Source of the DNA: Permianibacter aggregans
GTDB taxonomy: Bacteria; Pseudomonadota; Gammaproteobacteria; Enterobacterales; Permianibacteraceae
Direction: 5' to 3'
Assembly (NCBI RefSeq): GCF_009756665.1
Contig: NZ_CP037953.1
Location: 2,418,001 to 2,482,000, forward strand
DNA: 64,000 bases
The notes below the pieces were generated by a model, which saw only the letters and a list, made by a program, of their open reading frames with translations, was not told the origin of the DNA and searched no databases. Of this stretch, positions 1 to 64,000 are shown one piece after another. The position numbers and the translations under genes were made by a program. Within the stretch, counting starts at the first letter, position 1. Each line of letters opens with the position of its first letter.

Positions 1-1423
1 TACAACTTTTGTCGACATCAGGTTCGATGTAGTGGTCTTTATCCCAATAGCCGTGCCAAGCACCTGGGCAGGCGGAAGCCAGAATGAACTCGATAATTGT
101 GGCAACTCGATCAGCTTTGCTTTCTGGCACATTTACTGTTGGCAAGTTCAAGTTGGCAATATGATGGCTATAGGCCGCGATCCGGGTACCGGCATTCATC
201 TCGTCAAGTTGTTGATCAAGTGGCAACAATCCTGGCGTGGCATTTTGCTTGGCAAAGTACTCGTCGAGCGCGTTCAGCGCTTCGAAATCATGGGCAAATG
301 GTTTGGCAAAAAGTATTGGCCATATGTCGTGCGCTTTGTTTTTCGGCGTTGAATCAATGGCTGCCCGCAATAGTAAATGGCCGCAATGGTAGGGGGCTTT
401 ATTGAAACCCGCTGAGCGGAACGAAGACAGTCTCGATTGACTCAAGGCGGTCATGCATGAGGCGTGGGCGTTTTTGAGAACGGCTCGATACTCACTCGCT
501 GACATTTGCTGCAAGTCCAGCATCGCCTGATAGGCAAACAAATCCGCCGCGCCTTCTTTCAGCCATATTTTGTCATCTGGGCCTTCGCGTTGTGCTTGCC
601 AGGCATGCGCCAGTTCATGCGCCACGGTGTGGCCGATCACGATCTGGTTTGCCCGATTGTTTTCAAACCAACCGTTGCCGGAAATATTGAGCAGCACTTC
701 ACCGCCGATGTAACCGCCATCAAGGAAAGGTTTGGCATCGTTGTGGGCAAAGCCAAGCGCGACAAAAAGCGGCGACGGTGCCGGGCCAATCAGGTGCTGA
801 CGAAAATAGGCTTCATAGTCCTTGGCATCCTTTTCTCCGATGGCTTTTATCCAGTTTGGCAGCTCGGTATCGATCACGGTTTCCAGGTTTTTGCTCAGTG
901 ACGTTTCGGCAACGCCAAAATAGGCATAACGCTTTTCCGTAGCCGTAATCTCGAGTGTGCCACTTCCCTTGGTGTTGCCAAAGCGCAATGCTCTTTCCGC
1001 GACCGACTGCAAGCGAATGCTGGTTGGCGCCGTCAGGCGTATTTCGTTGTTGTGGGCGTCGAATATTTTGGTCGGCAGATAATGGTCAACAAACATCGCA
1101 TAGCGATTGCCGGAGAATCGGATAAAGGGCGTGAACTGCCGGTTCAGCGTTTGGTGGTAAGGATGGGTAATGTCAATGGCAACACGCGAGGCAGGCTTTT
1201 CCATAATAAGCTGGTGACCATCAAGCGATTTGCCTTGATGCCGCCAGGCAGTGTCTATGAACGGCGTGATGCCCGGATTGAACTGCAAGGTTTTGACGGG
1301 TTGCTGAAAAACGTATTCGACCAACCAACTGTTCTTGGCTGGATCTTCGGTAATCACCAACTGAAGCGCCAGCGAGCGAACCGATAACAACAGCGAAAAC
1401 AGCGTGAGTAATAGGCGCATCAT
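1..1423 (-). CDS. Secreted gluzincin-type zinc metallopeptidase, 3' end outside window
   Basis: An open frame on the minus strand starts at ATG (a second ATG follows directly) and runs without a stop to the window edge, giving 474 visible residues. The first 20 residues (MMRLLLTLFSLLLSVRSLA) look like a signal peptide, so the protein should be exported. HELAH at residues 269-273 is a zinc-binding HExxH motif, and KEGAAD follows with Glu290, the expected third ligand of gluzincins (M1/M61-like clan MA). The N-terminal 250 residues read as beta-rich sequence, as in M61-like proteins. No substrate can be inferred. Sequencing to the left is needed for the C-terminus. Family placement below clan level is inference. 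Confidence 0.8.
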   Translation of the reverse strand, partial: MMRLLLTLFSLLLSVRSLALQLVITEDPAKNSWLVEYVFQQPVKTLQFNPGITPFIDTAWRHQGKSLDGHQLIMEKPASRVAIDITHPYHQTLNRQFTPFIRFSGNRYAMFVDHYLPTKIFDAHNNEIRLTAPTSIRLQSVAERALRFGNTKGSGTLEITATEKRYAYFGVAETSLSKNLETVIDTELPNWIKAIGEKDAKDYEAYFRQHLIGPAPSPLFVALGFAHNDAKPFLDGGYIGGEVLLNISGNGWFENNRANQIVIGHTVAHELAHAWQAQREGPDDKIWLKEGAADLFAYQAMLDLQQMSASEYRAVLKNAHASCMTALSQSRLSSFRSAGFNKAPYHCGHLLLRAAIDSTPKNKAHDIWPILFAKPFAHDFEALNALDEYFAKQNATPGLLPLDQQLDEMNAGTRIAAYSHHIANLNLPTVNVPESKADRVATIIEFILASACPGAWHGYWDKDHYIEPDVDKSC

Positions 1424-1454
1424 TTTTCTCAGGAGTTCACGTTATCAGTCATAC

Positions 1455-1490
1455 AAAAAAATGGCCGCTCGGTTCGGCGGCCATTTTTTT
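1455..1490. terminator. Bidirectional rho-independent terminator
   Basis: An 8-bp perfect stem (ATGGCCGC with GCGGCCAT, 8-nt loop) is flanked by seven A on one side and seven T on the other, so it can terminate in both directions. On the minus strand it ends the NodB-type deacetylase gene to its right and insulates the metallopeptidase gene to its left. Confidence 0.85.
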
Positions 1491-1502
1491 ATCAAGTAAC
1501 CG

Positions 1503-2447
1503 CTATGCAACATCCAACACTTGCGGTTTGCGAAAACTGACTTGCGCCAAATCACGGGTAAACGGCAAGGTGTTCCAATTCCACGGGGTGAAACGCGGAA
1601 TTTGAAACCGATCGCCGCGGCCGGTCCAGGCGCCATGTTCGGTGGTCCAGGATGCTTGATATCCGGCTTGTTTGACTTGGCGCACATGCACCGCGCGGTA
1701 ATCCTGTTCGGGTTTGCCGTTCGGGTAGGCAAACAGCGTTGGCGCTTCGCCGAGGATTTCGCTCAGCAAACCGCGATTGTGCTGGATTTGCCATTCGGCT
1801 TCGTCATCATCGAGTGTGCTCAGCACATGATGATCGTGAGTGTGACCGCCAATGGTGACGCCAGCTTCATGCAGCGTTTTCAATTCGTTTTCATTGAGCA
1901 TCAAGCGCGGCACGTAAGAGAGGTGATCACGAATATGGCTGACCAATGCCCGGCGTTCATCGCGCTGCCAGTATTTGACTGCCATACGCAGTTTCGCCAG
2001 CACCGAGCGGCGCAAATCCAGTGATTCGGCAAGAATCGGGGTGGCCAGGCCAAAGCGGCTTAAGTCGAGCGGGCCCGCCGGCGATTGCCGAATCAACTCG
2101 GTCAGCCAGTCGTTCCACATCAAATCGCCATCGAGAAAAGCCGTGCAGGCAAACACCGTGGCATTGGCCTTGAACTCGCGCAGCACCGGCACCAGCAGGT
2201 GCAAGTTGTCGGCATAGCCATCGTCAAAGCTGATGCTGGCCGTGGGTTTGCCGGAGCGCGGGGCGGCCAGCGATTCGCTCAGTGGAATGACGTCGAAATG
2301 CTCGCAGATCAGCGCCAGTTGCTGCCGGAATTCATCAACGGTAGGTGTCAGCCGCATCAATGGGTCGCGTTCGGCGACCAGGCGGTGAAAAATAAACGTG
2401 TAGTGTCGGCGTGGCAGCAAGCGCAGCCGGTACAGCCAATGAAACAT
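1503..2447 (-). CDS. NodB-type polysaccharide deacetylase
   Basis: A 314-residue carbohydrate esterase family 4 protein. The NodB motifs are visible: SFDDGY at 73-78 (catalytic Asp75, metal Asp76), a GGHTHDHH stretch at 200-207 giving the His-x3-His metal pair, and FAYPNG at 239-244. Such enzymes remove N-acetyl groups from polysaccharides. No clear cleavable signal peptide is seen. It lies divergent from the protease-prsKRT operon, and polysaccharide deacetylases are regular members of XrtA/PEP-CTERM exopolysaccharide loci, so a role in modifying the exopolysaccharide is likely. It resembles the short FIFHRL-type deacetylases more than the usual XrtA-locus subfamily, which I cannot check here. 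Confidence 0.85.
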   Translation of the reverse strand: MFHWLYRLRLLPRRHYTFIFHRLVAERDPLMRLTPTVDEFRQQLALICEHFDVIPLSESLAAPRSGKPTASISFDDGYADNLHLLVPVLREFKANATVFACTAFLDGDLMWNDWLTELIRQSPAGPLDLSRFGLATPILAESLDLRRSVLAKLRMAVKYWQRDERRALVSHIRDHLSYVPRLMLNENELKTLHEAGVTIGGHTHDHHVLSTLDDDEAEWQIQHNRGLLSEILGEAPTLFAYPNGKPEQDYRAVHVRQVKQAGYQASWTTEHGAWTGRGDRFQIPRFTPWNWNTLPFTRDLAQVSFRKPQVLDVA

Positions 2448-2563
2448 GCCAGCGCTTCCTTGTGCATGAATCGGTCGAAAAGAGGGTCAGCATAGCGCCC
2501 GCGCAACGGCCAGGGTAGAGGCAATTGCCATCAGGTCGATGGTATTTGGTCTTACCAGCGAGA

Positions 2564-2607
2564 ACTGTAAAGCATTCCGACATGGTAATGCTTGCAAATC
2601 TTACAGT
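2564..2607. promoter_or_regulatory. Interrupted inverted repeat in the divergent promoter region
   Basis: The arm ACTGTAAAGCATT is mirrored by AATGCT plus TTACAGT, with an 8-base insertion between the two parts of the second arm. It sits between the divergent deacetylase and protease-prsKRT genes, where an operator would be expected. The TTACAGTATTC part resembles TTACACTAATTC upstream of the PEP-CTERM-type gene (around 18434). Role as a regulator-binding site is inference. Confidence 0.35.
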
Positions 2608-2677
2608 ATTCATTATGGTATGGATCCCCTGATTGCCGTGCGACTTGTCTTTCCCGCGCACGCCCGAGGACGAATAC

Positions 2678-3448
2678 ATGAAAAGGATATTCATGTCTGC
2701 TCTGCTGGCCGTTTCGGCCTGCCTCCCTGCTGTCTCGACCGCCGCCGATCTGCCTGATGCCATTGCTCAGGCGAAGTCCTCGATCGTCGGTGTCGGTACC
2801 CAATTGATGACCCGCCGGCCGCCGGCTTTGTTGCGCGGTACTGGCTTTGTCGTCGCCGATGGCAAGCATGTACTGACCAATTATCACGTGTTGCCGGAGG
2901 TGCTCGACAGTGAGCACCGCGAGGTGCTGGTGGTGTTTTCCGGCTCGGGTGACATGCAGACGCTGCATACCGCGCGGGTCATTGCCAGCGATGCTGAGCA
3001 CGATCTGGCGCTGCTGCGCATTGATGGCCGGCCATTGCCGGCATTGCAACTCGATGCCGATGTCGAGGTACGTGAAGGTGAAAGCCTGCTGCTGACCGGT
3101 TTCCCGGTCGGCGCCGTGCTCGGCCTGTATCCGGCCACCAGCCAGGCGATGGTTTCCGCGATTACGCCGATCGCCATTCCGGTGCCGACCACGCAAAGCT
3201 TGAATGCCGCTAGCATCAAGCGTCTGCGCACGCCCTATTTGGTCTATCAACTCGATGCCATTGCTTACCCCGGCAACAGCGGCAGTCCGCTGTATCGGGC
3301 TTCCGATTTGAAGGTGGTTGGCGTCATCAACGCGGTGCTGGTCAAGGAATCGAAAGAAGCGGCACTGGAGCGGCCGACGGCGATCAGCTACGCGATTCCA
3401 ATCAAATTCGCGCTGCCGCTGTTGGAAAAAATCGGTAGCACGCCATGA
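2678..3448 (+). CDS. Periplasmic trypsin-like serine protease, first gene of prsKRT operon
   Basis: A 256-residue protein with a signal peptide (residues 1-23, ending STAA) followed by a chymotrypsin-fold S1 domain. The triad is visible as His70 (TNYH), Asp109 (EHDLALL) and Ser201 (GNSGSP). No PDZ domain follows, unlike DegP/HtrA. The ATG is chosen because GAGGA lies 7 bases upstream; an in-frame TTG further upstream lacks support. The stop codon overlaps the prsK start in ATGA, so the two are translationally coupled. This suggests the protease works with PrsK, perhaps in envelope signalling, but its substrate is unknown. Confidence 0.85.
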   Translation: MKRIFMSALLAVSACLPAVSTAADLPDAIAQAKSSIVGVGTQLMTRRPPALLRGTGFVVADGKHVLTNYHVLPEVLDSEHREVLVVFSGSGDMQTLHTARVIASDAEHDLALLRIDGRPLPALQLDADVEVREGESLLLTGFPVGAVLGLYPATSQAMVSAITPIAIPVPTTQSLNAASIKRLRTPYLVYQLDAIAYPGNSGSPLYRASDLKVVGVINAVLVKESKEAALERPTAISYAIPIKFALPLLEKIGSTP

Positions 3449-5529
3449 ACAGTTTCGCGCTGGTTGGTTACGCGCTGGCGACGGTCGGTTTTGCGACCCT
3501 GCTGGTGCTGCTGCTATCGCGCTGGCGCGGCCGCCTGGCCAGCCGCTGGCTGGTTACCGCGATGGCCTTGCAGGTTGCCTGGGGTATTGGCGCCGTGCTG
3601 TTCCATACCGTGCGCGAGCCGTGGATTGTCTGGCTCTATTCCTGGCTGGAAGCGCTGCGCTATTTCGGCTGGCTGATGCTGATGCGTGACCTCTGGCAGC
3701 CTTTGGCCAATTTGCACAGCGATGCGCTGCGCTGGTATAGCCGTTTGATGCCGATTGCGCTGGGTGCTACTGCGTTGATGGTGCTGGTGGCGTTCTGGCC
3801 GCCATTCGCCGAGTGGCTGGGCGCCAATCGCGGCGTGCCGATATTTCAGGGCGGCATGATGGCGCTGGCGCTGACCGGCGGCCTGTTGACCGAAATGCTC
3901 TATCGGCGCACCCGACCGGAGCAGCGTTGGGCCATCAAGTTTCTGTGCTTGGGACTCGCCTCCGTTTTTATTTTCGATTTTTATCTTTATGCCGATGCGC
4001 TGCTGTTCCATGTTATCGACCCGAGCATTCTGGCCGCACGCGGCTATGTAACGGCGGCTTCAGTGCCTTTGCTTGCCGTGGCCATTTCCCGTAATCCGCG
4101 CTGGTCAATTGATTTGTTTATCTCCCGGCGTTTGGTGCTGCGTTCGGTATCGTTATTGGCTGCCGGTTGTTACTTGTTATTGATGGCCGCCGTCGGTTTT
4201 TATATTCGCGCCACCAATGCCGAATTCGGTGATGCCCTGCGTTTGGTATTCGTCGCTTTCGCCGTCTTGGTCGGCTTGGTGATCGCGTTTTCCGGGCAAG
4301 TGCGTGCGCGCATCAAGGTACTGATCAACAAGCACTTCTTCAGCTACCAGTACGACTATCGCGAAGAATGGTTGAAGCTCAATCGCACCCTCGCCGGTGA
4401 AGAAGGCGAAGGCCAGTTGCACGAACGGGCCATTCGGGCACTGGCCGAAATTGTTGATTCACCAGCCGGCATGATCTGGACGCTACACGATGGCCGCTGC
4501 GAATTCACCGAGCATTGGTCAATGCCGCCGGAGCGGGTCAAATTGCCGGCACCGGACCGTAATTTGATCGAGTATTTGAGTGAAACTGGTTGGGTTATCG
4601 AAATTCCGGAATACAAAGCGACGCCGGAACATTACGGTGATTTGCAGTTGAACGAAGCCTGGCTCAAACGCGAAGAGCCATGGTTGATTGTGCCGCTGAT
4701 GCGTGAGCAAGTGCTGACCGGTGTGGTGTTGCTGGCAAAGCCGCGGGCTCCACGTACGGTCAACTGGGAAGTACGCGATTTATTGAAAACGGCCGCTGCG
4801 CAGGTGGCGTCCTATATCGCTGTTTACCAAACTACGCTGGCGTTGGTTGATGCCCGTCAGTTCGAGGCGTTCAATCGTTTGTCGGCATTTGTTGTTCACG
4901 ATTTGAAGAACGTTGCGGCGCAGTTGCAACTGATTGTTGCCAACGCAGAAAAACACCGGCACAAACCGGCGTTTGTCGATGATGCCTTTGGCACTGTCGC
5001 CAACGCCGTCGGCAAGCTGGAGCGCATGCTGACCGGCCTGCGCAAAGGTTCGGTTGAGGCTTCATCAACGACCATTGTCGAAGTGATGCCGATCATTGAA
5101 GACGCCATCAAGCAAACGACACAACGACAACCGGTGCCGACTGTGATCAACGGCCAGAATCTGTACGTGCGTTCTGACAAAGAGCGGCTGACCTCGGTGC
5201 TGGTGCATCTGATTCACAATGCGCAAGAGGCTTGCGATGCCGATGGCCAGATTGTGCTCGATGTCTCGTCAGAAGCTAATGACGTGTTGATCAAAATCAG
5301 CGACAATGGCCACGGCATGGATGCGACGTTCATCCGCGAACGACTGTTTCGCCCTTTCGATACCACCAAAGGTAATGCTGGCATGGGCATCGGTGCTTTC
5401 CAGGCACGTGAGACCATCCGCAGCTTCGGTGGTGATTTAACCGTAACCAGCGCGCCAAAACAGGGAACGGAATTTTCGATCCGCTTGGCGCGCGTCAACA
5501 ACATGGACGAGAACGATGGGAAGCAATGA
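3445..5529 (+). CDS. prsK: XrtA/PEP-CTERM system histidine kinase PrsK
   Basis: A 694-residue sensor kinase with the known PrsK architecture: about eight to nine hydrophobic segments in residues 1-285, a GAF-like region around 300-470, then a kinase core. The phospho-acceptor is His485 in the FVVHDLKN H-box, followed by ATPase boxes SDNGHGM and GNAGMGIGAF. In XrtA/PEP-CTERM systems PrsK phosphorylates PrsR and controls genes for exopolysaccharide and PEP-CTERM proteins. It overlaps the upstream protease gene by 4 nt and prsR by 14 nt, so the three are co-expressed. Membrane location is expected. The signal sensed is not known. Confidence 0.93.
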   Translation: MNSFALVGYALATVGFATLLVLLLSRWRGRLASRWLVTAMALQVAWGIGAVLFHTVREPWIVWLYSWLEALRYFGWLMLMRDLWQPLANLHSDALRWYSRLMPIALGATALMVLVAFWPPFAEWLGANRGVPIFQGGMMALALTGGLLTEMLYRRTRPEQRWAIKFLCLGLASVFIFDFYLYADALLFHVIDPSILAARGYVTAASVPLLAVAISRNPRWSIDLFISRRLVLRSVSLLAAGCYLLLMAAVGFYIRATNAEFGDALRLVFVAFAVLVGLVIAFSGQVRARIKVLINKHFFSYQYDYREEWLKLNRTLAGEEGEGQLHERAIRALAEIVDSPAGMIWTLHDGRCEFTEHWSMPPERVKLPAPDRNLIEYLSETGWVIEIPEYKATPEHYGDLQLNEAWLKREEPWLIVPLMREQVLTGVVLLAKPRAPRTVNWEVRDLLKTAAAQVASYIAVYQTTLALVDARQFEAFNRLSAFVVHDLKNVAAQLQLIVANAEKHRHKPAFVDDAFGTVANAVGKLERMLTGLRKGSVEASSTTIVEVMPIIEDAIKQTTQRQPVPTVINGQNLYVRSDKERLTSVLVHLIHNAQEACDADGQIVLDVSSEANDVLIKISDNGHGMDATFIRERLFRPFDTTKGNAGMGIGAFQARETIRSFGGDLTVTSAPKQGTEFSIRLARVNNMDENDGKQ

Positions 5530-6901
5530 CAGGAGTCAGAAACGTCTATTAGTCGTGGAAGACGATCCCGGTTTACAAAACCAACTGCGCTGGTGTTTCG
5601 AAGATTGCGATGTCATCGTTGCCGGCACCCGCGAAGAAGCGCTGACGGCATTGCGCCGTCATGAACCACAAGTGATTACACTCGATCTTGGCTTGCCGCC
5701 GGACCCGACCAACGCCAGCGAAGGCCTTGCGACCTTGCAGGCCATTCTGAAACTTTCCCCGCATACCAAAGTGATTGTCGTCACCGGTAACGATGATCGG
5801 GAAAACGCGCTGAAAGCGGTTGAGCTTGGTGCCTATGATTACTACCAAAAACCGATCGATGCCGATTCCTTAGGCTTAATCGTTCAGCGCGCCTTCCAGC
5901 TTTATGAACTCGAAGAAGAAAACCGCCAGCTGCAAAAGCGCGCGCACTCAGCACCGCTCGCTGGCGTGATCGCCGGCTCGCCGGAAATGGCGAAAGTCTG
6001 CCGCATGGTGGAAAAAGTATCGCCAACCGATTTGACCGTGTTGCTGCTTGGCGACTCCGGCACCGGTAAAGAAGTGATCGCCCGTGCGCTACACGATTTA
6101 TCGCCCCGCGCCGATCATCGTCTCGTTGCCATCAACTGCGCGGCGATTCCGGAAAACCTGCTGGAAAGCGAGTTGTTCGGTTACGAAAAAGGCGCGTTCA
6201 CCGGTGCCGCCCGACAAACCAAAGGCAAAATCGAATACGCCGATAACGGCACTTTATTTCTCGATGAAGTCGGTGATCTGCCGATGGCCTTGCAAGCCAA
6301 ACTGCTGCGTTTTCTGCAAGAGCGGGTAATCGAACGCATTGGCGGTCGCGAGGAAATTCCGGTTGATGTCCGCGTCATTTGCGCGACCCATCGCAACCTG
6401 CCGGAAATGGTGCGTGAAGGCACTTTCCGCGAAGATTTGTATTACCGCCTTGGCGAAATCACCATCGATATTCCGCCGCTGGCCGAACGCACTGGCGATG
6501 TCGTGTTGCTGGCGCGTGCTTTCCTGCAGCGCTTCAATGAACAACTTGGTAAACACATCAAAGGTTTTCGTGATGACGCCATCACCGCGATGAGCGCACA
6601 CGATTGGCCCGGCAATGTCCGCGAGCTGGAAAACCGTATCAAGCGCGCCGTGATCATGGCCGATGAAAACTACATCAACGCCGACGATCTGCAATTGGTC
6701 GTCAAGCACAGCCGCGAACTGCCGTTGAACCTGCGGCAAGTGCGCGAACAAGCCGAAACCGATGCCGTCATGCGTGCGCTTGCCTGTTCCGAAGGCAATA
6801 TGTCGCGCGCCGCCGAACTGCTCGGTATCACCCGACCAACCTTGTATGCCTTGGTCGACAAATATGGACTCAATCAAAACGAAAGTGCGCGCACCCACTA
6901 A
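5516..6901 (+). CDS. prsR: PEP-CTERM-box sigma-54 response regulator PrsR
   Basis: A 461-residue NtrC-type activator. The receiver domain carries the phospho-acceptor Asp57 and the switch lysine in YYQKP. The AAA+ domain has Walker A GDSGTGKE (179-186), the sigma-54 contact loop GAFTGA (226-231) and Walker B LFLDEV (247-252). A Fis-type helix-turn-helix ends the protein (about 420-455, SRAAELLGITRPTLYALV). It should activate RpoN-dependent promoters when phosphorylated by PrsK, whose gene overlaps it. A candidate target is the PEP-CTERM-type gene at about 18.6 kb, which has a -24/-12-like promoter. Confidence 0.95.
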   Translation: MGSNDRSQKRLLVVEDDPGLQNQLRWCFEDCDVIVAGTREEALTALRRHEPQVITLDLGLPPDPTNASEGLATLQAILKLSPHTKVIVVTGNDDRENALKAVELGAYDYYQKPIDADSLGLIVQRAFQLYELEEENRQLQKRAHSAPLAGVIAGSPEMAKVCRMVEKVSPTDLTVLLLGDSGTGKEVIARALHDLSPRADHRLVAINCAAIPENLLESELFGYEKGAFTGAARQTKGKIEYADNGTLFLDEVGDLPMALQAKLLRFLQERVIERIGGREEIPVDVRVICATHRNLPEMVREGTFREDLYYRLGEITIDIPPLAERTGDVVLLARAFLQRFNEQLGKHIKGFRDDAITAMSAHDWPGNVRELENRIKRAVIMADENYINADDLQLVVKHSRELPLNLRQVREQAETDAVMRALACSEGNMSRAAELLGITRPTLYALVDKYGLNQNESARTH

Positions 6902-6928
6902 GCGCATCGTCAAACAGGGAGCACTGCA

Positions 6929-9697
6929 ATGAATGGTTCACGTACGAATAAAACTTTGATCAGTCTGGTGCTGGGTGCGGTGTTGGCTGGCCCGGTGCTC
7001 GCCGACTACAAAGAACACTGGCAAAAAGCCCAGGCGCTGATGCAAAAAAATGATCGAAAAGCGGCGATCATCGAACTGCGTAATGCCCTGCAGGAAAAAT
7101 CCGACAGCGTCGAAGCGCGAGTGTTGCTTGGTGAGCTGTACTACCTCGAAGGCAATCTCGGTGCTGCCGAAAAAGAGCTGAACAAAGCCCGTGAATTGGA
7201 AGGCGACCGCGCGCTCTGGGTCAAACCGCTGGGCAAAACCTATCTGGCCATGTACCAACCAGCGAAAGTGCTGGAAGTCGTTACGGAATACGCCAAGGAC
7301 AGCAATGCCTTGAAAGCCGATGTATTCGCGCTGCGTGGTTTGGCAACGTTGCAAACCGGTAATCTCAACGAGGCAGAGAAGCTGCTGCAAAATGCCAACA
7401 GTCTGAATCCGACCTCACCAGAAGCCTTGTTCGGTCTGGGTCAGATCGCCCGCATGCGCAACGACTTTGCCAAGGCCGAATCGCTGGTCAACGAAGCGCT
7501 GCGTCGCGATCCGGACTTTGTTAACTCCTATGTTCTGTCGGCCGAATTGCTGCTGGCCAAAGGCGAACATGAAGCAGCACTGAGTCAGATGAACAAAGCC
7601 GTCGACCGAGCGCCGAACGATACTCGCGTGCGTCTGGCCCGGGCCGAAGTGTTGTTACTGCGAAGCAAAATTAAGGAAGCCTGGCAGGACATCAATCTGG
7701 TGTTGAACGCCTTGCCAAAACACCCAACGGCGTTGTACTTGAAAGGCAAGGCCTTGCTGGCCGAGAGCAAATTTGATGACGCCAGTTCAGCGCTGAATGA
7801 AGCACTCGGTGTCATGCCGAACTATCTGGATGCGCAATTGCTGCTTGGCTTTATCAAAGTACAGAAGCAGGAATGGCGACAAGCGGAAGAAGTGTTGCAG
7901 CGGGTACTGGCACAGCGACCGGATCACCTGCCGGCACTGAAAATGCTGGCGCAAACCAAACTCGGTATTGGCGACCACAAGCAAGCCATGCCGCATATCG
8001 AAGCTGGCTTGAAAAAAGCACCGGAAGATATGCAGTTGCTGGCATTGAAAGCGCATGCCCAAGTGATGAATCGCGAGTTCGATAAAGCCGAAAAAACCAT
8101 TGAACATGCGTTGACCATTTCCCCCGATGCCAATCATTTACGCGCCAGTTTGGCTCTGCTGCAGTTGCAAGAGGGTAATTCCGCCAGCGCGATTAATCAG
8201 CTCGAATCGGCCAGCGCCAACAGCAAATTGGTCGACATGAGCGATCTGATGCTGGCGGCGGCCTACCTGTCGCAGAAACAACCGGAAAAGGCGCTGGAGC
8301 TCGCCAAGAAACTGTACAGCGAACAACCCAAAAACCTGCTGGTGATCAACATGTACGGCGTCGTCAAAATGGCGATGAACGACATCGAGGGCGCGCGTGC
8401 GATGTTTGAAGAAGCGCTGCGTCAGGACCCAAACTTCATCAACGCGACGCTGAACCTGGTGCGTCTCGATGTGTTGGCCAAAGACTATGATGCCGCCTTG
8501 AAAAAACTCGATGCGGAGCTTGCCAAGAACCCCAAAGTCGGTGCCCTGGCCGTGCAAAAGGCCTATATGTACGACTTGAAAAACGAGCCGGAGAAAGCCT
8601 TTGAGTGGCAGCGCAAGGGCTGGGAAGTGGATAAATCGAATCTGCAAACCGGCACTGCCTATATGCGCCGTTTGTTGACGATGAACAAACCGTTCGAAGC
8701 CTTATCCGTCGCCCAACAATTGGTTGCCGCCAATCCGGAAGATGCCGAAGCGCATCATGCCGTTGGTACGGCACAAATGGCCAACAAGAGCCATTCGCAG
8801 GCGATTGGCAGTTTCCGTCAGGCGATCAACTTGAGCCCCAACCGCACCGACAGCTACCTGGCTTTGGCCGATGCCCAGCAAGCCAATAAGCAGCCCGATG
8901 AAGCCTACCGTACGTTGGAGCAGTTGTTGCGAGTGCGGCCGCAATACTGGCAGGCGATGCTGGCGCTCGGCCGCATGGATTTCGTTGCCAAACGCTACAA
9001 CGATGCACTGCGCTGGGCGAAAAAGTTGAGCACCGATTTCTCGCTGGTCAATGCCGGTTTTCATCTGGAAGCCGATGTGCTGAGCAGTCAGGGTAAGCAC
9101 GCTGAGGCTGTGCCGTTGTATGAGAAAGCCTACCAAATCAACCCGACCGTGATGCTCGCTGGCCAATGGTCCAACGCGCTGTTGGAGTCTGGCAAGAAAA
9201 ACGCCGAAGCGCCGTTACTGGATTGGATGAAGAAACATCCGAACAGCGATGATGGCCGTTTCGCGCTGGCATCGCATTACTTGAAAGCCAATCGCAAAAG
9301 CGAAGCCTTGAAAGAATTTCATGCGCTGGAGAAAAAGCATCCGGACCATATTGTGCTGCTGAATAATCTGACCTGGATGTACGCCGAGCAGAAAGACAAG
9401 GCCAATACCGAAAAATACTTGAACAAACTGGTCGCCACAGGGCCAAAACAAGCCGAGCTGCTTGATACTATCGGTTACGCGTACCTGCAACTGGGCAATG
9501 CCAACAAGGCGTTGGAATTCCTGAGCAAAGCCATCGAAGCGGCGCCAGAATTTGGCGAAGCGCGCTATCACGCAGCATTGGCACATAAGGCGCTTGGCAA
9601 CATCACGGCCGCTAAGAATGTGCTGAAACCCATCATCGATAGTGGCAAGCAGTTCAGTTATCGTGCAGAAGCCGAGCAGATGTACAAATCCTTGTGA
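6929..9697 (+). CDS. prsT: XrtA/PEP-CTERM system TPR-repeat protein PrsT
   Basis: A 922-residue exported protein: a signal peptide in the first 26 residues (ending GPVLA) and then tetratricopeptide-like repeats over almost the entire length, visible as recurring A-x-LGQI and P-x-N-x-A-L-x-NLG patterns. This is the size and gene position of PrsT, which follows prsK and prsR in XrtA/PEP-CTERM loci and is thought to act as a periplasmic or outer-membrane-linked scaffold for exopolysaccharide export or PEP-CTERM sorting. GGGAG lies 8 bases before the ATG. A hairpin downstream closes the operon. Exact biochemical role is unknown for the family. Confidence 0.92.
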   Translation: MNGSRTNKTLISLVLGAVLAGPVLADYKEHWQKAQALMQKNDRKAAIIELRNALQEKSDSVEARVLLGELYYLEGNLGAAEKELNKARELEGDRALWVKPLGKTYLAMYQPAKVLEVVTEYAKDSNALKADVFALRGLATLQTGNLNEAEKLLQNANSLNPTSPEALFGLGQIARMRNDFAKAESLVNEALRRDPDFVNSYVLSAELLLAKGEHEAALSQMNKAVDRAPNDTRVRLARAEVLLLRSKIKEAWQDINLVLNALPKHPTALYLKGKALLAESKFDDASSALNEALGVMPNYLDAQLLLGFIKVQKQEWRQAEEVLQRVLAQRPDHLPALKMLAQTKLGIGDHKQAMPHIEAGLKKAPEDMQLLALKAHAQVMNREFDKAEKTIEHALTISPDANHLRASLALLQLQEGNSASAINQLESASANSKLVDMSDLMLAAAYLSQKQPEKALELAKKLYSEQPKNLLVINMYGVVKMAMNDIEGARAMFEEALRQDPNFINATLNLVRLDVLAKDYDAALKKLDAELAKNPKVGALAVQKAYMYDLKNEPEKAFEWQRKGWEVDKSNLQTGTAYMRRLLTMNKPFEALSVAQQLVAANPEDAEAHHAVGTAQMANKSHSQAIGSFRQAINLSPNRTDSYLALADAQQANKQPDEAYRTLEQLLRVRPQYWQAMLALGRMDFVAKRYNDALRWAKKLSTDFSLVNAGFHLEADVLSSQGKHAEAVPLYEKAYQINPTVMLAGQWSNALLESGKKNAEAPLLDWMKKHPNSDDGRFALASHYLKANRKSEALKEFHALEKKHPDHIVLLNNLTWMYAEQKDKANTEKYLNKLVATGPKQAELLDTIGYAYLQLGNANKALEFLSKAIEAAPEFGEARYHAALAHKALGNITAAKNVLKPIIDSGKQFSYRAEAEQMYKSL

Positions 9698-9709
9698 TTT
9701 TGCCGATAC

Positions 9710-9733
9710 GACGGCGCTTGTCTGAGCGCCGTC
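9710..9733 (+). terminator. Terminator-like hairpin after prsT
   Basis: An 8-bp perfect stem (GACGGCGC with GCGCCGTC, 8-nt loop) begins 12 bases after the prsT stop. The T-tract is displaced (AATTTTAA about 12 bases further), so termination may be inefficient or rho-assisted. Confidence 0.55.
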
Positions 9734-10046
9734 GACCACAAGAATTTTAACTGAATGTGACTCCACACCAAGGTTTCACAAATGATGGAATGCGGTACAA
9801 CTAGCTCCTTTCGTAGCGGTTGATACGAAAAGCGCGATGAATCCCGTACTGAATGCGCTATTCAAAGCGAGCATTTACCGGTACGTCTGTATTGCTCTGG
9901 ACAATTGTATCGATTTGTAGCATGGAATTGTGCTGAATTCGTCGCTCCAAATAATTCCTCTGTCAGTGATTGCTAGGATCCTGTGGTCGTCATCGCTATA
10001 ATCTTGCGCGACTTCTTTTTCAAGTTGGGTTTCAAGGATTAAAGCT
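9734..10046. other. Non-coding spacer before the S9 peptidase gene
   Basis: About 310 AT-rich bases with no credible open frame on either strand. The spacer must hold the promoter of the S9 peptidase gene, because a hairpin closes the prsT operon, but I could not assign convincing -35/-10 boxes. AAGGATTAAAGCT just before the next start supplies its ribosome site. Confidence 0.5.
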
Positions 10047-11966
10047 ATGTTCAGAGCGTTATTATTTACGGCGTTAATGGCGCTGTCGTCAGCCACATGG
10101 GCGCAACCAGGAATCGAAGAGTTCTTCGGTCGTGCCGAATTCAAGGCCATGAAGCTGTCGCCAGATGGCGAGCATGTCGCATTCACTTACGAAGAAAATT
10201 CCGAAGTAAAGCTGGGCATATTAAGTCTGAAGAAAAAGAAAATTCTCAGCAGTTTCGGTTTCGGCGAAAACATGCACGTGACCTATTTTGACTGGGGAAC
10301 GAATGACCGTGTCATCATGGCCGTTACTAAATATACCGGTCTTTGGGACAACATGGGTCGGCCTCAGCATCTTTATGCGGCCAATATTGACGGTACCAAG
10401 AGAAAGCAAATTTTTGATATGCAGCAGTCCGTTTACACCGTGCTGCACATGCTTCCGGAAGACGAAGACCACATATTGATTGGCAAGCGGCACTGGGCTG
10501 ATCCATCGCTTAAGGCTTATCGCCTGAACATCAATAATGGCAAGCTCGACTACCTGGCGGACCAACCGAAAGCGGAGGTGGTCGCCGGGCTATTAGCAGA
10601 CAATAGCGGGAAAATTCGACTGGCAGTCGAGTACATCGAGGGCGAAACACTTGAAGAAGACCAAATTGCTTTACATCTGAAAACTGATGGTGACTGGAAA
10701 AAAGTATCTTTCCCCAGTAAACGAGATAAACCGCGGATACGGCCGGTAGGCTTTTCATCGGATAACAACGTTGCCTATTTTACTTCCAACCATGACTTAA
10801 GTGGCGAGGGGCCAGATGCTCTGTTCCAATACAGTTTCTCTACTGACAAAATCAGTAACATTGCTCGCCATGAGTTCACCGATCCGAACCGATTTGATGA
10901 AGGTCCGGCTGGTGGCCTGCTTTCCGTTGGCTTTTCTGTTGCAGTGCCTGAATACGTTTACCTTGATGAAAGCAGAAATGAGACGCGACTGCTGAAAGGT
11001 CTTCGTCAAGCATTCAAGAATCAGGATGTTTCAATCACTTCTTACTCTGCTGATGGCAAGAAGGCGATCGTTGCGGTAGAGAGCGACACGAACCCTGGAG
11101 AATTCTATTTGGCGGATGTAGAAACCGGTGCGGTAAGTTATCTTGCGGAAACTTTGCCAAAACTGCCAAAAAAGAACTTAGTGCCGATGAGACCGATCGA
11201 GTTCACCGCTCGCGATGGGCTTAAAATTCGCGGTTACCTGACCATGCCAGAGGGCGTAGAAAAAGCTCCACTAATCGTCAATGTCCATGGTGGACCTTTC
11301 GGCGCGATTGACACATGGGGTTACAATCCAGAAGCCCAGTATTTTGCTAGCCATGGATATGCAACATTGCAAATCAACTACCGAGGTTCGGGTGGGTATG
11401 GTGAGGCGTTTGAAAAAGCTGGCTTTCGTCAGTGGGGCTGGAAAATGCAGGATGATGTTACCGATGGAACTCTCTGGGCTATCGAGAATGGTATAACTGA
11501 TCGTGAAACCGTTTGTATTTACGGCGGCAGTTATGGCGGTTATGCCACACTTCGTGGTATTCAGAAGGAACCAGATCTGTACAAATGTGCGGTCGGTTAC
11601 GTAGGAGTTTATGACATGCCGAAGTTTTTTAAGGGCGATGGCTCCGACGCAAGCCGAGGTGATCGCATGGATGAATGGCTTGCACAGCGAATTGCTGACA
11701 ACGAAAAAGACATGATCGCGATATCGCCAGCGCACAACGTTGAAAAGATAAAAGCGGACTTATTCATCGCGCATGGCGCGAACGATGTTCGGGTTCCTAT
11801 GGTGCATTTTGAGTCGCTGAAAAAAGCGTTGGACAGCGCGGGCATGCAGTTTGACTATATGGTCAAGCCTGAAGGTCATGGTTACTACCAAATGGAAAAT
11901 AAGAAGGAGCTGTACAGCAAGATGCTGAAGTTTTTTAATAAAAATATCGGTCAAAAACCGAACTGA
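10047..11966 (+). CDS. S9 family prolyl oligopeptidase-like peptidase
   Basis: A 639-residue serine peptidase of the S9 family. A signal peptide (first 19 residues, ending TWA) sends it to the envelope. Residues about 30-370 form the beta-propeller-like part, and residues 390-639 the alpha/beta hydrolase domain. The triad is Ser495 in GGSYGGYA, Asp580 in GANDVRVP and His611 in PEGHGYY. S9 enzymes of this type (dipeptidyl or acylaminoacyl peptidases) cut short peptides and serve in peptide nutrition. AAGGA stands 8 bases before ATG. It is monocistronic, with a strong terminator directly after. Confidence 0.9.
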   Translation: MFRALLFTALMALSSATWAQPGIEEFFGRAEFKAMKLSPDGEHVAFTYEENSEVKLGILSLKKKKILSSFGFGENMHVTYFDWGTNDRVIMAVTKYTGLWDNMGRPQHLYAANIDGTKRKQIFDMQQSVYTVLHMLPEDEDHILIGKRHWADPSLKAYRLNINNGKLDYLADQPKAEVVAGLLADNSGKIRLAVEYIEGETLEEDQIALHLKTDGDWKKVSFPSKRDKPRIRPVGFSSDNNVAYFTSNHDLSGEGPDALFQYSFSTDKISNIARHEFTDPNRFDEGPAGGLLSVGFSVAVPEYVYLDESRNETRLLKGLRQAFKNQDVSITSYSADGKKAIVAVESDTNPGEFYLADVETGAVSYLAETLPKLPKKNLVPMRPIEFTARDGLKIRGYLTMPEGVEKAPLIVNVHGGPFGAIDTWGYNPEAQYFASHGYATLQINYRGSGGYGEAFEKAGFRQWGWKMQDDVTDGTLWAIENGITDRETVCIYGGSYGGYATLRGIQKEPDLYKCAVGYVGVYDMPKFFKGDGSDASRGDRMDEWLAQRIADNEKDMIAISPAHNVEKIKADLFIAHGANDVRVPMVHFESLKKALDSAGMQFDYMVKPEGHGYYQMENKKELYSKMLKFFNKNIGQKPN

Positions 11967-11974
11967 ACGTTGAG

Positions 11975-12003
11975 AAAAAGGGCCAAAAATTGGCCCTTTT
12001 TTT
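11975..12003. terminator. Rho-independent terminator
   Basis: Stem GGGCCAA with TTGGCCC, 3-nt AAA loop, preceded by A-rich sequence and followed by seven T. It ends the S9 peptidase gene and, read on the other strand, can also terminate the small gene pair to its right. Confidence 0.88.
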
Positions 12004-12014
12004 GCCAAATACTT

Positions 12015-12350
12015 TCAGCGTTCGACAATTATCACCGGATCGCCAAAACACTGGTCGGTGCGAATCGAGTAAACATTACGGCCGACTCGCAACCGGGTTG
12101 CAGGCAACTGCCGTTGATGGCGTTGTGCGGCATCGTGACGGTTACCAGTTGCGGGTGTAGTCGGTGTTGCCACTTCCGGCGCCGATTCCAGATGTTCGTT
12201 GCCGCTGGAGTCGAATGATAAGACAAACGGGAAATCGGCTTGCCAAACGACAGTTTGGTGATGTTTAACGGCATACTCCTCCTGATCGACAACGGCGACT
12301 CCGTCCGCGCAGCTGATGGTCAGCGCGTTGGCTATAACAAGAATTATCAT
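12015..12350 (-). CDS. Small exported protein of unknown function
   Basis: A 111-residue protein that I do not recognise. Residues 1-15 are hydrophobic and end near SCADG, giving a possible signal or lipoprotein peptide. The rest is polar with a run of Thr, Pro and Ala around 60-75. AAGAGGT lies about 7-9 bases before the start, and the gene begins 26 bases after the stop of its upstream neighbour, so the two probably form an operon ending at the bidirectional terminator. No motif indicates a function. Confidence 0.5.
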   Translation of the reverse strand: MIILVIANALTISCADGVAVVDQEEYAVKHHQTVVWQADFPFVLSFDSSGNEHLESAPEVATPTTPATGNRHDAAQRHQRQLPATRLRVGRNVYSIRTDQCFGDPVIIVER

Positions 12351-12376
12351 TGGTGTGCACCTCTTGCTTTTCTCTG

Positions 12377-12733
12377 TTATTTGTTGACGATGACTTTTGG
12401 ATCCAGACGACCGCCATCTGTGTCGATGGAATACTCGTACTCCAAATTCCGATACGGGATTTTCGACGCGTCTAATTCTTTGGCGAACTTGGCGCCATTT
12501 TTGTGTTTGCTATCGCTCACTGCGGGAACCAGGCGATCGGTAAACCAGACATTGAAATCCTGATCGCAGGTCCATACCAATGTTCGGTCGCTATTGACTC
12601 TCAACGTGCTTTCGCCGCTCGGGATCGAGGGTTGTCCGGTGGCGGTAATGGTGACCGGAATGTAGAAAATATTGCTGCTATCACGCTTGACATCCATTGG
12701 GCTGGATGTCGGGCGCTTGGGTTGGGTACGCAT
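12377..12733 (-). CDS. Hypothetical protein, first gene of a two-gene operon
   Basis: A 118-residue soluble protein without a recognisable family. AAGGAG stands 7 bases before the ATG, which strongly supports this start. Residues 20-50 (FYIPVTITATG) and 50-70 look beta-rich; one cysteine (TCDQD) is present. No signal peptide is evident. It is followed closely by the 111-residue gene and lies downstream of the cyclase-like/TPR gene on the same strand, about 180 bases away. Function unknown. Confidence 0.55.
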   Translation of the reverse strand: MRTQPKRPTSSPMDVKRDSSNIFYIPVTITATGQPSIPSGESTLRVNSDRTLVWTCDQDFNVWFTDRLVPAVSDSKHKNGAKFAKELDASKIPYRNLEYEYSIDTDGGRLDPKVIVNK

Positions 12734-12914
12734 AACATGCTCCTTGTTACATGATGAAAGGCTCCGGCAAACAGTTCGCGACCACTTTTGGCGTCCTGCC
12801 TTCGCCTACCCGTGAGGATTCTCCTCAACGGCTATGCCGTGGTTCTCTGGCTTCCGTGCCGCAAAAAATTCTCCGAAGTGAACAGCGGATGCTTCTGGTC
12901 AGGTATTCCACAAA

Positions 12915-15317
12915 TCAGGAACTTTGTTGGCTGATCAATCGAATGAAACGCTGATCGGAACCAAGATAACGAAAGTCTGGATCAACGCTAACAAGATTAC
13001 TCGACAGCCCCAGTTCGATTGCTCGTTTCAAATGATTGATGACGCGTTCATTGTCGCGCTTTTCCGTGGCGAGTATCGCCAGGTACAGTTCCAGTTCGGC
13101 GTTGTTGGGATACTGAACGGCAAGCCGTTGCATGCGCTCATAAGCATCCGCAATTTCATCGCGATGATGCTGATACATCAACCGCAGCGAACGGGTTTCG
13201 ATGTCATCGGCCGCACTGGCGAGATAAGCGTCCAGCTTTTCCAGAGCCAGGCCGTAATAATGATTGGCGTCATTCTGTAGTCGTTGCACTCGATAGGTGT
13301 CGGCGATATTGCCGTACAGGCGAAAATCGTCCGGTGAATCTTTCAGCGCCAGTTGGTAATGACGTATCGCGTCGCTGTAGCGACCAAGGTAGTAATACAG
13401 CGTACCGAGATTGGAATAACCCGATTGACTGGCTTCCAGTTGCACGGCGCGGCTTAACGCATCGGCGGCTTCGCCAAGCTTGCCGGCCATGAATAGCGCC
13501 GCACCGAGATCGCTCCAGGCACGGCCACTGTTCGGTGCCAGGTCGACCACTTTCTGGTAATTGCCCGCAGCGTCGGTGTAGCGCCCGGAATTGAACTGAA
13601 AACGTGCCAGGGTGCGCAATGGCCGCCAGTAACCGGGTTGCATCGTGATCGCTTTCAACAAGGTGTGCTCAGCTTTCAAGGCATCGCCTCGTTGCATATG
13701 GGCATTGGCCAACAGTTCGTAAGCATCGCTGTTGCGCGGATTGATCTGCAGCGCTTTCTCGATTTCGCGAACGGCTTCGTTTTCGCGTCCAACCTGGTTC
13801 AGGTAATTGGCATAGACCAGTCGATCGCGCTCGGTGACGAAACCGTAACTGGCGATGCGTTTGCAGCTGTCGTTGGCGCGTTCCTGCGCGCTGGCTTCTT
13901 TCAGCATATTGATTCGCAGCAGCAGCAGGTGACAGTGAGTGACAACCAGAAACTGATTGTCAGGCTGTTCGGTAAGCGCCGGCGTCAGCACACGATCGAA
14001 ACGTTCCAGCGTTTCCCGGTTTGGCACATCGGTCAACGCGTAGTTGGCATCCAACAATTGCCGAAATAACGGTGCCGGCATCGGTCGATAATGCTGAATG
14101 CTTGGCGCCGGAATATCGAACTGCAATGCCAGCTGTGCCGACAACGTTTGCTGGGCGCGATTGAACAGTTCCTGCAGCGTCGTGCCGCTGACGCTGAACG
14201 CACGCGCACGGCTTTCCGGGTCGGCCGATTGCAATTCAAATTGCAACGAAAGTATTTCACCCTGTCGCTCGATGTGGGTGCGCAGCATCGCGGTACCAGC
14301 GGTCGGAATTTCGCTGTCGGCGACATACACCGACGGCAAGCTCTGGAACACATCATTGAGCTGGGCGCGCAGGCCATGATGCTGCGCTTCACTGAGGCTC
14401 AACGTTGGGTCATCAAAGCGCGCAATGCTGACGTAATGTCCGGTCAATGCCGGCGGCCCGAGTTCCGGTAACGCAATGGGTGCCGCGTCTTGTTGCAGCC
14501 ACCAACTGAGTGGAACCGCGAGCACGGCAACGAGCAATGCGGCGACAAACAAAGCAGGCCACAGCCGCCGATCGGAGCGGGCCATCGTAGTTTCGCCTTG
14601 CCATTGCAGCCGATACATGCGCACCGGATGCGCCAGCGCACTGACCGACAAGGGCCCCAAAAATTCACCGCCCATTTCCGGGTGTTGCAGTAATTCGTCG
14701 TGTACCTGTTCAGTGCCGTGAATCTGTTGCGCCGGTGCGGAACGCGCCAAAGCCTCGGCGACATGCACCGCTTCACCGTCGATTTGATCTTTGTGTTGTT
14801 TGACGCTGCCGACGGCGACACCAATGGCCACCGGCAGCTGTTGCTTTAGCGCAAAATCGCGCAGACTTTGCGCCGCCTGAATGGCGTTATGAGTGTTGTT
14901 GAAAACCAGTTGGCCGTCGTTACCCTGCCAGCGGCGCCAGAGGCTAGGCAGCATCATCAGCCGGCGTTCCAGCGCCGCCCGTGGTTTGCTGTGACGATTG
15001 CCGACGTCATCTTGCATTGGCGGTATATGCAGCCAGACCACGGCGGCGAGCCATTCCATCGCGCTGCTGCTGTCGCCGGTGCGTACCATGCCACTGGGGC
15101 CAACGTCGAACAGCCAGGCGATGACCAGCACCAACGGCAAGCCAAGCATCAACAACACCAGCACCAGACGCACGGTCCAGTCGGGCAAGGTCAGGGCATC
15201 GGTAATGATTTCGGTGACTTGCAGCAATAGCCACGCTGCCGCGAAATAGGCCAGCGCGGTTTGAATTACCTTGCGTCGTTTGAGCTCAAAATACCATTGG
15301 TACAAAGGGTTGCTCAT
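12915..15317 (-). CDS. Membrane protein with degenerate cyclase-like domain and TPR repeats
   Basis: An 800-residue protein. The start is the ATG with GGAG five bases upstream; the open frame extends 64 codons further but without a ribosome site. Two membrane helices (about 19-40 and 48-70) precede a region (about 85-240) resembling the class III adenylate/guanylate cyclase fold: AIGVAVGSV and GEAVHVAEALA match GIavG and GdavNvAaRLe. The metal-binding aspartates are not recognisable, so it is probably catalytically dead. A third helix (252-274) leads to a large part with TPR repeats at about 530-760. Proteins of this plan are frequent in Gammaproteobacteria as regulators of unknown input. Confidence 0.72.
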   Translation of the reverse strand: MSNPLYQWYFELKRRKVIQTALAYFAAAWLLLQVTEIITDALTLPDWTVRLVLVLLMLGLPLVLVIAWLFDVGPSGMVRTGDSSSAMEWLAAVVWLHIPPMQDDVGNRHSKPRAALERRLMMLPSLWRRWQGNDGQLVFNNTHNAIQAAQSLRDFALKQQLPVAIGVAVGSVKQHKDQIDGEAVHVAEALARSAPAQQIHGTEQVHDELLQHPEMGGEFLGPLSVSALAHPVRMYRLQWQGETTMARSDRRLWPALFVAALLVAVLAVPLSWWLQQDAAPIALPELGPPALTGHYVSIARFDDPTLSLSEAQHHGLRAQLNDVFQSLPSVYVADSEIPTAGTAMLRTHIERQGEILSLQFELQSADPESRARAFSVSGTTLQELFNRAQQTLSAQLALQFDIPAPSIQHYRPMPAPLFRQLLDANYALTDVPNRETLERFDRVLTPALTEQPDNQFLVVTHCHLLLLRINMLKEASAQERANDSCKRIASYGFVTERDRLVYANYLNQVGRENEAVREIEKALQINPRNSDAYELLANAHMQRGDALKAEHTLLKAITMQPGYWRPLRTLARFQFNSGRYTDAAGNYQKVVDLAPNSGRAWSDLGAALFMAGKLGEAADALSRAVQLEASQSGYSNLGTLYYYLGRYSDAIRHYQLALKDSPDDFRLYGNIADTYRVQRLQNDANHYYGLALEKLDAYLASAADDIETRSLRLMYQHHRDEIADAYERMQRLAVQYPNNAELELYLAILATEKRDNERVINHLKRAIELGLSSNLVSVDPDFRYLGSDQRFIRLISQQSS

Positions 15318-15826
15318 GGCTCTCCTGATCCAGACTGCGGATTCGGTTCGCCACTGCGCGCGGAGTGTGTCAGTAACTTGCGTCGACGACGTGTAGGTAT
15401 ATAGCAGTTGCAAAGTGATCTTGCCATTCAGTCGATGTTGCTGAACAGCAAAGTGCGGCATGGCTAGCGTCAGAATATGCGGTATCTTTTTGCGACGAAG
15501 CCTGTTCAACGAAGACCAGATAAGACATCAAAATATGGTTGCTGCACTGCAGTTCACCACACACGCTTGACGAATGAATCCGAAGGGTCTCAATGTGCTG
15601 TAAATCAGCGAATGGCTGGAGTCCAAATGGTTTGCGCCGCTGATCGCTAATCAAGACGTTCGTCAAGGATCGATGCGGTCGGTTAGCTATCGATGCCGGT
15701 GCCGAATTGCGTATCGGCGATCACGGTGCTGAGCAAGCGAGTCCGCCGCGACTGTTCTACGCTTTATCGATACGCCATGCATTGTGGCATCGCCAGATTT
15801 GTTCAGCGACAGCCGGGGGATCAGCC
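15318..15826. other. Non-coding spacer between divergent genes
   Basis: About 500 bases separate the cyclase-like/TPR gene (minus) and the FIST gene (plus). Open frames crossing it lack ribosome sites and family resemblance. Both genes must be promoted from here; no consensus promoter stood out. Confidence 0.45.
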
Positions 15827-16969
15827 ATGCGAGCCCTGTCCGTAACCACCCGCGAACCCGATGCCTATCGGGCCGGTGCCGAACTTGGTGCCGGTTTGCG
15901 CGACTTCCAGCCGGAACAAGTGTTGTTGTTCAGCACCATCCAGTACAACGGTTCACCAGAATTGCTGCACGGCTTTTTCGATAGTTTGGGCGATGAAGTT
16001 CCGTTGCTGGGTGGCACCGGCGATGGCTTCTATGCCTCGACCGGTGCTGCGGACTGGGGCGCCGTGGCTATCGGCCTGCACAGCGAAGGCAAGCTGCGCT
16101 GGCAGGTGAGCAAAGCGACCGGTTTGGCCGCTGAACCGGAAGGCTGTACCCGTTCTGCCTTGCAACAAGCAGCAGCAGGCTTGTTGCCAACGCTTTTTCT
16201 GCTGTTTTGCGATTTCCGCAGTGATGCCACGCGGATCGAGCGCGTGATCGAACGCGAGATCAAGGTGCCGGTAGTCGGTGGCTTGGCCGGTGATGACAAT
16301 CGCATTGAGCGCTGCTTTCAGTTCTGCGGTCGCGAAGTGCTGACCGACAGTGCCGTGGCGCTCGCGATTGACGGACCACTCAAGTACGAAATTCGCATCG
16401 GCAATTCGATACCAGCCATTGGCGATACCGGCCAAGTCGATGTCGCCAGCGACACGGAAATCCAGCGCATTAATGGTTTGTCGGCTTCTGATTTCATCGA
16501 GCAGCAAACTGGCAAGCCAATCCTGCACAGCGACCGTGGGGTAACGACATTCACGGTCATTGATGCCGATAATCCGTCTGTTCGTCGTTTGCGCTCGATT
16601 GTTCAGGATCGCTGCGAACGCGACGGCGCGCTTCGCTTGTACGGTGGCATCGAAGCCGGCAAACGCATTCAGGTGTGTTTGGCGCGGCCAAGCGAATTGG
16701 TCGCCGAAGTGCAAAGCCTCGCCGACGAGTTGGTCGACAGCGGCTTCACGCCCGCCGCAGCGGTGATTGTCAGTTGTGCCGGTCGCAAATGGCTGCTTGG
16801 CGCCGACGTCGAACAAGAAGTGCAGCTACTTAAAGCGCGCATCGATCCCAATCTGCCGTTAGCGGGTTTTCCCTCATTCGGTGAAATCGGGCCGCTCAAA
16901 CTGGACACCGGTTACAGCGCCAACCTGTTTCACAACATGACCTATGTGCTGTTGATGCTCGGCAAGTAA
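15827..16969 (+). CDS. FIST domain sensor protein
   Basis: A 380-residue protein with the FIST N and C domain pattern: an N-terminal half with LLGGTGDGFYA (about 60-70) and VVGGLAGDD (about 146-154), and a C-terminal half with VSCAGRKWLLG and PLAGFPSFGEIGP, the typical FIST_C end. FIST domains are thought to bind small ligands such as amino acids and feed signal transduction. The ATG is preceded by GGGGA at about 7 bases; the longer frame upstream is unsupported. The next gene, 33 bases later, is a histidine kinase, so this is likely its separate sensory partner. No signal peptide is visible. Confidence 0.85.
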   Translation: MRALSVTTREPDAYRAGAELGAGLRDFQPEQVLLFSTIQYNGSPELLHGFFDSLGDEVPLLGGTGDGFYASTGAADWGAVAIGLHSEGKLRWQVSKATGLAAEPEGCTRSALQQAAAGLLPTLFLLFCDFRSDATRIERVIEREIKVPVVGGLAGDDNRIERCFQFCGREVLTDSAVALAIDGPLKYEIRIGNSIPAIGDTGQVDVASDTEIQRINGLSASDFIEQQTGKPILHSDRGVTTFTVIDADNPSVRRLRSIVQDRCERDGALRLYGGIEAGKRIQVCLARPSELVAEVQSLADELVDSGFTPAAAVIVSCAGRKWLLGADVEQEVQLLKARIDPNLPLAGFPSFGEIGPLKLDTGYSANLFHNMTYVLLMLGK

Positions 16970-17002
16970 ACACCACCGCAACGAGGTGCAAGCGATTCGC
17001 TT

Positions 17003-18175
17003 ATGAGCGTGCAACTGCTGACTACGATCACACCGCCGCCACCGGGTTTTTCTCCGACCGATTTGGCGCGCTGGCAATTGCTGACCGGTACGGTTGCCTT
17101 GTACACCGATAATATGGAACGGGTTCTGCAGGAAATTGGCGATTGGTCAAGGATGCGCGGGGTGGTGATCACCGAGAACGACACGCCGAGCAGTCAAGCG
17201 CTACATTCTCACCTGCAATGGCTGCGCTTGCCCGCAGCATGGCGCAATGAAGTCGCGATTCTGGTGCGACCGATGCTCGATTATCTGAATACCAGTGCTG
17301 AGCTGGAAATTCAGCAACGTCAGCGTGACCATCAACTGGCAAGGCTGAGTTATGACTTTACTGGCATGCACAGCGACTATCAGCGGGTAACCAGCAAGCT
17401 GCAGCGGCAACTACAGCAATTGCGTGAGACCGAAACCGCGCTGACGCAATTGAACGATCAACTTGAACAACGAGTGAGCTTGCGTACGGCAGAACTGGAA
17501 ACGGCGCTTAATGACTTGGAATCGTTTTCGTTCTCGGTTTCGCATGATTTGCGCGCACCGTTACGTGCCATTATCGGCTTTACCGATGATTTGCGTCAGC
17601 GTATCGATGATCGGCTGAGTGACGATGAACGCGGGCAAGTGGAGCGCGTGCTGCAACTTGCGCATCGGATGAATCAGCTCATCGATGATCTACTGCGGCT
17701 AGCGCAAACCAGTCAGTCGCCATTACAGCCGTCGCGCATCGACTTAAGCCAACTGGTTTGTGAAGTCTGGCAGGACTTGGATCAACATGAACCGGAACGG
17801 CGCATCGCCTTCGTGTGTGAGCCGACTCCGCCAGTACTGGCCGATCCAGCGCTGATTCGTGTCGTGCTGGAAAATCTGCTCGGCAACGCCCGCAAATTCA
17901 CCCAGAAAGTCACGGCAGCACAAGTCAGCTTTGCTTACGATACTGACCACTCGGCGTATGTCGTCAGCGATAACGGCGCCGGTTTTGATATGGCGCATGC
18001 CGATCAACTGTTTGCGCCGTTCCGGCGCCTGCATAGACAAGAGCAATTTGAAGGTACCGGTATCGGCTTGGCGACCGTAGCGCGCATTATCCATCGCCAT
18101 GGATGCCGGATATGGCCGCAAGCGAGCGTCAATCAGGGCGCGCGGTTCTTCTTTACGTTGCCACCGGTAACATGA
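17003..18175 (+). CDS. Cytoplasmic sensor histidine kinase paired with FIST protein
   Basis: A 390-residue kinase with no membrane segment. An N-terminal region (1-110) of unknown type leads into a coiled coil (about 115-165, rich in Gln, Leu and Arg), then the dimerisation domain with His181 in SVSHDLRAPLRA, and the ATPase domain with NARKF, SDNGAGFD and GTGIGLATV. The FIST gene immediately upstream suggests that it responds to the ligand bound there. No response regulator gene is adjacent, so its output partner is elsewhere. Confidence 0.88.
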   Translation: MSVQLLTTITPPPPGFSPTDLARWQLLTGTVALYTDNMERVLQEIGDWSRMRGVVITENDTPSSQALHSHLQWLRLPAAWRNEVAILVRPMLDYLNTSAELEIQQRQRDHQLARLSYDFTGMHSDYQRVTSKLQRQLQQLRETETALTQLNDQLEQRVSLRTAELETALNDLESFSFSVSHDLRAPLRAIIGFTDDLRQRIDDRLSDDERGQVERVLQLAHRMNQLIDDLLRLAQTSQSPLQPSRIDLSQLVCEVWQDLDQHEPERRIAFVCEPTPPVLADPALIRVVLENLLGNARKFTQKVTAAQVSFAYDTDHSAYVVSDNGAGFDMAHADQLFAPFRRLHRQEQFEGTGIGLATVARIIHRHGCRIWPQASVNQGARFFFTLPPVT

Positions 18176-18509
18176 GCTTTTCAGGTCAAGCAAAGCGCCC
18201 GGCAATCATTCTTGCTGCTGCCGATGAGCGTTCATCATCCGAAAGCGGTTCGCGTTTGCCCAGCCGGGACAGAGGCCGCTGCATTGTAAAAGAGCGTGGT
18301 CCAGTGATAACAACAAACGGCGGAAGCCGGGTTTGATGGGGTGCGGGGAAACAAGTGTTCAACCTGCGGACATCGCAGAGCCGGCGGTCAACAATTCCGA
18401 CTAATTTGACAGCTTTAGCGTCTGTTTTTCTTACACTAATTCTCCAGTACCTAGAGTAATGCCATCGTAACCAATTCATTTTGTTCAACATAATTTTCTT
18501 CGGAGTGCG
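18176..18509. other. Non-coding region upstream of the PEP-CTERM-type gene
   Basis: About 330 bases without a supported gene. The distal part contains TCTGTTTTTCTTACAC (about 18422-18437) roughly 75-90 bases before the sigma-54-like promoter, a position fit for an enhancer bound by an NtrC-type activator such as PrsR. Site identity is inference. Confidence 0.4.
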
Positions 18510-18525
18510 TGGTCTATTTTTTGCC
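18510..18525 (+). promoter_or_regulatory. Candidate sigma-54 (-24/-12) promoter
   Basis: TGGTCTATTTTTTGCC has the invariant GG and GC dinucleotides of RpoN promoters with exactly 10 bases between, and TTGC at -12. A start would fall about 47 bases before the ATG. The downstream gene encodes a PEP-CTERM-type protein and the window encodes PrsR, the sigma-54 activator of such genes, which makes the match more than chance. Confidence 0.5.
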
Positions 18526-18543
18526 TCATCTGCTTAGGGCGTT

Positions 18544-18555
18544 GGCAAATTTGCC
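18544..18555. promoter_or_regulatory. Perfect 12-bp palindrome in the 5' leader
   Basis: GGCAAATTTGCC is a perfect palindrome just downstream of the predicted transcription start of the PEP-CTERM-type gene. It could be an operator for a dimeric repressor. No matching regulator gene is nearby, so this is only positional inference. Confidence 0.25.
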
Positions 18556-18582
18556 CGCTCTAACACGCAAGGAGATAAGCCG

Positions 18583-19092
18583 ATGAAGTTTTCAAGGTTA
18601 TTGTTATTTCCGCTTCTGTTAATTCTGAGTAGCCAAAGCTATGCCACCATTATCGAGACGGTACATTTGGAGTTCGAGTCTGGGGCGGAGTGGAACGGCA
18701 CCATCACGTTTAACGATGGATACGAAGGGATGATCGCTACGGAGGGCTACCTGACCGGGGGTGTTCATTCGTTCAACGAATATTTCTCTTGGACCTGGTG
18801 GCATGGCACCAGCCAACCGAACCCGCAGGACTTCAACAGTGATGGTTACTACACCGACTGGCTGATGAATCTGGCTTATCCCGATTACACGATGTACATC
18901 GGTTTGTCGTGGGATGTGCTGGCGTCGGTTGCGGCCGGAAGCGTCCAGTTTGTTCTATTGCAGGACAACTATTACAGCGGCAACCAAGCGTATGACGATC
19001 TGCTCACTGACTACTCGGTCGATGTCCCCGCGCCAGCGGGAGTAGGCTTGATAGCATTAGGCTTGCTCGCACTCATGCGCCGCAGGGCTTAA
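18583..19092 (+). CDS. PEP-CTERM-type sorted exoprotein
   Basis: A 169-residue exported protein. It has a signal peptide (residues 1-21, ending QSYA), a beta-rich middle with many Trp, Tyr and Gly, and a C-terminal signal: VPAP at about 148-151, a hydrophobic helix, then Arg-Arg-Arg-Ala. This is the tripartite PEP-CTERM layout with PAP in place of PEP, a variant seen in exosortase substrates. Exosortase (XrtA) would cleave it and anchor or release it with exopolysaccharide. AAGGAG lies 8 bases before ATG. prsK, prsR and prsT are 9 kb away. The function of the mature domain is unknown. Confidence 0.85.
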   Translation: MKFSRLLLFPLLLILSSQSYATIIETVHLEFESGAEWNGTITFNDGYEGMIATEGYLTGGVHSFNEYFSWTWWHGTSQPNPQDFNSDGYYTDWLMNLAYPDYTMYIGLSWDVLASVAAGSVQFVLLQDNYYSGNQAYDDLLTDYSVDVPAPAGVGLIALGLLALMRRRA

Positions 19093-19114
19093 CCCCACGC
19101 GCAACCAAGACAGA

Positions 19115-19158
19115 AACCTGTCTGTTCATTCCGGGAAAGCCGGGACGACAGACAGGTT
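19115..19158 (+). terminator. Terminator-like long hairpin
   Basis: An 11-bp perfect stem (AACCTGTCTGT with ACAGACAGGTT) encloses a 22-base loop with a smaller CCGG/CCGG pairing. It follows the PEP-CTERM-type gene. Only a short T-rich stretch (TTCATTTC) follows, so strength is uncertain. Confidence 0.55.
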
Positions 19159-19266
19159 CATTTCGGCGCAAAGGAAAGGTTTCGCCGCAGAATCCATGGC
19201 TTTTGGCCGGCCTAATAAGCGTTTACACTGCGCGCGAAACCGATTCAGCGCTAACGCTCTTCTACG

Positions 19267-19662
19267 ATGACCCCTACCGACGTCAAATTACTAAAAGCTT
19301 CCAATAACTTGCAGCTTCGTTACGCCAGCGGCGAGCAGTTCGATCTGCCGGCCGAATACCTGCGCGTGCATTCACCATCGGCTGAGGTGCGTGGTCACGG
19401 CGCGGCTGAACCGAAGCTGGTGTTTGGCAAGGCCGATGTCGGCATTCGCACCATTGCGCCGGTTGGCCACTACGCGCTGAAAATCGTCTTTGACGATGGC
19501 CACGATACCGGTCTGTACACCTGGACCTATCTGTATGAGCTGGGCCGCGATCAGGCGGAGAAGTGGCAGGCCTATTTGGCAAGGCTGGAGCGCGAAGGCA
19601 AAAGCCGGCAGCCGAAACCCAAGCCGAACCCGAGCGGCCCGGCGTTCACCGAACTGAAATAG
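19267..19662 (+). CDS. DUF971 (GBBH-like N-terminal) domain protein
   Basis: A 131-residue protein with the DUF971 pattern: [20 protein letters not shown], then [24 protein letters not shown] and [12 protein letters not shown]. The domain resembles the N-terminal part of gamma-butyrobetaine hydroxylase; its role in short bacterial proteins is unknown, though some are tied to iron-sulphur metabolism. The gene stands directly before ubiE, a frequent arrangement in Gammaproteobacteria. The C-terminal tail is Lys-Pro rich and probably disordered. Confidence 0.88.
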
Positions 19663-19739
19663 CCTTGCGCTGGTGCAGTGTCCGCCCATGGGCATTCATG
19701 CGACAATACCGCCCCTTTTTGGTCATAAGCCCCGCGCCC

Positions 19740-20492
19740 ATGCACGAGCACGACGAATCCACCCATTTCGGCTACCAAACCGTCAAGAAATCGGAAAAGC
19801 AGAAGAAAGTGGCGGAAGTCTTCCATTCGGTGGCCGGCAAATACGACCTGATGAACGATCTGATGTCGTTCGGTGTTCACCGCCTGTGGAAGCGCTACAC
19901 GCTGGAAATGGCCGGTTTGCGCTGCGGCATGCAGGTGCTCGACCTGGCCGGTGGCACCGGCGATCTGGCGGCGCTGTTCTCACCGCGGGTCGGCCCGAAC
20001 GGCAAAATCATCGTCGCCGACATCAATAGCTCGATGCTGGAAGTTGGCCGCGCGAAGCTGGCCGATAAGGGCGTCGTCGGTAACCTCGAATTCGTCCAGG
20101 CCAATGCCGAATGCCTGCCGTTCGCCGACAACCATTTTGATTTGGTCAGCATCGCGTTCGGCCTGCGCAACGTCACCGACAAGGACAAGGCGCTGGCCTC
20201 GATGTGCCGGGTACTGAAGCCAGGCGGTCGGCTGCTGGTGCTGGAATTCTCCAAACCACAAAATGAGCTGCTCAGCACAGTCTACGACCAGTATTCCTTC
20301 AACGTGCTGCCATTGATGGGCAAGCTCGTCACCAACGATGCCGACAGCTACCGTTACCTGGCCGAATCGATACGCATGCACCCGGACCAAGCGACGCTGC
20401 AGCAAATGTGTCTCGATGCCGGTTTTGCCGAATGCGAAGTGTTCAACCTGACCGGCGGCGTCGTGGCGCTGCACCGGGCTTTCAAGGCGTAA
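19740..20492 (+). CDS. ubiE: Ubiquinone/menaquinone C-methyltransferase UbiE
   Basis: A 250-residue class I SAM methyltransferase, the normal UbiE length. The SAM motif [11 protein letters not shown] is at 68-78 and the family signature around [18 protein letters not shown] at 35-52. It adds the C-methyl group in ubiquinone (and menaquinone) synthesis. The start is the ATG beginning MHEHDES; an upstream in-frame extension overlaps the DUF971 gene and lacks support. No strong Shine-Dalgarno sequence precedes it. It heads the ubiE-ubiJ-ubiB group. Confidence 0.97.
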
Positions 20493-20501
20493 TCGCGAAC
20501 C

Positions 20502-21089
20502 ATGCTGCCCGTGCTGTTGCTCGCCATGCTGGAAGCGCCGGTCAACCGGTTGATTGCGCTCGACCCGTTGGCGCCGCCCAAGTTGAAGGCGCTGGAAGGC
20601 AAACCGCTGGCTGTCGAACTGACAGGTCTGCAGTGGCGCTTGTTATTGTCGGTCGACGCCGGCTGCTTGCGCTTTGCCAGCGAAGGTCAGGCTGCTGTCA
20701 CCTTGAGCGGTCGTCTGGTCGATTTCGCGCAAGTGGCCAGCCAGGGCGGCGACATGGCCGCTGGCACTTTGCAAGTCACCGGTGATGTTGGCGCTGCCCA
20801 GCGCTGGCAGCGTTTCTTTACCGAACTGCAACCGGATTTCGATGAACAGTTGGCGCAATGGATTGGCGATTTGCCAGCCCATCAGCTCGGCCAGTTGTTC
20901 CGCCAGATCGGTGAAGCGCTGCGGCAATTGCTGCTTCAGAGTCAGAGTGCCAGCGTCGAGTTTTTACAAGAGGAAGGCCGCTGGCTGGTCGCCCGCGCCG
21001 AAATGCAGCAGTTTCTTGATGAGGTCGATGCCTTGCGCGCTCGTGCCGATACCTTATTGAACCAAGCCAGAAAGCAAGGAGTGGGTTGA
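20502..21089 (+). CDS. ubiJ: Ubiquinone biosynthesis accessory factor UbiJ
   Basis: A 195-residue protein between ubiE and ubiB, the conserved position of UbiJ (formerly YigP). The N-terminal two thirds form an SCP2-like lipid-binding domain (SGRLVDFAQVA and GTLQVTGDVG are characteristic), followed by a C-terminal coiled region. UbiJ binds isoprenoid intermediates and organises the soluble Ubi complex with UbiK. Its stop shares one base with the ubiB start. Sequence similarity is moderate but the position makes the call secure. Confidence 0.93.
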   Translation: MLPVLLLAMLEAPVNRLIALDPLAPPKLKALEGKPLAVELTGLQWRLLLSVDAGCLRFASEGQAAVTLSGRLVDFAQVASQGGDMAAGTLQVTGDVGAAQRWQRFFTELQPDFDEQLAQWIGDLPAHQLGQLFRQIGEALRQLLLQSQSASVEFLQEEGRWLVARAEMQQFLDEVDALRARADTLLNQARKQGVG

Positions 21090-22720
21090 TGCGCTATTGG
21101 CATTTAACACTGCGCATTTTTCGCATCATCCGCACGCTGATTCATTACCGTCTCGATCAGGATTTGCGCGAGCAGCATTTAACGCTGCCGCTGCTGTTCC
21201 TGCGTGTCTTGTTCTTCTGGCAAAAGCGTTGTTCGATTGCGTTATCACCCGCTGAGCGCTTGCGCCGTGCGCTCATTGAGCTCGGGCCATTGTTTGTCAA
21301 ATTCGGCCAGATGCTGTCGACCCGTCGCGATCTGCTGACGCCGGAATACGCCAACGCCCTGGCCGAGTTGCAGGACAAGGTGCCGCCATTCGACGCTGCC
21401 TTGGCGCGCCAGCGCATTGAAGCCTCGCTGGAACAACCGATCGAAAAACTGTTCAAAAGTTTTAGTGAGCTGCCATTGGCGTCAGCCTCGGTGGCGCAAG
21501 TGCATGCTGCTGAATTGCATACCGGCGAGCAAGTGGTCGTAAAAATCATCCGGCCGCGCATTCGTCGGCAAATCGCCGAAGATTTGCGTGTGCTGCACTG
21601 GCTGGCCGTGCGCGTTGAACGCAATCATATCGATGGCCCGCGTCTGCGCCCGCGCGAAGTCATTCGTGATTACGAACACACGCTGCTCGATGAGCTGGAT
21701 TTACGCGTCGAAGCCGCCAATACCTCGGCGCTGAAGCGCAATTTCGACGGCAGCGATTTATTGTACGTACCACAGGTGCACTGGCCCTATGTTCGCCGCA
21801 ACGTGCTGGTCATGGAGCGTATTTACGGTGTGCCGATTGGCGATGTTGCGGCACTGATCAATGCCGGTGTCGACATGAAAGAACTGTCTTCGCGCGGTGT
21901 GCAGATTTTTTTCACGCAAGTATTTCGTGATCGGTTTTTCCACGCCGATATGCATCCAGGCAATATTTTTGTCGATGTCAGCGACCCGAAAAAGCCACGC
22001 TATATCGCGGTTGATTGCGCCATCATGGGTTCGCTGTCTGAGCGTGATCAGTTGTATCTGGCGGAAAATTTTGTCGCCTTTTTCAACCGCGATTATCGCC
22101 GTGTAGCCGAGCTGCATCTGCAATCGGGCTGGGTGCCGGAAGGCACCTCCGTAGAGGCGTTCGAATCGGCGATTCGCGCCAACTGCGAACCGATCTTCGG
22201 CAAACCCCTAAGCGAAATCAGCTTCGGCGCGTTTTTGCTGTCGCTGTTCCAAACCGCACGCCGCTTTAACATGAGCGTGCAGCCACAATTGGTGTTGCTG
22301 CAAAAAACGCTGTTTTATGTCGAAGGCCTTGGTCGCCAGCTCTATCCGGAACTTGACCTCTGGCAAACGGCCAAACCTTATCTGGAAAGCTGGTCGGCCG
22401 AACGGGTCAGCCCGCGCAAGGTTTGGACATCGCTGAAGCGCCAGGCGCCTACTTGGCTCGCCAAGCTGCCGGATCTGCCGAATCAGATGTTGAGTGCGCT
22501 GGAGCAACAGGCCAATCGTGCCTTGCTGGCCAGTCAGCAATTGCAGCAGCAGCGTTTGCAGCGCGAACAGCAATTTGGCCGTTGGCAGCAGCTGATCGGC
22601 GGATTGCTGCTGGTTGGTGCTGGCGTACTGCTGCCGCTGAAATGGCCGCCGTTGAGTATCGCCGTATTGGCCGCTGCTGGGCTGTTTCTGTTGTTTGATG
22701 GCTATCGCCGGCAAAAATGA
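21089..22720 (+). CDS. ubiB: Ubiquinone biosynthesis atypical kinase/ATPase UbiB
   Basis: A 543-residue ABC1/ADCK-family protein. The family KxGQ motif is KFGQ (71-74), with an Ala-rich loop (SASVAQVH), the ATP-binding Lys in VVKIIRP, and the catalytic stretch HADMHPGNIF. Two hydrophobic segments at the C-terminus (about 505-540) anchor it in the inner membrane. UbiB is an ATPase that helps extract or present ubiquinone precursors. AAGGAG precedes the ATG; the in-frame TTG one codon upstream is not needed. The TGATG junction couples it to ubiJ. Confidence 0.96.
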   Translation: MRYWHLTLRIFRIIRTLIHYRLDQDLREQHLTLPLLFLRVLFFWQKRCSIALSPAERLRRALIELGPLFVKFGQMLSTRRDLLTPEYANALAELQDKVPPFDAALARQRIEASLEQPIEKLFKSFSELPLASASVAQVHAAELHTGEQVVVKIIRPRIRRQIAEDLRVLHWLAVRVERNHIDGPRLRPREVIRDYEHTLLDELDLRVEAANTSALKRNFDGSDLLYVPQVHWPYVRRNVLVMERIYGVPIGDVAALINAGVDMKELSSRGVQIFFTQVFRDRFFHADMHPGNIFVDVSDPKKPRYIAVDCAIMGSLSERDQLYLAENFVAFFNRDYRRVAELHLQSGWVPEGTSVEAFESAIRANCEPIFGKPLSEISFGAFLLSLFQTARRFNMSVQPQLVLLQKTLFYVEGLGRQLYPELDLWQTAKPYLESWSAERVSPRKVWTSLKRQAPTWLAKLPDLPNQMLSALEQQANRALLASQQLQQQRLQREQQFGRWQQLIGGLLLVGAGVLLPLKWPPLSIAVLAAAGLFLLFDGYRRQK

Positions 22721-22816
22721 CGCAATCGGCAGCAGCGCCTGGGCTGGCGCGCTATCATGAGAGCATGCTGCCCATGAAGGAGCAGGGATTCCGCTAATCG
22801 CAGGAGCTTGAAGACC

Positions 22817-23155
22817 ATGACCGACTGTATTTTTTGCAAAATCATTGCCGGCGATATTCCGTCCAGCAAAGTCTATGAAGACGACAAGATCTACGCGTTC
22901 AAGGACATTCACCCGAAAGCGAAAGTGCACCTGCTGGTGGTGCCGCGGAAACATATTGAAACATTGGCGCATGCAAAAGCCGATGACGCCGAGCTGTTAA
23001 GCCATATGATACTGAGCCTGCCAAAAATCGCCCGTGAACAGGGGCTGGAAAGCGGATTCCGGACGGTGCTCAATACCGGCGCCGGTGGCGGCCAGGAAGT
23101 GTTCCACATGCATTTTCATATTCTCGGTGGCGGCGCCATGCCGTTCACTGTTTAA
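22817..23155 (+). CDS. HIT family (HinT-like) nucleotide hydrolase
   Basis: A 112-residue histidine-triad protein. The CxxC of HinT proteins is visible at the N-terminus (CIFC, 4-7) and the triad as His97, His99 and His101 in HMHFHILGG. HinT enzymes hydrolyse AMP-amidates such as aminoacyl-AMP. CAGGAG stands 10 bases before the ATG. It sits between ubiB and tatA, where some gammaproteobacteria carry unrelated small genes. Confidence 0.95.
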   Translation: MTDCIFCKIIAGDIPSSKVYEDDKIYAFKDIHPKAKVHLLVVPRKHIETLAHAKADDAELLSHMILSLPKIAREQGLESGFRTVLNTGAGGGQEVFHMHFHILGGGAMPFTV

Positions 23156-23176
23156 TCCACGTTGAGGAGTACCACC

Positions 23177-23386
23177 ATGATTGGTTGGCCGGAGTTACTG
23201 ATTATTCTTGTTGTGGCGCTGTTGTTGTTCGGCTCGAAAAAGCTGGCCAACGTCGGCTCCGATTTGGGCGCCGCGATCAAAGGCTTCAAGAAGTCGGTGC
23301 GTGAAGGCGAAGACGAAGCGAAAAAAGAAGACGCCGACAACGCCAAAAAAGAAATCGGCAACGACAGCGACAAGAAAACCAACTAA
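23177..23386 (+). CDS. tatA: Twin-arginine translocase subunit TatA
   Basis: A 69-residue protein with one N-terminal membrane helix ([18 protein letters not shown]), the hinge FGSKKL, an amphipathic helix, and an acidic/lysine-rich tail. TatA multimers form the passage for folded proteins. GAGGAG precedes the ATG at 8 bases. It starts the tatABC operon. Confidence 0.96.
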
Positions 23387-23389
23387 ACC

Positions 23390-23764
23390 ATGTTTGATAT
23401 CGGTTTTCTGGAATTGATCGTTATCGGTCTGGTGGCACTACTGGTGCTCGGACCGACCAAGCTGATTGAGCTGGCGCGTATCGTCGGTCGTTGGGTCGGC
23501 AAGCTGCGTCATCAATTCAATGACATCAAAGCCGATATCGACCGGGAGCTGGAAGTCGATGAAATGCGCCGCCGCCTGGCCGAAGAAGAGCGCAAACTGC
23601 GTGAGGAAATGCAGGTCAAGCCGGTCGATCTCAATCTGAGTCCCGATCAGGAACCGACAATTCATCCGCCGTCCGATTCAGAAATAAAAAAAGCCGAAAC
23701 GATAAGCGCAGAAAACCGCACGACAGAAAACAGAAATACCGAAGCCGAATCGAAACCTAGCTGA
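23390..23764 (+). CDS. tatB: Twin-arginine translocase subunit TatB
   Basis: A 124-residue protein: a TatB-type N-terminus (MFDIGFLELIVIGLVALLVLG, with the conserved Glu8), the hinge GPTKL, a long charged amphipathic helix (about 25-75), and a polar tail. TatB and TatC together recognise twin-arginine signal peptides. Three bases separate it from tatA, and its stop overlaps the tatC start by one base. Confidence 0.96.
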   Translation: MFDIGFLELIVIGLVALLVLGPTKLIELARIVGRWVGKLRHQFNDIKADIDRELEVDEMRRRLAEEERKLREEMQVKPVDLNLSPDQEPTIHPPSDSEIKKAETISAENRTTENRNTEAESKPS

Positions 23765-24540
23765 TGAACGCGCGCCACTCTGAAAACAGCACTGCTCAAG
23801 GCAGTCGTGAAATGCCGTTGATGGCGCATCTCGTTGAACTGCGCAACCGGCTGATGAAAGTGGCCGTCGTGCTGATCATCTGCTTCTTGCCATTTGTGTA
23901 TTTCGCCAAGGAGCTTTACCAGTTTTTTGCCTTGCCGATGCGCAAGTTTTTACCGCAAGGCTCAATGATGATTGCCACCGAGGTCGGCTCCACTTTTTTT
24001 GCGCCATTTAAATTGGCCATCGTTGCCGCGTTATTTGTCGCGATGCCTTACTTGCTTTATCAGATTTGGGCTTTTGTTTCTCCAGGCCTATACCGGCACG
24101 AAAAGCGTTTGGCAAAACCTTTGCTATTTTCCGCGATACTGCTGTTTTATATCGGCATGGCCTTCGCGTACTTTTTCGTTTTTCCGGTCATCTTTGGTTT
24201 CTTTGCCGGCATTGAACTCGAAGGCGTTGCTTACATGCCGGACATCCGCATGTATTTCGATTTCGCCATCTTCTTGCTGTTCGCGTTTGGCATCAGTTTT
24301 GAAATTCCGGTGGCCGTGCTGATTCTGGTCAAGCTCGGTGCGGTGTCTGTCGAGTCTTTGCGCAACTCGCGTCCGTATATCATTGTCGGCATATTCGTTA
24401 CCGCTGCGGTGCTGACTCCGCCCGATCCGATTTCGCAATCGATGATGGCGGTACCGATGGTATTGCTGTTTGAAGGTGGGGTATTGCTGGCCCGTTTGTT
24501 AACCAAATCCAATAACCAGACCGAAACGGTATCGGAGTAG
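23764..24540 (+). CDS. tatC: Twin-arginine translocase subunit TatC
   Basis: A 258-residue inner-membrane protein with six hydrophobic helices. The conserved TatC start MAHLVELRNRL and the loop FVSPGLYRHEKR, and the later SFEIPVAVLILVKLG, are present. TatC is the receptor for RR signal peptides. It is translationally coupled to tatB. Confidence 0.97.
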   Translation: MNARHSENSTAQGSREMPLMAHLVELRNRLMKVAVVLIICFLPFVYFAKELYQFFALPMRKFLPQGSMMIATEVGSTFFAPFKLAIVAALFVAMPYLLYQIWAFVSPGLYRHEKRLAKPLLFSAILLFYIGMAFAYFFVFPVIFGFFAGIELEGVAYMPDIRMYFDFAIFLLFAFGISFEIPVAVLILVKLGAVSVESLRNSRPYIIVGIFVTAAVLTPPDPISQSMMAVPMVLLFEGGVLLARLLTKSNNQTETVSE

Positions 24541-24544
24541 AACA

Positions 24545-25102
24545 ATGAGCAAGTATCTGGTGGTCGCATTAAGTCTTGTTGCCCTGAGCAGCCAAGCCGA
24601 GCAACAAGCCTGGCAACAATGCGCCGTGATTCAGCATAACGATGCCAGGCTGGCCTGCTATGACGCTTATGCCCGCAGCTTGTCGAGTACTCATGCGCCA
24701 AAAATAGTGGAAGAAATGCCGGCCCCTGTCGTTGCGACCCAACCGGGTGCGACAGCTGTGGTTGTTCCGGCCAAACCGGTCGAGCGCGTGCAGCCGGAAA
24801 TCGTCAAACCGGAAGTCGTAAAACCGGAATCAAACGAAAAAACTTTTGGCCTCGAGCAAAAAATTATTGCTGAACAGCAGGTAGAGGAGATTGTCACTCG
24901 TTTCGACGGCAAGTTCACCGGCTGGGAGCCAAAACAGGAAATTACGCTTGCCAACGGCCAGGTTTGGCAAATCTCCGACAATAGCAGCGCGCATCACTAT
25001 GTCGACAATCCGGAGATCACCATCAAACGTGGAATGTTTGGTTCCTTCTATATGAAAATCGAAGGGCTTAACCGCTCGCCAAAAGTAAAACGCATCAAAT
25101 AA
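24545..25102 (+). CDS. Periplasmic protein of unknown function between tatC and tatD
   Basis: A 185-residue exported protein: a signal peptide (1-18, ending SSQA), then a paired-cysteine segment (QQCAVIQHNDARLACYD, 26-42), a Val-Pro-Lys-Glu linker (about 60-100) and a C-terminal beta-rich domain (about 115-185) with the pattern G-QVWQISDNSS and IKRGMFGSFYMKIEG. Comparable small proteins with this C-terminal pattern occur in many gammaproteobacteria without known function. It lies 5 bases after tatC and 12 before tatD, so it is in the same operon. Confidence 0.75.
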   Translation: MSKYLVVALSLVALSSQAEQQAWQQCAVIQHNDARLACYDAYARSLSSTHAPKIVEEMPAPVVATQPGATAVVVPAKPVERVQPEIVKPEVVKPESNEKTFGLEQKIIAEQQVEEIVTRFDGKFTGWEPKQEITLANGQVWQISDNSSAHHYVDNPEITIKRGMFGSFYMKIEGLNRSPKVKRIK

Positions 25103-25114
25103 GCCCATCAACCG

Positions 25115-25918
25115 ATGATCGACATCGGCGTCAATTTGACGTCATCACAGTTTAGTGAAGACTGGCGCGCTGTCAACGAGCGCGCTCAAGCTGCCGGTGT
25201 AAGTACCATGCTGATCACCGGCACATCAGTTAACGACAGCGTGCAGGCGCAAGCACTGGCGCAGCAACTCGGCTGCTACAGCACGGCGGGTGTCCACCCG
25301 CACAACGCCAGTCAGTGGCAACCAAACTCGAATACCATATTGCAAACGCTGTTAAAGTCGCCGCACGTTGTTGCAGTAGGTGAATGCGGTCTCGATTACG
25401 ACCGCAACTTTTCGACGCCAGAGGCACAGCGCTACGCTTTTCAACAGCAACTGGAAATCGCGGTTAGTGTCGGTAAACCCCTGTTCCTGCATTGTCGTGA
25501 AGCACATGATGATTTTCTGCGAATGCTGAAACCACTCTGGCCATCGCTTCACGGTGGTGTGCTGCACTGCTTCACCGGCAGCGACAAAGCGCTGGAAGAA
25601 TGCCTGGAGTTAGGTTTGTATATCGGTATCACCGGTTGGCTATGCGACGAACGCCGTGGTCAGTTATTGCAACAGCAAGTCCGGCGCATTCCCTTATCGC
25701 GTTTGTTGCTGGAAACCGATGCGCCCTATCTGCTGCCACGCGATCTGTCACCAAAACCCAAATCTCGTCGTAACGAGCCAATGTATCTGCCGCATATCGC
25801 CAGGCGCGTTGCCGAGCTGACCGGCACGGCATTCGACGAACTGGTCGCACAAACCAGTGAAAACGCCCGTCGCTTGTTTCACATACCAGCTTCATCGGCC
25901 CCGGCAAATATGCTCTAA
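25115..25918 (+). CDS. tatD: TatD family metal-dependent deoxyribonuclease
   Basis: A 267-residue TIM-barrel amidohydrolase of the TatD type. The N-terminus MIDIGVNLTSSQF and GVHPHNASQW match E. coli TatD rather than the YcfH or YjjV paralogues. Metal ligands are seen in GECGLDYDR, LHCREAH, HCFTG and ETDAPYL. TatD is a 3'-5' exonuclease and DNase involved in repair of oxidative damage; despite the name it is not required for Tat export. It follows tatC as in E. coli. Confidence 0.95.
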   Translation: MIDIGVNLTSSQFSEDWRAVNERAQAAGVSTMLITGTSVNDSVQAQALAQQLGCYSTAGVHPHNASQWQPNSNTILQTLLKSPHVVAVGECGLDYDRNFSTPEAQRYAFQQQLEIAVSVGKPLFLHCREAHDDFLRMLKPLWPSLHGGVLHCFTGSDKALEECLELGLYIGITGWLCDERRGQLLQQQVRRIPLSRLLLETDAPYLLPRDLSPKPKSRRNEPMYLPHIARRVAELTGTAFDELVAQTSENARRLFHIPASSAPANML

Positions 25919-25955
25919 TCGGCCACTATCGTGGGTTGATAAGGGAACTCATCTC

Positions 25956-26384
25956 ATGTCCAGTGCAACAGGCCAATGCCTCTGTGGTGATGTCAAATTT
26001 TCTGTGCAACTGCCGGTCAAATGGTGCGCGCATTGCCACTGCAGTCTATGTCAGCGCGCCCATGGTGCGGCCATCGTCACCTGGGTAGGTGTCGCAGAAG
26101 GCCAGTATCACATTGACGCCAAAGATCTGCGCTGGTTTGCCTCGTCGGAACAAGGTGAACGCGCACACTGCGGCCGTTGCGGCACGCCACTGTTTTTCCG
26201 CTCAACGCGCTGGCCGGGTGAATTGCACATCAGCCGCGCCTGTATCGACAGTAATGAGTTAACGTTACCCCAAGCTCATGTTTACTGCCGTTCAGCCGCG
26301 TCTTGGCTTTCATGTCACGATCAACTGCCACGCTTTACCACCGTGCCCAGCGAACAGAACGCAGCCGCTCCACAACAAGGATAA
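25956..26384 (+). CDS. GFA/CENP-V domain zinc protein
   Basis: A 142-residue protein with the glutathione-dependent formaldehyde-activating enzyme (GFA) fold: CLCGDVKF (8-15), CAHCHCSLCQRAHG (27-40) and CGRCGTPLFF (about 72-81) provide the zinc cysteines. Members of this large family mostly have no known activity; few are true formaldehyde-activating enzymes. The ATG with AAGGGA at about 9 bases is preferred to an upstream ATG inside tatD. It lies four bases before the MFS-acyltransferase gene. Confidence 0.9.
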   Translation: MSSATGQCLCGDVKFSVQLPVKWCAHCHCSLCQRAHGAAIVTWVGVAEGQYHIDAKDLRWFASSEQGERAHCGRCGTPLFFRSTRWPGELHISRACIDSNELTLPQAHVYCRSAASWLSCHDQLPRFTTVPSEQNAAAPQQG

Positions 26385-26387
26385 TTC

Positions 26388-28259
26388 ATGTCGTCGCGTA
26401 ATCCATTTGAGTTAATGTCGCAGCGTCGTTTCCTGCCGTTTTTCGTGACGCAGTTTCTCGGTGCTTTCAACGATAACCTGTTCAAGATCGCGCTGGTTTT
26501 GATGGTTACTTACAGCGGCTTGTACAGCGAAGGAGAAATCAATCTCCTGGCCAACATCGCCAACGGATTGTTCATACTACCGTTCTTTATCTTCTCGGCA
26601 ACCTTCGGCCAGCTCGCCGATAAATACGAAAAAGCCCAGCTGATTCGTGTCACCAAGGTCATGGAAATCGTAATCATGCTGGTGGCGCTGCTCGGATTCT
26701 ATTTATTCAGTTTGCCCATACTGCTAACAGCACTGTTCTTGATGGGCGCACAATCAACGTTATTCGGTCCGGTCAAATACGGCATTTTGCCGCAGCATCT
26801 ACGTCGCGATGAATTGATGGGCGGTAACGGCTTGATTGAGATGGGCACCTTCGTCGCGATTTTGCTCGGACAATTGGTCGCAAGTTACATGCTGCAGATC
26901 GGGTTGCTGCACGAAGCAGCAATGCTGATGGTCGGTTTGTCGTTTATGGGCTTGATGACATCGATCGCTATTCCTCCTGCCCCTGCTTCTGATCCGAACC
27001 TGAAAATCAACTGGAACTTCTTTACTGAAACCACCAAGCTAATCCGTTACACCGCTCAGCATCGTGAAGTATTTTTGGCCGTGCTGGGCATTTCCTGGTT
27101 CTGGTTTTACGGCGCGCTGATCCTGGCACAAATGCCGGCTTATTCGCGTTTGGTGTTGCTCGGGTCGGAATCGGTGTTCAGTTTGATTCTGGCGACATTC
27201 ACGCTAGGTATCGGTATCGGTTCGGTGCTTTGTGAAAAAATGTCGCAAGGTCGAATAGAGCTTGGCTTGGTGCCATTTGGTTCCATCGGCCTGACCATTT
27301 TTGCTGTCGATTTATTTTTTGCCAGCGATTTTCGCGCTGGCGCTGAAATGGCAACGTTCCAACAATTCATTGCCGAAAGCGGTTCCTGGCGAGTCATTGC
27401 TGATATCTTTCTGATGGGCTTGTTCGGCGGCTTTTACATTGTGCCGCTCTACACGATGGTGCAGACGCGCACACCGGAAACCCATATTTCCCGTGTCATT
27501 GCCGCCAACAACGTTTTGAACGCCGGTTTCATGGTGGTTGCTGCTGGCGTTGGGGCGGGCCTGCTGGCCGCTGGCGCGGAAATTCCCCATCTCTTTCTGC
27601 TCTGTGGCGTACTGACCGCCGTAATTTCCGTGATCATTTTCCGATTGATGCCGGAATTCGTCTTGCGCTTTTTTGCCTGGCTGCTGATCAACACCATCTA
27701 TCGATTACGCGTTCGCCAAATCGAGCAAGTGCCGCAAGAAGGTGCCGCCGTGCTCGTCTGCAATCATGTCAGCTATGTCGATGCCATCGTCATCGCTGCT
27801 GCGGTATCGCGGCCGATTCGTTTCATCATGGACCATCGCATCTTTAAGGTACCGGTGCTGTCCTGGATCTTCAGAACCATGCGCACCATTCCGATTGCTT
27901 CCGCGAAAGAAGATCCGGAGCTGAAAGAAAAGGCGATGACCGAGGCGGCAGAAGCGCTGAAAAACGGTGAACTGATTTGCATCTTCCCGGAAGGAAAGCT
28001 GACGGCTGACGGCGAAATGAGCCCATTCCGCCCGGGCGTAGAAGACATTCTCAGCCGTTGTCCGGCACCGGTTATTCCAATGGCATTACAAGGCCTGTGG
28101 CACAGCTTTTTCTCGCGTCGCGGTGGTGCGGCAATGCGCGGTTTGCCGTATCGTTTCTTCAAGAAGATTCATTTGGTCGTTGGTGAGCCAATGCCCGTTA
28201 CCGCCAAAGCTGAAGATATGGAGAGTGTTGTCCGAGAGCTTCGGGGCGACCAGCGCTGA
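26388..28259 (+). CDS. MFS lysophospholipid flippase fused to PlsC-type acyltransferase
   Basis: A 623-residue two-domain protein. Residues 1-425 form an LplT-like major facilitator (FFVTQFLGAFNDNLFKIALV start, 12 helices). Residues about 435-620 form a 1-acylglycerol-phosphate acyltransferase with the HX4D motif NHVSYVD (His460) and FPEG. Related three-domain proteins (Aas fused to LplT) also carry an acyl-ACP synthetase domain; it is absent here. The likely job is to flip lysophospholipids inward and re-acylate them in the inner membrane. Substrate use without a linked synthetase is inference. Confidence 0.9.
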   Translation: MSSRNPFELMSQRRFLPFFVTQFLGAFNDNLFKIALVLMVTYSGLYSEGEINLLANIANGLFILPFFIFSATFGQLADKYEKAQLIRVTKVMEIVIMLVALLGFYLFSLPILLTALFLMGAQSTLFGPVKYGILPQHLRRDELMGGNGLIEMGTFVAILLGQLVASYMLQIGLLHEAAMLMVGLSFMGLMTSIAIPPAPASDPNLKINWNFFTETTKLIRYTAQHREVFLAVLGISWFWFYGALILAQMPAYSRLVLLGSESVFSLILATFTLGIGIGSVLCEKMSQGRIELGLVPFGSIGLTIFAVDLFFASDFRAGAEMATFQQFIAESGSWRVIADIFLMGLFGGFYIVPLYTMVQTRTPETHISRVIAANNVLNAGFMVVAAGVGAGLLAAGAEIPHLFLLCGVLTAVISVIIFRLMPEFVLRFFAWLLINTIYRLRVRQIEQVPQEGAAVLVCNHVSYVDAIVIAAAVSRPIRFIMDHRIFKVPVLSWIFRTMRTIPIASAKEDPELKEKAMTEAAEALKNGELICIFPEGKLTADGEMSPFRPGVEDILSRCPAPVIPMALQGLWHSFFSRRGGAAMRGLPYRFFKKIHLVVGEPMPVTAKAEDMESVVRELRGDQR

Positions 28260-28285
28260 CAAGGGTAAGTAGACAAGTCATTATT

Positions 28286-28426
28286 GATCCCCCTCTTTAT
28301 CAAGGGCGAGCACGGATAAAATCACGGTGCCAGTGCACCGTGATTCCGGCGCAGTGCCAGCCGCTCTGTCGGCTCGCCAGGCAGCTAAAAAGTGCACACG
28401 TTTCGATCCCCCTCCTTTCAAAGGAG
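28286..28426. repeat. Palindromic mosaic repeat, related to copy near 41.2 kb
   Basis: This spacer holds a 10-bp hairpin (ATCACGGTGC with GCACCGTGAT, 4-nt loop) running into GTGATTCCGGCGCAGTGCC and AGCCGCTCTGTCGGCT, which recur with one or two changes at about 41240-41276, both after a GATCCCC-CTCTTT-CGAGCA segment. A second hairpin (CCTCCTTT with AAAGGAGG) follows. It has the look of a dispersed non-coding repeat. Confidence 0.65.
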
Positions 28427-28476
28427 GGGCTGGGGGTGGTTAAATCTCTCAACAACAAAATCAAAAAGGAAACATC

Positions 28477-29382
28477 ATGGCCGGCGCAAATCCCACCAAA
28501 GCCATCCTCTACGCACTGGCTGCCAACGGCGCCATCGCCATCAGCAAATACGTCGCGGCATTCATCACCTCCTCCGGCTCGATGCTCGCTGAAGCGGTGC
28601 ACTCAACCGCCGATTGTGGCAACCAGTTATTACTGCTACTTGGCCTTAAACAGGCCAAACGGCCGCCCAGTCCGGACTACCCGCTTGGCTACGGTAAAGA
28701 AACCTATTTCTGGTCGTTCATCGTCGCCTTGATGTTGTTCAGCATCGGTGGTTTGTTCTCCATTTACGAAGGCTGGCACAAACTCCATGAACCAGAACCG
28801 TTGAGTTATCCACTACTGGCTCTCGGCGTGCTCGCGTTCGGCATCATCGCTGAAGCATTCTCGATGTGGGGTTGCCTGGTCGAAGTCAACAAATCCCGCG
28901 GCGATCGATCACTGTGGCAATGGTTCCGGCAATCTCGCAATAGTGAATTGGTCGTTATCTTTGGTGAAGATCTTGCCGCGTTACTGGGCTTGGTGCTCGC
29001 GTTCGTCGCCGTAACGCTGGCCTGGGTCACCGGCAATCCCATGTGGGATGCGCTCGGCAGCATCGGCATCGGCGTATTGCTGATTATTATCGCCATACTT
29101 ATTGGTATCGAAGTCAAAGCCATGCTGATTGGCCAGGGCGTAGAAGAGCGCGAGAAAGCCAAAATGCTGGCTGTGCTACAGCAACATCCAGCGGTCGAAC
29201 AAATCTATAACTTGCTGAGCCTGCAACTCGGCAGCGATGTCATGGTCGCGATTAAAGCGAGATTAAAACCACAAGGCAGCGAGCAGCAATTGATCGCCAA
29301 TATCAATGACATTGAAAGGCAATTCAAGCAGGCCTTTCCCCAGGTCATGTGGCTATTCTTCGAGCCCGATATCGCAGACTAA
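28477..29382 (+). CDS. Cation diffusion facilitator (CDF) transporter
   Basis: A 301-residue inner-membrane metal efflux protein with about six helices. The metal site reads HSTAD (41-45) in helix 2 and GEDLAALLG in helix 5, a variant pattern typical of the SLC30A9/ZnT9-like branch rather than the HxxxD/HxxxD of zinc-exporting ZitB/FieF. A cytoplasmic C-terminal domain (about 215-301) follows. Likely substrates are zinc or related divalent ions, but this branch is poorly characterised. AAAAGGAAAC precedes the ATG. Confidence 0.9.
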   Translation: MAGANPTKAILYALAANGAIAISKYVAAFITSSGSMLAEAVHSTADCGNQLLLLLGLKQAKRPPSPDYPLGYGKETYFWSFIVALMLFSIGGLFSIYEGWHKLHEPEPLSYPLLALGVLAFGIIAEAFSMWGCLVEVNKSRGDRSLWQWFRQSRNSELVVIFGEDLAALLGLVLAFVAVTLAWVTGNPMWDALGSIGIGVLLIIIAILIGIEVKAMLIGQGVEEREKAKMLAVLQQHPAVEQIYNLLSLQLGSDVMVAIKARLKPQGSEQQLIANINDIERQFKQAFPQVMWLFFEPDIAD

Positions 29383-29420
29383 CTGTTCAGATGTAGTAAA
29401 AGCCGAAGAGGTCAGTGTCG

Positions 29421-29942
29421 ATGCTTAACTCATGGTCAATACCCAAATTCCTGTACGGGGTACTCCTGGTTGTCCATGCCACACTGATCGCTTTGACGTT
29501 GGAGAACCTGCCCGACCCATTCGCGACACATTTCAATACCGCTAATGAACCGGATCGCTGGCTTTCCCATCACCAGTATTGGCTGGTACAAGCGCTAATC
29601 AGCGTAATAACTCCCGCGCTCCTTGTCATGTTGCTGAGTTTGAGCAATCGACTACCCAGCTACCTGATCAATTTGCCGAACAAGGACTATTGGCTACACC
29701 CCGACCGGCAGGCCGAAACGCAACGAACAATCATTCGTTTCGGCTGGTGGATGGCCTGCATCATCATCGCGTTCTGTAGCGGAATGCATTACAACCTCGT
29801 TGTCGCCAACCAAGGTAAAACACCAACTCTGCACGGAAGATTGCTGCTGATAACCGTCGCGCTATTTATCTTTGCGATAGTCGTATGGTTAAAGCAACTA
29901 CACCGGGAATTCTCTGCTCCAGACAACTCTTCGAGTATTTGA
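29421..29942 (+). CDS. DUF1648-like small membrane protein
   Basis: A 173-residue protein with four hydrophobic segments (about 12-30, 48-68, 105-125 and 138-156). The segment LPDPFATHFNTANEPDRW is the DUF1648 signature (P-x-HF-x-G/N-x-DRW). DUF1648 occurs in bacterial membrane proteins such as SdpI-like immunity proteins, but the specific role here is unknown. The ATG with GAGG at 9 bases is preferred to a GTG two codons upstream. It is the last chromosomal gene before the integron array. Confidence 0.75.
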   Translation: MLNSWSIPKFLYGVLLVVHATLIALTLENLPDPFATHFNTANEPDRWLSHHQYWLVQALISVITPALLVMLLSLSNRLPSYLINLPNKDYWLHPDRQAETQRTIIRFGWWMACIIIAFCSGMHYNLVVANQGKTPTLHGRLLLITVALFIFAIVVWLKQLHREFSAPDNSSSI

Positions 29943-29985
29943 TGCTTTTCATGGTAGCAAGTTTATGCTCGGGCTGAGCGCTGTG

Positions 29986-30270
29986 CTAGAAGCTTTCAGA
30001 AAGTTGGCCATAGTAACCGGCCACTAAGAGGACTAAACTGATAAAGCTGAGAAGGTTAACCCATGGCTTTTCTTCTGTGCTGGAGAAAAGCGACTTAAGG
30101 GTAAATTTTTCACTGAACTTCAGTGGTGGTGCCGCTGAGAAAATTACTGTTACGGCAACAAGGGTAAAGCCTGTTGCGATTACCGCTCGGCTAACTTCTT
30201 CGTCTTGGTAAAAATCAACAAAATTCAAAACGCCTAGGGCAAGAAAAATCACGGTTTCCCAAACACGCAT
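29986..30270 (-). CDS. Distal integron cassette: small membrane protein
   Basis: A 94-residue protein with three hydrophobic segments (about 5-20, 28-47 and 70-88). I recognise no family. It is the last cassette of the array: an attC lies directly upstream of it (right), but no attC can be seen on its downstream (left) side before the convergent DUF1648 gene. The array end is therefore probably truncated or decayed. Base composition is AT-richer than the chromosome around it, like the other cassettes. Confidence 0.6.
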   Translation of the reverse strand: MRVWETVIFLALGVLNFVDFYQDEEVSRAVIATGFTLVAVTVIFSAAPPLKFSEKFTLKSLFSSTEEKPWVNLLSFISLVLLVAGYYGQLSESF

Positions 30271-30295
30271 ATTTGCTCCATGAATTTTTTTCTTT

Positions 30296-30399
30296 TAACG
30301 CTCAGCTAACCGGCCGCTGATTGATTTTGTGTAAGAATGCGCGAAGCGCCGCACAAAAGCAAACACTGGCCAGTGGTCAGGCTGACCCGATTGTTAAGC
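30296..30399 (-). repeat. attC site 9 (most distal)
   Basis: Starts with TAACGCTC and ends with GTTAAGC on the plus strand, the complements of the GTT/AAC core sites. The inner imperfect palindrome (TTTTGTGTAAGAATGCGC with GCGCCGCACAAAAG) is shared with all other sites. It belongs to the lipoprotein cassette on its right. Confidence 0.88.
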
Positions 30400-30819
30400 C
30401 TATTTTGATTTTTTAAAATAAGGGGAGGCATGATCAGTTAAACGATAGGAGACGCCTAAGTCTTGGCTTAGACGTGTGCCAGAAATATCTTTAAGTTGCA
30501 CATACCACACACGTGTAACATCGTCTATATACTCGGCGTGCTGAAGGTTAGCAAAACTTATATTTTTATTTTCTAAATTTGTATTGAGGCGTTCCAATAC
30601 CTCAGCTTCATAAACGTACCAAAAATGGACGGGAATACAGGCATCAGATTTGCAGTTTGTAGAAGGATAAAGCCCCGTATATTTCACGCTCTTTACTTTC
30701 ACTACTAACAAAATTTCATCGTGTGAAGGATTGAGTTTTGATAAAAGCTCAGAATCTGGTTCTGTGTATGTCGTTGCACATGCTGAAAGTGCTAGGCATA
30801 AGAATAAAATGAACCGCAT
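30400..30819 (-). CDS. Cassette lipoprotein of unknown function
   Basis: A 139-residue protein starting MRFILFLCLALSACATTYTE: a lipoprotein signal with lipobox LSAC, so Cys15 should be acylated. The mature part has two cysteines (NCKSDAC) and a beta-rich stretch (VHFWYVYEAEVLERL) but no family I recognise. The open frame extends 62 codons upstream through the neighbouring attC; that part is not coding. Stop lies next to its attC, as usual for integron cassettes. Confidence 0.7.
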   Translation of the reverse strand: MRFILFLCLALSACATTYTEPDSELLSKLNPSHDEILLVVKVKSVKYTGLYPSTNCKSDACIPVHFWYVYEAEVLERLNTNLENKNISFANLQHAEYIDDVTRVWYVQLKDISGTRLSQDLGVSYRLTDHASPYFKKSK

Positions 30820-30827
30820 TTGTAGCT

Positions 30828-30940
30828 TAACGCTTGGGGTAGCCGGCCGCTGGCCGGGGGTTGATTTTGTGCGAATATGCGCGCAGCGCCGCACAAAAGC
30901 AAGCACGGTTTGGTGGTCGCGGCTGACCGCTTTGTTACAA
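30828..30940 (-). repeat. attC site 8
   Basis: Bounded by TTAACGCTTGGG and GTTACAA on the plus strand. It contains GTAGCCGGCCGCTGGCCGG and the conserved centre ATGCGCGCAGCGCCGCACAAAAG. It belongs to the secreted-protein cassette on its right, whose stop codon lies inside it. Confidence 0.9.
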
Positions 30941-31366
30941 ACATTTTTTTGAAAACTCATAAAAGCCAACTTCCCTTGGTGCACTTGCGGCTTTGGTAAG
31001 TTCAAAGGACTCCACTAATACTGGGTGGTCTTCTGCTTTAGCTAAAATAGATAACCCAACTATTAAGGGCCCTGTGCGCTCAGCATAGATAAACGACTGC
31101 GTGAATGAGCCCCGTGACACCGTGATTGACGTGATGCCATTTACATTTTTTACGTTTTCTGCGGCAAATGGAAAGACGAAATCACAGTTGTGATTCGAGC
31201 CAAGTGAGTAGGAAAATAAACCTCTGGAGTCATTCTCAACTAGCAGAACGGAGCCATATGTGGCTCCGAAGTTGCTGAAACCCTCCCACACATTTTCTGT
31301 ACTAGCCGCGAGTGCCGAGTTAGCAAGTAGCGCCGCTATGAATGCGAGGTGGTTTTTTGTATTCAT
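30935..31366 (-). CDS. Cassette-encoded secreted protein of unknown function
   Basis: A 143-residue protein with a clear signal peptide (1-20, ending ALAAS) and a beta-rich mature part with two cysteines (NCDFVF and the C-terminal KKCL), which could form a disulphide. No family is recognised. The stop codon overlaps the attC core, a common cassette feature. Start ATG is 10 bases inside the attC of the next cassette. Confidence 0.65.
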   Translation of the reverse strand: MNTKNHLAFIAALLANSALAASTENVWEGFSNFGATYGSVLLVENDSRGLFSYSLGSNHNCDFVFPFAAENVKNVNGITSITVSRGSFTQSFIYAERTGPLIVGLSILAKAEDHPVLVESFELTKAASAPREVGFYEFSKKCL

Positions 31367-31376
31367 TTAATGTTTA

Positions 31377-31488
31377 TAACGCCAAGCTAATTGGCAACCT
31401 GAAAAGTGATTGCGTTGTGCGAATATGCGCGAAGCGCCGCACAAAAGCAAGCACGGTTTGGCGGTCCCGGCTGACCTGGTTGTTACAT
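31377..31488 (-). repeat. attC site 7
   Basis: Bounded by TAACGCCAAGC and GTTACAT on the plus strand. Its left part (TAATTGGCAACCTGAAAAG) is more diverged from the other sites, while the centre ATATGCGCGAAGCGCCGCAC is conserved. It belongs to the RraB-like cassette. Confidence 0.85.
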
Positions 31489-31821
31489 TTAATTTGATAC
31501 ATCACAACCCCAACCATCGTAATGAACCGAATATTCCTCGCTAATTGCATTGAGCAGAATCGATGTTTTTGTAATGTTATGAAAGTCAGTGCAGTCGATA
31601 CTTGTGCATTTTAAAAAATAGCCTGAATGATGCTTATCAATTATGAGATTAGAAAAATCCATTAAAAGCAGCAATTCAGAAAGAGAGATCAATTTTTGTT
31701 CATCATCAGATGTAAATGTGTGATCAATTAATCTAACTACCTGATCGTCATCGCCTTTCTCAGCTAACGACCTCAGCGTTGATTTGTCGAGTTCAATTTG
31801 TTGTTTGTATTGTTCTTTCAT
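31489..31821 (-). CDS. Cassette-encoded RraB-like protein
   Basis: A 110-residue protein resembling the ribonuclease E inhibitor RraB. The match is in DDDQVVRLIDHTFTSDDE, like the RraB start after its acidic helix, and in the end YSVHYDGWGCDV, which corresponds to the conserved YDGWG of RraB. RraB binds RNase E and alters mRNA decay. If this cassette protein keeps that activity it would be a mobile modulator of RNA turnover; family assignment is from motif memory, and binding is unproven. The ATG overlaps the neighbouring attC edge. Confidence 0.6.
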   Translation of the reverse strand: MKEQYKQQIELDKSTLRSLAEKGDDDQVVRLIDHTFTSDDEQKLISLSELLLLMDFSNLIIDKHHSGYFLKCTSIDCTDFHNITKTSILLNAISEEYSVHYDGWGCDVSN

Positions 31822-31827
31822 TAAATT

Positions 31828-31938
31828 TAACGCCTAGGTAGCCGGCCGCCAAGCCGGGGTTGATTTTGTGCGAATATGCGCGTAGCGCCGCACAAAAGCA
31901 AGCACTGGCCAGTGGTCAGGCTGACCCGCTTGTTAGGG
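31828..31938 (-). repeat. attC site 6
   Basis: Bounded by TAACGCCTAGG and GTTAGGG on the plus strand, with GTAGCCGGCCGCC and the central GCGCGTAGCGCCGCACAAAAG. It belongs to the cassette of the 122-residue exported protein on its right. Confidence 0.9.
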
Positions 31939-32024
31939 AGACTTTGAGTCCGAGTGCTTTGTTGGTTGGGTTAAGTTTTTAGGTCTTCTAATAGTTTGGC
32001 TAGCACTCTTCAAGTGCGCCGTAA

Positions 32025-32393
32025 CTATTGGCTGAGCATTAATAATGCTGAGTCACATTTTTCCTTCAGAGAGTCAATGTTTTCTTTTTCTAGATTTTCT
32101 ATTATTTCGTTAATTTGTGGTTGATATATTTCTGTTAGATCACTTTCAGAGAGGTCATCTCCGAGCTCACTTTTTAAAAGCTCTAGACCTTCCATGATGT
32201 AGGTAATATTGTTGTTGGCCCATCTTGCGTAAGTACTTTGATACTCTTGTCCAAATTTCTCGCTACATTTTTCAATGATTGGCTCAAGTAGGAGGGAGGA
32301 CTCAAAAAACTGTTTCTTAGCTTCTGTTTCAGTATCGGCTAAAGCCTCAGAGCTAATTAAGACTGCCACTAAAATCATTAAGTGCTTTTTCAT
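32025..32393 (-). CDS. Cassette-encoded small exported helical protein
   Basis: A 122-residue protein with a signal peptide (MKKHLMILVAVLISSEALA) and a mature part that is acidic and predicted helical, with two cysteines (EKCSEKF and EKCDSALL) that may pair. No family recognised. The frame upstream of this ATG runs through an attC and is not coding. Between its stop and its attC lie about 85 non-coding bases. Confidence 0.65.
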   Translation of the reverse strand: MKKHLMILVAVLISSEALADTETEAKKQFFESSLLLEPIIEKCSEKFGQEYQSTYARWANNNITYIMEGLELLKSELGDDLSESDLTEIYQPQINEIIENLEKENIDSLKEKCDSALLMLSQ

Positions 32394-32402
32394 TTTTATA
32401 CC

Positions 32403-32510
32403 TAACGCCTGGGTAGCCGGCCGCTGGTCGGTGATTGATTTTGTGCGAATATGCGCGAAGCGCCGCACAAAAGCAAGCACTGGCCAGTGGTCAGGCTGAG
32501 AACGTTAACT
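32403..32510 (-). repeat. attC site 5
   Basis: Bounded by TAACGCCTGGG and GTTAACT on the plus strand. The end reads GGCTGAGAACGTTAACT where the other sites have GGCTGACC-N-GTT, a local change next to the core. It belongs to the small membrane-protein cassette on its right. Confidence 0.88.
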
Positions 32511-32795
32511 GGCGGAGCCATCCTCTTCTCGAGCTGGGTACGCTCCGGCAACTGCCATTCCTGCAAAGTAAGCTATTACCAAACCGAAGATAACAAGAGC
32601 CACGGAATATACTGCTGAGCTCACCGGTATGAGAAAGTTAATTGCACCAAAAGTTAGTAGCGAAGCAAAAAGGGTTTTGAAAATAGATTTGTTATTCTTC
32701 TGTGCTTCTCTAGTGATAACGGGAAAAACCATGAGCATCAAGAATGTTGACTTAAAGATGCTCGCTACTATGAACATATAAATTTCGTGAACCAT
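32505..32795 (-). CDS. Cassette-encoded small membrane protein
   Basis: A 96-residue protein starting MVHEIYMFIVASIFKSTF with about three hydrophobic segments (6-28, 43-60 and 65-88) and a polar acidic tail (AREEDGSAS). No family recognised. Its stop overlaps the attC core. Small hydrophobic proteins are frequent in chromosomal integrons. Confidence 0.6.
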   Translation of the reverse strand: MVHEIYMFIVASIFKSTFLMLMVFPVITREAQKNNKSIFKTLFASLLTFGAINFLIPVSSAVYSVALVIFGLVIAYFAGMAVAGAYPAREEDGSAS

Positions 32796-32809
32796 GTTTT
32801 GATGTGGCC

Positions 32810-32921
32810 TAACGCCGGGGTAGCCGGCCGCTGGCTGGTGGTTGATTTTGTGTGAGAATGCGCGAAGCGCCACGCAAAAGCAAGCACTGGCCGGCGGTCG
32901 GGCTGACCCAATTGTTAGGGC
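32810..32921 (-). repeat. attC site 4
   Basis: Bounded by TAACGCCGGGG and GTTAGGGC on the plus strand. Its sequence is identical to attC site 1, and the ORF-poor cassette attached to it is also identical. Confidence 0.92.
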
Positions 32922-33216
32922 AGTGGCTTGAAAGCCGCATGGCCGGTTAATGGTATTTTTTGATTTAAGTTTGTTACTTTTGGGTTTCGGGCAATGCGGT
33001 TGAGGTTTGCTCTGAACCGGACTAGATATACTCTGCGAGATTGCTGCAATGCATGCAGTAAACGCATCGTACCAGCACCCAGCTAACTTTGATGATCGGT
33101 TTGGATTGAACGAACTATTGAAGAAGCGGGATGTATCAAAATTGAGAAAGTGCCGAAGAAAAAATATTCCGTATTACCGCCTTGGCACCGTCAGTTCCTT
33201 TTAAATTTCGTGGCCC
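32922..33216 (-). other. ORF-poor cassette, copy 1 of 3
   Basis: About 295 bases with no convincing protein gene. The only cassette-like frame is a 50-codon ORF (ATG at 33067, stop in the attC core) without a good ribosome site; an AAAAGGAA box near the cassette start precedes only a four-codon frame. Together with its attC it is identical to the copy next to attI. Possible roles are a small RNA, a promoter cassette, or a short peptide; none is shown. Confidence 0.7.
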
Positions 33217-33327
33217 TAACGCCTGGGTAGCCGGCCGCTGGCCGGTGATTGATTTTGTGTGAGAATGCGCGAAGCGCCACACAAAAGCAAGCACTGGCCA
33301 GTGGTCAGGCTGACCCAGTTGTTATGA
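33217..33327 (-). repeat. attC site 3
   Basis: Bounded by TAACGCCTGGG and GTTATGA on the plus strand, with the typical GCCGGCCGCTGGCCGG and central GCGCGAAGCGCCACACAAAAG. It belongs to the TonB-like cassette on its right, whose stop lies in the core. Confidence 0.9.
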
Positions 33328-33657
33328 GCTTTTATCAAGTTCAAATACAAGCACATACTCACCACAACGGTTTGTTTCTGTGTGTGAGTTAAACTTCCAG
33401 CTTTCCGCTGCGGTAATTGCCGCTAAATCAAAAACACCTTCTGGTTTTGACTCAACAACACTTACTTTGTGCGCGTGACCATTTGGGGCCACGAGTATCC
33501 TAATTTTAACCCAGCCTTCTTGCCCGCAAGCTTTTGCAGGGTACTGAGGTGGGGTTGAGGCCAGAATGCTTAGGTTTTTATTCGTGCATTCATCCGCTGC
33601 CGACAATGCAGAAAAGAGGGCTATCAAAGCTGCAACAAATGGTGAGCTGGCTTTCAA
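33322..33657 (-). CDS. Cassette-encoded periplasmic TonB C-terminal-domain protein
   Basis: A 111-residue exported protein: signal peptide (about 1-20, ending LSAA) and one TonB C-terminal-like domain with PPQYPAKACGQEGWVKIRI, a central AITAAESWKF and the final YVLVFEL, as in the betaalphabeta TonB fold. There is no membrane anchor helix or Pro-rich linker, so it is not a complete energy transducer. Three cysteines (DECTN, KACGQ, RCGEY) may form a disulphide. Function as a cassette protein is unknown. Confidence 0.72.
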   Translation of the reverse strand: MKASSPFVAALIALFSALSAADECTNKNLSILASTPPQYPAKACGQEGWVKIRILVAPNGHAHKVSVVESKPEGVFDLAAITAAESWKFNSHTETNRCGEYVLVFELDKSS

Positions 33658-33670
33658 TTATTTTGGCTCA

Positions 33671-33782
33671 TAACGCTTGGGGTAGCCGGCCGCTGGCCGG
33701 GGATTGATTTTGTGTGAGAATGCGCGAAGCGCCACACAAAAGCAAGCACTGGCCGGCGGTCGGGCTGACCCACTTGTTAGGG
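33671..33782 (-). repeat. attC site 2
   Basis: Bounded by TAACGCTTGGGG and GTTAGGG on the plus strand. It belongs to copy 2 of the ORF-poor cassette and differs from sites 1 and 4 at several positions, including the left arm. Confidence 0.9.
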
Positions 33783-34078
33783 CTGTGCCTTGAAAGCCGC
33801 ATGGCCGGTTAATGGTATTTTTAGATTTAAGTTTGTTACTTTTGGGTTTCGGGCAATGCGGTTGAGGTTTGCTCTGAACCGGACTAGATATACTCTGCGA
33901 GATTGCTGCAATGCATGCAGTAAACGCATCGTACCAGCACCCAGCTAACTTTGATGATCGGTTTGGATTGAACAAGCTATTGAAGAAGCGGGATGTATCA
34001 AAATTGAGAAAGTGCCGAAGAAAAAATATTCCGTATTACCGCCTTGGCACCGTCAGTTCCTTTTAAATTTCGTGGCCC
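33783..34078 (-). other. ORF-poor cassette, copy 2 of 3
   Basis: About 296 bases, the same as copies 1 and 3 except for a few substitutions (near 33783-33788, 33822, and GAACAAGC in place of GAACGAAC near 33971). The 50-codon frame is kept but has three amino-acid changes, so there is no sign of protein-level constraint. Confidence 0.7.
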
Positions 34079-34189
34079 TAACGCCGGGGTAGCCGGCCGC
34101 TGGCTGGTGGTTGATTTTGTGTGAGAATGCGCGAAGCGCCACGCAAAAGCAAGCACTGGCCGGCGGTCGGGCTGACCCAATTGTTAGGG
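34079..34189 (-). repeat. attC site 1 (nearest attI)
   Basis: Bounded by TAACGCCGGGG and GTTAGGG on the plus strand, identical to site 4. It belongs to the first cassette of the array. Confidence 0.92.
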
Positions 34190-34485
34190 CAGTGGCTTGA
34201 AAGCCGCATGGCCGGTTAATGGTATTTTTTGATTTAAGTTTGTTACTTTTGGGTTTCGGGCAATGCGGTTGAGGTTTGCTCTGAACCGGACTAGATATAC
34301 TCTGCGAGATTGCTGCAATGCATGCAGTAAACGCATCGTACCAGCACCCAGCTAACTTTGATGATCGGTTTGGATTGAACGAACTATTGAAGAAGCGGGA
34401 TGTATCAAAATTGAGAAAGTGCCGAAGAAAAAATATTCCGTATTACCGCCTTGGCACCGTCAGTTCCTTTTAAATTTCGTGGCCC
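34190..34485 (-). other. ORF-poor cassette, copy 3 of 3, first position
   Basis: This copy sits directly at attI, the place where incoming cassettes are inserted, so it is the most recent arrival. It and its attC match copy 1 and its attC over 407 bases. No protein gene is convincing. Confidence 0.72.
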
Positions 34486-34594
34486 TAACAGTTTATTAGA
34501 CGGACGGCAGGATAATATATATTGTTATCTAGACGTCTGTATAATATTTGTATAAACGTCCCAGAAGAACTCTGAGCTGAATGAAGGAAGCGCC
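34483..34594. promoter_or_regulatory. attI region with divergent intI/cassette promoters
   Basis: The array junction is CCCTAAC (34484-34489 region), the complement of the GTTAGGG core shared by attC ends. From there to the integrase ATG lie about 105 very AT-rich bases. TGTATAAT (about 34536-34543) is a good extended -10 for the integrase. A leftward cassette promoter is likely in the same stretch (TATTAT on the minus strand), but its -35 is weak. GAAGGAAG precedes the integrase ATG. I see no full LexA box. Confidence 0.65.
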
Positions 34595-36022
34595 ATGGAG
34601 CGGCAGGTTAGTGAAGCGGAAAAACGCTTTTGGGACAAATATTTAGCGCAGTTGGACCGTTATGGTGTGCGGGCGCATCAGCGCCGTCACTATGTCAAGG
34701 TCAGTGAGCACTACCTATCACTAAATACAGACAAGAAATTGCGCCTGCATGGCGCCGATGACATTAATTCCTATTTTCACTTCCTTGCTGGATTGCGACT
34801 ACTTTCGTGGCAGTTTAAGCAACGTATCTGGGCTATCCGCCATTTGTTCAAATTGACCAATCCGCAATTGGAGCGTGGTTTTGACTGGCGTGCCTGGATC
34901 GCACAGGCTGAAGCATTGCCCAAGGAGCACCCTACTGTCGCACGGGAGAATGACCCGATTGCTGACTCGTTGATACCTGAGCCGGTTGTTTCGCATTTGG
35001 CACCCGAGTTGATCAGGCAGGAGATAGAGAAACTCAAGCTGGTACTGAGAGCAGGCGATTATGCAATTCGTACAGAGCAGTCGTACATTCTTTGGCTGCG
35101 CAAATTTTTCCGGTTCTGCGACAAAGTTGGTGAGTCTATCGGTGCGGATGATGTCTCACGCTACCTGACATTTTTGGCGGTACGGCAGCATGTATCGAGC
35201 AGCACTCAGGCATTGGTGTTGAACGCTATCGTTTATTACTGGCGTCACATTCTCAAGCGCGACCCAGAGCATCTGCAGTTTTCGCGCAGTAATCGTCCAC
35301 AGCGTTTGCCGGTAGTGTTGTCGCAAGATGAGGTAATGAGGCTGCTGACGCAATTGCGCGGCGTGAATCATTTGCTGGGTAGTTTGCTTTACGGAACTGG
35401 TATGCGGTTGATGGAGGCTATCCGATTACGGGTTCAGGATGTCGATTTTGCTTACCAGCAAATCACGGTTCGCGATGGAAAAGGCAAGAAAGATCGAGTG
35501 GTTCCGTTGCCCCAAAGTTTGGTGCCGAGGTTGCAACAGCAATTGGCGCAGACTAAAGCGCTACACGAGCAGGATCTGCGCAATGGTGGTGGCGATGTGT
35601 TTTTGCCCAGCGCCTTGGCGCGAAAACACCCCAAAGCTGCATACGACTGGCGATGGCAGTACATATTCCCGAGCGCAGCACTGAGTACTGATCCACGCAG
35701 CAAACATGTCCGGCGGCATCACCTGCATGAAACGGGTTTACAGCGTGCTATCAAAAACGCGAGCACGGCTGCACAGATCTCCAAACGTGTCAGTCCGCAT
35801 ACGTTGCGACATTGCTTTGCTACGCATTTACTGGAGGCCGGCCATGACATTCGAACCGTGCAGGAGTTGTTGGGGCACGCTAACGTGGCAACCACGATGA
35901 TTTACACGCATGTGCTGAATAAAGGCGGTCGTGGGGTGGCGAGTCCCTTGGATCGGTTGCTGGGGGCAAAACACGTCAAAGAAGCGGCGGCGGTTTACGG
36001 TTTAAGCGCAGCATTTACCTAA
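34595..36022 (+). CDS. intI: Integron integrase with duplicated N-terminal core-binding domain
   Basis: A 475-residue tyrosine recombinase. The IntI-specific insert is present (FLPSALARKHPKAAYDWRW and HVRRHHLHETGLQRAI), so it is a true integron integrase. Catalytic residues are Arg271, His402, Arg405, His at about 428 and Tyr437. Common IntI proteins have about 320-340 residues; this one has about 135 more at the N-terminus. Residues 54-82 (ADDINSYFHFLA ... AIRHL) repeat 184-213 (ADDVSRYLTFLA ... AIVYY) at an offset of 130, meaning two SAM-like core-binding domains in tandem. It is divergent from the cassettes, and its stop overlaps the convergent dtd stop by 4 nt. Confidence 0.93.
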   Translation: MERQVSEAEKRFWDKYLAQLDRYGVRAHQRRHYVKVSEHYLSLNTDKKLRLHGADDINSYFHFLAGLRLLSWQFKQRIWAIRHLFKLTNPQLERGFDWRAWIAQAEALPKEHPTVARENDPIADSLIPEPVVSHLAPELIRQEIEKLKLVLRAGDYAIRTEQSYILWLRKFFRFCDKVGESIGADDVSRYLTFLAVRQHVSSSTQALVLNAIVYYWRHILKRDPEHLQFSRSNRPQRLPVVLSQDEVMRLLTQLRGVNHLLGSLLYGTGMRLMEAIRLRVQDVDFAYQQITVRDGKGKKDRVVPLPQSLVPRLQQQLAQTKALHEQDLRNGGGDVFLPSALARKHPKAAYDWRWQYIFPSAALSTDPRSKHVRRHHLHETGLQRAIKNASTAAQISKRVSPHTLRHCFATHLLEAGHDIRTVQELLGHANVATTMIYTHVLNKGGRGVASPLDRLLGAKHVKEAAAVYGLSAAFT

Positions 36023-36462
36023 CCGTTCTGCTGTAACCAGAACGTCGCCGGCCCATCATTCTCCAGCGCCACTTTCATGTCGGCGCCAAACTGGCCACTG
36101 GCGACGTTGGGGTGCAATGCCTGCAATTGTTGCCAGGCGTAGCGGAACATTTGCTCGCCGAAGGCGGGGGCAGCAGCGGTGGAAAATCCGGGCCGGTTGC
36201 CTTTGCGAGTGTCGGCTGCCAGCGTGAATTGCGGCACCAGCAATACGCCGCCATCGATATCGCGCACCGAGCGATTCATTTTGCCTTGTTCATCCGAAAA
36301 GATGCGGTAGTTCAGCACCCGTTCCAGCAGTCGATCGGCGACGGCTTCGTTGTCTTGTGGTTCGGCGCAGAGAAACACCAGCAAACCGGTGTCGACTTTG
36401 CCAATACATTCTCCGGCCACCGTGACGCTGGCGTGATTTACTCGTTGCAGTAATGCGATCAT
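36019..36462 (-). CDS. dtd: D-aminoacyl-tRNA deacylase
   Basis: A 147-residue Dtd protein, the normal length, starting MIALLQRVNHASVTV. It hydrolyses D-aminoacyl-tRNA (and Gly-tRNA-Ala) to keep D-amino acids out of proteins. The C-terminal motif NDGPATFWL is typical. In the other family motif, SQFTL, the Ser is replaced by Pro (VPQFTLAADT); I believe this variant exists in other bacteria but cannot check. The open frame extends 68 codons upstream, but the internal ATG fits the family start. Confidence 0.95.
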   Translation of the reverse strand: MIALLQRVNHASVTVAGECIGKVDTGLLVFLCAEPQDNEAVADRLLERVLNYRIFSDEQGKMNRSVRDIDGGVLLVPQFTLAADTRKGNRPGFSTAAAPAFGEQMFRYAWQQLQALHPNVASGQFGADMKVALENDGPATFWLQQNG

Positions 36463-36605
36463 CGTGTCGTATGGATTCCCGTTAATCAGTCGTTCGGCGG
36501 CGCTTATCGCATGACCGCGAGGCTTGTCTCGCCGCACCGTTTTCGATGCATGGAATACCGCATGATAGCGGAGCTTGTAAGCAGCGAACAGGAAAGAGGA
36601 ATGGC

Positions 36606-37196
36606 ATGCGTTTGCTGGTGTTGATTCTGGCCATGGCGCTGTCTGTTGCCTTGGCATTGTGGTCACGGCAGCCGTTGGCGCCGTTGTCGGAAGGCTGGTT
36701 CAAGGCCGGCGCCAACACGGCGGACTACGAAGTCGGGCTTGATCTGGTTACTCAGCTATCCGGTCGTGGTGCCAAAACGATTCGTTATCCCGGCAGTGGC
36801 GATACCGGTCAGCACAGCGTCGCGATGATTACCCAGACGATTCTGGCCGATAATTATCGCGGTCGTCAGGTGCGCTTTGCGGCGCAGGTCAAGACTGAAG
36901 ATGTGGAAGGCTGGAGCGGATTGTGGATGCGTATCGATGGGCCGGAACAGGAAATCCTGGCGCTCGACAATATGCAGGCCCGGCCCTTGCGCGGCGATGC
37001 CGATTGGCTGGAATACCCGGTGATCCTGAATGTGCCGAAAGAAGCAGTGGTGATCAGCTTTGGTTTATTGCAAGCCGGTAATGGCCAAACCTGGATGGAT
37101 CAATTGAGTTTCCGCATTGTTGAGAATCAGCAGCCGACCAGTGATGGCTCGCCGGAAGACAGTGATTACAGTTTTCGCACCGAACCAACGTTGTGA
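36606..37196 (+). CDS. Exported or membrane-anchored CBM-like protein upstream of LytS/LytTR pair
   Basis: A 196-residue protein: N-terminal hydrophobic helix (MRLLVLILAMALSVALALW), then a beta-sandwich-like domain (about 30-175) reminiscent of the carbohydrate-binding-like module found next to some LytTR and AraC regulators: GWFKAGANTADYEVGLD, FAAQVKTEDVEGWSGLWMR and WLEYPVILNVP. The tail is acidic. It lies 12 bases before the sensor kinase gene and is probably its periplasmic accessory sensor; this is inference. AGAGGA supports the ATG. Confidence 0.65.
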   Translation: MRLLVLILAMALSVALALWSRQPLAPLSEGWFKAGANTADYEVGLDLVTQLSGRGAKTIRYPGSGDTGQHSVAMITQTILADNYRGRQVRFAAQVKTEDVEGWSGLWMRIDGPEQEILALDNMQARPLRGDADWLEYPVILNVPKEAVVISFGLLQAGNGQTWMDQLSFRIVENQQPTSDGSPEDSDYSFRTEPTL

Positions 37197-37208
37197 GCGA
37201 GTGCCTGC

Positions 37209-38294
37209 ATGCTGACTAAAGTGAATTCTGCTGAGCCGGAAATGAGCAATGCCCGTGGCTTGAGTTGCACGTATTTGCGTGGGTTCAGCGGTAGGGAAAT
37301 TCTGTTCGCGGGCGTGACCTGCTTATTATTTTTGCTGGTTGCCTGGTTAAGTGAACAGGATATGGCGGCCATTGCTTTTGGCTGCCTGATGATCGCCTTG
37401 TGGCCCAACTATCTGCTGCTGGCATGGGCAAAGCGCTACGCCTTTCAGGTCAATTCTGTTCGACTCTTTTTGCTGTTGTTATTGCTGCTTGCCGGTGTTA
37501 ACGCTGCTATGGCTACCTTGCTATTCTATCGTTGGGCGTTACCCTCGGTGTCGTTACTGCTGGTCGATTGGCAGGCATTTCTGATCGCACTGAGCTTGCC
37601 GTTACTGCTTTCCTGGTCGGCAGTATGGACAGGCTTGCAGTTGCAGCGTCGCTTCGCCACGCGACAGCGTGAAGAAGAGAAAAAGGAATTGGAGCGAGCG
37701 GTATTACTGGCCGAGTTGAAAGCGTTGCAGGCGCAGGTCGAGCCGCATTTTCTGTTCAATACGCTCGCCAATCTGATGCACCTGATCGAACACGACAGCG
37801 CCACAGCGCGAAAAATGCTGGAGCATTTGGTTGCTTATCTACGGGCCAGCTTGCCGAGTTTTCGCAATCAAATGAGCGAGCTTGGGCAAGAGCTGGAGCT
37901 GGTGCGCAACTATCTGGCGTTGATTGCCATGCGTTTTGGTGCCCGCTTCCAGTTTCGGGTGGAGGCGAGTGGCACTTATGGCGATTGGCGCATGCCGCCG
38001 ATGATGCTGATTTCACTGGTCGAGAATGCCGTCAAGCATGGTGTAGAACGCAAAAGTGGGCCGGTGGAAATTCGGGTCCGCGCCGAATGCACACCACAAC
38101 AAATCGTGTTGACGGTTACCGACACCGGCGCCGGTCTGCAACCGAATGCCAATGGTAATGGTGTAGGATTACGCAATATCCGCGAACGACTGCAGCGACT
38201 TTACGGCGACAGCGCCGAGTTGACGTTGCAGGGCAATGAGGCGGGTGGTGTTACCGCTACGCTGCGCTTGCCAAAAACCAATGGACATGGCTGA
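37209..38294 (+). CDS. LytS/AlgZ-type sensor histidine kinase
   Basis: A 361-residue kinase. Four hydrophobic segments occupy residues about 30-150. The His_kinase domain has the phospho-acceptor in QVEPHFLFNTLANLMHLI, and the ATPase part follows with LVENAVKHG and DTGAGL...GVGLRNIRERL. This is the 5TM/AlgZ class that works with LytTR regulators; the LytTR gene overlaps its stop by one base. Start codon support is weak (no clear ribosome site), so the start may lie elsewhere by some codons. Confidence 0.9.
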   Translation: MLTKVNSAEPEMSNARGLSCTYLRGFSGREILFAGVTCLLFLLVAWLSEQDMAAIAFGCLMIALWPNYLLLAWAKRYAFQVNSVRLFLLLLLLLAGVNAAMATLLFYRWALPSVSLLLVDWQAFLIALSLPLLLSWSAVWTGLQLQRRFATRQREEEKKELERAVLLAELKALQAQVEPHFLFNTLANLMHLIEHDSATARKMLEHLVAYLRASLPSFRNQMSELGQELELVRNYLALIAMRFGARFQFRVEASGTYGDWRMPPMMLISLVENAVKHGVERKSGPVEIRVRAECTPQQIVLTVTDTGAGLQPNANGNGVGLRNIRERLQRLYGDSAELTLQGNEAGGVTATLRLPKTNGHG

Positions 38295-39007
38295 TGAATA
38301 TCCTGATTGCCGATGACGAACCTTTGCTTAGGGCGCAATTGAAAAATCTGCTGCTGAAGTTATTGCCGGATGCATTGCTAACGGAAGCAGAAGATGGCTA
38401 CAAGGTCTTGGAGTGCTTGAAAAACGAAACACCGGACGTGGCTTTTCTGGATATCCGGATGCCGGGCTTGAGCGGCATGGAATTGGCGGAACATTTTCCG
38501 GACAGCACACAGATAGTTTTTGTTACCGCCTACGATGAGTACGCGATTGAGGCCTTTGAAAAAGGCGCCGTCGATTATTTGTTGAAGCCGGTGGAAGCCG
38601 CGCGCCTGAGCAAAACCATTGAGCGTTTGCAGGCCAAGCAGCGCGCCCCGGAGCTGGTCGAAAGATCGGTCGAGCCGGCACAAATGCTGCGCTGGATTCA
38701 TGCGTCAACCGCGCATTCGATTCAGGTGATTCCGGTCGATGAAGTGATCTATTTCCGTTCCGATGCCAAGTACACGAAAGTCCGCACGGCGCAGGCAGAA
38801 GCCTATATTCGCACCCCGATCAAAGAGCTGGTGCAGCGCCTCGATGCGGAATTGTTCTGGCAGATTCATCGCAGTGCCATCGTCAACGCTCGTCATATCG
38901 AACGCGTACTGCGTGATGGCGACGGCGGTATGACGATTGTGCTGAAAGGTCTGGATGAGCGGCTTCCGGTCAGCTCCAGTTACCATCACCTGTTCCGGCA
39001 GATGTAA
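38294..39007 (+). CDS. LytTR-family response regulator
   Basis: A 237-residue regulator: CheY-like receiver (1-120) with acidic pocket DDE (8-10), phospho-acceptor Asp in FLDIRMPG (about 54) and KP in LLKPVE, then a LytTR DNA-binding domain (about 135-237) with IYFRSDAKYTKV and FWQIHRSAIVNARHIERV. It is the partner of the preceding LytS-type kinase. Targets are unknown; the S41 lipoprotein protease gene 200 bases downstream is the nearest candidate. Confidence 0.94.
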   Translation: MNILIADDEPLLRAQLKNLLLKLLPDALLTEAEDGYKVLECLKNETPDVAFLDIRMPGLSGMELAEHFPDSTQIVFVTAYDEYAIEAFEKGAVDYLLKPVEAARLSKTIERLQAKQRAPELVERSVEPAQMLRWIHASTAHSIQVIPVDEVIYFRSDAKYTKVRTAQAEAYIRTPIKELVQRLDAELFWQIHRSAIVNARHIERVLRDGDGGMTIVLKGLDERLPVSSSYHHLFRQM

Positions 39008-39214
39008 TCAGCGGCAGTTTGTACGCTGGCGCAATGTATCCCTTTGTAGCCAATCGCAACAAAGCGCAAATATCAGCGTTTGTTCCTTGTTCGCTACCGC
39101 CCTTCCGATTACGCTGCGTGCGCGAAATATACTTCGCGGTGGATTTTTTCGCCGAAATACTGGACCAAAACTTAAGTCCCGGCGAGTTGCGTAAACGATA
39201 GGAGAGAGCTGTCG

Positions 39215-40747
39215 ATGTCGTCCCAGATGGTTGTCGTGGCGAGTCGCTTTTCGGCGACGCTGATTTCATTGGTATTGCTGAGTGCCTGTGGTGGCGGTGG
39301 AGGCGGCGGTTCCAGCACTGTAGTTCCGCCAAACTCCGGCGGCACGCCGCCACCGGTCGCCCAGAAATGTTCAGCCAATAACCCGTTCCGGGTTGATGCC
39401 GTGGCGCCCACTACGGTCGGCACGTTGGCCGATGAAAAATCCTGGGTGCAGAACTATGTCAATGGCGCCTACCTTTGGTACAACGAGATGCCTAGCGTCA
39501 ATGCTTCGCTAGCCGCCTATTCCAACGAGGCCGATGTGTTCGGTTCGCTGCAAAATTATTTCAATGCGTTGTTGACGCCGGCGCGCACGACTTCCGGTAA
39601 ATTGAAAGATGAATTCAGTTTTATTTATTCGACCAAGCAGTGGCGCGAATTGAGCCAGTCCGGTACCTCGTTGAGTTTTGGTATTGAATGGTATCTGGCT
39701 TCATCGACGCCGCCACGCGGCATCCGTGTTGCCTACGTCGAACCGAATTCCCCGGCAGCACAGCAAGGCCTGCAACGCGGTGACACCTTGGTCAGTTTCG
39801 ATGGCGTTTCCGCCGACACCAATGTGCAAAGCGAGCTCGATACCCTGAACCAGATTTTCTCGCCAAGCAATGGCAATGGTCGCAGCTTTGTATTCGATCG
39901 TAACGGTTCGCAAGTGACGGCATTTTTTGGCGCTAGCGAAGTAGTCAAGCAGCCGGTGTTGATCAGCAATACCTTGGACATCAACGGCCAGAAAGTGGGT
40001 TACATGGTGTTCAATGATCATATCGCCAGTGCCGAACAGCCGCTGATCGATAGCTTCACGCAGTTCAGCAATGCCGGCATCAGCGATTTGATTCTGGATT
40101 TGCGTTACAACGGTGGTGGTTATCTGTTCCTGGCTTCGGAAGTGGCTTACATGATTGCCGGCCCGACGCGCACCAGTGGCAAGTACTTTGAGAAGCTGCA
40201 ATACAACGACAAGCGCGTTGCCGACAATAATCAGGCACCGACACCGTTCTATAACACCAGTTGCATCATCAACAGCCAGTTTCAGTGCACGGGCAATCAG
40301 TCGCTGCCGAATTTGAATCTGGGCCGGGTATTTGTGCTGACCTCGAAATCAACCTGTTCGGCCAGTGAAGCGATCATCAATGGTTTGGAAGGTATTGATG
40401 TCCAAGTGATTCGTATTGGCGCAACGACTTGCGGCAAACCCTATGGTTTTACTGCCAAGGACAACTGCGGTATTTCCTATTTCCCGATTGAATTCAAAGG
40501 CATCAACTTCAAAGGTTTCGGTGATTACGCGGATGGTTTTTCAGCGCAATGTGCGGCAGCGGATGATTTCAGCAAAGCGCTTGGCGACACCAGCGAAGGT
40601 ATGCTCGCGGCCGCGCTTTATCGACGTGCCAATGGTAGTTGTCCGGCGACTACTGGCCAACAAAAGTTGAGCGTCGAGCAGCAAGGCGCTGTTGTCCATG
40701 AGCCGGTGCGCAGCAATCGGTTTGTGTTGCCGGAGGCTGGTCGATGA
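39215..40747 (+). CDS. S41 (C-terminal processing-like) lipoprotein peptidase
   Basis: A 510-residue lipoprotein. The lipobox LSAC is followed by seven glycines. An N-terminal helical part, a PDZ-like segment (GIRVAYVEPNSPAAQQGLQRGDTLVSFDG, about 168-200) and the S41 tail-specific protease fold with DLRYNGGGYL and the nucleophile region TSKSTCSASEAI are seen. Such proteins degrade or process envelope proteins. The final residues overlap the start of the next small lipoprotein gene by 4 nt (ATGA). GGAGAGAG precedes the start. Confidence 0.9.
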   Translation: MSSQMVVVASRFSATLISLVLLSACGGGGGGGSSTVVPPNSGGTPPPVAQKCSANNPFRVDAVAPTTVGTLADEKSWVQNYVNGAYLWYNEMPSVNASLAAYSNEADVFGSLQNYFNALLTPARTTSGKLKDEFSFIYSTKQWRELSQSGTSLSFGIEWYLASSTPPRGIRVAYVEPNSPAAQQGLQRGDTLVSFDGVSADTNVQSELDTLNQIFSPSNGNGRSFVFDRNGSQVTAFFGASEVVKQPVLISNTLDINGQKVGYMVFNDHIASAEQPLIDSFTQFSNAGISDLILDLRYNGGGYLFLASEVAYMIAGPTRTSGKYFEKLQYNDKRVADNNQAPTPFYNTSCIINSQFQCTGNQSLPNLNLGRVFVLTSKSTCSASEAIINGLEGIDVQVIRIGATTCGKPYGFTAKDNCGISYFPIEFKGINFKGFGDYADGFSAQCAAADDFSKALGDTSEGMLAAALYRRANGSCPATTGQQKLSVEQQGAVVHEPVRSNRFVLPEAGR

Positions 40748-41100
40748 GAACGGCGATGCTGTCGTGTGCACTTGTCGGGCTTGCTGCTTGCGCGCACACG
40801 CCAACACAGAGTGAACCGGCAAAATTGAATGCGCCATCGCAAGCTTGTGTGCAGTTGATACAACAATTTGCCGAACGCGTGACCGGTCAACCGGTCACGC
40901 TCGGGCACAGCATTTTTGCTGAGCGCGATACGCTGTTGCTGGAACCGCAAGCAGCATTGCAAATTGACGGTCGGGTGCGTGGTCGGCCGGAGATGTTGTG
41001 GCTGCGGAAAACGGACGGACAGTGTGTTGTGCAGCATCCGCGGACTGAGGCACAGCAGGTTTTGAAGGATTGCTCTTGCAAGGCGCTGGATCAGCAATAG
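40744..41100 (+). CDS. Small lipoprotein coupled to S41 peptidase
   Basis: A 118-residue protein with a lipoprotein signal (first 16 residues, lipobox LAAC). The mature part has three further cysteines (QACVQ, QCVVQ, DCSC) and no recognised family. Translational coupling with the S41 peptidase suggests that it works together with it, for example as a regulator or anchor; this is inference. Confidence 0.75.
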   Translation: MRTAMLSCALVGLAACAHTPTQSEPAKLNAPSQACVQLIQQFAERVTGQPVTLGHSIFAERDTLLLEPQAALQIDGRVRGRPEMLWLRKTDGQCVVQHPRTEAQQVLKDCSCKALDQQ

Positions 41101-41137
41101 CTACTGGTTCTGCATTCTCGCCAAAAAAATGATCCCA

Positions 41138-41276
41138 CCCTCCCCTTGCCAGGGGAGGGATCTATTACGTGCTTTTCCCTTCGTCAGCGAAGGGATCTTA
41201 GATCCCCGCTCTTTCAAAGAGCGAGCAAGGAAAAAGACGGTGATTCCGGCGCAGCGCCAGCCGCTCTGTCGGCTAG
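41138..41276. repeat. Palindromic mosaic repeat, related to copy near 28.3 kb
   Basis: Three hairpins in a row (CCCTCCCC/GGGGAGGG, CCCTTCG/CGAAGGG, and the GATCCCCGCTCTTT-CGAGCA segment) lead into GTGATTCCGGCGCAGCGCC and AGCCGCTCTGTCGGCT, the block shared with 28337-28374. No gene is seen in the spacer. Confidence 0.65.
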
Positions 41277-41296
41277 TCGGGCGGGGTGAGATGGGA

Positions 41297-41507
41297 TTAG
41301 AAACCATCTCAAAAATGCCTGGAGCTCGGTGATCTGCGCGAATGCGGTGCTCGGAAAAATCCGCCAGGAGCGGATTTTCGCGTAGCCCGAAGGGTGAGCC
41401 ACATGGATGTGGCGAACAATCCTCATTTACGACTTGTAAACTCCGGTTCCTCCGTTCCTCTTCACACACTTCGCCTTCGCCCAGACTATTTTTGAGATGG
41501 CTTCTAG
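41297..41507. mobile_element. MITE-like element with 20-bp terminal inverted repeats
   Basis: The left end TTAGAAACCATCTCAAAAAT and the right end, in reverse complement CTAGAAGCCATCTCAAAAAT, match at 18 of 20 bases and enclose about 170 bases. The interior carries a minus-strand frame fragment (SPHPCGSPFGLRENPLLA) that I recall as a common dispersed motif in proteobacterial spacers. No transposase gene and no clear target duplication. Likely a non-autonomous element. Confidence 0.6.
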
Positions 41508-41568
41508 TAAGATACTAACCAGCTTCGCATTGAGTCTGGATCAAATCCAGGAGTCTGTCGTGCATTGA

Positions 41569-41645
41569 TGTAGCTGCGAATTCATTCGCACAAATCTCTC
41601 ATTATTTCTTCAGAAATATGTCCGAATGAATTCGGACCTACTACA
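41569..41645. repeat. REP pair (BIME-like), copy 1
   Basis: Two inverted units: TGTAGCTGCGAA-TTCA-TTCGCACA, then TGTCCGAA-TGAA-TTCGGACC followed by TACTACA. Each forms a hairpin with a 4-nt loop, and the units point towards each other. The same family occurs at 57118-57168. Such REPs are normally moved by RAYT transposases encoded elsewhere. Confidence 0.7.
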
Positions 41646-41722
41646 TACCTATCTTCGGTCGGTTCGACCCGTCAACATTGGGAGCAGCATTTATGCGATT
41701 CTGGTTAGAAAAATCAGAAAAC

Positions 41723-42721
41723 CTATTCAAACTTCGAGGAGCGATTCAACAATTCTTTCGCGGCCACGGCCGGTGCAACATGATCGTGCAAAATTCGATA
41801 AATCTGTTCGGTGATCGGCATATCGATTTGGTAGCGCTTGGCCAGTTGCCAGACTTCGGCAACGTTGCTGGCCGCTTCGACGACCTGGCCGATTTCTTTC
41901 TGTGTTTGTTCCGGTGTTTTGCCTGCACCCAAACCCAAACCGAAACGACGATTGCGTGATTGATTGTCGGTGCAGGTCAGGATCAAATCGCCGAGCCCTG
42001 CCATGCCGTAGAAGGTCTCGGCTTTGCCGCCCATGGCAACGCCAAGCCGCATCATTTCTGCCAGGCCGCGAGTGATCAAGGCGGTGCGGGCATTGGCACC
42101 GAAACCCAAACCGTCACAAATGCCAGCGCCGACAGCGAGAATATTTTTCACCGCACCGCCGACTTGCACGCCGATGATGTCATCGCTTTGGTAAACGCGG
42201 AATTTGTCGTTGTGAAAGCGCCCGACCATGTCCTGACGGAACTCGATAAAGGTCGAGGCCAGCGTGATCGCGGTGGGTAAACCGGCAGCCAATTCTTTGG
42301 CGAAGCTTGGGCCGGAGAGAATGGCGTTCGGCAATGCGCTGCTGAATTCATCTTCAACGACTTGCGAAAGCAGCGCTTGCGCGCCGTGTTCGAAACCTTT
42401 GGTCGCCCAAATCAGGCGCAACGAACTGCTTGTGTAGGGTTTTATCGCTCGCAGCGTTTCGCGAAAGGCATGACTTGGCACCGCGATTAACACATCACGC
42501 ACGCCATCAAGCGCTTGCGCCAGTGTGGCAGTGGCGGTCAGGTTATCGGGGAAAATAATGCCGGGAAGATAGCGCTGGTTTTGTCGTGACGACTGCATCG
42601 TTTGCATCGTCGTGACATCGCGGCCCCAGAGTCGGACCTCGTTGTCATTGCGCGCCAAATGGAGCGCGAGAGCGGTGCCCCAGGAGCCGGCGCCGAGTAC
42701 GGAAATCGGAGTCTGGGGCAC
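41723..42721 (-). CDS. gpsA: NAD(P)H-dependent glycerol-3-phosphate dehydrogenase
   Basis: A 332-residue enzyme making glycerol-3-phosphate from dihydroxyacetone phosphate for phospholipid synthesis. The Rossmann motif VLGAGSWGTALA is at 8-19, and the family signatures WATKGFE, LSGPSFAKELA and the catalytic Lys in GAVKNILAVGAG are present. Last gene of the rhodanese-grxC-secB-gpsA run, 17 bases after secB, as in E. coli. Confidence 0.97.
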   Translation of the reverse strand: MPQTPISVLGAGSWGTALALHLARNDNEVRLWGRDVTTMQTMQSSRQNQRYLPGIIFPDNLTATATLAQALDGVRDVLIAVPSHAFRETLRAIKPYTSSSLRLIWATKGFEHGAQALLSQVVEDEFSSALPNAILSGPSFAKELAAGLPTAITLASTFIEFRQDMVGRFHNDKFRVYQSDDIIGVQVGGAVKNILAVGAGICDGLGFGANARTALITRGLAEMMRLGVAMGGKAETFYGMAGLGDLILTCTDNQSRNRRFGLGLGAGKTPEQTQKEIGQVVEAASNVAEVWQLAKRYQIDMPITEQIYRILHDHVAPAVAAKELLNRSSKFE

Positions 42722-42738
42722 TTAGCTTCGCTCAATGA

Positions 42739-43236
42739 TTACTGAACGGTGGCGTTGCTGTCGCCTTCGGCGCTGCCGCGTTGCTCGGCTTCTTTTTGCA
42801 GCTGCATCGCGAACAGTTGATCGAAATTGACCGGGTTCAGGTGCAGGGCCGGGAAGCCGCCGCTGCCAACAATGGCAGCCACTTCCTGACGGGCATACGG
42901 GAACAGGATGTTCGGGCAGAACGCGCTCAGCGCGTGACGCAGTTGCATGCCTTCCAGACCGCTGATGTTCATCAGGCCGGCTTGTTGCACTTCGGCGATG
43001 AACGCGACTTGCTCACCGGATTTGCATTCGACATTGATGGTCAACACGACTTCGTAGACGTCGCCGTCCAGTTTGCGGGCTTTGCTGTTCAGCTGCACGT
43101 TGTAGTTCGGTTCAAAGGCTTTCTGAAACACTTCTGGAGTATTCGGCGCTTCAAACGAAATGTCCTTGGTGTAGACGCGAATCAGGTTGAATCCGGCCTG
43201 TGGTGCCTGCGCCTCGGTGTTGGTTTCTTCAGCCAT
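42739..43236 (-). CDS. secB: Protein-export chaperone SecB
   Basis: A 165-residue SecB with the family pattern FNLIRVYTKDISFEAPNTPEVF, LDGDVYEVVLTINVECK and the end around LFPYARQEVAAIVGSGGFPALHLNPVNFD. SecB keeps preproteins unfolded and hands them to SecA. Normal length; position next to grxC and gpsA is conserved. Confidence 0.98.
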   Translation of the reverse strand: MAEETNTEAQAPQAGFNLIRVYTKDISFEAPNTPEVFQKAFEPNYNVQLNSKARKLDGDVYEVVLTINVECKSGEQVAFIAEVQQAGLMNISGLEGMQLRHALSAFCPNILFPYARQEVAAIVGSGGFPALHLNPVNFDQLFAMQLQKEAEQRGSAEGDSNATVQ

Positions 43237-43272
43237 GGTTATTCCTCTGTCTTTATTAAATGGCTTTCCGTC

Positions 43273-43527
43273 TCAGGCGGAAAGCTTTGGTTGTAACTGA
43301 CCTGCGCGGTGCAGATCATATAAATCATCACAGCCGCCAATCGACTCGCCGTTGATGAAAATTTGCGGCACGGTACGACGGCCGCTGCGGCTCATCATTT
43401 CCTGCCGTTTCGCATCGTCTTGGTCGATGCGAATTTCTTCGTAGCTGGCGCCGAGACTGTCGAGCAGCTGTTTGGCGCGTACGCAGTACGGACAAACCAG
43501 CGTGGTGAACACTTCGACTCGGGCCAT
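43273..43527 (-). CDS. grxC: Glutaredoxin 3
   Basis: An 84-residue glutaredoxin with the dithiol active site CPYC (12-15), the cis-Pro segment TVPQIFING and GGCDDLYDL, all typical of GrxC. It reduces disulphides with glutathione. Normal length; sits 36 bases before secB. Confidence 0.97.
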   Translation of the reverse strand: MARVEVFTTLVCPYCVRAKQLLDSLGASYEEIRIDQDDAKRQEMMSRSGRRTVPQIFINGESIGGCDDLYDLHRAGQLQPKLSA

Positions 43528-43539
43528 GACACAATCCTC

Positions 43540-43959
43540 TTATTTCTTGGTGACCGGCAAATTATCCGCCTGCCAACCTTGCATGCCGCTATTCAGGCGG
43601 AACACTTTCTCAAACCCTTTTTGCTTCAGCAGCTTGCAGGCATTGACGGCAGTCATGCCCTGGGCGCAGACGACAACGACCGGACGGTTTTTGAGCCGTT
43701 CCAGATCCTTGTCGGCTTCGGCCAGCTTGCTCAGCGGGATATTCAGCGCACCGACAATATGACCTTTGTTGAACTCGGCAGCCGGGCGGATATCCAGCAC
43801 GACGCCATCTTCGCGATTAACGAGATTGGTCAACTGCTGAGCGGCGATGGCCTTGCCGGCACCACTGCTCAAAAAGGCAGCCAGAGTCAGAAACAGCAAC
43901 ACGACCCAGGCCATCGTTAACATGGGGGAGGTTTGGAAGAGTTCAACCGCAATATTCAT
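43540..43959 (-). CDS. Membrane-anchored rhodanese-domain protein (YibN-like)
   Basis: A 139-residue protein: one N-terminal membrane helix (about 14-32) and one rhodanese domain (about 40-135) with the active loop VVVCAQGMTA; the Cys is the persulphide-carrying residue. It corresponds to E. coli YibN by size, domain layout and position before grxC. Its substrate is unknown. Confidence 0.93.
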   Translation of the reverse strand: MNIAVELFQTSPMLTMAWVVLLFLTLAAFLSSGAGKAIAAQQLTNLVNREDGVVLDIRPAAEFNKGHIVGALNIPLSKLAEADKDLERLKNRPVVVVCAQGMTAVNACKLLKQKGFEKVFRLNSGMQGWQADNLPVTKK

Positions 43960-44034
43960 AAATCAACTGAGAAAAGAGGCAGGGGCCTGAAAAAGAGCGC
44001 CGATTATACAGAAGCGGCTGGCCGGCGACAGTGA

Positions 44035-44062
44035 AGAAAAAGCCGGGCTTTGGCCCGGCTTT
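44035..44062 (-). terminator. Rho-independent terminator
   Basis: Stem AGCCGGGC with GCCCGGCT, 4-nt loop, flanked by A-rich sequence. On the minus strand it is followed by TTTTTC, so it ends the SPFH-NfeD operon and separates it from the rhodanese-gpsA group. Confidence 0.85.
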
Positions 44063-44126
44063 CCGTTTGCGACTGGATGGTTGTCGTCTTGGCGGAAACA
44101 ACCGCAAAACGGCCTTTGAGGCCGGG

Positions 44127-44564
44127 CTATAACGCCCGAACCTCGACTTCAGTACCGCTGACACCGACGATCTCGACTTTCTGCCCGGCCGGCAGATCAT
44201 CGCCTCGGGCGGTCCATAGTGTGTCGTCGATATTGACCTTGCCACGGCCGTTGACGATGGCTTCTGCCAGCACCACCTTGCGGCCGACCAGCTGCGCGCT
44301 GCGCCGGTTCAGGCCGCTGCTGGTATCGGCATTCTGGCGGCTGTACCAGCGCCGGCCGAGTACAACGGTGATGATCGACAGCAACGCAAACAGGCTAAAT
44401 TGCCAGAGCGCGGACAACGGCAGCAACCAGACCACGACACCAGTGCCGAGCGCGGCAATGCCAAGGAACAGCAGATAAAAGCCGGGTACCAGCATTTCCA
44501 GCGCAATCAGCACCAGACCGGCGGCCAGCCAGTGCCAGTAGGCGATGCTCCAGTTTTCCATCAT
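44127..44564 (-). CDS. NfeD-like membrane protein
   Basis: A 145-residue protein with three to four hydrophobic segments in residues 8-70 and a C-terminal OB-fold (about 85-145: LVGRKVVLAEAIVNGRGKVNIDDTLW, then VEIVGVSGTEVEVRAL). This is the short NfeD type that pairs with stomatin-like proteins; the SPFH gene overlaps its start by 4 nt. The pair is likely to act in membrane microdomains or quality control. Confidence 0.93.
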   Translation of the reverse strand: MMENWSIAYWHWLAAGLVLIALEMLVPGFYLLFLGIAALGTGVVVWLLPLSALWQFSLFALLSIITVVLGRRWYSRQNADTSSGLNRRSAQLVGRKVVLAEAIVNGRGKVNIDDTLWTARGDDLPAGQKVEIVGVSGTEVEVRAL

Positions 44565-45466
44565 TTCACCTGCGCCTGTTTCAGCAGATCGGTGATGCCG
44601 CCGAGGGCGCCGATGACGTTGCCGGCTTCCAGCGGCATCAGCACCAGCTTCTCGTTCGGGGCGCTGGCGATCTGGCCCAGCGCATCAATGTATTTCTGCG
44701 CGACGAAGTAATTGATCGCGCGGGTATCGCCCTGGCCGATGGCTTCGGACACCACGCGGGTGGCGTTGGCTTCGGCTTCGGCCAAGCGCTCGCGCGCTTC
44801 GGCCTGGCGAAACGCGGCTTCCTTTTCGCCTTCGGCAGCCAGAATCTGCGACTGCTTCAAGCCTTCTGCCTTCAGGATTTCCGCCTGACGCAGACCTTCG
44901 GCTTCCAGAATCTGGGCGCGCTTGATCCGCTCGGCTTTCATCTGCCGGGCCATGGCTTCCTGCAAATCAGCCGGTGGCGCGATATCGCGCACTTCGATAC
45001 GGGTGATCTTGACGCCCCAGGGATTGGTTGCGGCATCGACGATGGCCAGGATATGGGCGTTGATCTGGTCGCGCTTCGACAGCATTTCGTCCAGATCCAT
45101 GCCGCCGAGTACGGTACGCAGGTTGGTCATCACCAGGTTCTGCATCGCGTGTTCAAGGTGGCGGATTTCATAGGTCGCGTGTGAGGCGCTGATCACCTGA
45201 TAAAAGCAGACGGCGTCGATGGTGACCGTGGCGTTGTCTTTGGAAATCACCTGCTGCTCGGGAATATCGAGCACCTGTTCCATCATGTTGACCTTGGCGC
45301 CAACCCGCTCGATAAATGGCGTAATGAAATGCAGGCCCGGCGACAGCGTGCGCACGTATTTGCCGAAGCGCTCAACGGTGTACTCAAAACCCTGCCGCAC
45401 CGATTTGACGCCGGAAAACACCAGCACAATCGCAAACAGCACCAACCCCAATACCACCATTTCCAT
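44561..45466 (-). CDS. SPFH/stomatin-like membrane protein (QmcA-like)
   Basis: A 301-residue protein: an N-terminal membrane anchor (about 3-20), then the SPFH/band 7 domain (VRQGFEYTVERFGKYVRTLSPG, with IPEQQVISKDNATVTIDAV) and a long Ala/Glu coiled coil (about 185-250). The paraslipin/QmcA subfamily forms large oligomers at membrane microdomains, often with NfeD. AGGAG lies 10 bases before ATG. Its NfeD partner gene overlaps its stop. Confidence 0.94.
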   Translation of the reverse strand: MEMVVLGLVLFAIVLVFSGVKSVRQGFEYTVERFGKYVRTLSPGLHFITPFIERVGAKVNMMEQVLDIPEQQVISKDNATVTIDAVCFYQVISASHATYEIRHLEHAMQNLVMTNLRTVLGGMDLDEMLSKRDQINAHILAIVDAATNPWGVKITRIEVRDIAPPADLQEAMARQMKAERIKRAQILEAEGLRQAEILKAEGLKQSQILAAEGEKEAAFRQAEARERLAEAEANATRVVSEAIGQGDTRAINYFVAQKYIDALGQIASAPNEKLVLMPLEAGNVIGALGGITDLLKQAQVK

Positions 45467-45575
45467 TTTTAACCACTCCTGTGCCTGACCATCGCATGAT
45501 GGTCGTTATTGTTTTTGCCCGGCCAGCCACTGCTGGACCGGGAATGCGCGGGATTTTTGCCCGCCACAATAAATT

Positions 45576-45598
45576 AGCGCCAGATTTACACTGGCGCT
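45576..45598 (-). terminator. Terminator-like hairpin
   Basis: Stem AGCGCCAG with CTGGCGCT and a 7-nt loop lies just after the stop of the SEL1-repeat gene on the minus strand. The tail is AATTTATTG, so it is a moderate terminator. Confidence 0.6.
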
Positions 45599-45628
45599 GT
45601 AAAAAATGATGTCTATTTATGAGTGAGT

Positions 45629-46984
45629 TTATTTCGGTGCAGGAGGCAGCCGATTTTCCTGCAGCGCGATGAAGGCCTGTTGTCGATGGCTTTGCTCGAG
45701 GTTGTATTGCTGAGCGAATTCCAGCGCGTCTTCGGCCAGCTCGGCAGCCTCTTCAAACTCGCCGATCAGCGCCAGTCCGTAGGCACGCCAATCCCAGACC
45801 GAAATGCTCAGGCGTTCGCTGAGCCGGGCCAGGCTGGCAACGGCTTCGGCCCAACGGTTCGGGTCTTTGCTTTTCAGTTGCTGCGTGGCCTGATGGAGCA
45901 GGGCTTCGGCATGACCGGAGGCGGCGGCATCGCTCAGGTACTGTTGCTGTTTTGCCGGGTCCAGTTTCAGCTCGTCGTCGGCCTGCAAGCGCAGCGCTAA
46001 ATAGGCCTTGGCATCGGCCGAGCCGGCTCGCGCGGCATGATCCATCCAGCGCAAGCCCTTGACTCGATCGCGCCGGCAACCATCGCCGCGCAATAACCGG
46101 GAACCGGTTTCATAGGCGGCCTGAACATCACCAAGCATGGCTGCATCACGCCAGGCCTGGGTCGCATATTTTGGATCGACCCGGCCTCGTGGCGAAACGG
46201 CGGCTGCCGACAGCTGCTTGGCCAGTGCTACCAGCGCATTGCGGTTGCCGGCGGCGCTTTGCAATTGTTTTTCAACAGCGTTGAAATCCGCCCAGGTCTT
46301 GTCATCTTCAATCAGGAAGTCGAGGCAGTAGGCGTAGCGAACACCGGGTTTACCGGCCTGAAAACGCCAACTCTCCAGCTGCTTTTCCGTCGACCCGGCC
46401 AGTACCGATGGTTTCGCCCAAGGCTCGAATGCAGCCGGGGCAATCGGCTTGCCATCAGCATCAAGGTAGAACGAAGCGCAAAGTACGCCTTGGTCGCCTT
46501 TTTCTCTGGCCCGGGTTGGGTAGTCGACGGCAACGCCGGATTTCAGCATCGCTTCGGCGTACTGCAGATCATAGATGGTCGGTTCGTTGCTGTTCAGCTG
46601 CGGCAGCATGCGGTTTTCGAGGCCGGGCCGGCTATACATGCCCATCAGTTCGGTCGCACGCTTTTCGGCCTGCGCTTTGATGCCCGGCGGTAACTGGGCG
46701 CCGATGGTGTCGCGGATCTTGGCGGCGACATCGGTGTCTTCCAGCGCCGCGACCGCAGCCCAGGCATAGGCATCAATGGCGTTCATCGGACCGCCTTCGC
46801 CTTTGGCGTACATCGTTGAGAGTACGCGCTGGGCTTTGGCATCACCGAGTTCGGCGGCCAGCAAAAATTCCTGTTTGGCTTTGGCAAAATCCTTGCTGTT
46901 GTAGGCGTCCAGTCCGGCCAGATAATCCGCAGACGCCGTCATGGCTGTTGCGGCACACACTATCCCCAGGATATGGAGCTTCAT
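45629..46984 (-). CDS. Exported SEL1/TPR-repeat protein
   Basis: A 451-residue protein with a signal peptide (1-19, ending TASA). SEL1-like repeats are visible at residues 20-75 (FLLAAELGDAKAQRVLSTMYAKGEGG) and 285-375 (AAMLGDVQAAYETGSRLLRGDGC, HAARAGSADAKAYLALRL, DAAASGHAEALLH). A central part (about 165-225) with two cysteines resembles a TonB-C-like module. Such proteins act as periplasmic protein-interaction scaffolds. Function unknown. It is divergent from gpmI. Confidence 0.82.
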   Translation of the reverse strand: MKLHILGIVCAATAMTASADYLAGLDAYNSKDFAKAKQEFLLAAELGDAKAQRVLSTMYAKGEGGPMNAIDAYAWAAVAALEDTDVAAKIRDTIGAQLPPGIKAQAEKRATELMGMYSRPGLENRMLPQLNSNEPTIYDLQYAEAMLKSGVAVDYPTRAREKGDQGVLCASFYLDADGKPIAPAAFEPWAKPSVLAGSTEKQLESWRFQAGKPGVRYAYCLDFLIEDDKTWADFNAVEKQLQSAAGNRNALVALAKQLSAAAVSPRGRVDPKYATQAWRDAAMLGDVQAAYETGSRLLRGDGCRRDRVKGLRWMDHAARAGSADAKAYLALRLQADDELKLDPAKQQQYLSDAAASGHAEALLHQATQQLKSKDPNRWAEAVASLARLSERLSISVWDWRAYGLALIGEFEEAAELAEDALEFAQQYNLEQSHRQQAFIALQENRLPPAPK

Positions 46985-47126
46985 GGGCAGACCTCTTCGT
47001 TACGACGTGAATTCGGTACGCATATGCTGAGATTCTATCGTGAATCATGGGTGAAAAATCGGTTTGCACCACTTCTTTCAGTACAATAGTCGGCATTTTC
47101 ATATCTGCTGAAAGGTATACCGACGT

Positions 47127-48659
47127 ATGAGTGTGGCGCCAAAACCGATGGTTCTGATTGTGCTGGATGGCTGGGGGTATCGCGAAAATCCACAAGACAA
47201 CGCCATTTTAGCCGCCAACACCCCGAATTGGGACCGGCTCTGGGCGCGCTACCCGCATACGCTGATTTCCGGTTCGGGCGAAGATGTCGGTTTGCCGGCG
47301 GGTCAGTTTGGCAACTCCGAAGTCGGCCATATCAATCTCGGTGCCGGCCGCATTGTCTATCAGGAGCTGACCCGCATTTCAAAAGCGATTCGCGACGGCG
47401 AATTCGTCGATAACCCGGCGTTCACCACGGCTATCGATAATGCCAACAAGCACCGCGGCGTCGTGCACATCATGGGCCTATTGTCGGCCGGTGGTGTGCA
47501 CAGTCATGAAGAACATTTATTCGCAGCGGTTGAGATGGCCGTCAAGCGCGGTGCCAAAGCGGTCTACTTGCACGCGTTTCTGGATGGTCGCGACACGCCC
47601 CCACGTAGCGCCGAAGGCTCGCTGCAAGCCGCCGAAAAATTATGCGCGCAATACCCGCAGGCGCGCGTTGCCAGCATCATCGGTCGTTACTTTGCGATGG
47701 ATCGTGACAAGCGCTGGGATCGGGTGCAGGCTGCTTACGAATTGCTGACGACCGGCAAAGCCGAATTTACTGCCGACAGCGCCGTCGAAGGATTGCAGCA
47801 AGCTTACGCCCGCGGCGAAAACGACGAATTCGTCAAAGCCACGCGCATTGGTGAGCCGGTGTCGATTGAAGCCGGTGATGCGCTGCTGTTCATGAATTTC
47901 CGCGCGGACAGAGCCCGGCAAATCAGCCGTGCTTTCGTCGACGACCAGTTTGACGGCTTTGCCCGCAACAAAATTGCGCCGCTGTATTTCGTGCAGCTGA
48001 CGCAGTATGCCGCCGATATTCCGGCGCCGGTCGCCTTCGCACCGACCAGCCTGAACAACACGCTTGGCCAGTGGTTGCAGGACCACGGCAAAACCCAGTT
48101 GCGCATTGCCGAAACGGAAAAATACGCACACGTAACGTTTTTCTTCAACGGTGGCGTCGAGCAAACTTTCAACGGCGAACAGCGCATCATGGTCAACTCG
48201 CCATCGGTCGCGACCTATGATCTGCAGCCGGAAATGAGCGCCGCTGAAGTGACTGACAAAATGGTCGATGCCATCGAAAACCAACGTTACGACGTCATCA
48301 TCTGCAACTACGCCAACGCCGACATGGTTGGCCACACCGGTGTATTCGAGGCGGCGGTCAAAGCGATTGAAACCTTGGATGTTTGTCTTGGCCGCATTGC
48401 CACCGCGCTGGAAAAAGTCGGCGGCGAAGCGCTGATCACGGCCGATCACGGCAATGCCGAACAGATGCACGATCATGACGTCAATCAGCCGCACACCCAG
48501 CACACCACCGAAGCGGTGCCGCTGCTCTATATTGGCCGCAACGCCGACGTGGCGGTGCAGGATGGTGTGTTGTCCGATATCGCCCCAACGCTGCTGCATC
48601 TGATCGGCATGCCAGTGCCGAAAGAGATGACGGGGCGGCCGATTTTCCGGGTCAAGTGA
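47127..48659 (+). CDS. gpmI: 2,3-bisphosphoglycerate-independent phosphoglycerate mutase
   Basis: A 510-residue alkaline-phosphatase-superfamily enzyme converting 3- to 2-phosphoglycerate in glycolysis. The metal/Ser region reads [13 protein letters not shown] (9-21) and [14 protein letters not shown] (about 61-75, with the catalytic Ser), and the C-terminal metal site [11 protein letters not shown] is present. Normal length. It heads the gpmI-envC-protease-YibQ group, conserved in gammaproteobacteria. Confidence 0.97.
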
Positions 48660-48760
48660 GTCTGATTCAGACGGGAATCGGTGTTATTGCCCATTCTCGT
48701 CGCGGGGAATTTCAGTACACTGACCGGCAATCCGGAAAGCCTGCGAACGTCGTATAGCGC

Positions 48761-49927
48761 ATGACAGTGACAAGCATAATGAAAACACTGAATTGGCCGG
48801 TGCTGATGCTGAGCGCGTTGCTGGCGTTTGCGCTACCGACGATCGCTGCCGACAAGGCCGCCACCGAGGCACAACTGAAAGCCTTGCGCGAGCAGATCAG
48901 CGAGCTGCAAAAAGAACAAACCACTAAGCGCAAAAAAGAAAGCGCGGCACGTCAGGAACTGGCCGAGGCCGAGTCACGTATTGGCGAAGTCAGCAAAGCG
49001 CTTGATGCCACTCAGCAAAAACAGCGCGAAGCAAAACACCGGCTGAATAATCTCGACGATGAAAAACAGCGCTACGAACAACAGCGCGACAAAGCGCTGA
49101 AAACGCTGGCCAAACAAATGCGCGCGGCGTTCACCGTTGGCGATCAGGAATACCTGAAACTGCTGCTGAATCAGCAAGACCCAAGCCGGCTTGGTCGGAC
49201 GCTGATTTACTACGAATACTTGAACAAAGCGCGCACCGTTGAGCTGCAGCAATTGGCCGAAGCGATGCAGTCGTTGAGCACGATTGCCGAAACCATTGCC
49301 GCTGAGTTGCTGGAACTGAAAAGCATCGAACAAAAGCTCAGCGATGAGCGCCAGCAACTGAAAAGCCTGAGTCAGAAGCGTCGCAATGCCGTGCGTCGTC
49401 TGGCCCAGGAAATTGCCAGCACCGATAAAAAAATTGCCAGCCTGCAAGCCGATGAACAATCCCTCGGCCAACTGCTGGAGCAAATCGGCAAGGCGGCGAA
49501 GCGGGTTCCGTTACCAAAGGGCGCCGGCTTTCCGCAGCTACGCGGTCGCTTGAGTTGGCCGAGCAACGGCAAACTGTTGCATCAGTATGGTGAAAGCCGC
49601 CATGAAGGGCGTTTGCGTTGGAATGGCGTGCTGATCGGTGGCCGCGAAGGCGGTGAAGTCAGTGCCATCTATCACGGTCGTATTGTGTTTTCCGACTGGC
49701 TGCGCGGTTTTGGCTTGATGACCATCGTCGACCACGGTGACGATTACATGAGTTTGTACGGTCATAACCAGAGCCTGCTGAAAAAAGTCGGTGACTGGGT
49801 CGAAGCCGGCGAACCGATTGCGACAATTGGCAACACCGGCGGTCAAACCGATGTCGGCCTATACTTTGAGATACGTCATCAAGGCAAAGCCATTGACCCG
49901 AGGCCGTGGATCGCCAAGGGTGGTTGA
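48761..49927 (+). CDS. envC: Murein hydrolase activator EnvC
   Basis: A 388-residue periplasmic protein. After the signal peptide come two long coiled-coil helices (about 30-245) and a C-terminal LytM/M23 domain (about 270-385). The zinc ligands of active LytM enzymes are missing (ESRHEGRLRWNGVLI, YFEIRHQGKAIDP), as in E. coli EnvC, which activates amidases AmiA/AmiB at the division site rather than cutting peptidoglycan itself. A second in-frame ATG at 48779 gives a more compact signal peptide and may be the real start. Confidence 0.93.
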   Translation: MTVTSIMKTLNWPVLMLSALLAFALPTIAADKAATEAQLKALREQISELQKEQTTKRKKESAARQELAEAESRIGEVSKALDATQQKQREAKHRLNNLDDEKQRYEQQRDKALKTLAKQMRAAFTVGDQEYLKLLLNQQDPSRLGRTLIYYEYLNKARTVELQQLAEAMQSLSTIAETIAAELLELKSIEQKLSDERQQLKSLSQKRRNAVRRLAQEIASTDKKIASLQADEQSLGQLLEQIGKAAKRVPLPKGAGFPQLRGRLSWPSNGKLLHQYGESRHEGRLRWNGVLIGGREGGEVSAIYHGRIVFSDWLRGFGLMTIVDHGDDYMSLYGHNQSLLKKVGDWVEAGEPIATIGNTGGQTDVGLYFEIRHQGKAIDPRPWIAKGG

Positions 49928-49996
49928 GCCCCGCAATATTGAATCGAAACGAGCGCGGGCCGCTGTTCGTTTCCTCTCCAGCAACCGAGGTGTGTT

Positions 49997-51235
49997 ATGT
50001 CCGTTGTTCTGCCCCTGATGCTGTACGCCACGGTGGCGGCAGCACCCACGAACGAATTGCCGCTGGAAGAACTGCAAGCGCTGACCGACGCCATGGCGCG
50101 CATCAAAGCCACTTACGTTGAAGACGTGGACGACAAGAAACTACTCGAAGGCGCGATCACCGGCATGCTGGCAACGCTCGATCCGCATTCTTCTTACTTA
50201 AGCGGTAAAACTCTGCAACGGCTTAGCGAAAGCTCTCATGGCAGCTATGGCGGTGTCGGCATGGAAGTGTTGCCGGTCGAAGGCGAATTCCGGGTGGTGA
50301 CGCCAATGGACGATTCACCGGCCAAGCGCGCTGGTGTGTTGAGCGGCGATGTCATCGTGCGTATCAATGATGAATCGGTGCACGGCTGGAAATTCGAGAA
50401 AGTGATCGAATCCTTGCGTGGCGAGCCGGGTAGTACGGTCACGGTGCAATTTGAGCGCGAAGGTGCCACGGCGCCGATTGATCTGAAGCTGACCCGTGCT
50501 GAAATCCAAACCAAAAGTGTCCGCCATGAGTTGATGGACAATGGCGTCGGCTATCTGCGCGTCAGTCAATTCCAGGTAGATAGCGCCGACGAAATGCTGC
50601 GCTCGATAGGCGCGCTGGAGCAGGAGTTCGGCAAACCTTTACGTGGCCTGGTGCTGGATTTACGCAATAACCCAGGCGGTGTGCTGCGCGCCGCGATCGA
50701 CATGTCTGATGCCTTCCTGACCGAAGGTGTGCTGGTCAGCACCAAGGGCCGGATGGCCGGCACGGTCAGCGAAGCCCGAGCTGACCCGGAGCAGATCATG
50801 GCCGGTGTACCGATCGTCGTGCTGATTAATGAAGGTTCGGCTTCGGCCTCGGAAATCGTTGCCGGCGCGTTGCAGGATCATGGCCGGGCCGTGATTGTCG
50901 GCGCCCGCAGCTTCGGCAAAGGCTCGGTGCAGACCGTGCAACGCTTGAACGCCGATAGCGCCATCAAGCTGACCACGGCCCGCTACTACACCCCGAACGG
51001 CCGCTCGATTCAGGCCAAGGGCATCATGCCGGATGTGTTGGTGCCATCCGGCAAGTGGGTCGCCGATGAACAACCAACCCGGCGCGAAGCCGATTTGCCG
51101 CGTTCGCTGCAGAACACCGACAGCGAAGACATCGTTGTCAGCCCGAGCGCTGATGACAGCATTTGGCAAGACACCCAGCTGGCGACCGCGATCAACCTGC
51201 TGCATGGTCTGGCGGCCCTGCAGAAAACGCCTTAA
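49997..51235 (+). CDS. S41 carboxy-terminal processing peptidase (CtpA-like)
   Basis: A 412-residue protease: short signal peptide (1-16), a CtpA-type start (DAMARIKATYVEDVDDKKLLEGAI), PDZ (about 85-165) and the tail-specific protease domain with LDLRNNPGG and the Ser/Lys dyad in EGSASASE (Ser281-285 cluster) and SFGKGSVQT (Lys308). It trims C-termini of periplasmic substrates, often linked to peptidoglycan hydrolase control, consistent with envC directly upstream. Confidence 0.94.
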   Translation: MSVVLPLMLYATVAAAPTNELPLEELQALTDAMARIKATYVEDVDDKKLLEGAITGMLATLDPHSSYLSGKTLQRLSESSHGSYGGVGMEVLPVEGEFRVVTPMDDSPAKRAGVLSGDVIVRINDESVHGWKFEKVIESLRGEPGSTVTVQFEREGATAPIDLKLTRAEIQTKSVRHELMDNGVGYLRVSQFQVDSADEMLRSIGALEQEFGKPLRGLVLDLRNNPGGVLRAAIDMSDAFLTEGVLVSTKGRMAGTVSEARADPEQIMAGVPIVVLINEGSASASEIVAGALQDHGRAVIVGARSFGKGSVQTVQRLNADSAIKLTTARYYTPNGRSIQAKGIMPDVLVPSGKWVADEQPTRREADLPRSLQNTDSEDIVVSPSADDSIWQDTQLATAINLLHGLAALQKTP

Positions 51236-51332
51236 GTGGCCCTGCGCGGATTGGCGATATCGGAGGTTTACAAGCTCCGGTATCGCGACCACAATTCGGC
51301 CATTGCCTCACCGCCGTTGAGATGACACTCGC

Positions 51333-52223
51333 GTGACCAAGACGCTGTTTGTCCTGTTGCTCGCCACGCTGGCCCATGCCGCAGAGGCGTTGCCGCGTAT
51401 CGCCATTCTGATTGACGACATGGGTGATAACCGCCCGCTCGGTGAACGGGCGCTGGCGCTGAAAGGGGCCGTCAGTTACGCGTTTTTGCCGCATACCGCG
51501 CATGCGCCGGAGATGGCGCGCGAGGCCAATGCACTGGGTCGCGACGTGCTGCTGCACGCGCCAATGGAATCCGAAGCCAGCCTGCAATTGATGGGCAAGG
51601 GGGCGCTGACTACTGGCATGTCGGAAGCACAGCTGCGCGAACAATTGCGCATCAATCTGCAGAGCATTCCGTATGTGCAGGGCTTCAATAACCATATGGG
51701 CAGTGTGCTGACCCGCGATCGCCAGCGCATGCAGTGGCTGTTCGAGGAAGTCAAAGGCAGCCCGCTGTTCTTTGTGGATAGCCGCACCACGGCGGAAAGC
51801 GTGGCGCTGCCGGAAGCACGCCGGCTCGGTGTGCCGAGCGTCGGCCGCGATATTTTTCTCGACCATGTGGATAGCGAGCAGGCGGTTGACGAGCAGTTCG
51901 ACCGCTTGCTGAAAATCGCTCGCCAGCGTGGTTACGCGCTGGCCATTGGTCATCCGAAACGCAATACGCTGGCGGTGTTGGAAAAGCGCTTGAATGCGCT
52001 GGCGAGGGAACAGGTTGAGTTGGTGCCGGTTTCCCTGCTGACCGGCAATAGTCCGGTCAGTCGGCACTATGCGGCACTGACGTCGAAACCGGTCAAATCC
52101 TTGCCGGTCAAACCGGAATCAGCCAATCGCCGTTCCTGCAGCCCAACGCCAGCGAAACAGTTCAGTGATTATTGGTTGCTGGCACAACGAACTTTACGTT
52201 GTGATGCAGTTGGCAGTGAGTGA
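51333..52223 (+). CDS. Divergent polysaccharide deacetylase (YibQ-like)
   Basis: A 296-residue exported protein with a signal peptide (ending AEA, about 18) and a DUF610/divergent NodB fold: LPRIAILIDDMGDN (20-33), LPHTAHAPEMAREA, LLHAPMES, GFNNHMGS and FFVDSRTT, then AIGHPKRNTL. This matches E. coli YibQ in sequence pattern and position after envC. The start is GTG because the nearby ATG is out of frame. The C-terminal 35 residues are a Lys/Pro/Ser-rich tail. The enzymatic role is unproven. Confidence 0.92.
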   Translation: MTKTLFVLLLATLAHAAEALPRIAILIDDMGDNRPLGERALALKGAVSYAFLPHTAHAPEMAREANALGRDVLLHAPMESEASLQLMGKGALTTGMSEAQLREQLRINLQSIPYVQGFNNHMGSVLTRDRQRMQWLFEEVKGSPLFFVDSRTTAESVALPEARRLGVPSVGRDIFLDHVDSEQAVDEQFDRLLKIARQRGYALAIGHPKRNTLAVLEKRLNALAREQVELVPVSLLTGNSPVSRHYAALTSKPVKSLPVKPESANRRSCSPTPAKQFSDYWLLAQRTLRCDAVGSE

Positions 52224-52341
52224 CTCCTGACTACAATTTGTGACTGAATGAGCTGGGTATTGCCGGTATCATGCCCCGTGAATTGGAACAACGAACAGCC
52301 CAAGGTCAGCAATGCGGCCGGGCAACAACCAGGTAGCACGT

Positions 52342-54246
52342 ATGCAACGCTCAATCTCCCTGATTCTGACCTTCTTTTTGGCCATGACGCTGGTCGCCTG
52401 CGGCGGCGGCGGGGGTGGTGGTAGCTCCCCCCCTGCCAATCAACCGCCAACGGTGAGCGCAGGCGTTACCCAAAACGTTTCTCCAGGGACAACGGTAACA
52501 TTAACGGGAACTGCGTCTGATCCGGATGGCTCAATTGCGAGCTACCTTTGGGAGCAAACCGGGGGAAGTCCAACCGTCACGTTGACCAATGGCAACGCGG
52601 CGGTCGCCACGTTTGTTGCCCCCGACAATGTTGTTACATCACTCAGTTTCCGTCTGACGGTAACGGATAACAGTGGAGCAACGGCCAATGCGACAGTCGT
52701 GATTAATATTGCTCCACCCGGCACGACGGTTTCAGTCAGTGGCAAAGCTACGTTTGACCGTGTGAAACACAACACTGCAACCAACGCGCTAAATTTCAAC
52801 GATGTGCAACAACAAAACGTTCGTGGTGCCGTTGTCGAACTATTAAGTTCTCCTGGCTCCGCCCTGATTGCGACAACCACCACTGACGCTCAAGGCAATT
52901 ACAGTTTTAGCGGAGTTCCGGTTTTCTCCTCCGTCAGTGTGCGCGTAAAAGCACAGATGTTGAAATCGGGAACGCCATCCTGGAATTTTCAAGTAGTCGA
53001 CAACACCAATGGTAAGGCGCTTTATTCGATGGTCAGCAGTGCGACCAACATCGGCGTCAGCAATCAAACCATCAATTTGCATGCCGCAGTCGGTACAGGT
53101 AACACTTATCAAACCGTGCGAGCTGCCGGGCCTTTTGCCATCCTTGATTCGGTTTATCAGGCCTATAACAAAATACTCACTGCGGATCCCAATTTTCAGT
53201 TTCAGCCAGTGAACATCAACTGGAGTGTTAACAACACCAATACTCGTGGCGATCTTGCTAGAGGCCAAATTGGTACCTCATTTTTCAACGGTACCGAGAT
53301 CTATATCCTGGGTAAAGCTGATGCCGATACGGATGAGTTCGATGGCCACGTCGTAATTCACGAGTGGGGTCATTATTTTGAAGGTTTCCATTCCCGCTCG
53401 GATTCGATTGGTGGCCAACATGGCGGCAATGACTTGCTGGACATGCGCGTAGCATTCGGCGAAGGATTTGGTAACGCGTTGAGCGGTATGGTGACGGATG
53501 ATCCGGTTTACCGCGATTCGCTAGGCGCTAACTCTTCGCAAGGGTTCAGTATCAATGTGGAAAGCAATGATGCTCGCTCTCCTGGTTGGGGTCGCGAAGG
53601 AGTGGTACAAAGCATTTTGTACGATATCTATGACTCTAGCGTGGAAATTGGTGATGGGGTAGATGGTGTTGGTTTCACGCCTATTTTTGAGACTCTCATC
53701 AATCATCAACGAACAACGGAAGCATTTACTTCGATTTTCACGTTCGTTAATGGCATTAAGAATCAAGGCATCAACGCGTCACAGCGAGCGGCCATTGACG
53801 CGATGGTCAATGCTCGCTCGATCAATTCAAGTACGATTGACGATTATGGCAGTAACGAGACCAACTTTGATGAAGGTAACAAGGCGCAGCCGGTCTATTA
53901 CACGCTGACAATTGGAACCCCACTTAACAATGTCTGTAGCTATGGAACTCACGGTGACTACAACAAACTTGGTAACAGGCGCTTTTTGCGTATGAATGTT
54001 CCAGCGGGGAACTATACCATTACCGTTCCAGCGCTAGGCACGACAAGCGACCCAGATTTCTATATTTATAAAGCTGGGCAACTGGTATCAGGTAACGACG
54101 GTGCAGACAGCGGTAACAATCAAACCGAGGTGTGGTCGGGAAATCTGAGTGGCGGAGCGTATGTCATCGATTTACATGAATATCGCAACGTCGACGACAC
54201 GACTGGCGATGAGCGTGAAAGCTGCTTCACCGTTACGCTGAATTAA
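52342..54246 (+). CDS. Lipoprotein zinc metallopeptidase with Ig-like and CNA-B-like domains
   Basis: A 634-residue lipoprotein: lipobox LVAC followed by seven glycines, a PKD/REJ-like beta-sandwich (about 35-125, ASDPDGSIASYLWEQ and FRLTVTDNSG), a carboxypeptidase-regulatory-like module (about 130-200, TTDAQGNYSFSGVP), then a peptidase region with HEWGH (340-344) and Glu374 in FGEGFGNAL as probable third zinc ligand. The C-terminus (about 520-634) looks like a pre-peptidase C-terminal domain. An alternative ATG 30 bases upstream has a similar ribosome site. Probably a surface protease. Confidence 0.82.
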   Translation: MQRSISLILTFFLAMTLVACGGGGGGGSSPPANQPPTVSAGVTQNVSPGTTVTLTGTASDPDGSIASYLWEQTGGSPTVTLTNGNAAVATFVAPDNVVTSLSFRLTVTDNSGATANATVVINIAPPGTTVSVSGKATFDRVKHNTATNALNFNDVQQQNVRGAVVELLSSPGSALIATTTTDAQGNYSFSGVPVFSSVSVRVKAQMLKSGTPSWNFQVVDNTNGKALYSMVSSATNIGVSNQTINLHAAVGTGNTYQTVRAAGPFAILDSVYQAYNKILTADPNFQFQPVNINWSVNNTNTRGDLARGQIGTSFFNGTEIYILGKADADTDEFDGHVVIHEWGHYFEGFHSRSDSIGGQHGGNDLLDMRVAFGEGFGNALSGMVTDDPVYRDSLGANSSQGFSINVESNDARSPGWGREGVVQSILYDIYDSSVEIGDGVDGVGFTPIFETLINHQRTTEAFTSIFTFVNGIKNQGINASQRAAIDAMVNARSINSSTIDDYGSNETNFDEGNKAQPVYYTLTIGTPLNNVCSYGTHGDYNKLGNRRFLRMNVPAGNYTITVPALGTTSDPDFYIYKAGQLVSGNDGADSGNNQTEVWSGNLSGGAYVIDLHEYRNVDDTTGDERESCFTVTLN

Positions 54247-54256
54247 GGAGTTTGAG

Positions 54257-54778
54257 ATGAAAACATTATTGCTGCTCAGCGTCTTCTTGTTTGTGTCCGC
54301 CTGTGATGCCGGTCAGAAAAGCGAAGGTGCGATAAACCATAAATCGCCAACGGTCGCCTATCTAAAGCCGGGCGCAGCGGCGGAACTCAGTTATAGCTGG
54401 TTGCAAAAGCCGGGTGTTGGCAGCCCTGGTAAATTGGAGTTGACGGTGATATCGCGTTCACCAGATGCCACGCTTGATATTGAGTTGAATACGGACTCCG
54501 GTTTGCAGTTGGCTGGCGGGAGTAAGCAAGCAAGTTATCATTGGCAAAAAGGTCACGGGGGGCCAATGGTGCAAACGCTGGACGTGACGCCGAGTTCTGA
54601 AGGTCTGCACTATCTGAATGTCATTATTCATTCAACGATTGAGGGCGAAACCCGCGCGCGTGCCTTTGCTATCCCAGTGCAAGTCGGTGCCGTGTCGGAA
54701 AAAGCGATGCAACACCCTTATTTGGTTGAACAGCAGGATGGCAGCAAAATCATTGAGTTGCCGGCTGAAGAACGCTGA
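54257..54778 (+). CDS. Small lipoprotein coupled to the metallopeptidase
   Basis: A 173-residue protein with a lipoprotein signal (lipobox VSAC at 13-16) and a beta-sandwich-like mature part (LELTVISRSPDATLDIEL, LNVIIHSTIEGETRARAFAIPVQVG). I know no family name. It starts 10 bases after the metallopeptidase stop with AAGGAG upstream, so it is co-expressed and may be a partner or inhibitor; this is inference. Confidence 0.78.
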   Translation: MKTLLLLSVFLFVSACDAGQKSEGAINHKSPTVAYLKPGAAAELSYSWLQKPGVGSPGKLELTVISRSPDATLDIELNTDSGLQLAGGSKQASYHWQKGHGGPMVQTLDVTPSSEGLHYLNVIIHSTIEGETRARAFAIPVQVGAVSEKAMQHPYLVEQQDGSKIIELPAEER

Positions 54779-54794
54779 TAGCCTGTTATTGCAG

Positions 54795-54829
54795 AACGGC
54801 CCGGTTGTGCTTAGCGCAGCCGGGCCGTT
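54795..54829 (+). terminator. Terminator-like hairpin
   Basis: Stem AACGGCCCGG with CCGGGCCGTT (10 bp, 15-nt loop) after the small lipoprotein gene, followed by GTCATTTC. GC-rich and stable, but the T-tract is weak. Confidence 0.65.
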
Positions 54830-54928
54830 GTCATTTCAGGCAGTGCAAACATCTTTTTACAGTTTGACAAGCTTGTTACCGCTTCAATGCGGCAAGCTGG
54901 ATACCATTGACTGATGGAGGGTCGAATC

Positions 54929-55687
54929 ATGAACAAATCGCTTGCTCTGGTTGCCATGTTAGCCGCTGGCTCTGCCTATGCAGGGGAATCCTGTGATTAC
55001 GATGTCGACTTTGGCATTACGCTCGGTGAGCAGGTGGTGTTGAGCCGTGACAACGGTGCCAATTTCGCCTTGCAGGATGGCCGTCTCTGGCGCAATGGCA
55101 GTGAAATCAAACTGAGCGCTGAGCAACGACAGTGGGTGCGTGATTACGAAGCACAGACCCGCGATTTCGTGCCTCAGGTCGTGGAAGTGACGATGGAAGG
55201 CCTGGCCATTGGTGGCGAGGCAACGGTTGGCGCGTTCACGATGTTGCTCGGCAAAGATCATGAAGCCATTCCAAAAATTGAAGAGAAATTCTCCGAGTTG
55301 CGCACTGAAGTCAGCAAGCGCATGGACGACAAACATCTGCCGCGCAAAGTGATGAGCTTGCAGGATTCTGATTACGATCTGATTGATGATGGTGCTTCGC
55401 TAGGGTGGTCGGTGGTTGATGCCGGCTTCTCTGTACTTGGCAAGGCACTGCATGCCGCTTTCGACGAAGAATATGGCAAAAAATGGGAAGCCGAGATGAA
55501 GACCTTTGAAAAGGAATTCGAAGCACGAATCGACGCACGCGGTGATGAGCTGGAAGCCAAAGCGAAAACCATGTGCGCAACGCTCGATACCATGAATGCT
55601 CTGGAGCAAAAGCTGTCGGCCAGCGACTCGGCGCTTAGCGATTTTGATGTTGTCATGAAACGTGACAAGCCTTGTAATGAAGCCTGA
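54929..55687 (+). CDS. DUF2884 (YggN-like) periplasmic protein
   Basis: A 252-residue protein with a signal peptide (1-18, ending AYA). The start of the mature part (CDYDVDFGITLGEQVVL) and the pattern LSRDNGANFALQDGRLWRNGSEIKLSAEQ match the YggN/DUF2884 family of gammaproteobacteria, unknown in function. The C-terminal half is helical and charged. GGAGG precedes the ATG, and a strong terminator follows. Confidence 0.88.
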   Translation: MNKSLALVAMLAAGSAYAGESCDYDVDFGITLGEQVVLSRDNGANFALQDGRLWRNGSEIKLSAEQRQWVRDYEAQTRDFVPQVVEVTMEGLAIGGEATVGAFTMLLGKDHEAIPKIEEKFSELRTEVSKRMDDKHLPRKVMSLQDSDYDLIDDGASLGWSVVDAGFSVLGKALHAAFDEEYGKKWEAEMKTFEKEFEARIDARGDELEAKAKTMCATLDTMNALEQKLSASDSALSDFDVVMKRDKPCNEA

Positions 55688-55714
55688 ATGATTGATGTGT
55701 AATCGGTAGTCAAG

Positions 55715-55749
55715 ACGCCGCAACGGCAGAACCGTTGCGGCGTTTTTGT
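55715..55749 (+). terminator. Rho-independent terminator
   Basis: A perfect 12-bp stem (ACGCCGCAACGG with CCGTTGCGGCGT, 5-nt loop) followed by TTTTGTTT. Strong terminator of the YggN-like gene. Confidence 0.9.
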
Positions 55750-55904
55750 TTCACTGTTCTCTCACTCGAAAGGTGCTGTCATTGTTGATCGATAGCGGAT
55801 TGCGCTGACGTATAAACAAGGCGTTTTGATCGCGCTTGGCTAATCCGATTTTTCTTCCCTTGTCACCCCCATCGGATATGATCGGCGGCAACAAGGAGAA
55901 CGGT

Positions 55905-57095
55905 ATGCCACTACGAATCATTCAACAGTTTCTGCGTTTGGAAGCCTCCAGCGGCATGATCCTGCTGCTGATGGCGGTGTTGGCGATGATCGCCGCCAAC
56001 TCGCCGCTGGCGAGCTACTATGATGCTTTGCTGAATACCCGCATGGGCATTCATGTCGGTGAAGCTGGCATCAACAAACCGCTGCTGCTGTGGATCAACG
56101 ATGGTCTGATGGCGGTGTTCTTCTTCCTGGTGGGTTTGGAATTGAAACGCGAGATTGTGATCGGTGAGTTGAGCGCGCCGGCCAATGTCGTGTTACCGGG
56201 CATGGCAGCCGTTGGTGGTTTTGTCATGCCGGCGCTGGTTTATGCTTTCATCAATCAGGGCGATCCGGCCAATATGGCTGGCTGGGCCATTCCTGCCGCT
56301 ACTGACATCGCGTTTGCCTTGGGCATTCTGGCTTTACTCGGTAGCCGGGTGCCGAAATCGCTGAAACTGTTTTTGATGACCTTGGCGATCATCGATGACT
56401 TGTTGGCCATCGTCGTCATTGCGGTGTTTTACAGTGGCAATCTGAGTCAATGGCACTTAATCGCCAGCGCGATTTGTATCGCTGCGCTGGCGCTGATGAG
56501 CTGGCGCGGTGTCAATCGTGCGGCGCCGTACATTCTGGTTGGGTTGGTGTTCTGGGTCATGGTGCTGAAGTCGGGTGTGCACGCGACCTTGGCGGGAGTC
56601 ATCACCGCGTTCTTTATTCCGATGAAAAATTCGAATCAGGACGAACCGACCGTGCTGGAAAGCCTGGAGCACAATCTGCACCCTTATGTGGCTTACCTGA
56701 TTTTGCCGATCTTCGGATTCGCCAATGCTGGTGTCAGTCTCGCGGGATTGAAGCTCGATGATGTTTTGGCGACGGTACCGCTTGGTATTGCGCTGGGTTT
56801 GTTGATCGGTAAATTGGTCGGTGTTACCGGCATGGTGATGATCGCCAGAATGTTTCGTTTGGCGCCGTTACCGAGCGGAGCACAGTTTTCCCATATCATC
56901 GGTGTGGCGTTGCTTTGCGGTGTCGGTTTCACGATGAGTTTGTTTATTGCATCGTTGGCGTTTGAAGCTGGCGGCAACCATCCACCGAACACTGATCGCC
57001 TTGGTATTTTATTGGGCTCAATTGTTTCCGGCACACTCGGTTATCTGGTGCTGCGATTTGTCGCGCCGAAAGCAAAGCCGGAAGACATCGAGTAG
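55905..57095 (+). CDS. nhaA: Na+/H+ antiporter NhaA
   Basis: A 396-residue inner-membrane antiporter with about 12 helices, normal length. The sodium-binding Asp pair is in the segment LAIIDDLLAIVVIAVFYSG, and PAATDIAFALGILALLG and GVGFTMSLFIASLAF are family signatures. It exports Na+ (or Li+) in exchange for protons and sets pH and salt tolerance. AAGGAG stands 8 bases before this ATG; upstream in-frame codons are not supported. Confidence 0.97.
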   Translation: MPLRIIQQFLRLEASSGMILLLMAVLAMIAANSPLASYYDALLNTRMGIHVGEAGINKPLLLWINDGLMAVFFFLVGLELKREIVIGELSAPANVVLPGMAAVGGFVMPALVYAFINQGDPANMAGWAIPAATDIAFALGILALLGSRVPKSLKLFLMTLAIIDDLLAIVVIAVFYSGNLSQWHLIASAICIAALALMSWRGVNRAAPYILVGLVFWVMVLKSGVHATLAGVITAFFIPMKNSNQDEPTVLESLEHNLHPYVAYLILPIFGFANAGVSLAGLKLDDVLATVPLGIALGLLIGKLVGVTGMVMIARMFRLAPLPSGAQFSHIIGVALLCGVGFTMSLFIASLAFEAGGNHPPNTDRLGILLGSIVSGTLGYLVLRFVAPKAKPEDIE

Positions 57096-57117
57096 GGCGG
57101 TTGCAACAAAGTCTGCA

Positions 57118-57168
57118 TGTCCGAATAAATTCGGACCTACTAGTTGTAGGTTCGAATTTATTCGAACA
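57118..57168. repeat. REP pair (BIME-like), copy 2
   Basis: Two units of the same family as at 41569-41645, in the opposite arrangement: TGTCCGAA-TAAA-TTCGGACC with TACTA, then TGTAGGTTCGAA-TTTA-TTCGAACA. They lie between the convergent nhaA and rep genes, a usual place for REPs. Confidence 0.72.
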
Positions 57169-57224
57169 CTGCATAAGATGACTCGTATACATTGCTAGGA
57201 ATGACACTAATATTCCGCGTTGTA

Positions 57225-59228
57225 TCAGTCATCCAACAGCGCTTTCAACGCCGCCAATCGGTCTTCGCGGACTTGTGCTTTCTGTTCTTCGCTCTGATTG
57301 CGCTGATCATCCCATTGCAGATCATCAACGGGTAACTCGGTCAAAAAGCGGCTCGGTTCGCAGTGCACCAGTTCGCCGTAACGCTTGCGGGTTTTGCACA
57401 GGCTGAACACCAGTGTTTCCTGCGCACGAGTAATGCCAACATACGCCAGACGTCGCTCTTCTTCGATATTGCCTTCCTCGATGCTGACATGGTGCGGCAA
57501 TAACTCCTCTTCCATGCCGACCATGTAAACATGTGGGTATTCCAAACCTTTAGCGGCGTGTAAGGTCAGCATCTGCACTTCGTCGGCATTGCGATCCTCT
57601 TCGGCGCTGCGTTCCAGCATATCGCGCAACAACAGGCGATTGACTGCCTCTTCAAAATCACAAGGATCTTGAGGATGGTTGATATGGTTGCCGAGCCAGG
57701 ACACCAAGTCTTGAACGTTTTGCCAACGACTTTGCGCGACTTTCGGACTTGATGCCTGCTCGTACAACCAGCCTTCGTAGCCAATCGCCTTCAGCAACTC
57801 ATTGACCGCTTCCAGCGCATCGCCTTTGCGCGCCTGCTCAGCGTAACGGCGGATCAATTCGGCAAACTGACGTACTGCGGTCAAGCTGCGGCCATTCAGT
57901 TCGCTTTCGATACCAAGCTCGAGACTGCTCGGCAACAACGAACCATGACGACGCTGGGCGTAGGCGCCGAGTTTTTCAATCGTGACGGCGCCGATATCGC
58001 GACGCGGCACATTGACGATGCGCAAAAATGCGGCGTCATCGTCTTCGTTAACGAGCAAACGGAAATAGGCCAGCACATCCTTGATTTCGGCTTTGGCAAA
58101 AAACGACTGGCCGCCGGAGAGTTTGTAGGGAATGCGTTTTTCGATTAATGCCTTTTCAAACAAACGGGCCTGATGGTTGCCGCGAAACAAAATCGCAAAC
58201 TGTTTCCAATTCAGGTTGAAGCGCATCTTGCGCATCATGATTTCATTGACGACTCGCTCCGCTTCGTCTTCGTCGTTCTTACAACTGAGCACGCGCAATG
58301 GTTCGCCGTAGGTTTTCTGTGACCACAACGATTTTTCGAACAAGTGCGGATTGTTGGCGATCAAGGTGTTGGCGCATTTCAGGATGCGGCCGAACGAGCG
58401 GTAGTTTTGCTCCAGCTTGATCACCTGCAGTTTCGGAAAGTCTTGTTGCAGGATGTTCAGGTTTTCCGGGTTGGCGCCACGCCAGGCATAAATCGATTGA
58501 TCGTCATCGCCAACGACGGTAAACGCCGCTCGAGTGCCAGCCAGAAACTTCATCAACTCATACTGGGCGCCGTTGGTGTCCTGGTATTCGTCGATCAATA
58601 AATAACGAACCTTGTCCTGCCATTTCTCGCGGATGTCCAGGTTGTCGCGCAGGCAAGCGGCGGGCAGCAGAATCAAATCATCGAAATCGAGTGCATGACA
58701 GGCGCGCTGCGTGCGTTCGTAAGCGGCGTAAGCGGTCGCCGCCAATTGCTGATCTTTGTCTTTGGCAATCGCCATCGCCTGCTCCGGCGTCAGCAGCGCG
58801 TTTTTCCAGTTGGAGATTTCATGGCGCAGCGCAAACAACACTTGTTTGTCGAGCTGACCGAGGTTGCCGGCTTCACGCAGCATGGCCATCGAATCGTCTT
58901 CGTCGAGCAGCGTGAACGAGCGCTTCAACTGCAGTGCTTTATATTCCTGGCGGATGAAATTGAGGCCAAAGGTATGAAAGGTCGACACATTCAAGCGCAC
59001 CGCTTCTTCGCCCATCAGCTTGCCGGCCCGCTCTTTCATTTCGCGTGCGGCTTTGTTGGTGAATGTGACGGCGTAAATGCTCTCCGGCGTGTAATAAAGC
59101 GAGCGCACCAGATGAGCGAGTTTGTGGGTGATCGCCAGGGTTTTACCGCTGCCAGCGCCGGCCAACACCAACAACGGTGTATGGACATGCTTGACGGCTT
59201 GGGATTGGGCGGGATTCAAAGACGACAC
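57225..59228 (-). CDS. rep: ATP-dependent DNA helicase Rep
   Basis: A 667-residue superfamily 1A 3'-5' helicase, the normal Rep length. Motif I is LAGAGSGKTLAITHK, motif II LLIDEYQDTNGAQYELMKFL, and later GDDDQSIYAWRGA, FRGNHQARLFEKALI and TLHAAKGLEYPHV. Rep helps replication forks through protein blocks. It lacks the UvrD-type C-terminal extension. Confidence 0.96.
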   Translation of the reverse strand: MSSLNPAQSQAVKHVHTPLLVLAGAGSGKTLAITHKLAHLVRSLYYTPESIYAVTFTNKAAREMKERAGKLMGEEAVRLNVSTFHTFGLNFIRQEYKALQLKRSFTLLDEDDSMAMLREAGNLGQLDKQVLFALRHEISNWKNALLTPEQAMAIAKDKDQQLAATAYAAYERTQRACHALDFDDLILLPAACLRDNLDIREKWQDKVRYLLIDEYQDTNGAQYELMKFLAGTRAAFTVVGDDDQSIYAWRGANPENLNILQQDFPKLQVIKLEQNYRSFGRILKCANTLIANNPHLFEKSLWSQKTYGEPLRVLSCKNDEDEAERVVNEIMMRKMRFNLNWKQFAILFRGNHQARLFEKALIEKRIPYKLSGGQSFFAKAEIKDVLAYFRLLVNEDDDAAFLRIVNVPRRDIGAVTIEKLGAYAQRRHGSLLPSSLELGIESELNGRSLTAVRQFAELIRRYAEQARKGDALEAVNELLKAIGYEGWLYEQASSPKVAQSRWQNVQDLVSWLGNHINHPQDPCDFEEAVNRLLLRDMLERSAEEDRNADEVQMLTLHAAKGLEYPHVYMVGMEEELLPHHVSIEEGNIEEERRLAYVGITRAQETLVFSLCKTRKRYGELVHCEPSRFLTELPVDDLQWDDQRNQSEEQKAQVREDRLAALKALLDD

Positions 59229-59336
59229 AACACAGTACTCCGGATTACAGCGGCCGGCATTGTACTGGCTGGCAATGGATTTGTGCGGGGCCGGTGTCGC
59301 TTTCGCGGCTTATCACCTTGTGGCAGGCAAAAATAA

Positions 59337-59357
59337 AGCGGCGCTTTCGGCGCCGCT
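59337..59357 (-). terminator. Rho-independent terminator
   Basis: Stem AGCGGCGC with GCGCCGCT, 5-nt loop. On the minus strand TTTATTTTTG follows, so it terminates the small gene to its right. Confidence 0.8.
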
Positions 59358-59379
59358 CGTAAGCTTGTTCAGGTGATTT

Positions 59380-59568
59380 TTATAAAGGTCCTTGCCATTC
59401 CCCGTTGGCAAACATCCGGGTGGCGCTGAACGTCATCCCGGCGCAACGGACACGTAAGGTGTCAGGTGCCAGCACCGATTCTTTGACCACCCTTACGGAT
59501 AGCCAAGGCAACAATGAATGCGGCTTGAAACGGTAGGTCCCTGGTTGGCTTGGAATCGTTTTTTCCAT
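59380..59568 (-). CDS. Small hypothetical protein (62 aa)
   Basis: A 62-residue protein starting MEKTIPSQPGTYRFKPHSLL. GGAG lies 9 bases upstream, codon use resembles the neighbours, and a terminator follows directly, so it is probably a real gene. It contains a single Cys and a C-terminal NGEWQGPL. No family recognised. A longer frame begins 17 codons upstream without a ribosome site. Confidence 0.5.
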   Translation of the reverse strand: MEKTIPSQPGTYRFKPHSLLPWLSVRVVKESVLAPDTLRVRCAGMTFSATRMFANGEWQGPL

Positions 59569-59736
59569 GGTCACAATCTCCATCCTCCATGTGACTTTGT
59601 ACTCCACCCTTGGTCCCAAGGGTGCTTAAGTGTAAGGCAAAATAGGTGCCATCACCTTCTATTGTCAGAAAAATTTACATTGCAAATCAATGAGATAGCA
59701 AGTTCTGTAAATCATCCTGACGGTATTTGTGCAACA

Positions 59737-60411
59737 TCAAAACGCAAGTGCCTGTTGTAAGCGTTCCAGCCGTCTATAGCTCAGCGCCTCCAGCAAGTGT
59801 GAGCGCCCAATATTGTCACTTTGTGACAAATCGGCAATCGTCCGCGCCACACGCAGTATCCGGTGGCAGGCCCGGGCCGATAACCCCAGCTTGTCCAAGG
59901 CCGTTTCCAGCAACTGACGATCCGCGTCAGCGAGCGCACAATGCTGCTGGATTTCCTGCGGGCTCAGCTGGTGATTCAGGCGGCCGCGCTGCTGCTGACG
60001 GTCGCGCGCCATGTCCACTTTTTGCCGGACTTCGGCAGAACCCACTTCCTGCTGGCCACGCGGGTTCAGTAACTGCTCTTTCGGAACGGGAGGGACTTCA
60101 ACGTGCATGTCGATGCGGTCCAGAAACGGACCGGACAACTTGTTCAGATAACGGCGCACTTCCAACGGTGTGCAACGGCAACGTTCCGGGTTACCGTAGT
60201 AACCGCAGGGGCAAGGATTCATCGCGGCAACGAGTTGAAAGCGAGCGGGAAACTCGGCTTGGCTCGCAGCGCGAGAAATGGTGACCCGGCCCGATTCTAG
60301 CGGCTCACGCAGTACTTCCAATACGTGGCGGTCAAATTCTGGCAACTCGTCTAAAAACAGCACGCCGTTATGGGCCAAGGAAATTTCGCCGGGCCGCGGA
60401 TTGGCACTACC
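59737..60411 (-). pseudogene. comM: 3' half of comM (YifB-type AAA+ helicase), interrupted by transposon
   Basis: About 225 codons of the C-terminal half of the Mg-chelatase-like ComM: GSANPRPGEISLAHNGVLFL (Walker B region), ELPEFDRHVLEVLREPLESG, AAMNPCPCGYYG, the cysteines of RCRCTP, LSGPFLDRIDMHVEVP and the final SYRRLERLQQALAF. The N-terminal half with Walker A is missing: the frame meets a stop inside sequence belonging to the transposon end. ComM drives branch migration during natural transformation, so its loss should lower transformation. Complete ComM has about 500 residues. Confidence 0.92.
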
Positions 60412-60540
60412 TGCGAATTACATCGCTAAATGGTAGGATTTCAAATGAACAACGGTCCAAAGTACAACGATGAATACAAATTTACGACATCGATATTTGG
60501 TAAATTTTCCAAATTTTACATCGTTAAACGATACTTTTCT
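60412..60540. repeat. Transposon end with repeated TnsB-type binding motifs
   Basis: TTACATCGCTAAA (60418-60430) recurs as TTACATCGTTAAA (about 60519-60531), and a looser version, ACGACATCGATAT, lies near 60484-60496. Tn7-family ends contain several such transposase-binding sites in direct order. The inverted copy at the other end is outside the window. Confidence 0.65.
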
Positions 60541-60559
60541 GGTGAAAGAGGCTAATCCC

Positions 60560-61246
60560 ATGTCTCGAGCCATCAAAGCAAATCATCTAACCGTTACGGG
60601 CGTGGTACAAAACCCGGCATTCCGAGTCACCAAAGGCGTTCCCTTTGAATCCAGCCTGGAGCGCGACCTCATAATCATGGCCCAGTGGCACCACGGGGTA
60701 AAACGGATAACAGCCCAGCCAGTCACAATCGAATTCAAAGATAAATTAGGGAAAGACCGGGTCTATACACCTGACTTGCTAGTTGAGTATTGCCCCCAGC
60801 CAGACCCGAGCTGGCCGCAAGCTGTCCTGTATGAAGTCAAATATCGCAAAGACTTGTGGGCCGATTGGAAACGACTGCGTCCCAAACTAAGCGCAGCTCG
60901 AAAGTGGGCACATGAACGGGGCTGGCACTTCAAAATCATGACTGAGGTCGAAATCCGGATTCCATATCTCGACAATATCATGTGGTTAAGGGGGTACCGA
61001 GATAATCATCTGCAAAGCCCAGCTGTAGCAATGATCGAGCAGTTTCTGAAGGTGATAGAAGAGGCCGATATCGAAACAGTTATTGCAGCATGTTCCAGAG
61101 ACGAGAAAACAAAGGCAATTGTTCTTGGCGTGTTATGGACGATGTTGGCGCAAGGGTATCTGGGTACAGATCTACTTGAACCGTTAAGAATGGACAGCAC
61201 AGTTTGGCTGAGACGACCGGAGTACGACAGAAAATGGCCTCGTTAA
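60560..61246 (+). CDS. tnsA: TnsA-type endonuclease (TniC-like)
   Basis: A 228-residue heteromeric transposase subunit. The restriction-endonuclease-like catalytic residues fit the TnsA pattern: Glu34 (SSLERDL), Asp72 (YTPDLLVEY), and Glu92-x-Lys94 (YEVKYRK). TnsA cuts the 5' strands at the transposon ends while TnsB cuts and joins the 3' ends, allowing cut-and-paste movement. The start with AAAGAGG upstream is preferred to an ATG 30 codons earlier, which falls in the end repeats. It overlaps tnsB by 13 nt. Confidence 0.92.
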   Translation: MSRAIKANHLTVTGVVQNPAFRVTKGVPFESSLERDLIIMAQWHHGVKRITAQPVTIEFKDKLGKDRVYTPDLLVEYCPQPDPSWPQAVLYEVKYRKDLWADWKRLRPKLSAARKWAHERGWHFKIMTEVEIRIPYLDNIMWLRGYRDNHLQSPAVAMIEQFLKVIEEADIETVIAACSRDEKTKAIVLGVLWTMLAQGYLGTDLLEPLRMDSTVWLRRPEYDRKWPR

Positions 61247-63123
61247 CCCCTCTGTTTGGTTCATTAGAGCCAGGCGCAACGATATATGTAGAAGATCGTC
61301 GATATGTCCTCGTCACCTTACTGGATTTTCAAGATGCGTTAATACGTCATCCACAGTCCGGAAACGTCACGCGGGTACCCGTGAGGGATATTGCCTTCTT
61401 CCCGAAAGAGGAAGAAAAGAGACATATCCCCGAACTGTTGAATGTGCTTGATAAAAACTGGGAAGAGGCAAGTCGCCGCTTTGATTGCATTAAGCCACTT
61501 GTCGAGTTCGGAAAGAATGCGTCAATGGCAGAAATCAAGTCCCGTGCTGCTGAGGTGGACATTCCTTACACCACACTATATCGATGGATTCGGCAATATC
61601 GCGATACCGGCCAGATGGCTGGATTGCTCCGGCAGACACGAACGGATAAAGGTACAAAACGCCTATCAAATGAACAAGAAAAAATCGTTGAAGAGTCGAT
61701 CAAGAAACACCGGATGACTGTGCAGCGAAAAAAAACATCCAAGGTAATTGAAGATGTGAAGAAAGTGTGTAGAGCAGCGGGATTAGCCGTTCCACACGCC
61801 AATACAATACGCGCTCGAGTTAATGATTTCTCGCTTCGCGAGGTGTATGAAGCTCAGTACGGTAAAAAGGCAGCGAGAGAGAAATATGATCTATATCGAG
61901 GAAAATATGATGAGGCTACATATCCTCTGAAAATCATACAAATAGACCACACTCCAATGGATATTTGTGTTGTCGATAGCCAATCACGAGAACCTATTGG
62001 CACGCCCTTTCTCACTATGGCCATCGATGTCTATAGTCGCATGGTATGCGGATTCTACATCTCTCTAGATGCACCAAGCGCTAACTCAGTCGGAATGTGC
62101 GTCTCTCATATGATGCTGCCAAAAGATGAGTTTTTAGCCAAACATAACATCTCGACCTCTTGGGACGTGTGGGGCAAACCAGATTGTATACATGTTGATA
62201 ATGGTAAAGATTTCCGAAGTAATACATTGCAGCGAGCTTGCGAACAATATGGTATCGATCTCCAGTATCGTCCACTTGGACGACCTAATTTTGGAGGGCA
62301 CATTGAAGCTTTACTTGGCACCATAATGAAGGAGTTGCACTCTCTACCAGGTACCAAGTTCTCCAACGTTGCGGAACGTGCCAACTATGACACCGAAGGA
62401 CGGGCATGTCTGACCGTTCCTGAGTTAGAGAAATGGGTCACCCATTTCATTGTTGAGGTTTATCATCAACGGAAGCATTCCGCGCTTTATGGTTCTCCAG
62501 CACAAAAATTCAAAGATGGCATCTTCGGCACCGGAACTACACCTGGCCGAGGGGTGGCGACTCGTCCGCTAAATGAAGCGCAGCTTCGCTTGGACTTTCT
62601 GCCGGTCTTTTACCGTACCGTACAGGCCTACGGAATTTTGCTTGACCATATATTTTACTATCACGAGATTCTACAGCGATGGGTGGGGGAACAGAATCCA
62701 AGTCCCGCAGCTGTTGATGGAAAATTTGTAGTACGGCGGGATCCGAGAGACATCAGTGAGATCTATTTTTTTGATCCCTCCACGGGGCAATATCACCGTA
62801 TTCCCTATCGAGATTTGTCTCACCCTGCTGTCAACATCTGGGAGTTCGAGGCGGCCCGCAAGTTCGCGATAGAACGAGGCGCCAAGCTTATCAATGAGGA
62901 CATCATATTCTCCGCGTATGATGAGATGGAGCGAATAGTAGAGAACGCAAGGAAGCAAACTAAAAAAGTTCGACGTGACAATGAGCGTAAAGCAGAACAT
63001 AAACGACAGCCAAGCATAAAAATGTTACTCAGTGATGAGTCAAAGGGCCATGAGAGAACACGAGAGCCTGAGCGAGAGACCAAACCACTATTAGACATCA
63101 AACCCTTTGATATAGATGAGTAA
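61234..63123 (+). CDS. tnsB: TnsB-type DDE transposase (TniA-like)
   Basis: A 629-residue retroviral-integrase-fold transposase. The N-terminal half (about 80-190) holds two helix-turn-helix-like DNA-binding domains (YTTLYRWIRQYRDTG). The catalytic triad is Asp238 (IIQIDHTPMD), Asp322 (IHVDNGKDF) and Glu358 (GGHIEALLG), with the DD(35)E spacing. A charged tail (590-629) may contact the TnsC ATPase. It starts at ATG with GGAG 11 bases upstream; an in-frame TTG earlier is not needed. Confidence 0.95.
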   Translation: MASLTPLFGSLEPGATIYVEDRRYVLVTLLDFQDALIRHPQSGNVTRVPVRDIAFFPKEEEKRHIPELLNVLDKNWEEASRRFDCIKPLVEFGKNASMAEIKSRAAEVDIPYTTLYRWIRQYRDTGQMAGLLRQTRTDKGTKRLSNEQEKIVEESIKKHRMTVQRKKTSKVIEDVKKVCRAAGLAVPHANTIRARVNDFSLREVYEAQYGKKAAREKYDLYRGKYDEATYPLKIIQIDHTPMDICVVDSQSREPIGTPFLTMAIDVYSRMVCGFYISLDAPSANSVGMCVSHMMLPKDEFLAKHNISTSWDVWGKPDCIHVDNGKDFRSNTLQRACEQYGIDLQYRPLGRPNFGGHIEALLGTIMKELHSLPGTKFSNVAERANYDTEGRACLTVPELEKWVTHFIVEVYHQRKHSALYGSPAQKFKDGIFGTGTTPGRGVATRPLNEAQLRLDFLPVFYRTVQAYGILLDHIFYYHEILQRWVGEQNPSPAAVDGKFVVRRDPRDISEIYFFDPSTGQYHRIPYRDLSHPAVNIWEFEAARKFAIERGAKLINEDIIFSAYDEMERIVENARKQTKKVRRDNERKAEHKRQPSIKMLLSDESKGHERTREPERETKPLLDIKPFDIDE

Positions 63124-63129
63124 GCGAAT

Positions 63130-64000
63130 ATGGAATCACTTTACCCACATTTGTCACCTAAAACTGCTGCGGTCATGTCACAGGATAATGTTGCGAGAAT
63201 TGCGTATGTGCGAGAGAAGCGATGGATTACGTACACAATGGCAAAGCAAGCTCTTGATCGTATGAAATGGTTGCTCGACGGACCGCCATCAAAGCGAAAG
63301 GTAAACATGATGATTATTGCTGAGACTAACAACGGCAAATCTCACTTGTTGGAGCGATTCTATGACCTACATCCAATTGACCCTGGCCGCGACGGAGGCC
63401 AAACAGTATCTCCCGTTCTACTCATCGAAATGCCTTCTGCCCCAGACGAAGGACGTATTTACGATGAAATTCTAAGTATGTTGAATGCTCCTTTTCGACA
63501 CAGCGACCGCGTCTCAAAGAAAAAAGACTTGCTGTCGTACTATGTAAAGTTGCTCGGGGTAAGAATGCTGATGATCGATGAGTTCCAGCATATTGCAGTA
63601 GCCACGCCAAGGAGGCAACGTGAGTGCCTCAACACAATCAAGCTCATTGGTAGTCAACAAGAACTTACTATAGTTGGGGCCGGGGTAAAAGAAGCGCTGA
63701 ACGTCATCAATAGTGATCCACAATTGGCCAATCGCTTTGAACCATTCTTCCTTTTGAAATGGACATATTCGGACGATTATCTGCGGTTGCTAGCCAGCTT
63801 TGAGAAGCTGCTGCCATTGAGACAGCAATCAGGATTAACTGATGAACGATTTGCAAAAGAACTGTTGGGGCTATCAGAAGGCCTAATTGGCGAGATGGCT
63901 ACGCTCTTAGCAAGGGCAACTGAAGCCGCTATAAATGACGGTAAGGAGAGGCTGACTCTGGACTATGTAAAAAATGCGGTCTGGGCAACTCCCTCTGAAA
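63130..64000 (+). CDS. tnsC: TniB-type AAA+ ATPase (TnsC), incomplete at window edge
   Basis: 290 residues are visible with no stop. The P-loop is ETNNGKSH (Lys70), and Walker B is MLMIDEFQHIA (Asp150, Glu151), then GAGVKEAL and NRFEPFFL, typical of TniB in Tn5053/Tn6022-type transposons rather than the larger Tn7 TnsC. TnsC/TniB links the transposase to the target-selector protein and regulates target immunity. It begins 6 bases after tnsB. Confidence 0.9.
   Translation, partial: MESLYPHLSPKTAAVMSQDNVARIAYVREKRWITYTMAKQALDRMKWLLDGPPSKRKVNMMIIAETNNGKSHLLERFYDLHPIDPGRDGGQTVSPVLLIEMPSAPDEGRIYDEILSMLNAPFRHSDRVSKKKDLLSYYVKLLGVRMLMIDEFQHIAVATPRRQRECLNTIKLIGSQQELTIVGAGVKEALNVINSDPQLANRFEPFFLLKWTYSDDYLRLLASFEKLLPLRQQSGLTDERFAKELLGLSEGLIGEMATLLARATEAAINDGKERLTLDYVKNAVWATPSE

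Follow-up and report, generated by a model that had tools for sequence, protein, structure and literature searches.

Integron mechanism has been worked out on integrases with a single core-binding (CB) domain, in which the CB-catalytic part binds attC through its folded bottom strand and attI at its core, and carries out the cutting and joining. An extra N-terminal domain before the CB and catalytic domains is found in arm-binding integrases of the lambda Int type, where it is not a CB domain and has a small beta-sheet fold.

RitA of the RIT elements is described as having two consecutive CB domains ahead of its catalytic domain, an arrangement that, in the parts of the survey available to us, is given as absent in all other tyrosine recombinases, with the integron-like group classed among the simple ones (Smyshlyaev 2021, PMC8138268). 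Long integron integrases (IntI) are known from Nemergut 2008 (PMC2426708): in the available parts of that paper, one group within the mainly deltaproteobacterial clade 15 is set apart by a shared “gene fusion” that makes its proteins about 120 amino acids longer, with no identity given for the added part. Proteins exceeding IntI1 in size by 20% or more were counted there as pseudogenes, although they may be functional. The portions of PMC3108266 and PMC3414803 available to us hold nothing on the extension, and we found no publication within the open-access literature that names it a second CB domain.

We analyzed a window of 64,000 nucleotides from Permianibacter aggregans (the whole stretch of DNA presented, on contig NZ_CP037953.1), in which an intI gene encodes such an extended integrase. 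The protein resembles ordinary IntI (TIGR02249; IntI4, 2a3v) in its CB and catalytic domains, its insert and the adjoining attC array, and differs from them by carrying, ahead of the one CB domain that they have, another domain of CB-like type followed by a linker. It shares the RitA arrangement, but RitA sits in a trio with RitB and RitC, whereas the window intI has no ritB or ritC neighbours. As in lambda Int-type integrases, the extra domain precedes the CB and catalytic domains, and we propose an analogous role; the domain itself is not of the lambda Int arm type, being all helical in the model with CB domains as its first fold matches. What appears to be new, by sequence comparison, is the identification of the extra length of IntI as a second CB-like domain, the length itself having been known since 2008 (PMC2426708).

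The integron and its integrase gene

The intI open reading frame spans positions 34595-36022 on the plus strand of the window and encodes 475 residues from an ATG start. Using NCBIfam, we obtained a TIGR02249 score of 429.3 bits over residues 144-455 (curated cut-off of 265 bits), and Pfam returned one Phage_int_SAM_4 match (PF13495, residues 145-223) and one Phage_integrase match (PF00589, residues 241-441, positions 35315-35917). Residues R271, K296, K299, H402, R405, H428 and Y437, which we take to be the catalytic residues of tyrosine recombinases, are invariant across a 17-row integrase alignment. IntI4 (2a3v) is the top sequence match among solved structures, from residue 152 onward, and aligns with a single one-residue gap to residues 317-360 (positions 35543-35674), which we take, in name and in approximate limits, to be the IntI-specific insert. 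The window protein is thus a bona fide integron integrase with insert and catalytic residues, as the first-pass annotation had stated from the letters alone. The second ATG of the gene is codon 248 (GTG and TTG codons exist in frame), so an internal ATG start cannot yield an integrase of normal length.

Upstream of intI lies a cassette array with nine attC-type sites of 107-116 bp at positions 30293-34189, all on the minus strand and reading away from intI. We folded each site as single-stranded DNA on the plus strand of the window, i.e. the bottom strand of the array, and obtained folding z-scores between -2.1 and -9.9, with five of the nine below -6. Counted from the intI end, these are the sites at 34076-34189 (z -8.3), 33668-33782 (-7.5), 33214-33327 (-9.9), 32807-32920 (-7.1) and 32400-32510 (-6.6), followed by those at 31825-31938 (-3.0), 31374-31488 (-3.3), 30825-30940 (-2.3) and 30293-30399 (-2.1, the weakest). 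A crossover-like CCCTAAC motif stands at the end of the array (34483-34489), about 105 bases before intI and where attI is expected, and the region at 34483-34594 (minus strand), which is also the intI leader, is likely attI. From position 34484, 17 of 20 bases match the nearest relative, a score of 19 that is not significant alone (shuffle maximum of 20). Scans for accessory-site repeats in the putative attI, and for promoters and terminators near intI, gave nothing above shuffles.

One cassette is present three times, at 32817-33116, 33679-33978 and 34086-34385, the copies being 97-100% identical over 300 bases and two of them identical; the first, attI-proximal cassette body (34190-34489, minus strand) is a copy of it. 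These near-identical copies suggest recent integron activity, with cassette duplication at the attI end. Another cassette (33322-33657, minus strand) encodes a 111-amino acid protein with a TonB C-terminal domain (PF03544). Downstream of intI we found a D-Tyr-tRNA deacylase gene on the opposite strand, a 216-amino acid ORF that matches no Pfam family, and a histidine kinase; the end of the convergent deacylase gene overlaps the 3′ end of intI by 4 bases (36019-36022). In this setting, the window protein is the integrase of a resident integron.

The domain in front of the core-binding domain

The first-pass annotation had proposed, from an internal repeat at an offset of 130 residues, that residues 1-135 hold a second SAM-like core-binding domain, and had suggested that PF13495 or PF02899 might be found twice. 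This last expectation failed: PF13495 matches once, and residues 1-135 match no Pfam or NCBIfam family up to an E-value of 10. The repeat itself proved real, weak as a pairwise match and strong by profiles. GADDIN begins at residue 53 and GADDVS at residue 183 (offset 130), AIRHL and AIVYY lie 131 residues apart, and the bare pairwise alignment is modest, with a local BLOSUM62 score of 44 over 13 residues that is reached by about 1% of 2000 shuffles.

We then built a profile of the N-terminal domain (residues 5-112, positions 34607-34930) from 26 extended integrases, the window protein included (locus L062 was excluded from a first alignment). Using hhalign, this profile matched the CB domains of the same 26 proteins with a probability of 95.3% (score 47.6, 80 columns) and those of 28 non-extended IntI with 95.2%. 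As controls, 100 column shuffles reached at most 22.3 (own CB) and 18.4 (non-extended CB), the reversed profile gave 0.4% and 1.8%, and the catalytic domain gave 0.3%. L007-L036 include 28 non-extended IntI frames, and in 24 of them the corresponding HMM matched the CB domain (E-values 6e-8 to 7e-3); in one relative (G557:C37), it matched both domains of the same protein (3e-39 and 2e-6).

Structure prediction with AlphaFold, using an alignment of 16 sequences from which the partial locus L103 was excluded, gave the N-terminal domain a pLDDT of 89, with residues 1-126 modelled as all helical and helices at residues 7-22, 27-43, 54-65 and 71-88, followed by two further ones at 90-95 and 98-107. 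In a full-length model from 17 sequences (pLDDT 83, pTM 0.55), the helices of the canonical CB domain (residues 137-223, positions 35003-35263) fall at 137-153, 158-175, 184-196 and 202-219, so that the first four helices of the N-terminal domain are in register with them at an offset of 130-131. The two domains are joined by a linker at residues 113-136 (positions 34931-35002), of which residues 114-131 have a pLDDT below 50.

For fold searches, we submitted the predicted domain to VIA and Foldseek. The first VIA match was the CB domain of IntI4 (2a3v_C; Z 11.0, rmsd 3.2 over 108 residues), with which two structures that we take to be Xer proteins, 5hxy and 4a8e, were tied; helical bundles can reach a VIA Z of up to 13 by chance. 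Tyrosine recombinases or integrases made up 31 of the first 32 rows (Z 6.5-11), the remaining one being phage SroF bound to DNA, and the rows below scored at most 5.3. The first 39 PDB matches in Foldseek were likewise tyrosine recombinases, with weak E-values (best 0.065). In both searches, entries were classed by their titles or by the protein known under the entry.

That residues 1-135 could be an unrelated domain fused by chance, or the product of a mis-called start, would fit the lack of any Pfam or NCBIfam match and the p-value of about 0.01 for the pairwise repeat taken alone. Against this, profiles, HMM, structure prediction and fold search all agree on a CB-like domain, and the N-terminal domain shares one frame with the IntI part in 26 of the 30 loci fetched that carry it (two of the 26, L043 and L062, have a partial domain, and the other four of the 30 loci are broken or cut). 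We consider this explanation refuted computationally and give it hardly any weight. By prediction and profiles, then, the N-terminal domain is a diverged CB-like domain with the four-helix fold, as first proposed, and the architecture is almost certainly that of an IntI with a second, diverged CB-like domain before the ordinary one.

We compared the two domains by aligning them within the window protein and across the extended integrases. In the window protein, 15 of 77 aligned residues are identical. The CB residues invariant in the 26-row alignment are R152, T160, E161, Y164, W167, L194, V200, T204, Q205 and L209, of which only two, Y164 and L194, have an identical residue opposite them in the N-terminal domain (Y33 and L64), while T160, E161, W167, T204 and Q205 are among those without counterpart. 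The N-terminal domain has a consensus of its own (W13, W32, Y33, E38, Y40, W72, Q73, Q76 and L84, the window protein having H at 32). Further along, W98 is invariant and H112 nearly so, and an H-x-T-x-A-R stretch precedes the linker.

The N-terminal domain is constrained yet evolves more freely than the rest of the protein, as judged from dN/dS, identities and distance correlations. In three pairs among the close relatives L049-L051, dN/dS was 0.16-0.24 for the N-terminal domain, 0.06-0.09 for the CB domain and 0.05-0.07 for the catalytic domain; four other computable pairs gave 0.13-0.35 for the N-terminal domain and two more were saturated. Over 23 extended proteins, leaving out L043, L062 and L065, mean identity was 33% (N-terminal), 45% (CB) and 64% (catalytic). 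In this set, distances for the N-terminal domain correlated weakly with those for the catalytic domain (Spearman 0.26, with 43 of 2000 permutations as high) and slightly better with those for the CB domain (0.36, 12 of 2000), compared to 0.67 between CB and catalytic domains.

The HMM of the N-terminal domain also matched the CB domain of five frames that we read as Xer-like (L085, L086, L089, L092 and L096) at 17.5-22.5 bits. The domain may have arisen by duplication of the protein’s own CB domain or by fusion of another Xer-type one. On two 458-amino acid frames of pHG1, taken for RitA by their size and gene order, the same HMM scored -3.0 (L202) or found nothing (L196); an HMM of the IntI CB domain fails equally there (-1.9 and -2.2), so this test of kinship with RitA is insensitive.

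Distribution and phylogeny of the extended form

In a sample of 369 gammaproteobacterial genomes, we detected the N-terminal domain in 43 and an IntI above cut-off in 138; an IntI match with an E-value of 1e-60 or better was seen in 144 genomes, which include 40 of the 43. Among the 150 IntI matches listed, 33 lie in frames of at least 425 amino acids, 30 of them in genomes with a match to the N-terminal domain. Long IntI frames also occur in genomes without such a match (G198, G241 and G313), so a long frame is no proof of the domain. Within the window’s own order, 61 of 119 genomes have an IntI above cut-off and, among the IntI frames listed, three exceed 425 amino acids (in G000, G005 and G058), which makes the extended form rare there; the N-terminal domain was confirmed in G000 and G005. 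The third frame, a 500-amino acid IntI (G058:C94, L190), has a front part below 60 bits with the HMM of the N-terminal domain and perhaps carries another extension. Genome G000 also has two 348-amino acid frames that score equally with PF13495 and lie 8.7 kb from each other (C1:1419698-1419949 and C1:1428449-1428700), possibly tied to a mobile element.

Among the best 80 of 581 relatives, chosen by likeness to the whole protein and hence no estimate of prevalence, 16 encode the N-terminal domain, scoring above 40 bits, in the same frame as the catalytic part. Named holders include Allochromatium palmeri and Thiocapsa imhoffii, as well as metagenome bins, which may be mis-sorted, of Desulfobulbus, Desulfobacterales, Thiotrichales and Verrucomicrobiales. 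Two extended IntI from a Deltaproteobacterium (L111) and a Clostridiales bin (L154) have a more diverged N-terminal domain (61 and 46 bits); they lie apart from the main extended branch and may represent a type of their own. In phages, the N-terminal domain of an extended integrase (L042) used as a query had no match in 50,697 records. For plasmids, we considered the best 5000 of 72,556 records, among which a single one spans 80% or more of the extended L042 query: pTs485 of ‘Candidatus Thiodictyon syntrophicum’, where the protein is annotated “integron integrase”.

To look for arrays beside extended intI genes, we inspected 12 wider loci by eye for direct repeats with AAC...GTTAG-type ends. 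Five (L178, L179, L180, L181 and L185) have attC-like repeats on the 5′ side of intI and seven have no attC-like family on that side, perhaps because cassettes are few or the contig ends there. We relied on direct repeats instead of our attC scanner, two versions of which recovered 0 and 7 of the nine window sites and a third of which was noisy; on 13 named extended loci, the scanner gave 1.69 sites per locus versus 1.27 in shuffles (threshold 11).

For the phylogeny, we built a quick tree on the CB and catalytic domains of 144 IntI and 3 Xer-type rows, labelling 40 rows as extended and 96 as not; 11 of the 147 rows were left unlabelled (the outgroup, rows cut by contig ends, and L106, whose N-terminal domain is apparently in another frame). 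The extended label clusters, needing two changes on this tree versus a mean of about 35 when shuffled. When the tree is rooted, the Xer-type outgroup joins on the extended side via a very long branch. In a second tree of 76 rows, 38 of them extended and excluding the long branches L062 and L118 as well as 61 short rows, holding the 36 core extended rows as one clade gave a slightly better likelihood (AU p 0.59). With the outgroup on so long a branch and a one-clade tree that is not rejected, either order of gain and loss is compatible with these trees. It is unlikely, in our estimate, that integrases with two CB domains are the older form and that the IntI with one CB domain seen in Vibrio and in class 1 integrons descend from it by loss of the front domain; if so, this domain would be a second DNA-reading head shed by the clinically known integrases.

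The extension marks a branch of IntI whose holders include Gammaproteobacteria, Thermodesulfobacteriota and a Verrucomicrobiales bin, besides others. It is no peculiarity of the window protein, given the 43 genomes of the sample, the branch on the tree and the length noted in 2008. Set side by side by description, the clade 15 long IntI, as far as the available parts of PMC2426708 go, and the extended branch are very likely the same or sister groups; in the extended branch, the added part is CB-like and occurs in Gammaproteobacteria and others as well.

Possible roles of the N-terminal domain and their meaning

The explanation we prefer, at a probability of roughly 0.45, is that the window protein is an IntI of the extended branch with a tethered accessory DNA-binding arm. 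Its ordinary CB-catalytic part would bind the attC bottom strand and the attI core as other IntI do. The N-terminal domain, tethered by some 20 flexible linker residues, would act as an arm in contact with DNA next to the core site, either attI sequence on its flank or the hairpin beyond the core boxes, and would steady the synapse or sharpen site choice, much like the arm-binding domains of phage integrases. The first-pass annotation had likewise raised that a second arm could change the grip on attC hairpins or attI. DNA binding by the domain is plausible given its modelled fold, and its accessory role in contact with DNA is put forward tentatively because of the fold, the tether and the front position. 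Weighing against this role are the missing invariant CB residues, the lower average charge, the faster evolution of the domain with its weak tracking of the catalytic domain, the lack of accessory-site repeats in the putative attI, the seven relative loci with no attC-like family 5′ of intI, the scanner counts little above shuffles, and the weak Foldseek E-values together with the chance level of Z for helical bundles.

In Cre- and Xer-like synapses, contacts also form between CB domains, and the N-terminal domain might instead be a protein-protein module, its fold kept but re-tuned for contact between IntI subunits or recruitment of a host factor. This second possibility, the main rival, which we rate as somewhat doubtful but deserving of attention, is favoured by the replacement of most invariant CB residues with a different conserved set and by a lower mean net charge over the 26 proteins (+1.8, range -4 to +9, versus +6.3 for the CB domain); yet the fold is of a DNA-binding type and, in the window protein, the N-terminal domain has a net charge of +7, equal to that of its CB domain. 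A third possibility is that an ancient tandem fusion left the domain behind as a decaying remnant or spacer that hardly affects recombination. Fast divergence, weak co-variation with the catalytic domain and copies in broken frames (L047, L056, L064 and L068) would fit such decay, as would the scoring of intI proteins at least 20% larger as pseudogenes in the available parts of Nemergut 2008 (PMC2426708); but dN/dS well below 1, near-invariant W and Q positions and retention of the domain across a branch spanning several phyla make this an improbable account.

Returning to the accessory arm, if the N-terminal domain binds DNA, extended integrases would provide a natural test of the choice that IntI make between attC and attI, and possibly an enzyme more selective for its sites. 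A branch of IntI with a second CB-like domain shows an arrangement that the available parts of the 2021 survey (PMC8138268) give only for RitA. Our analysis also suggests that sound intI genes can be lost when pseudogenes are called by length. The role of a part of these integrases that was earlier known only as unexplained length can now be tested.
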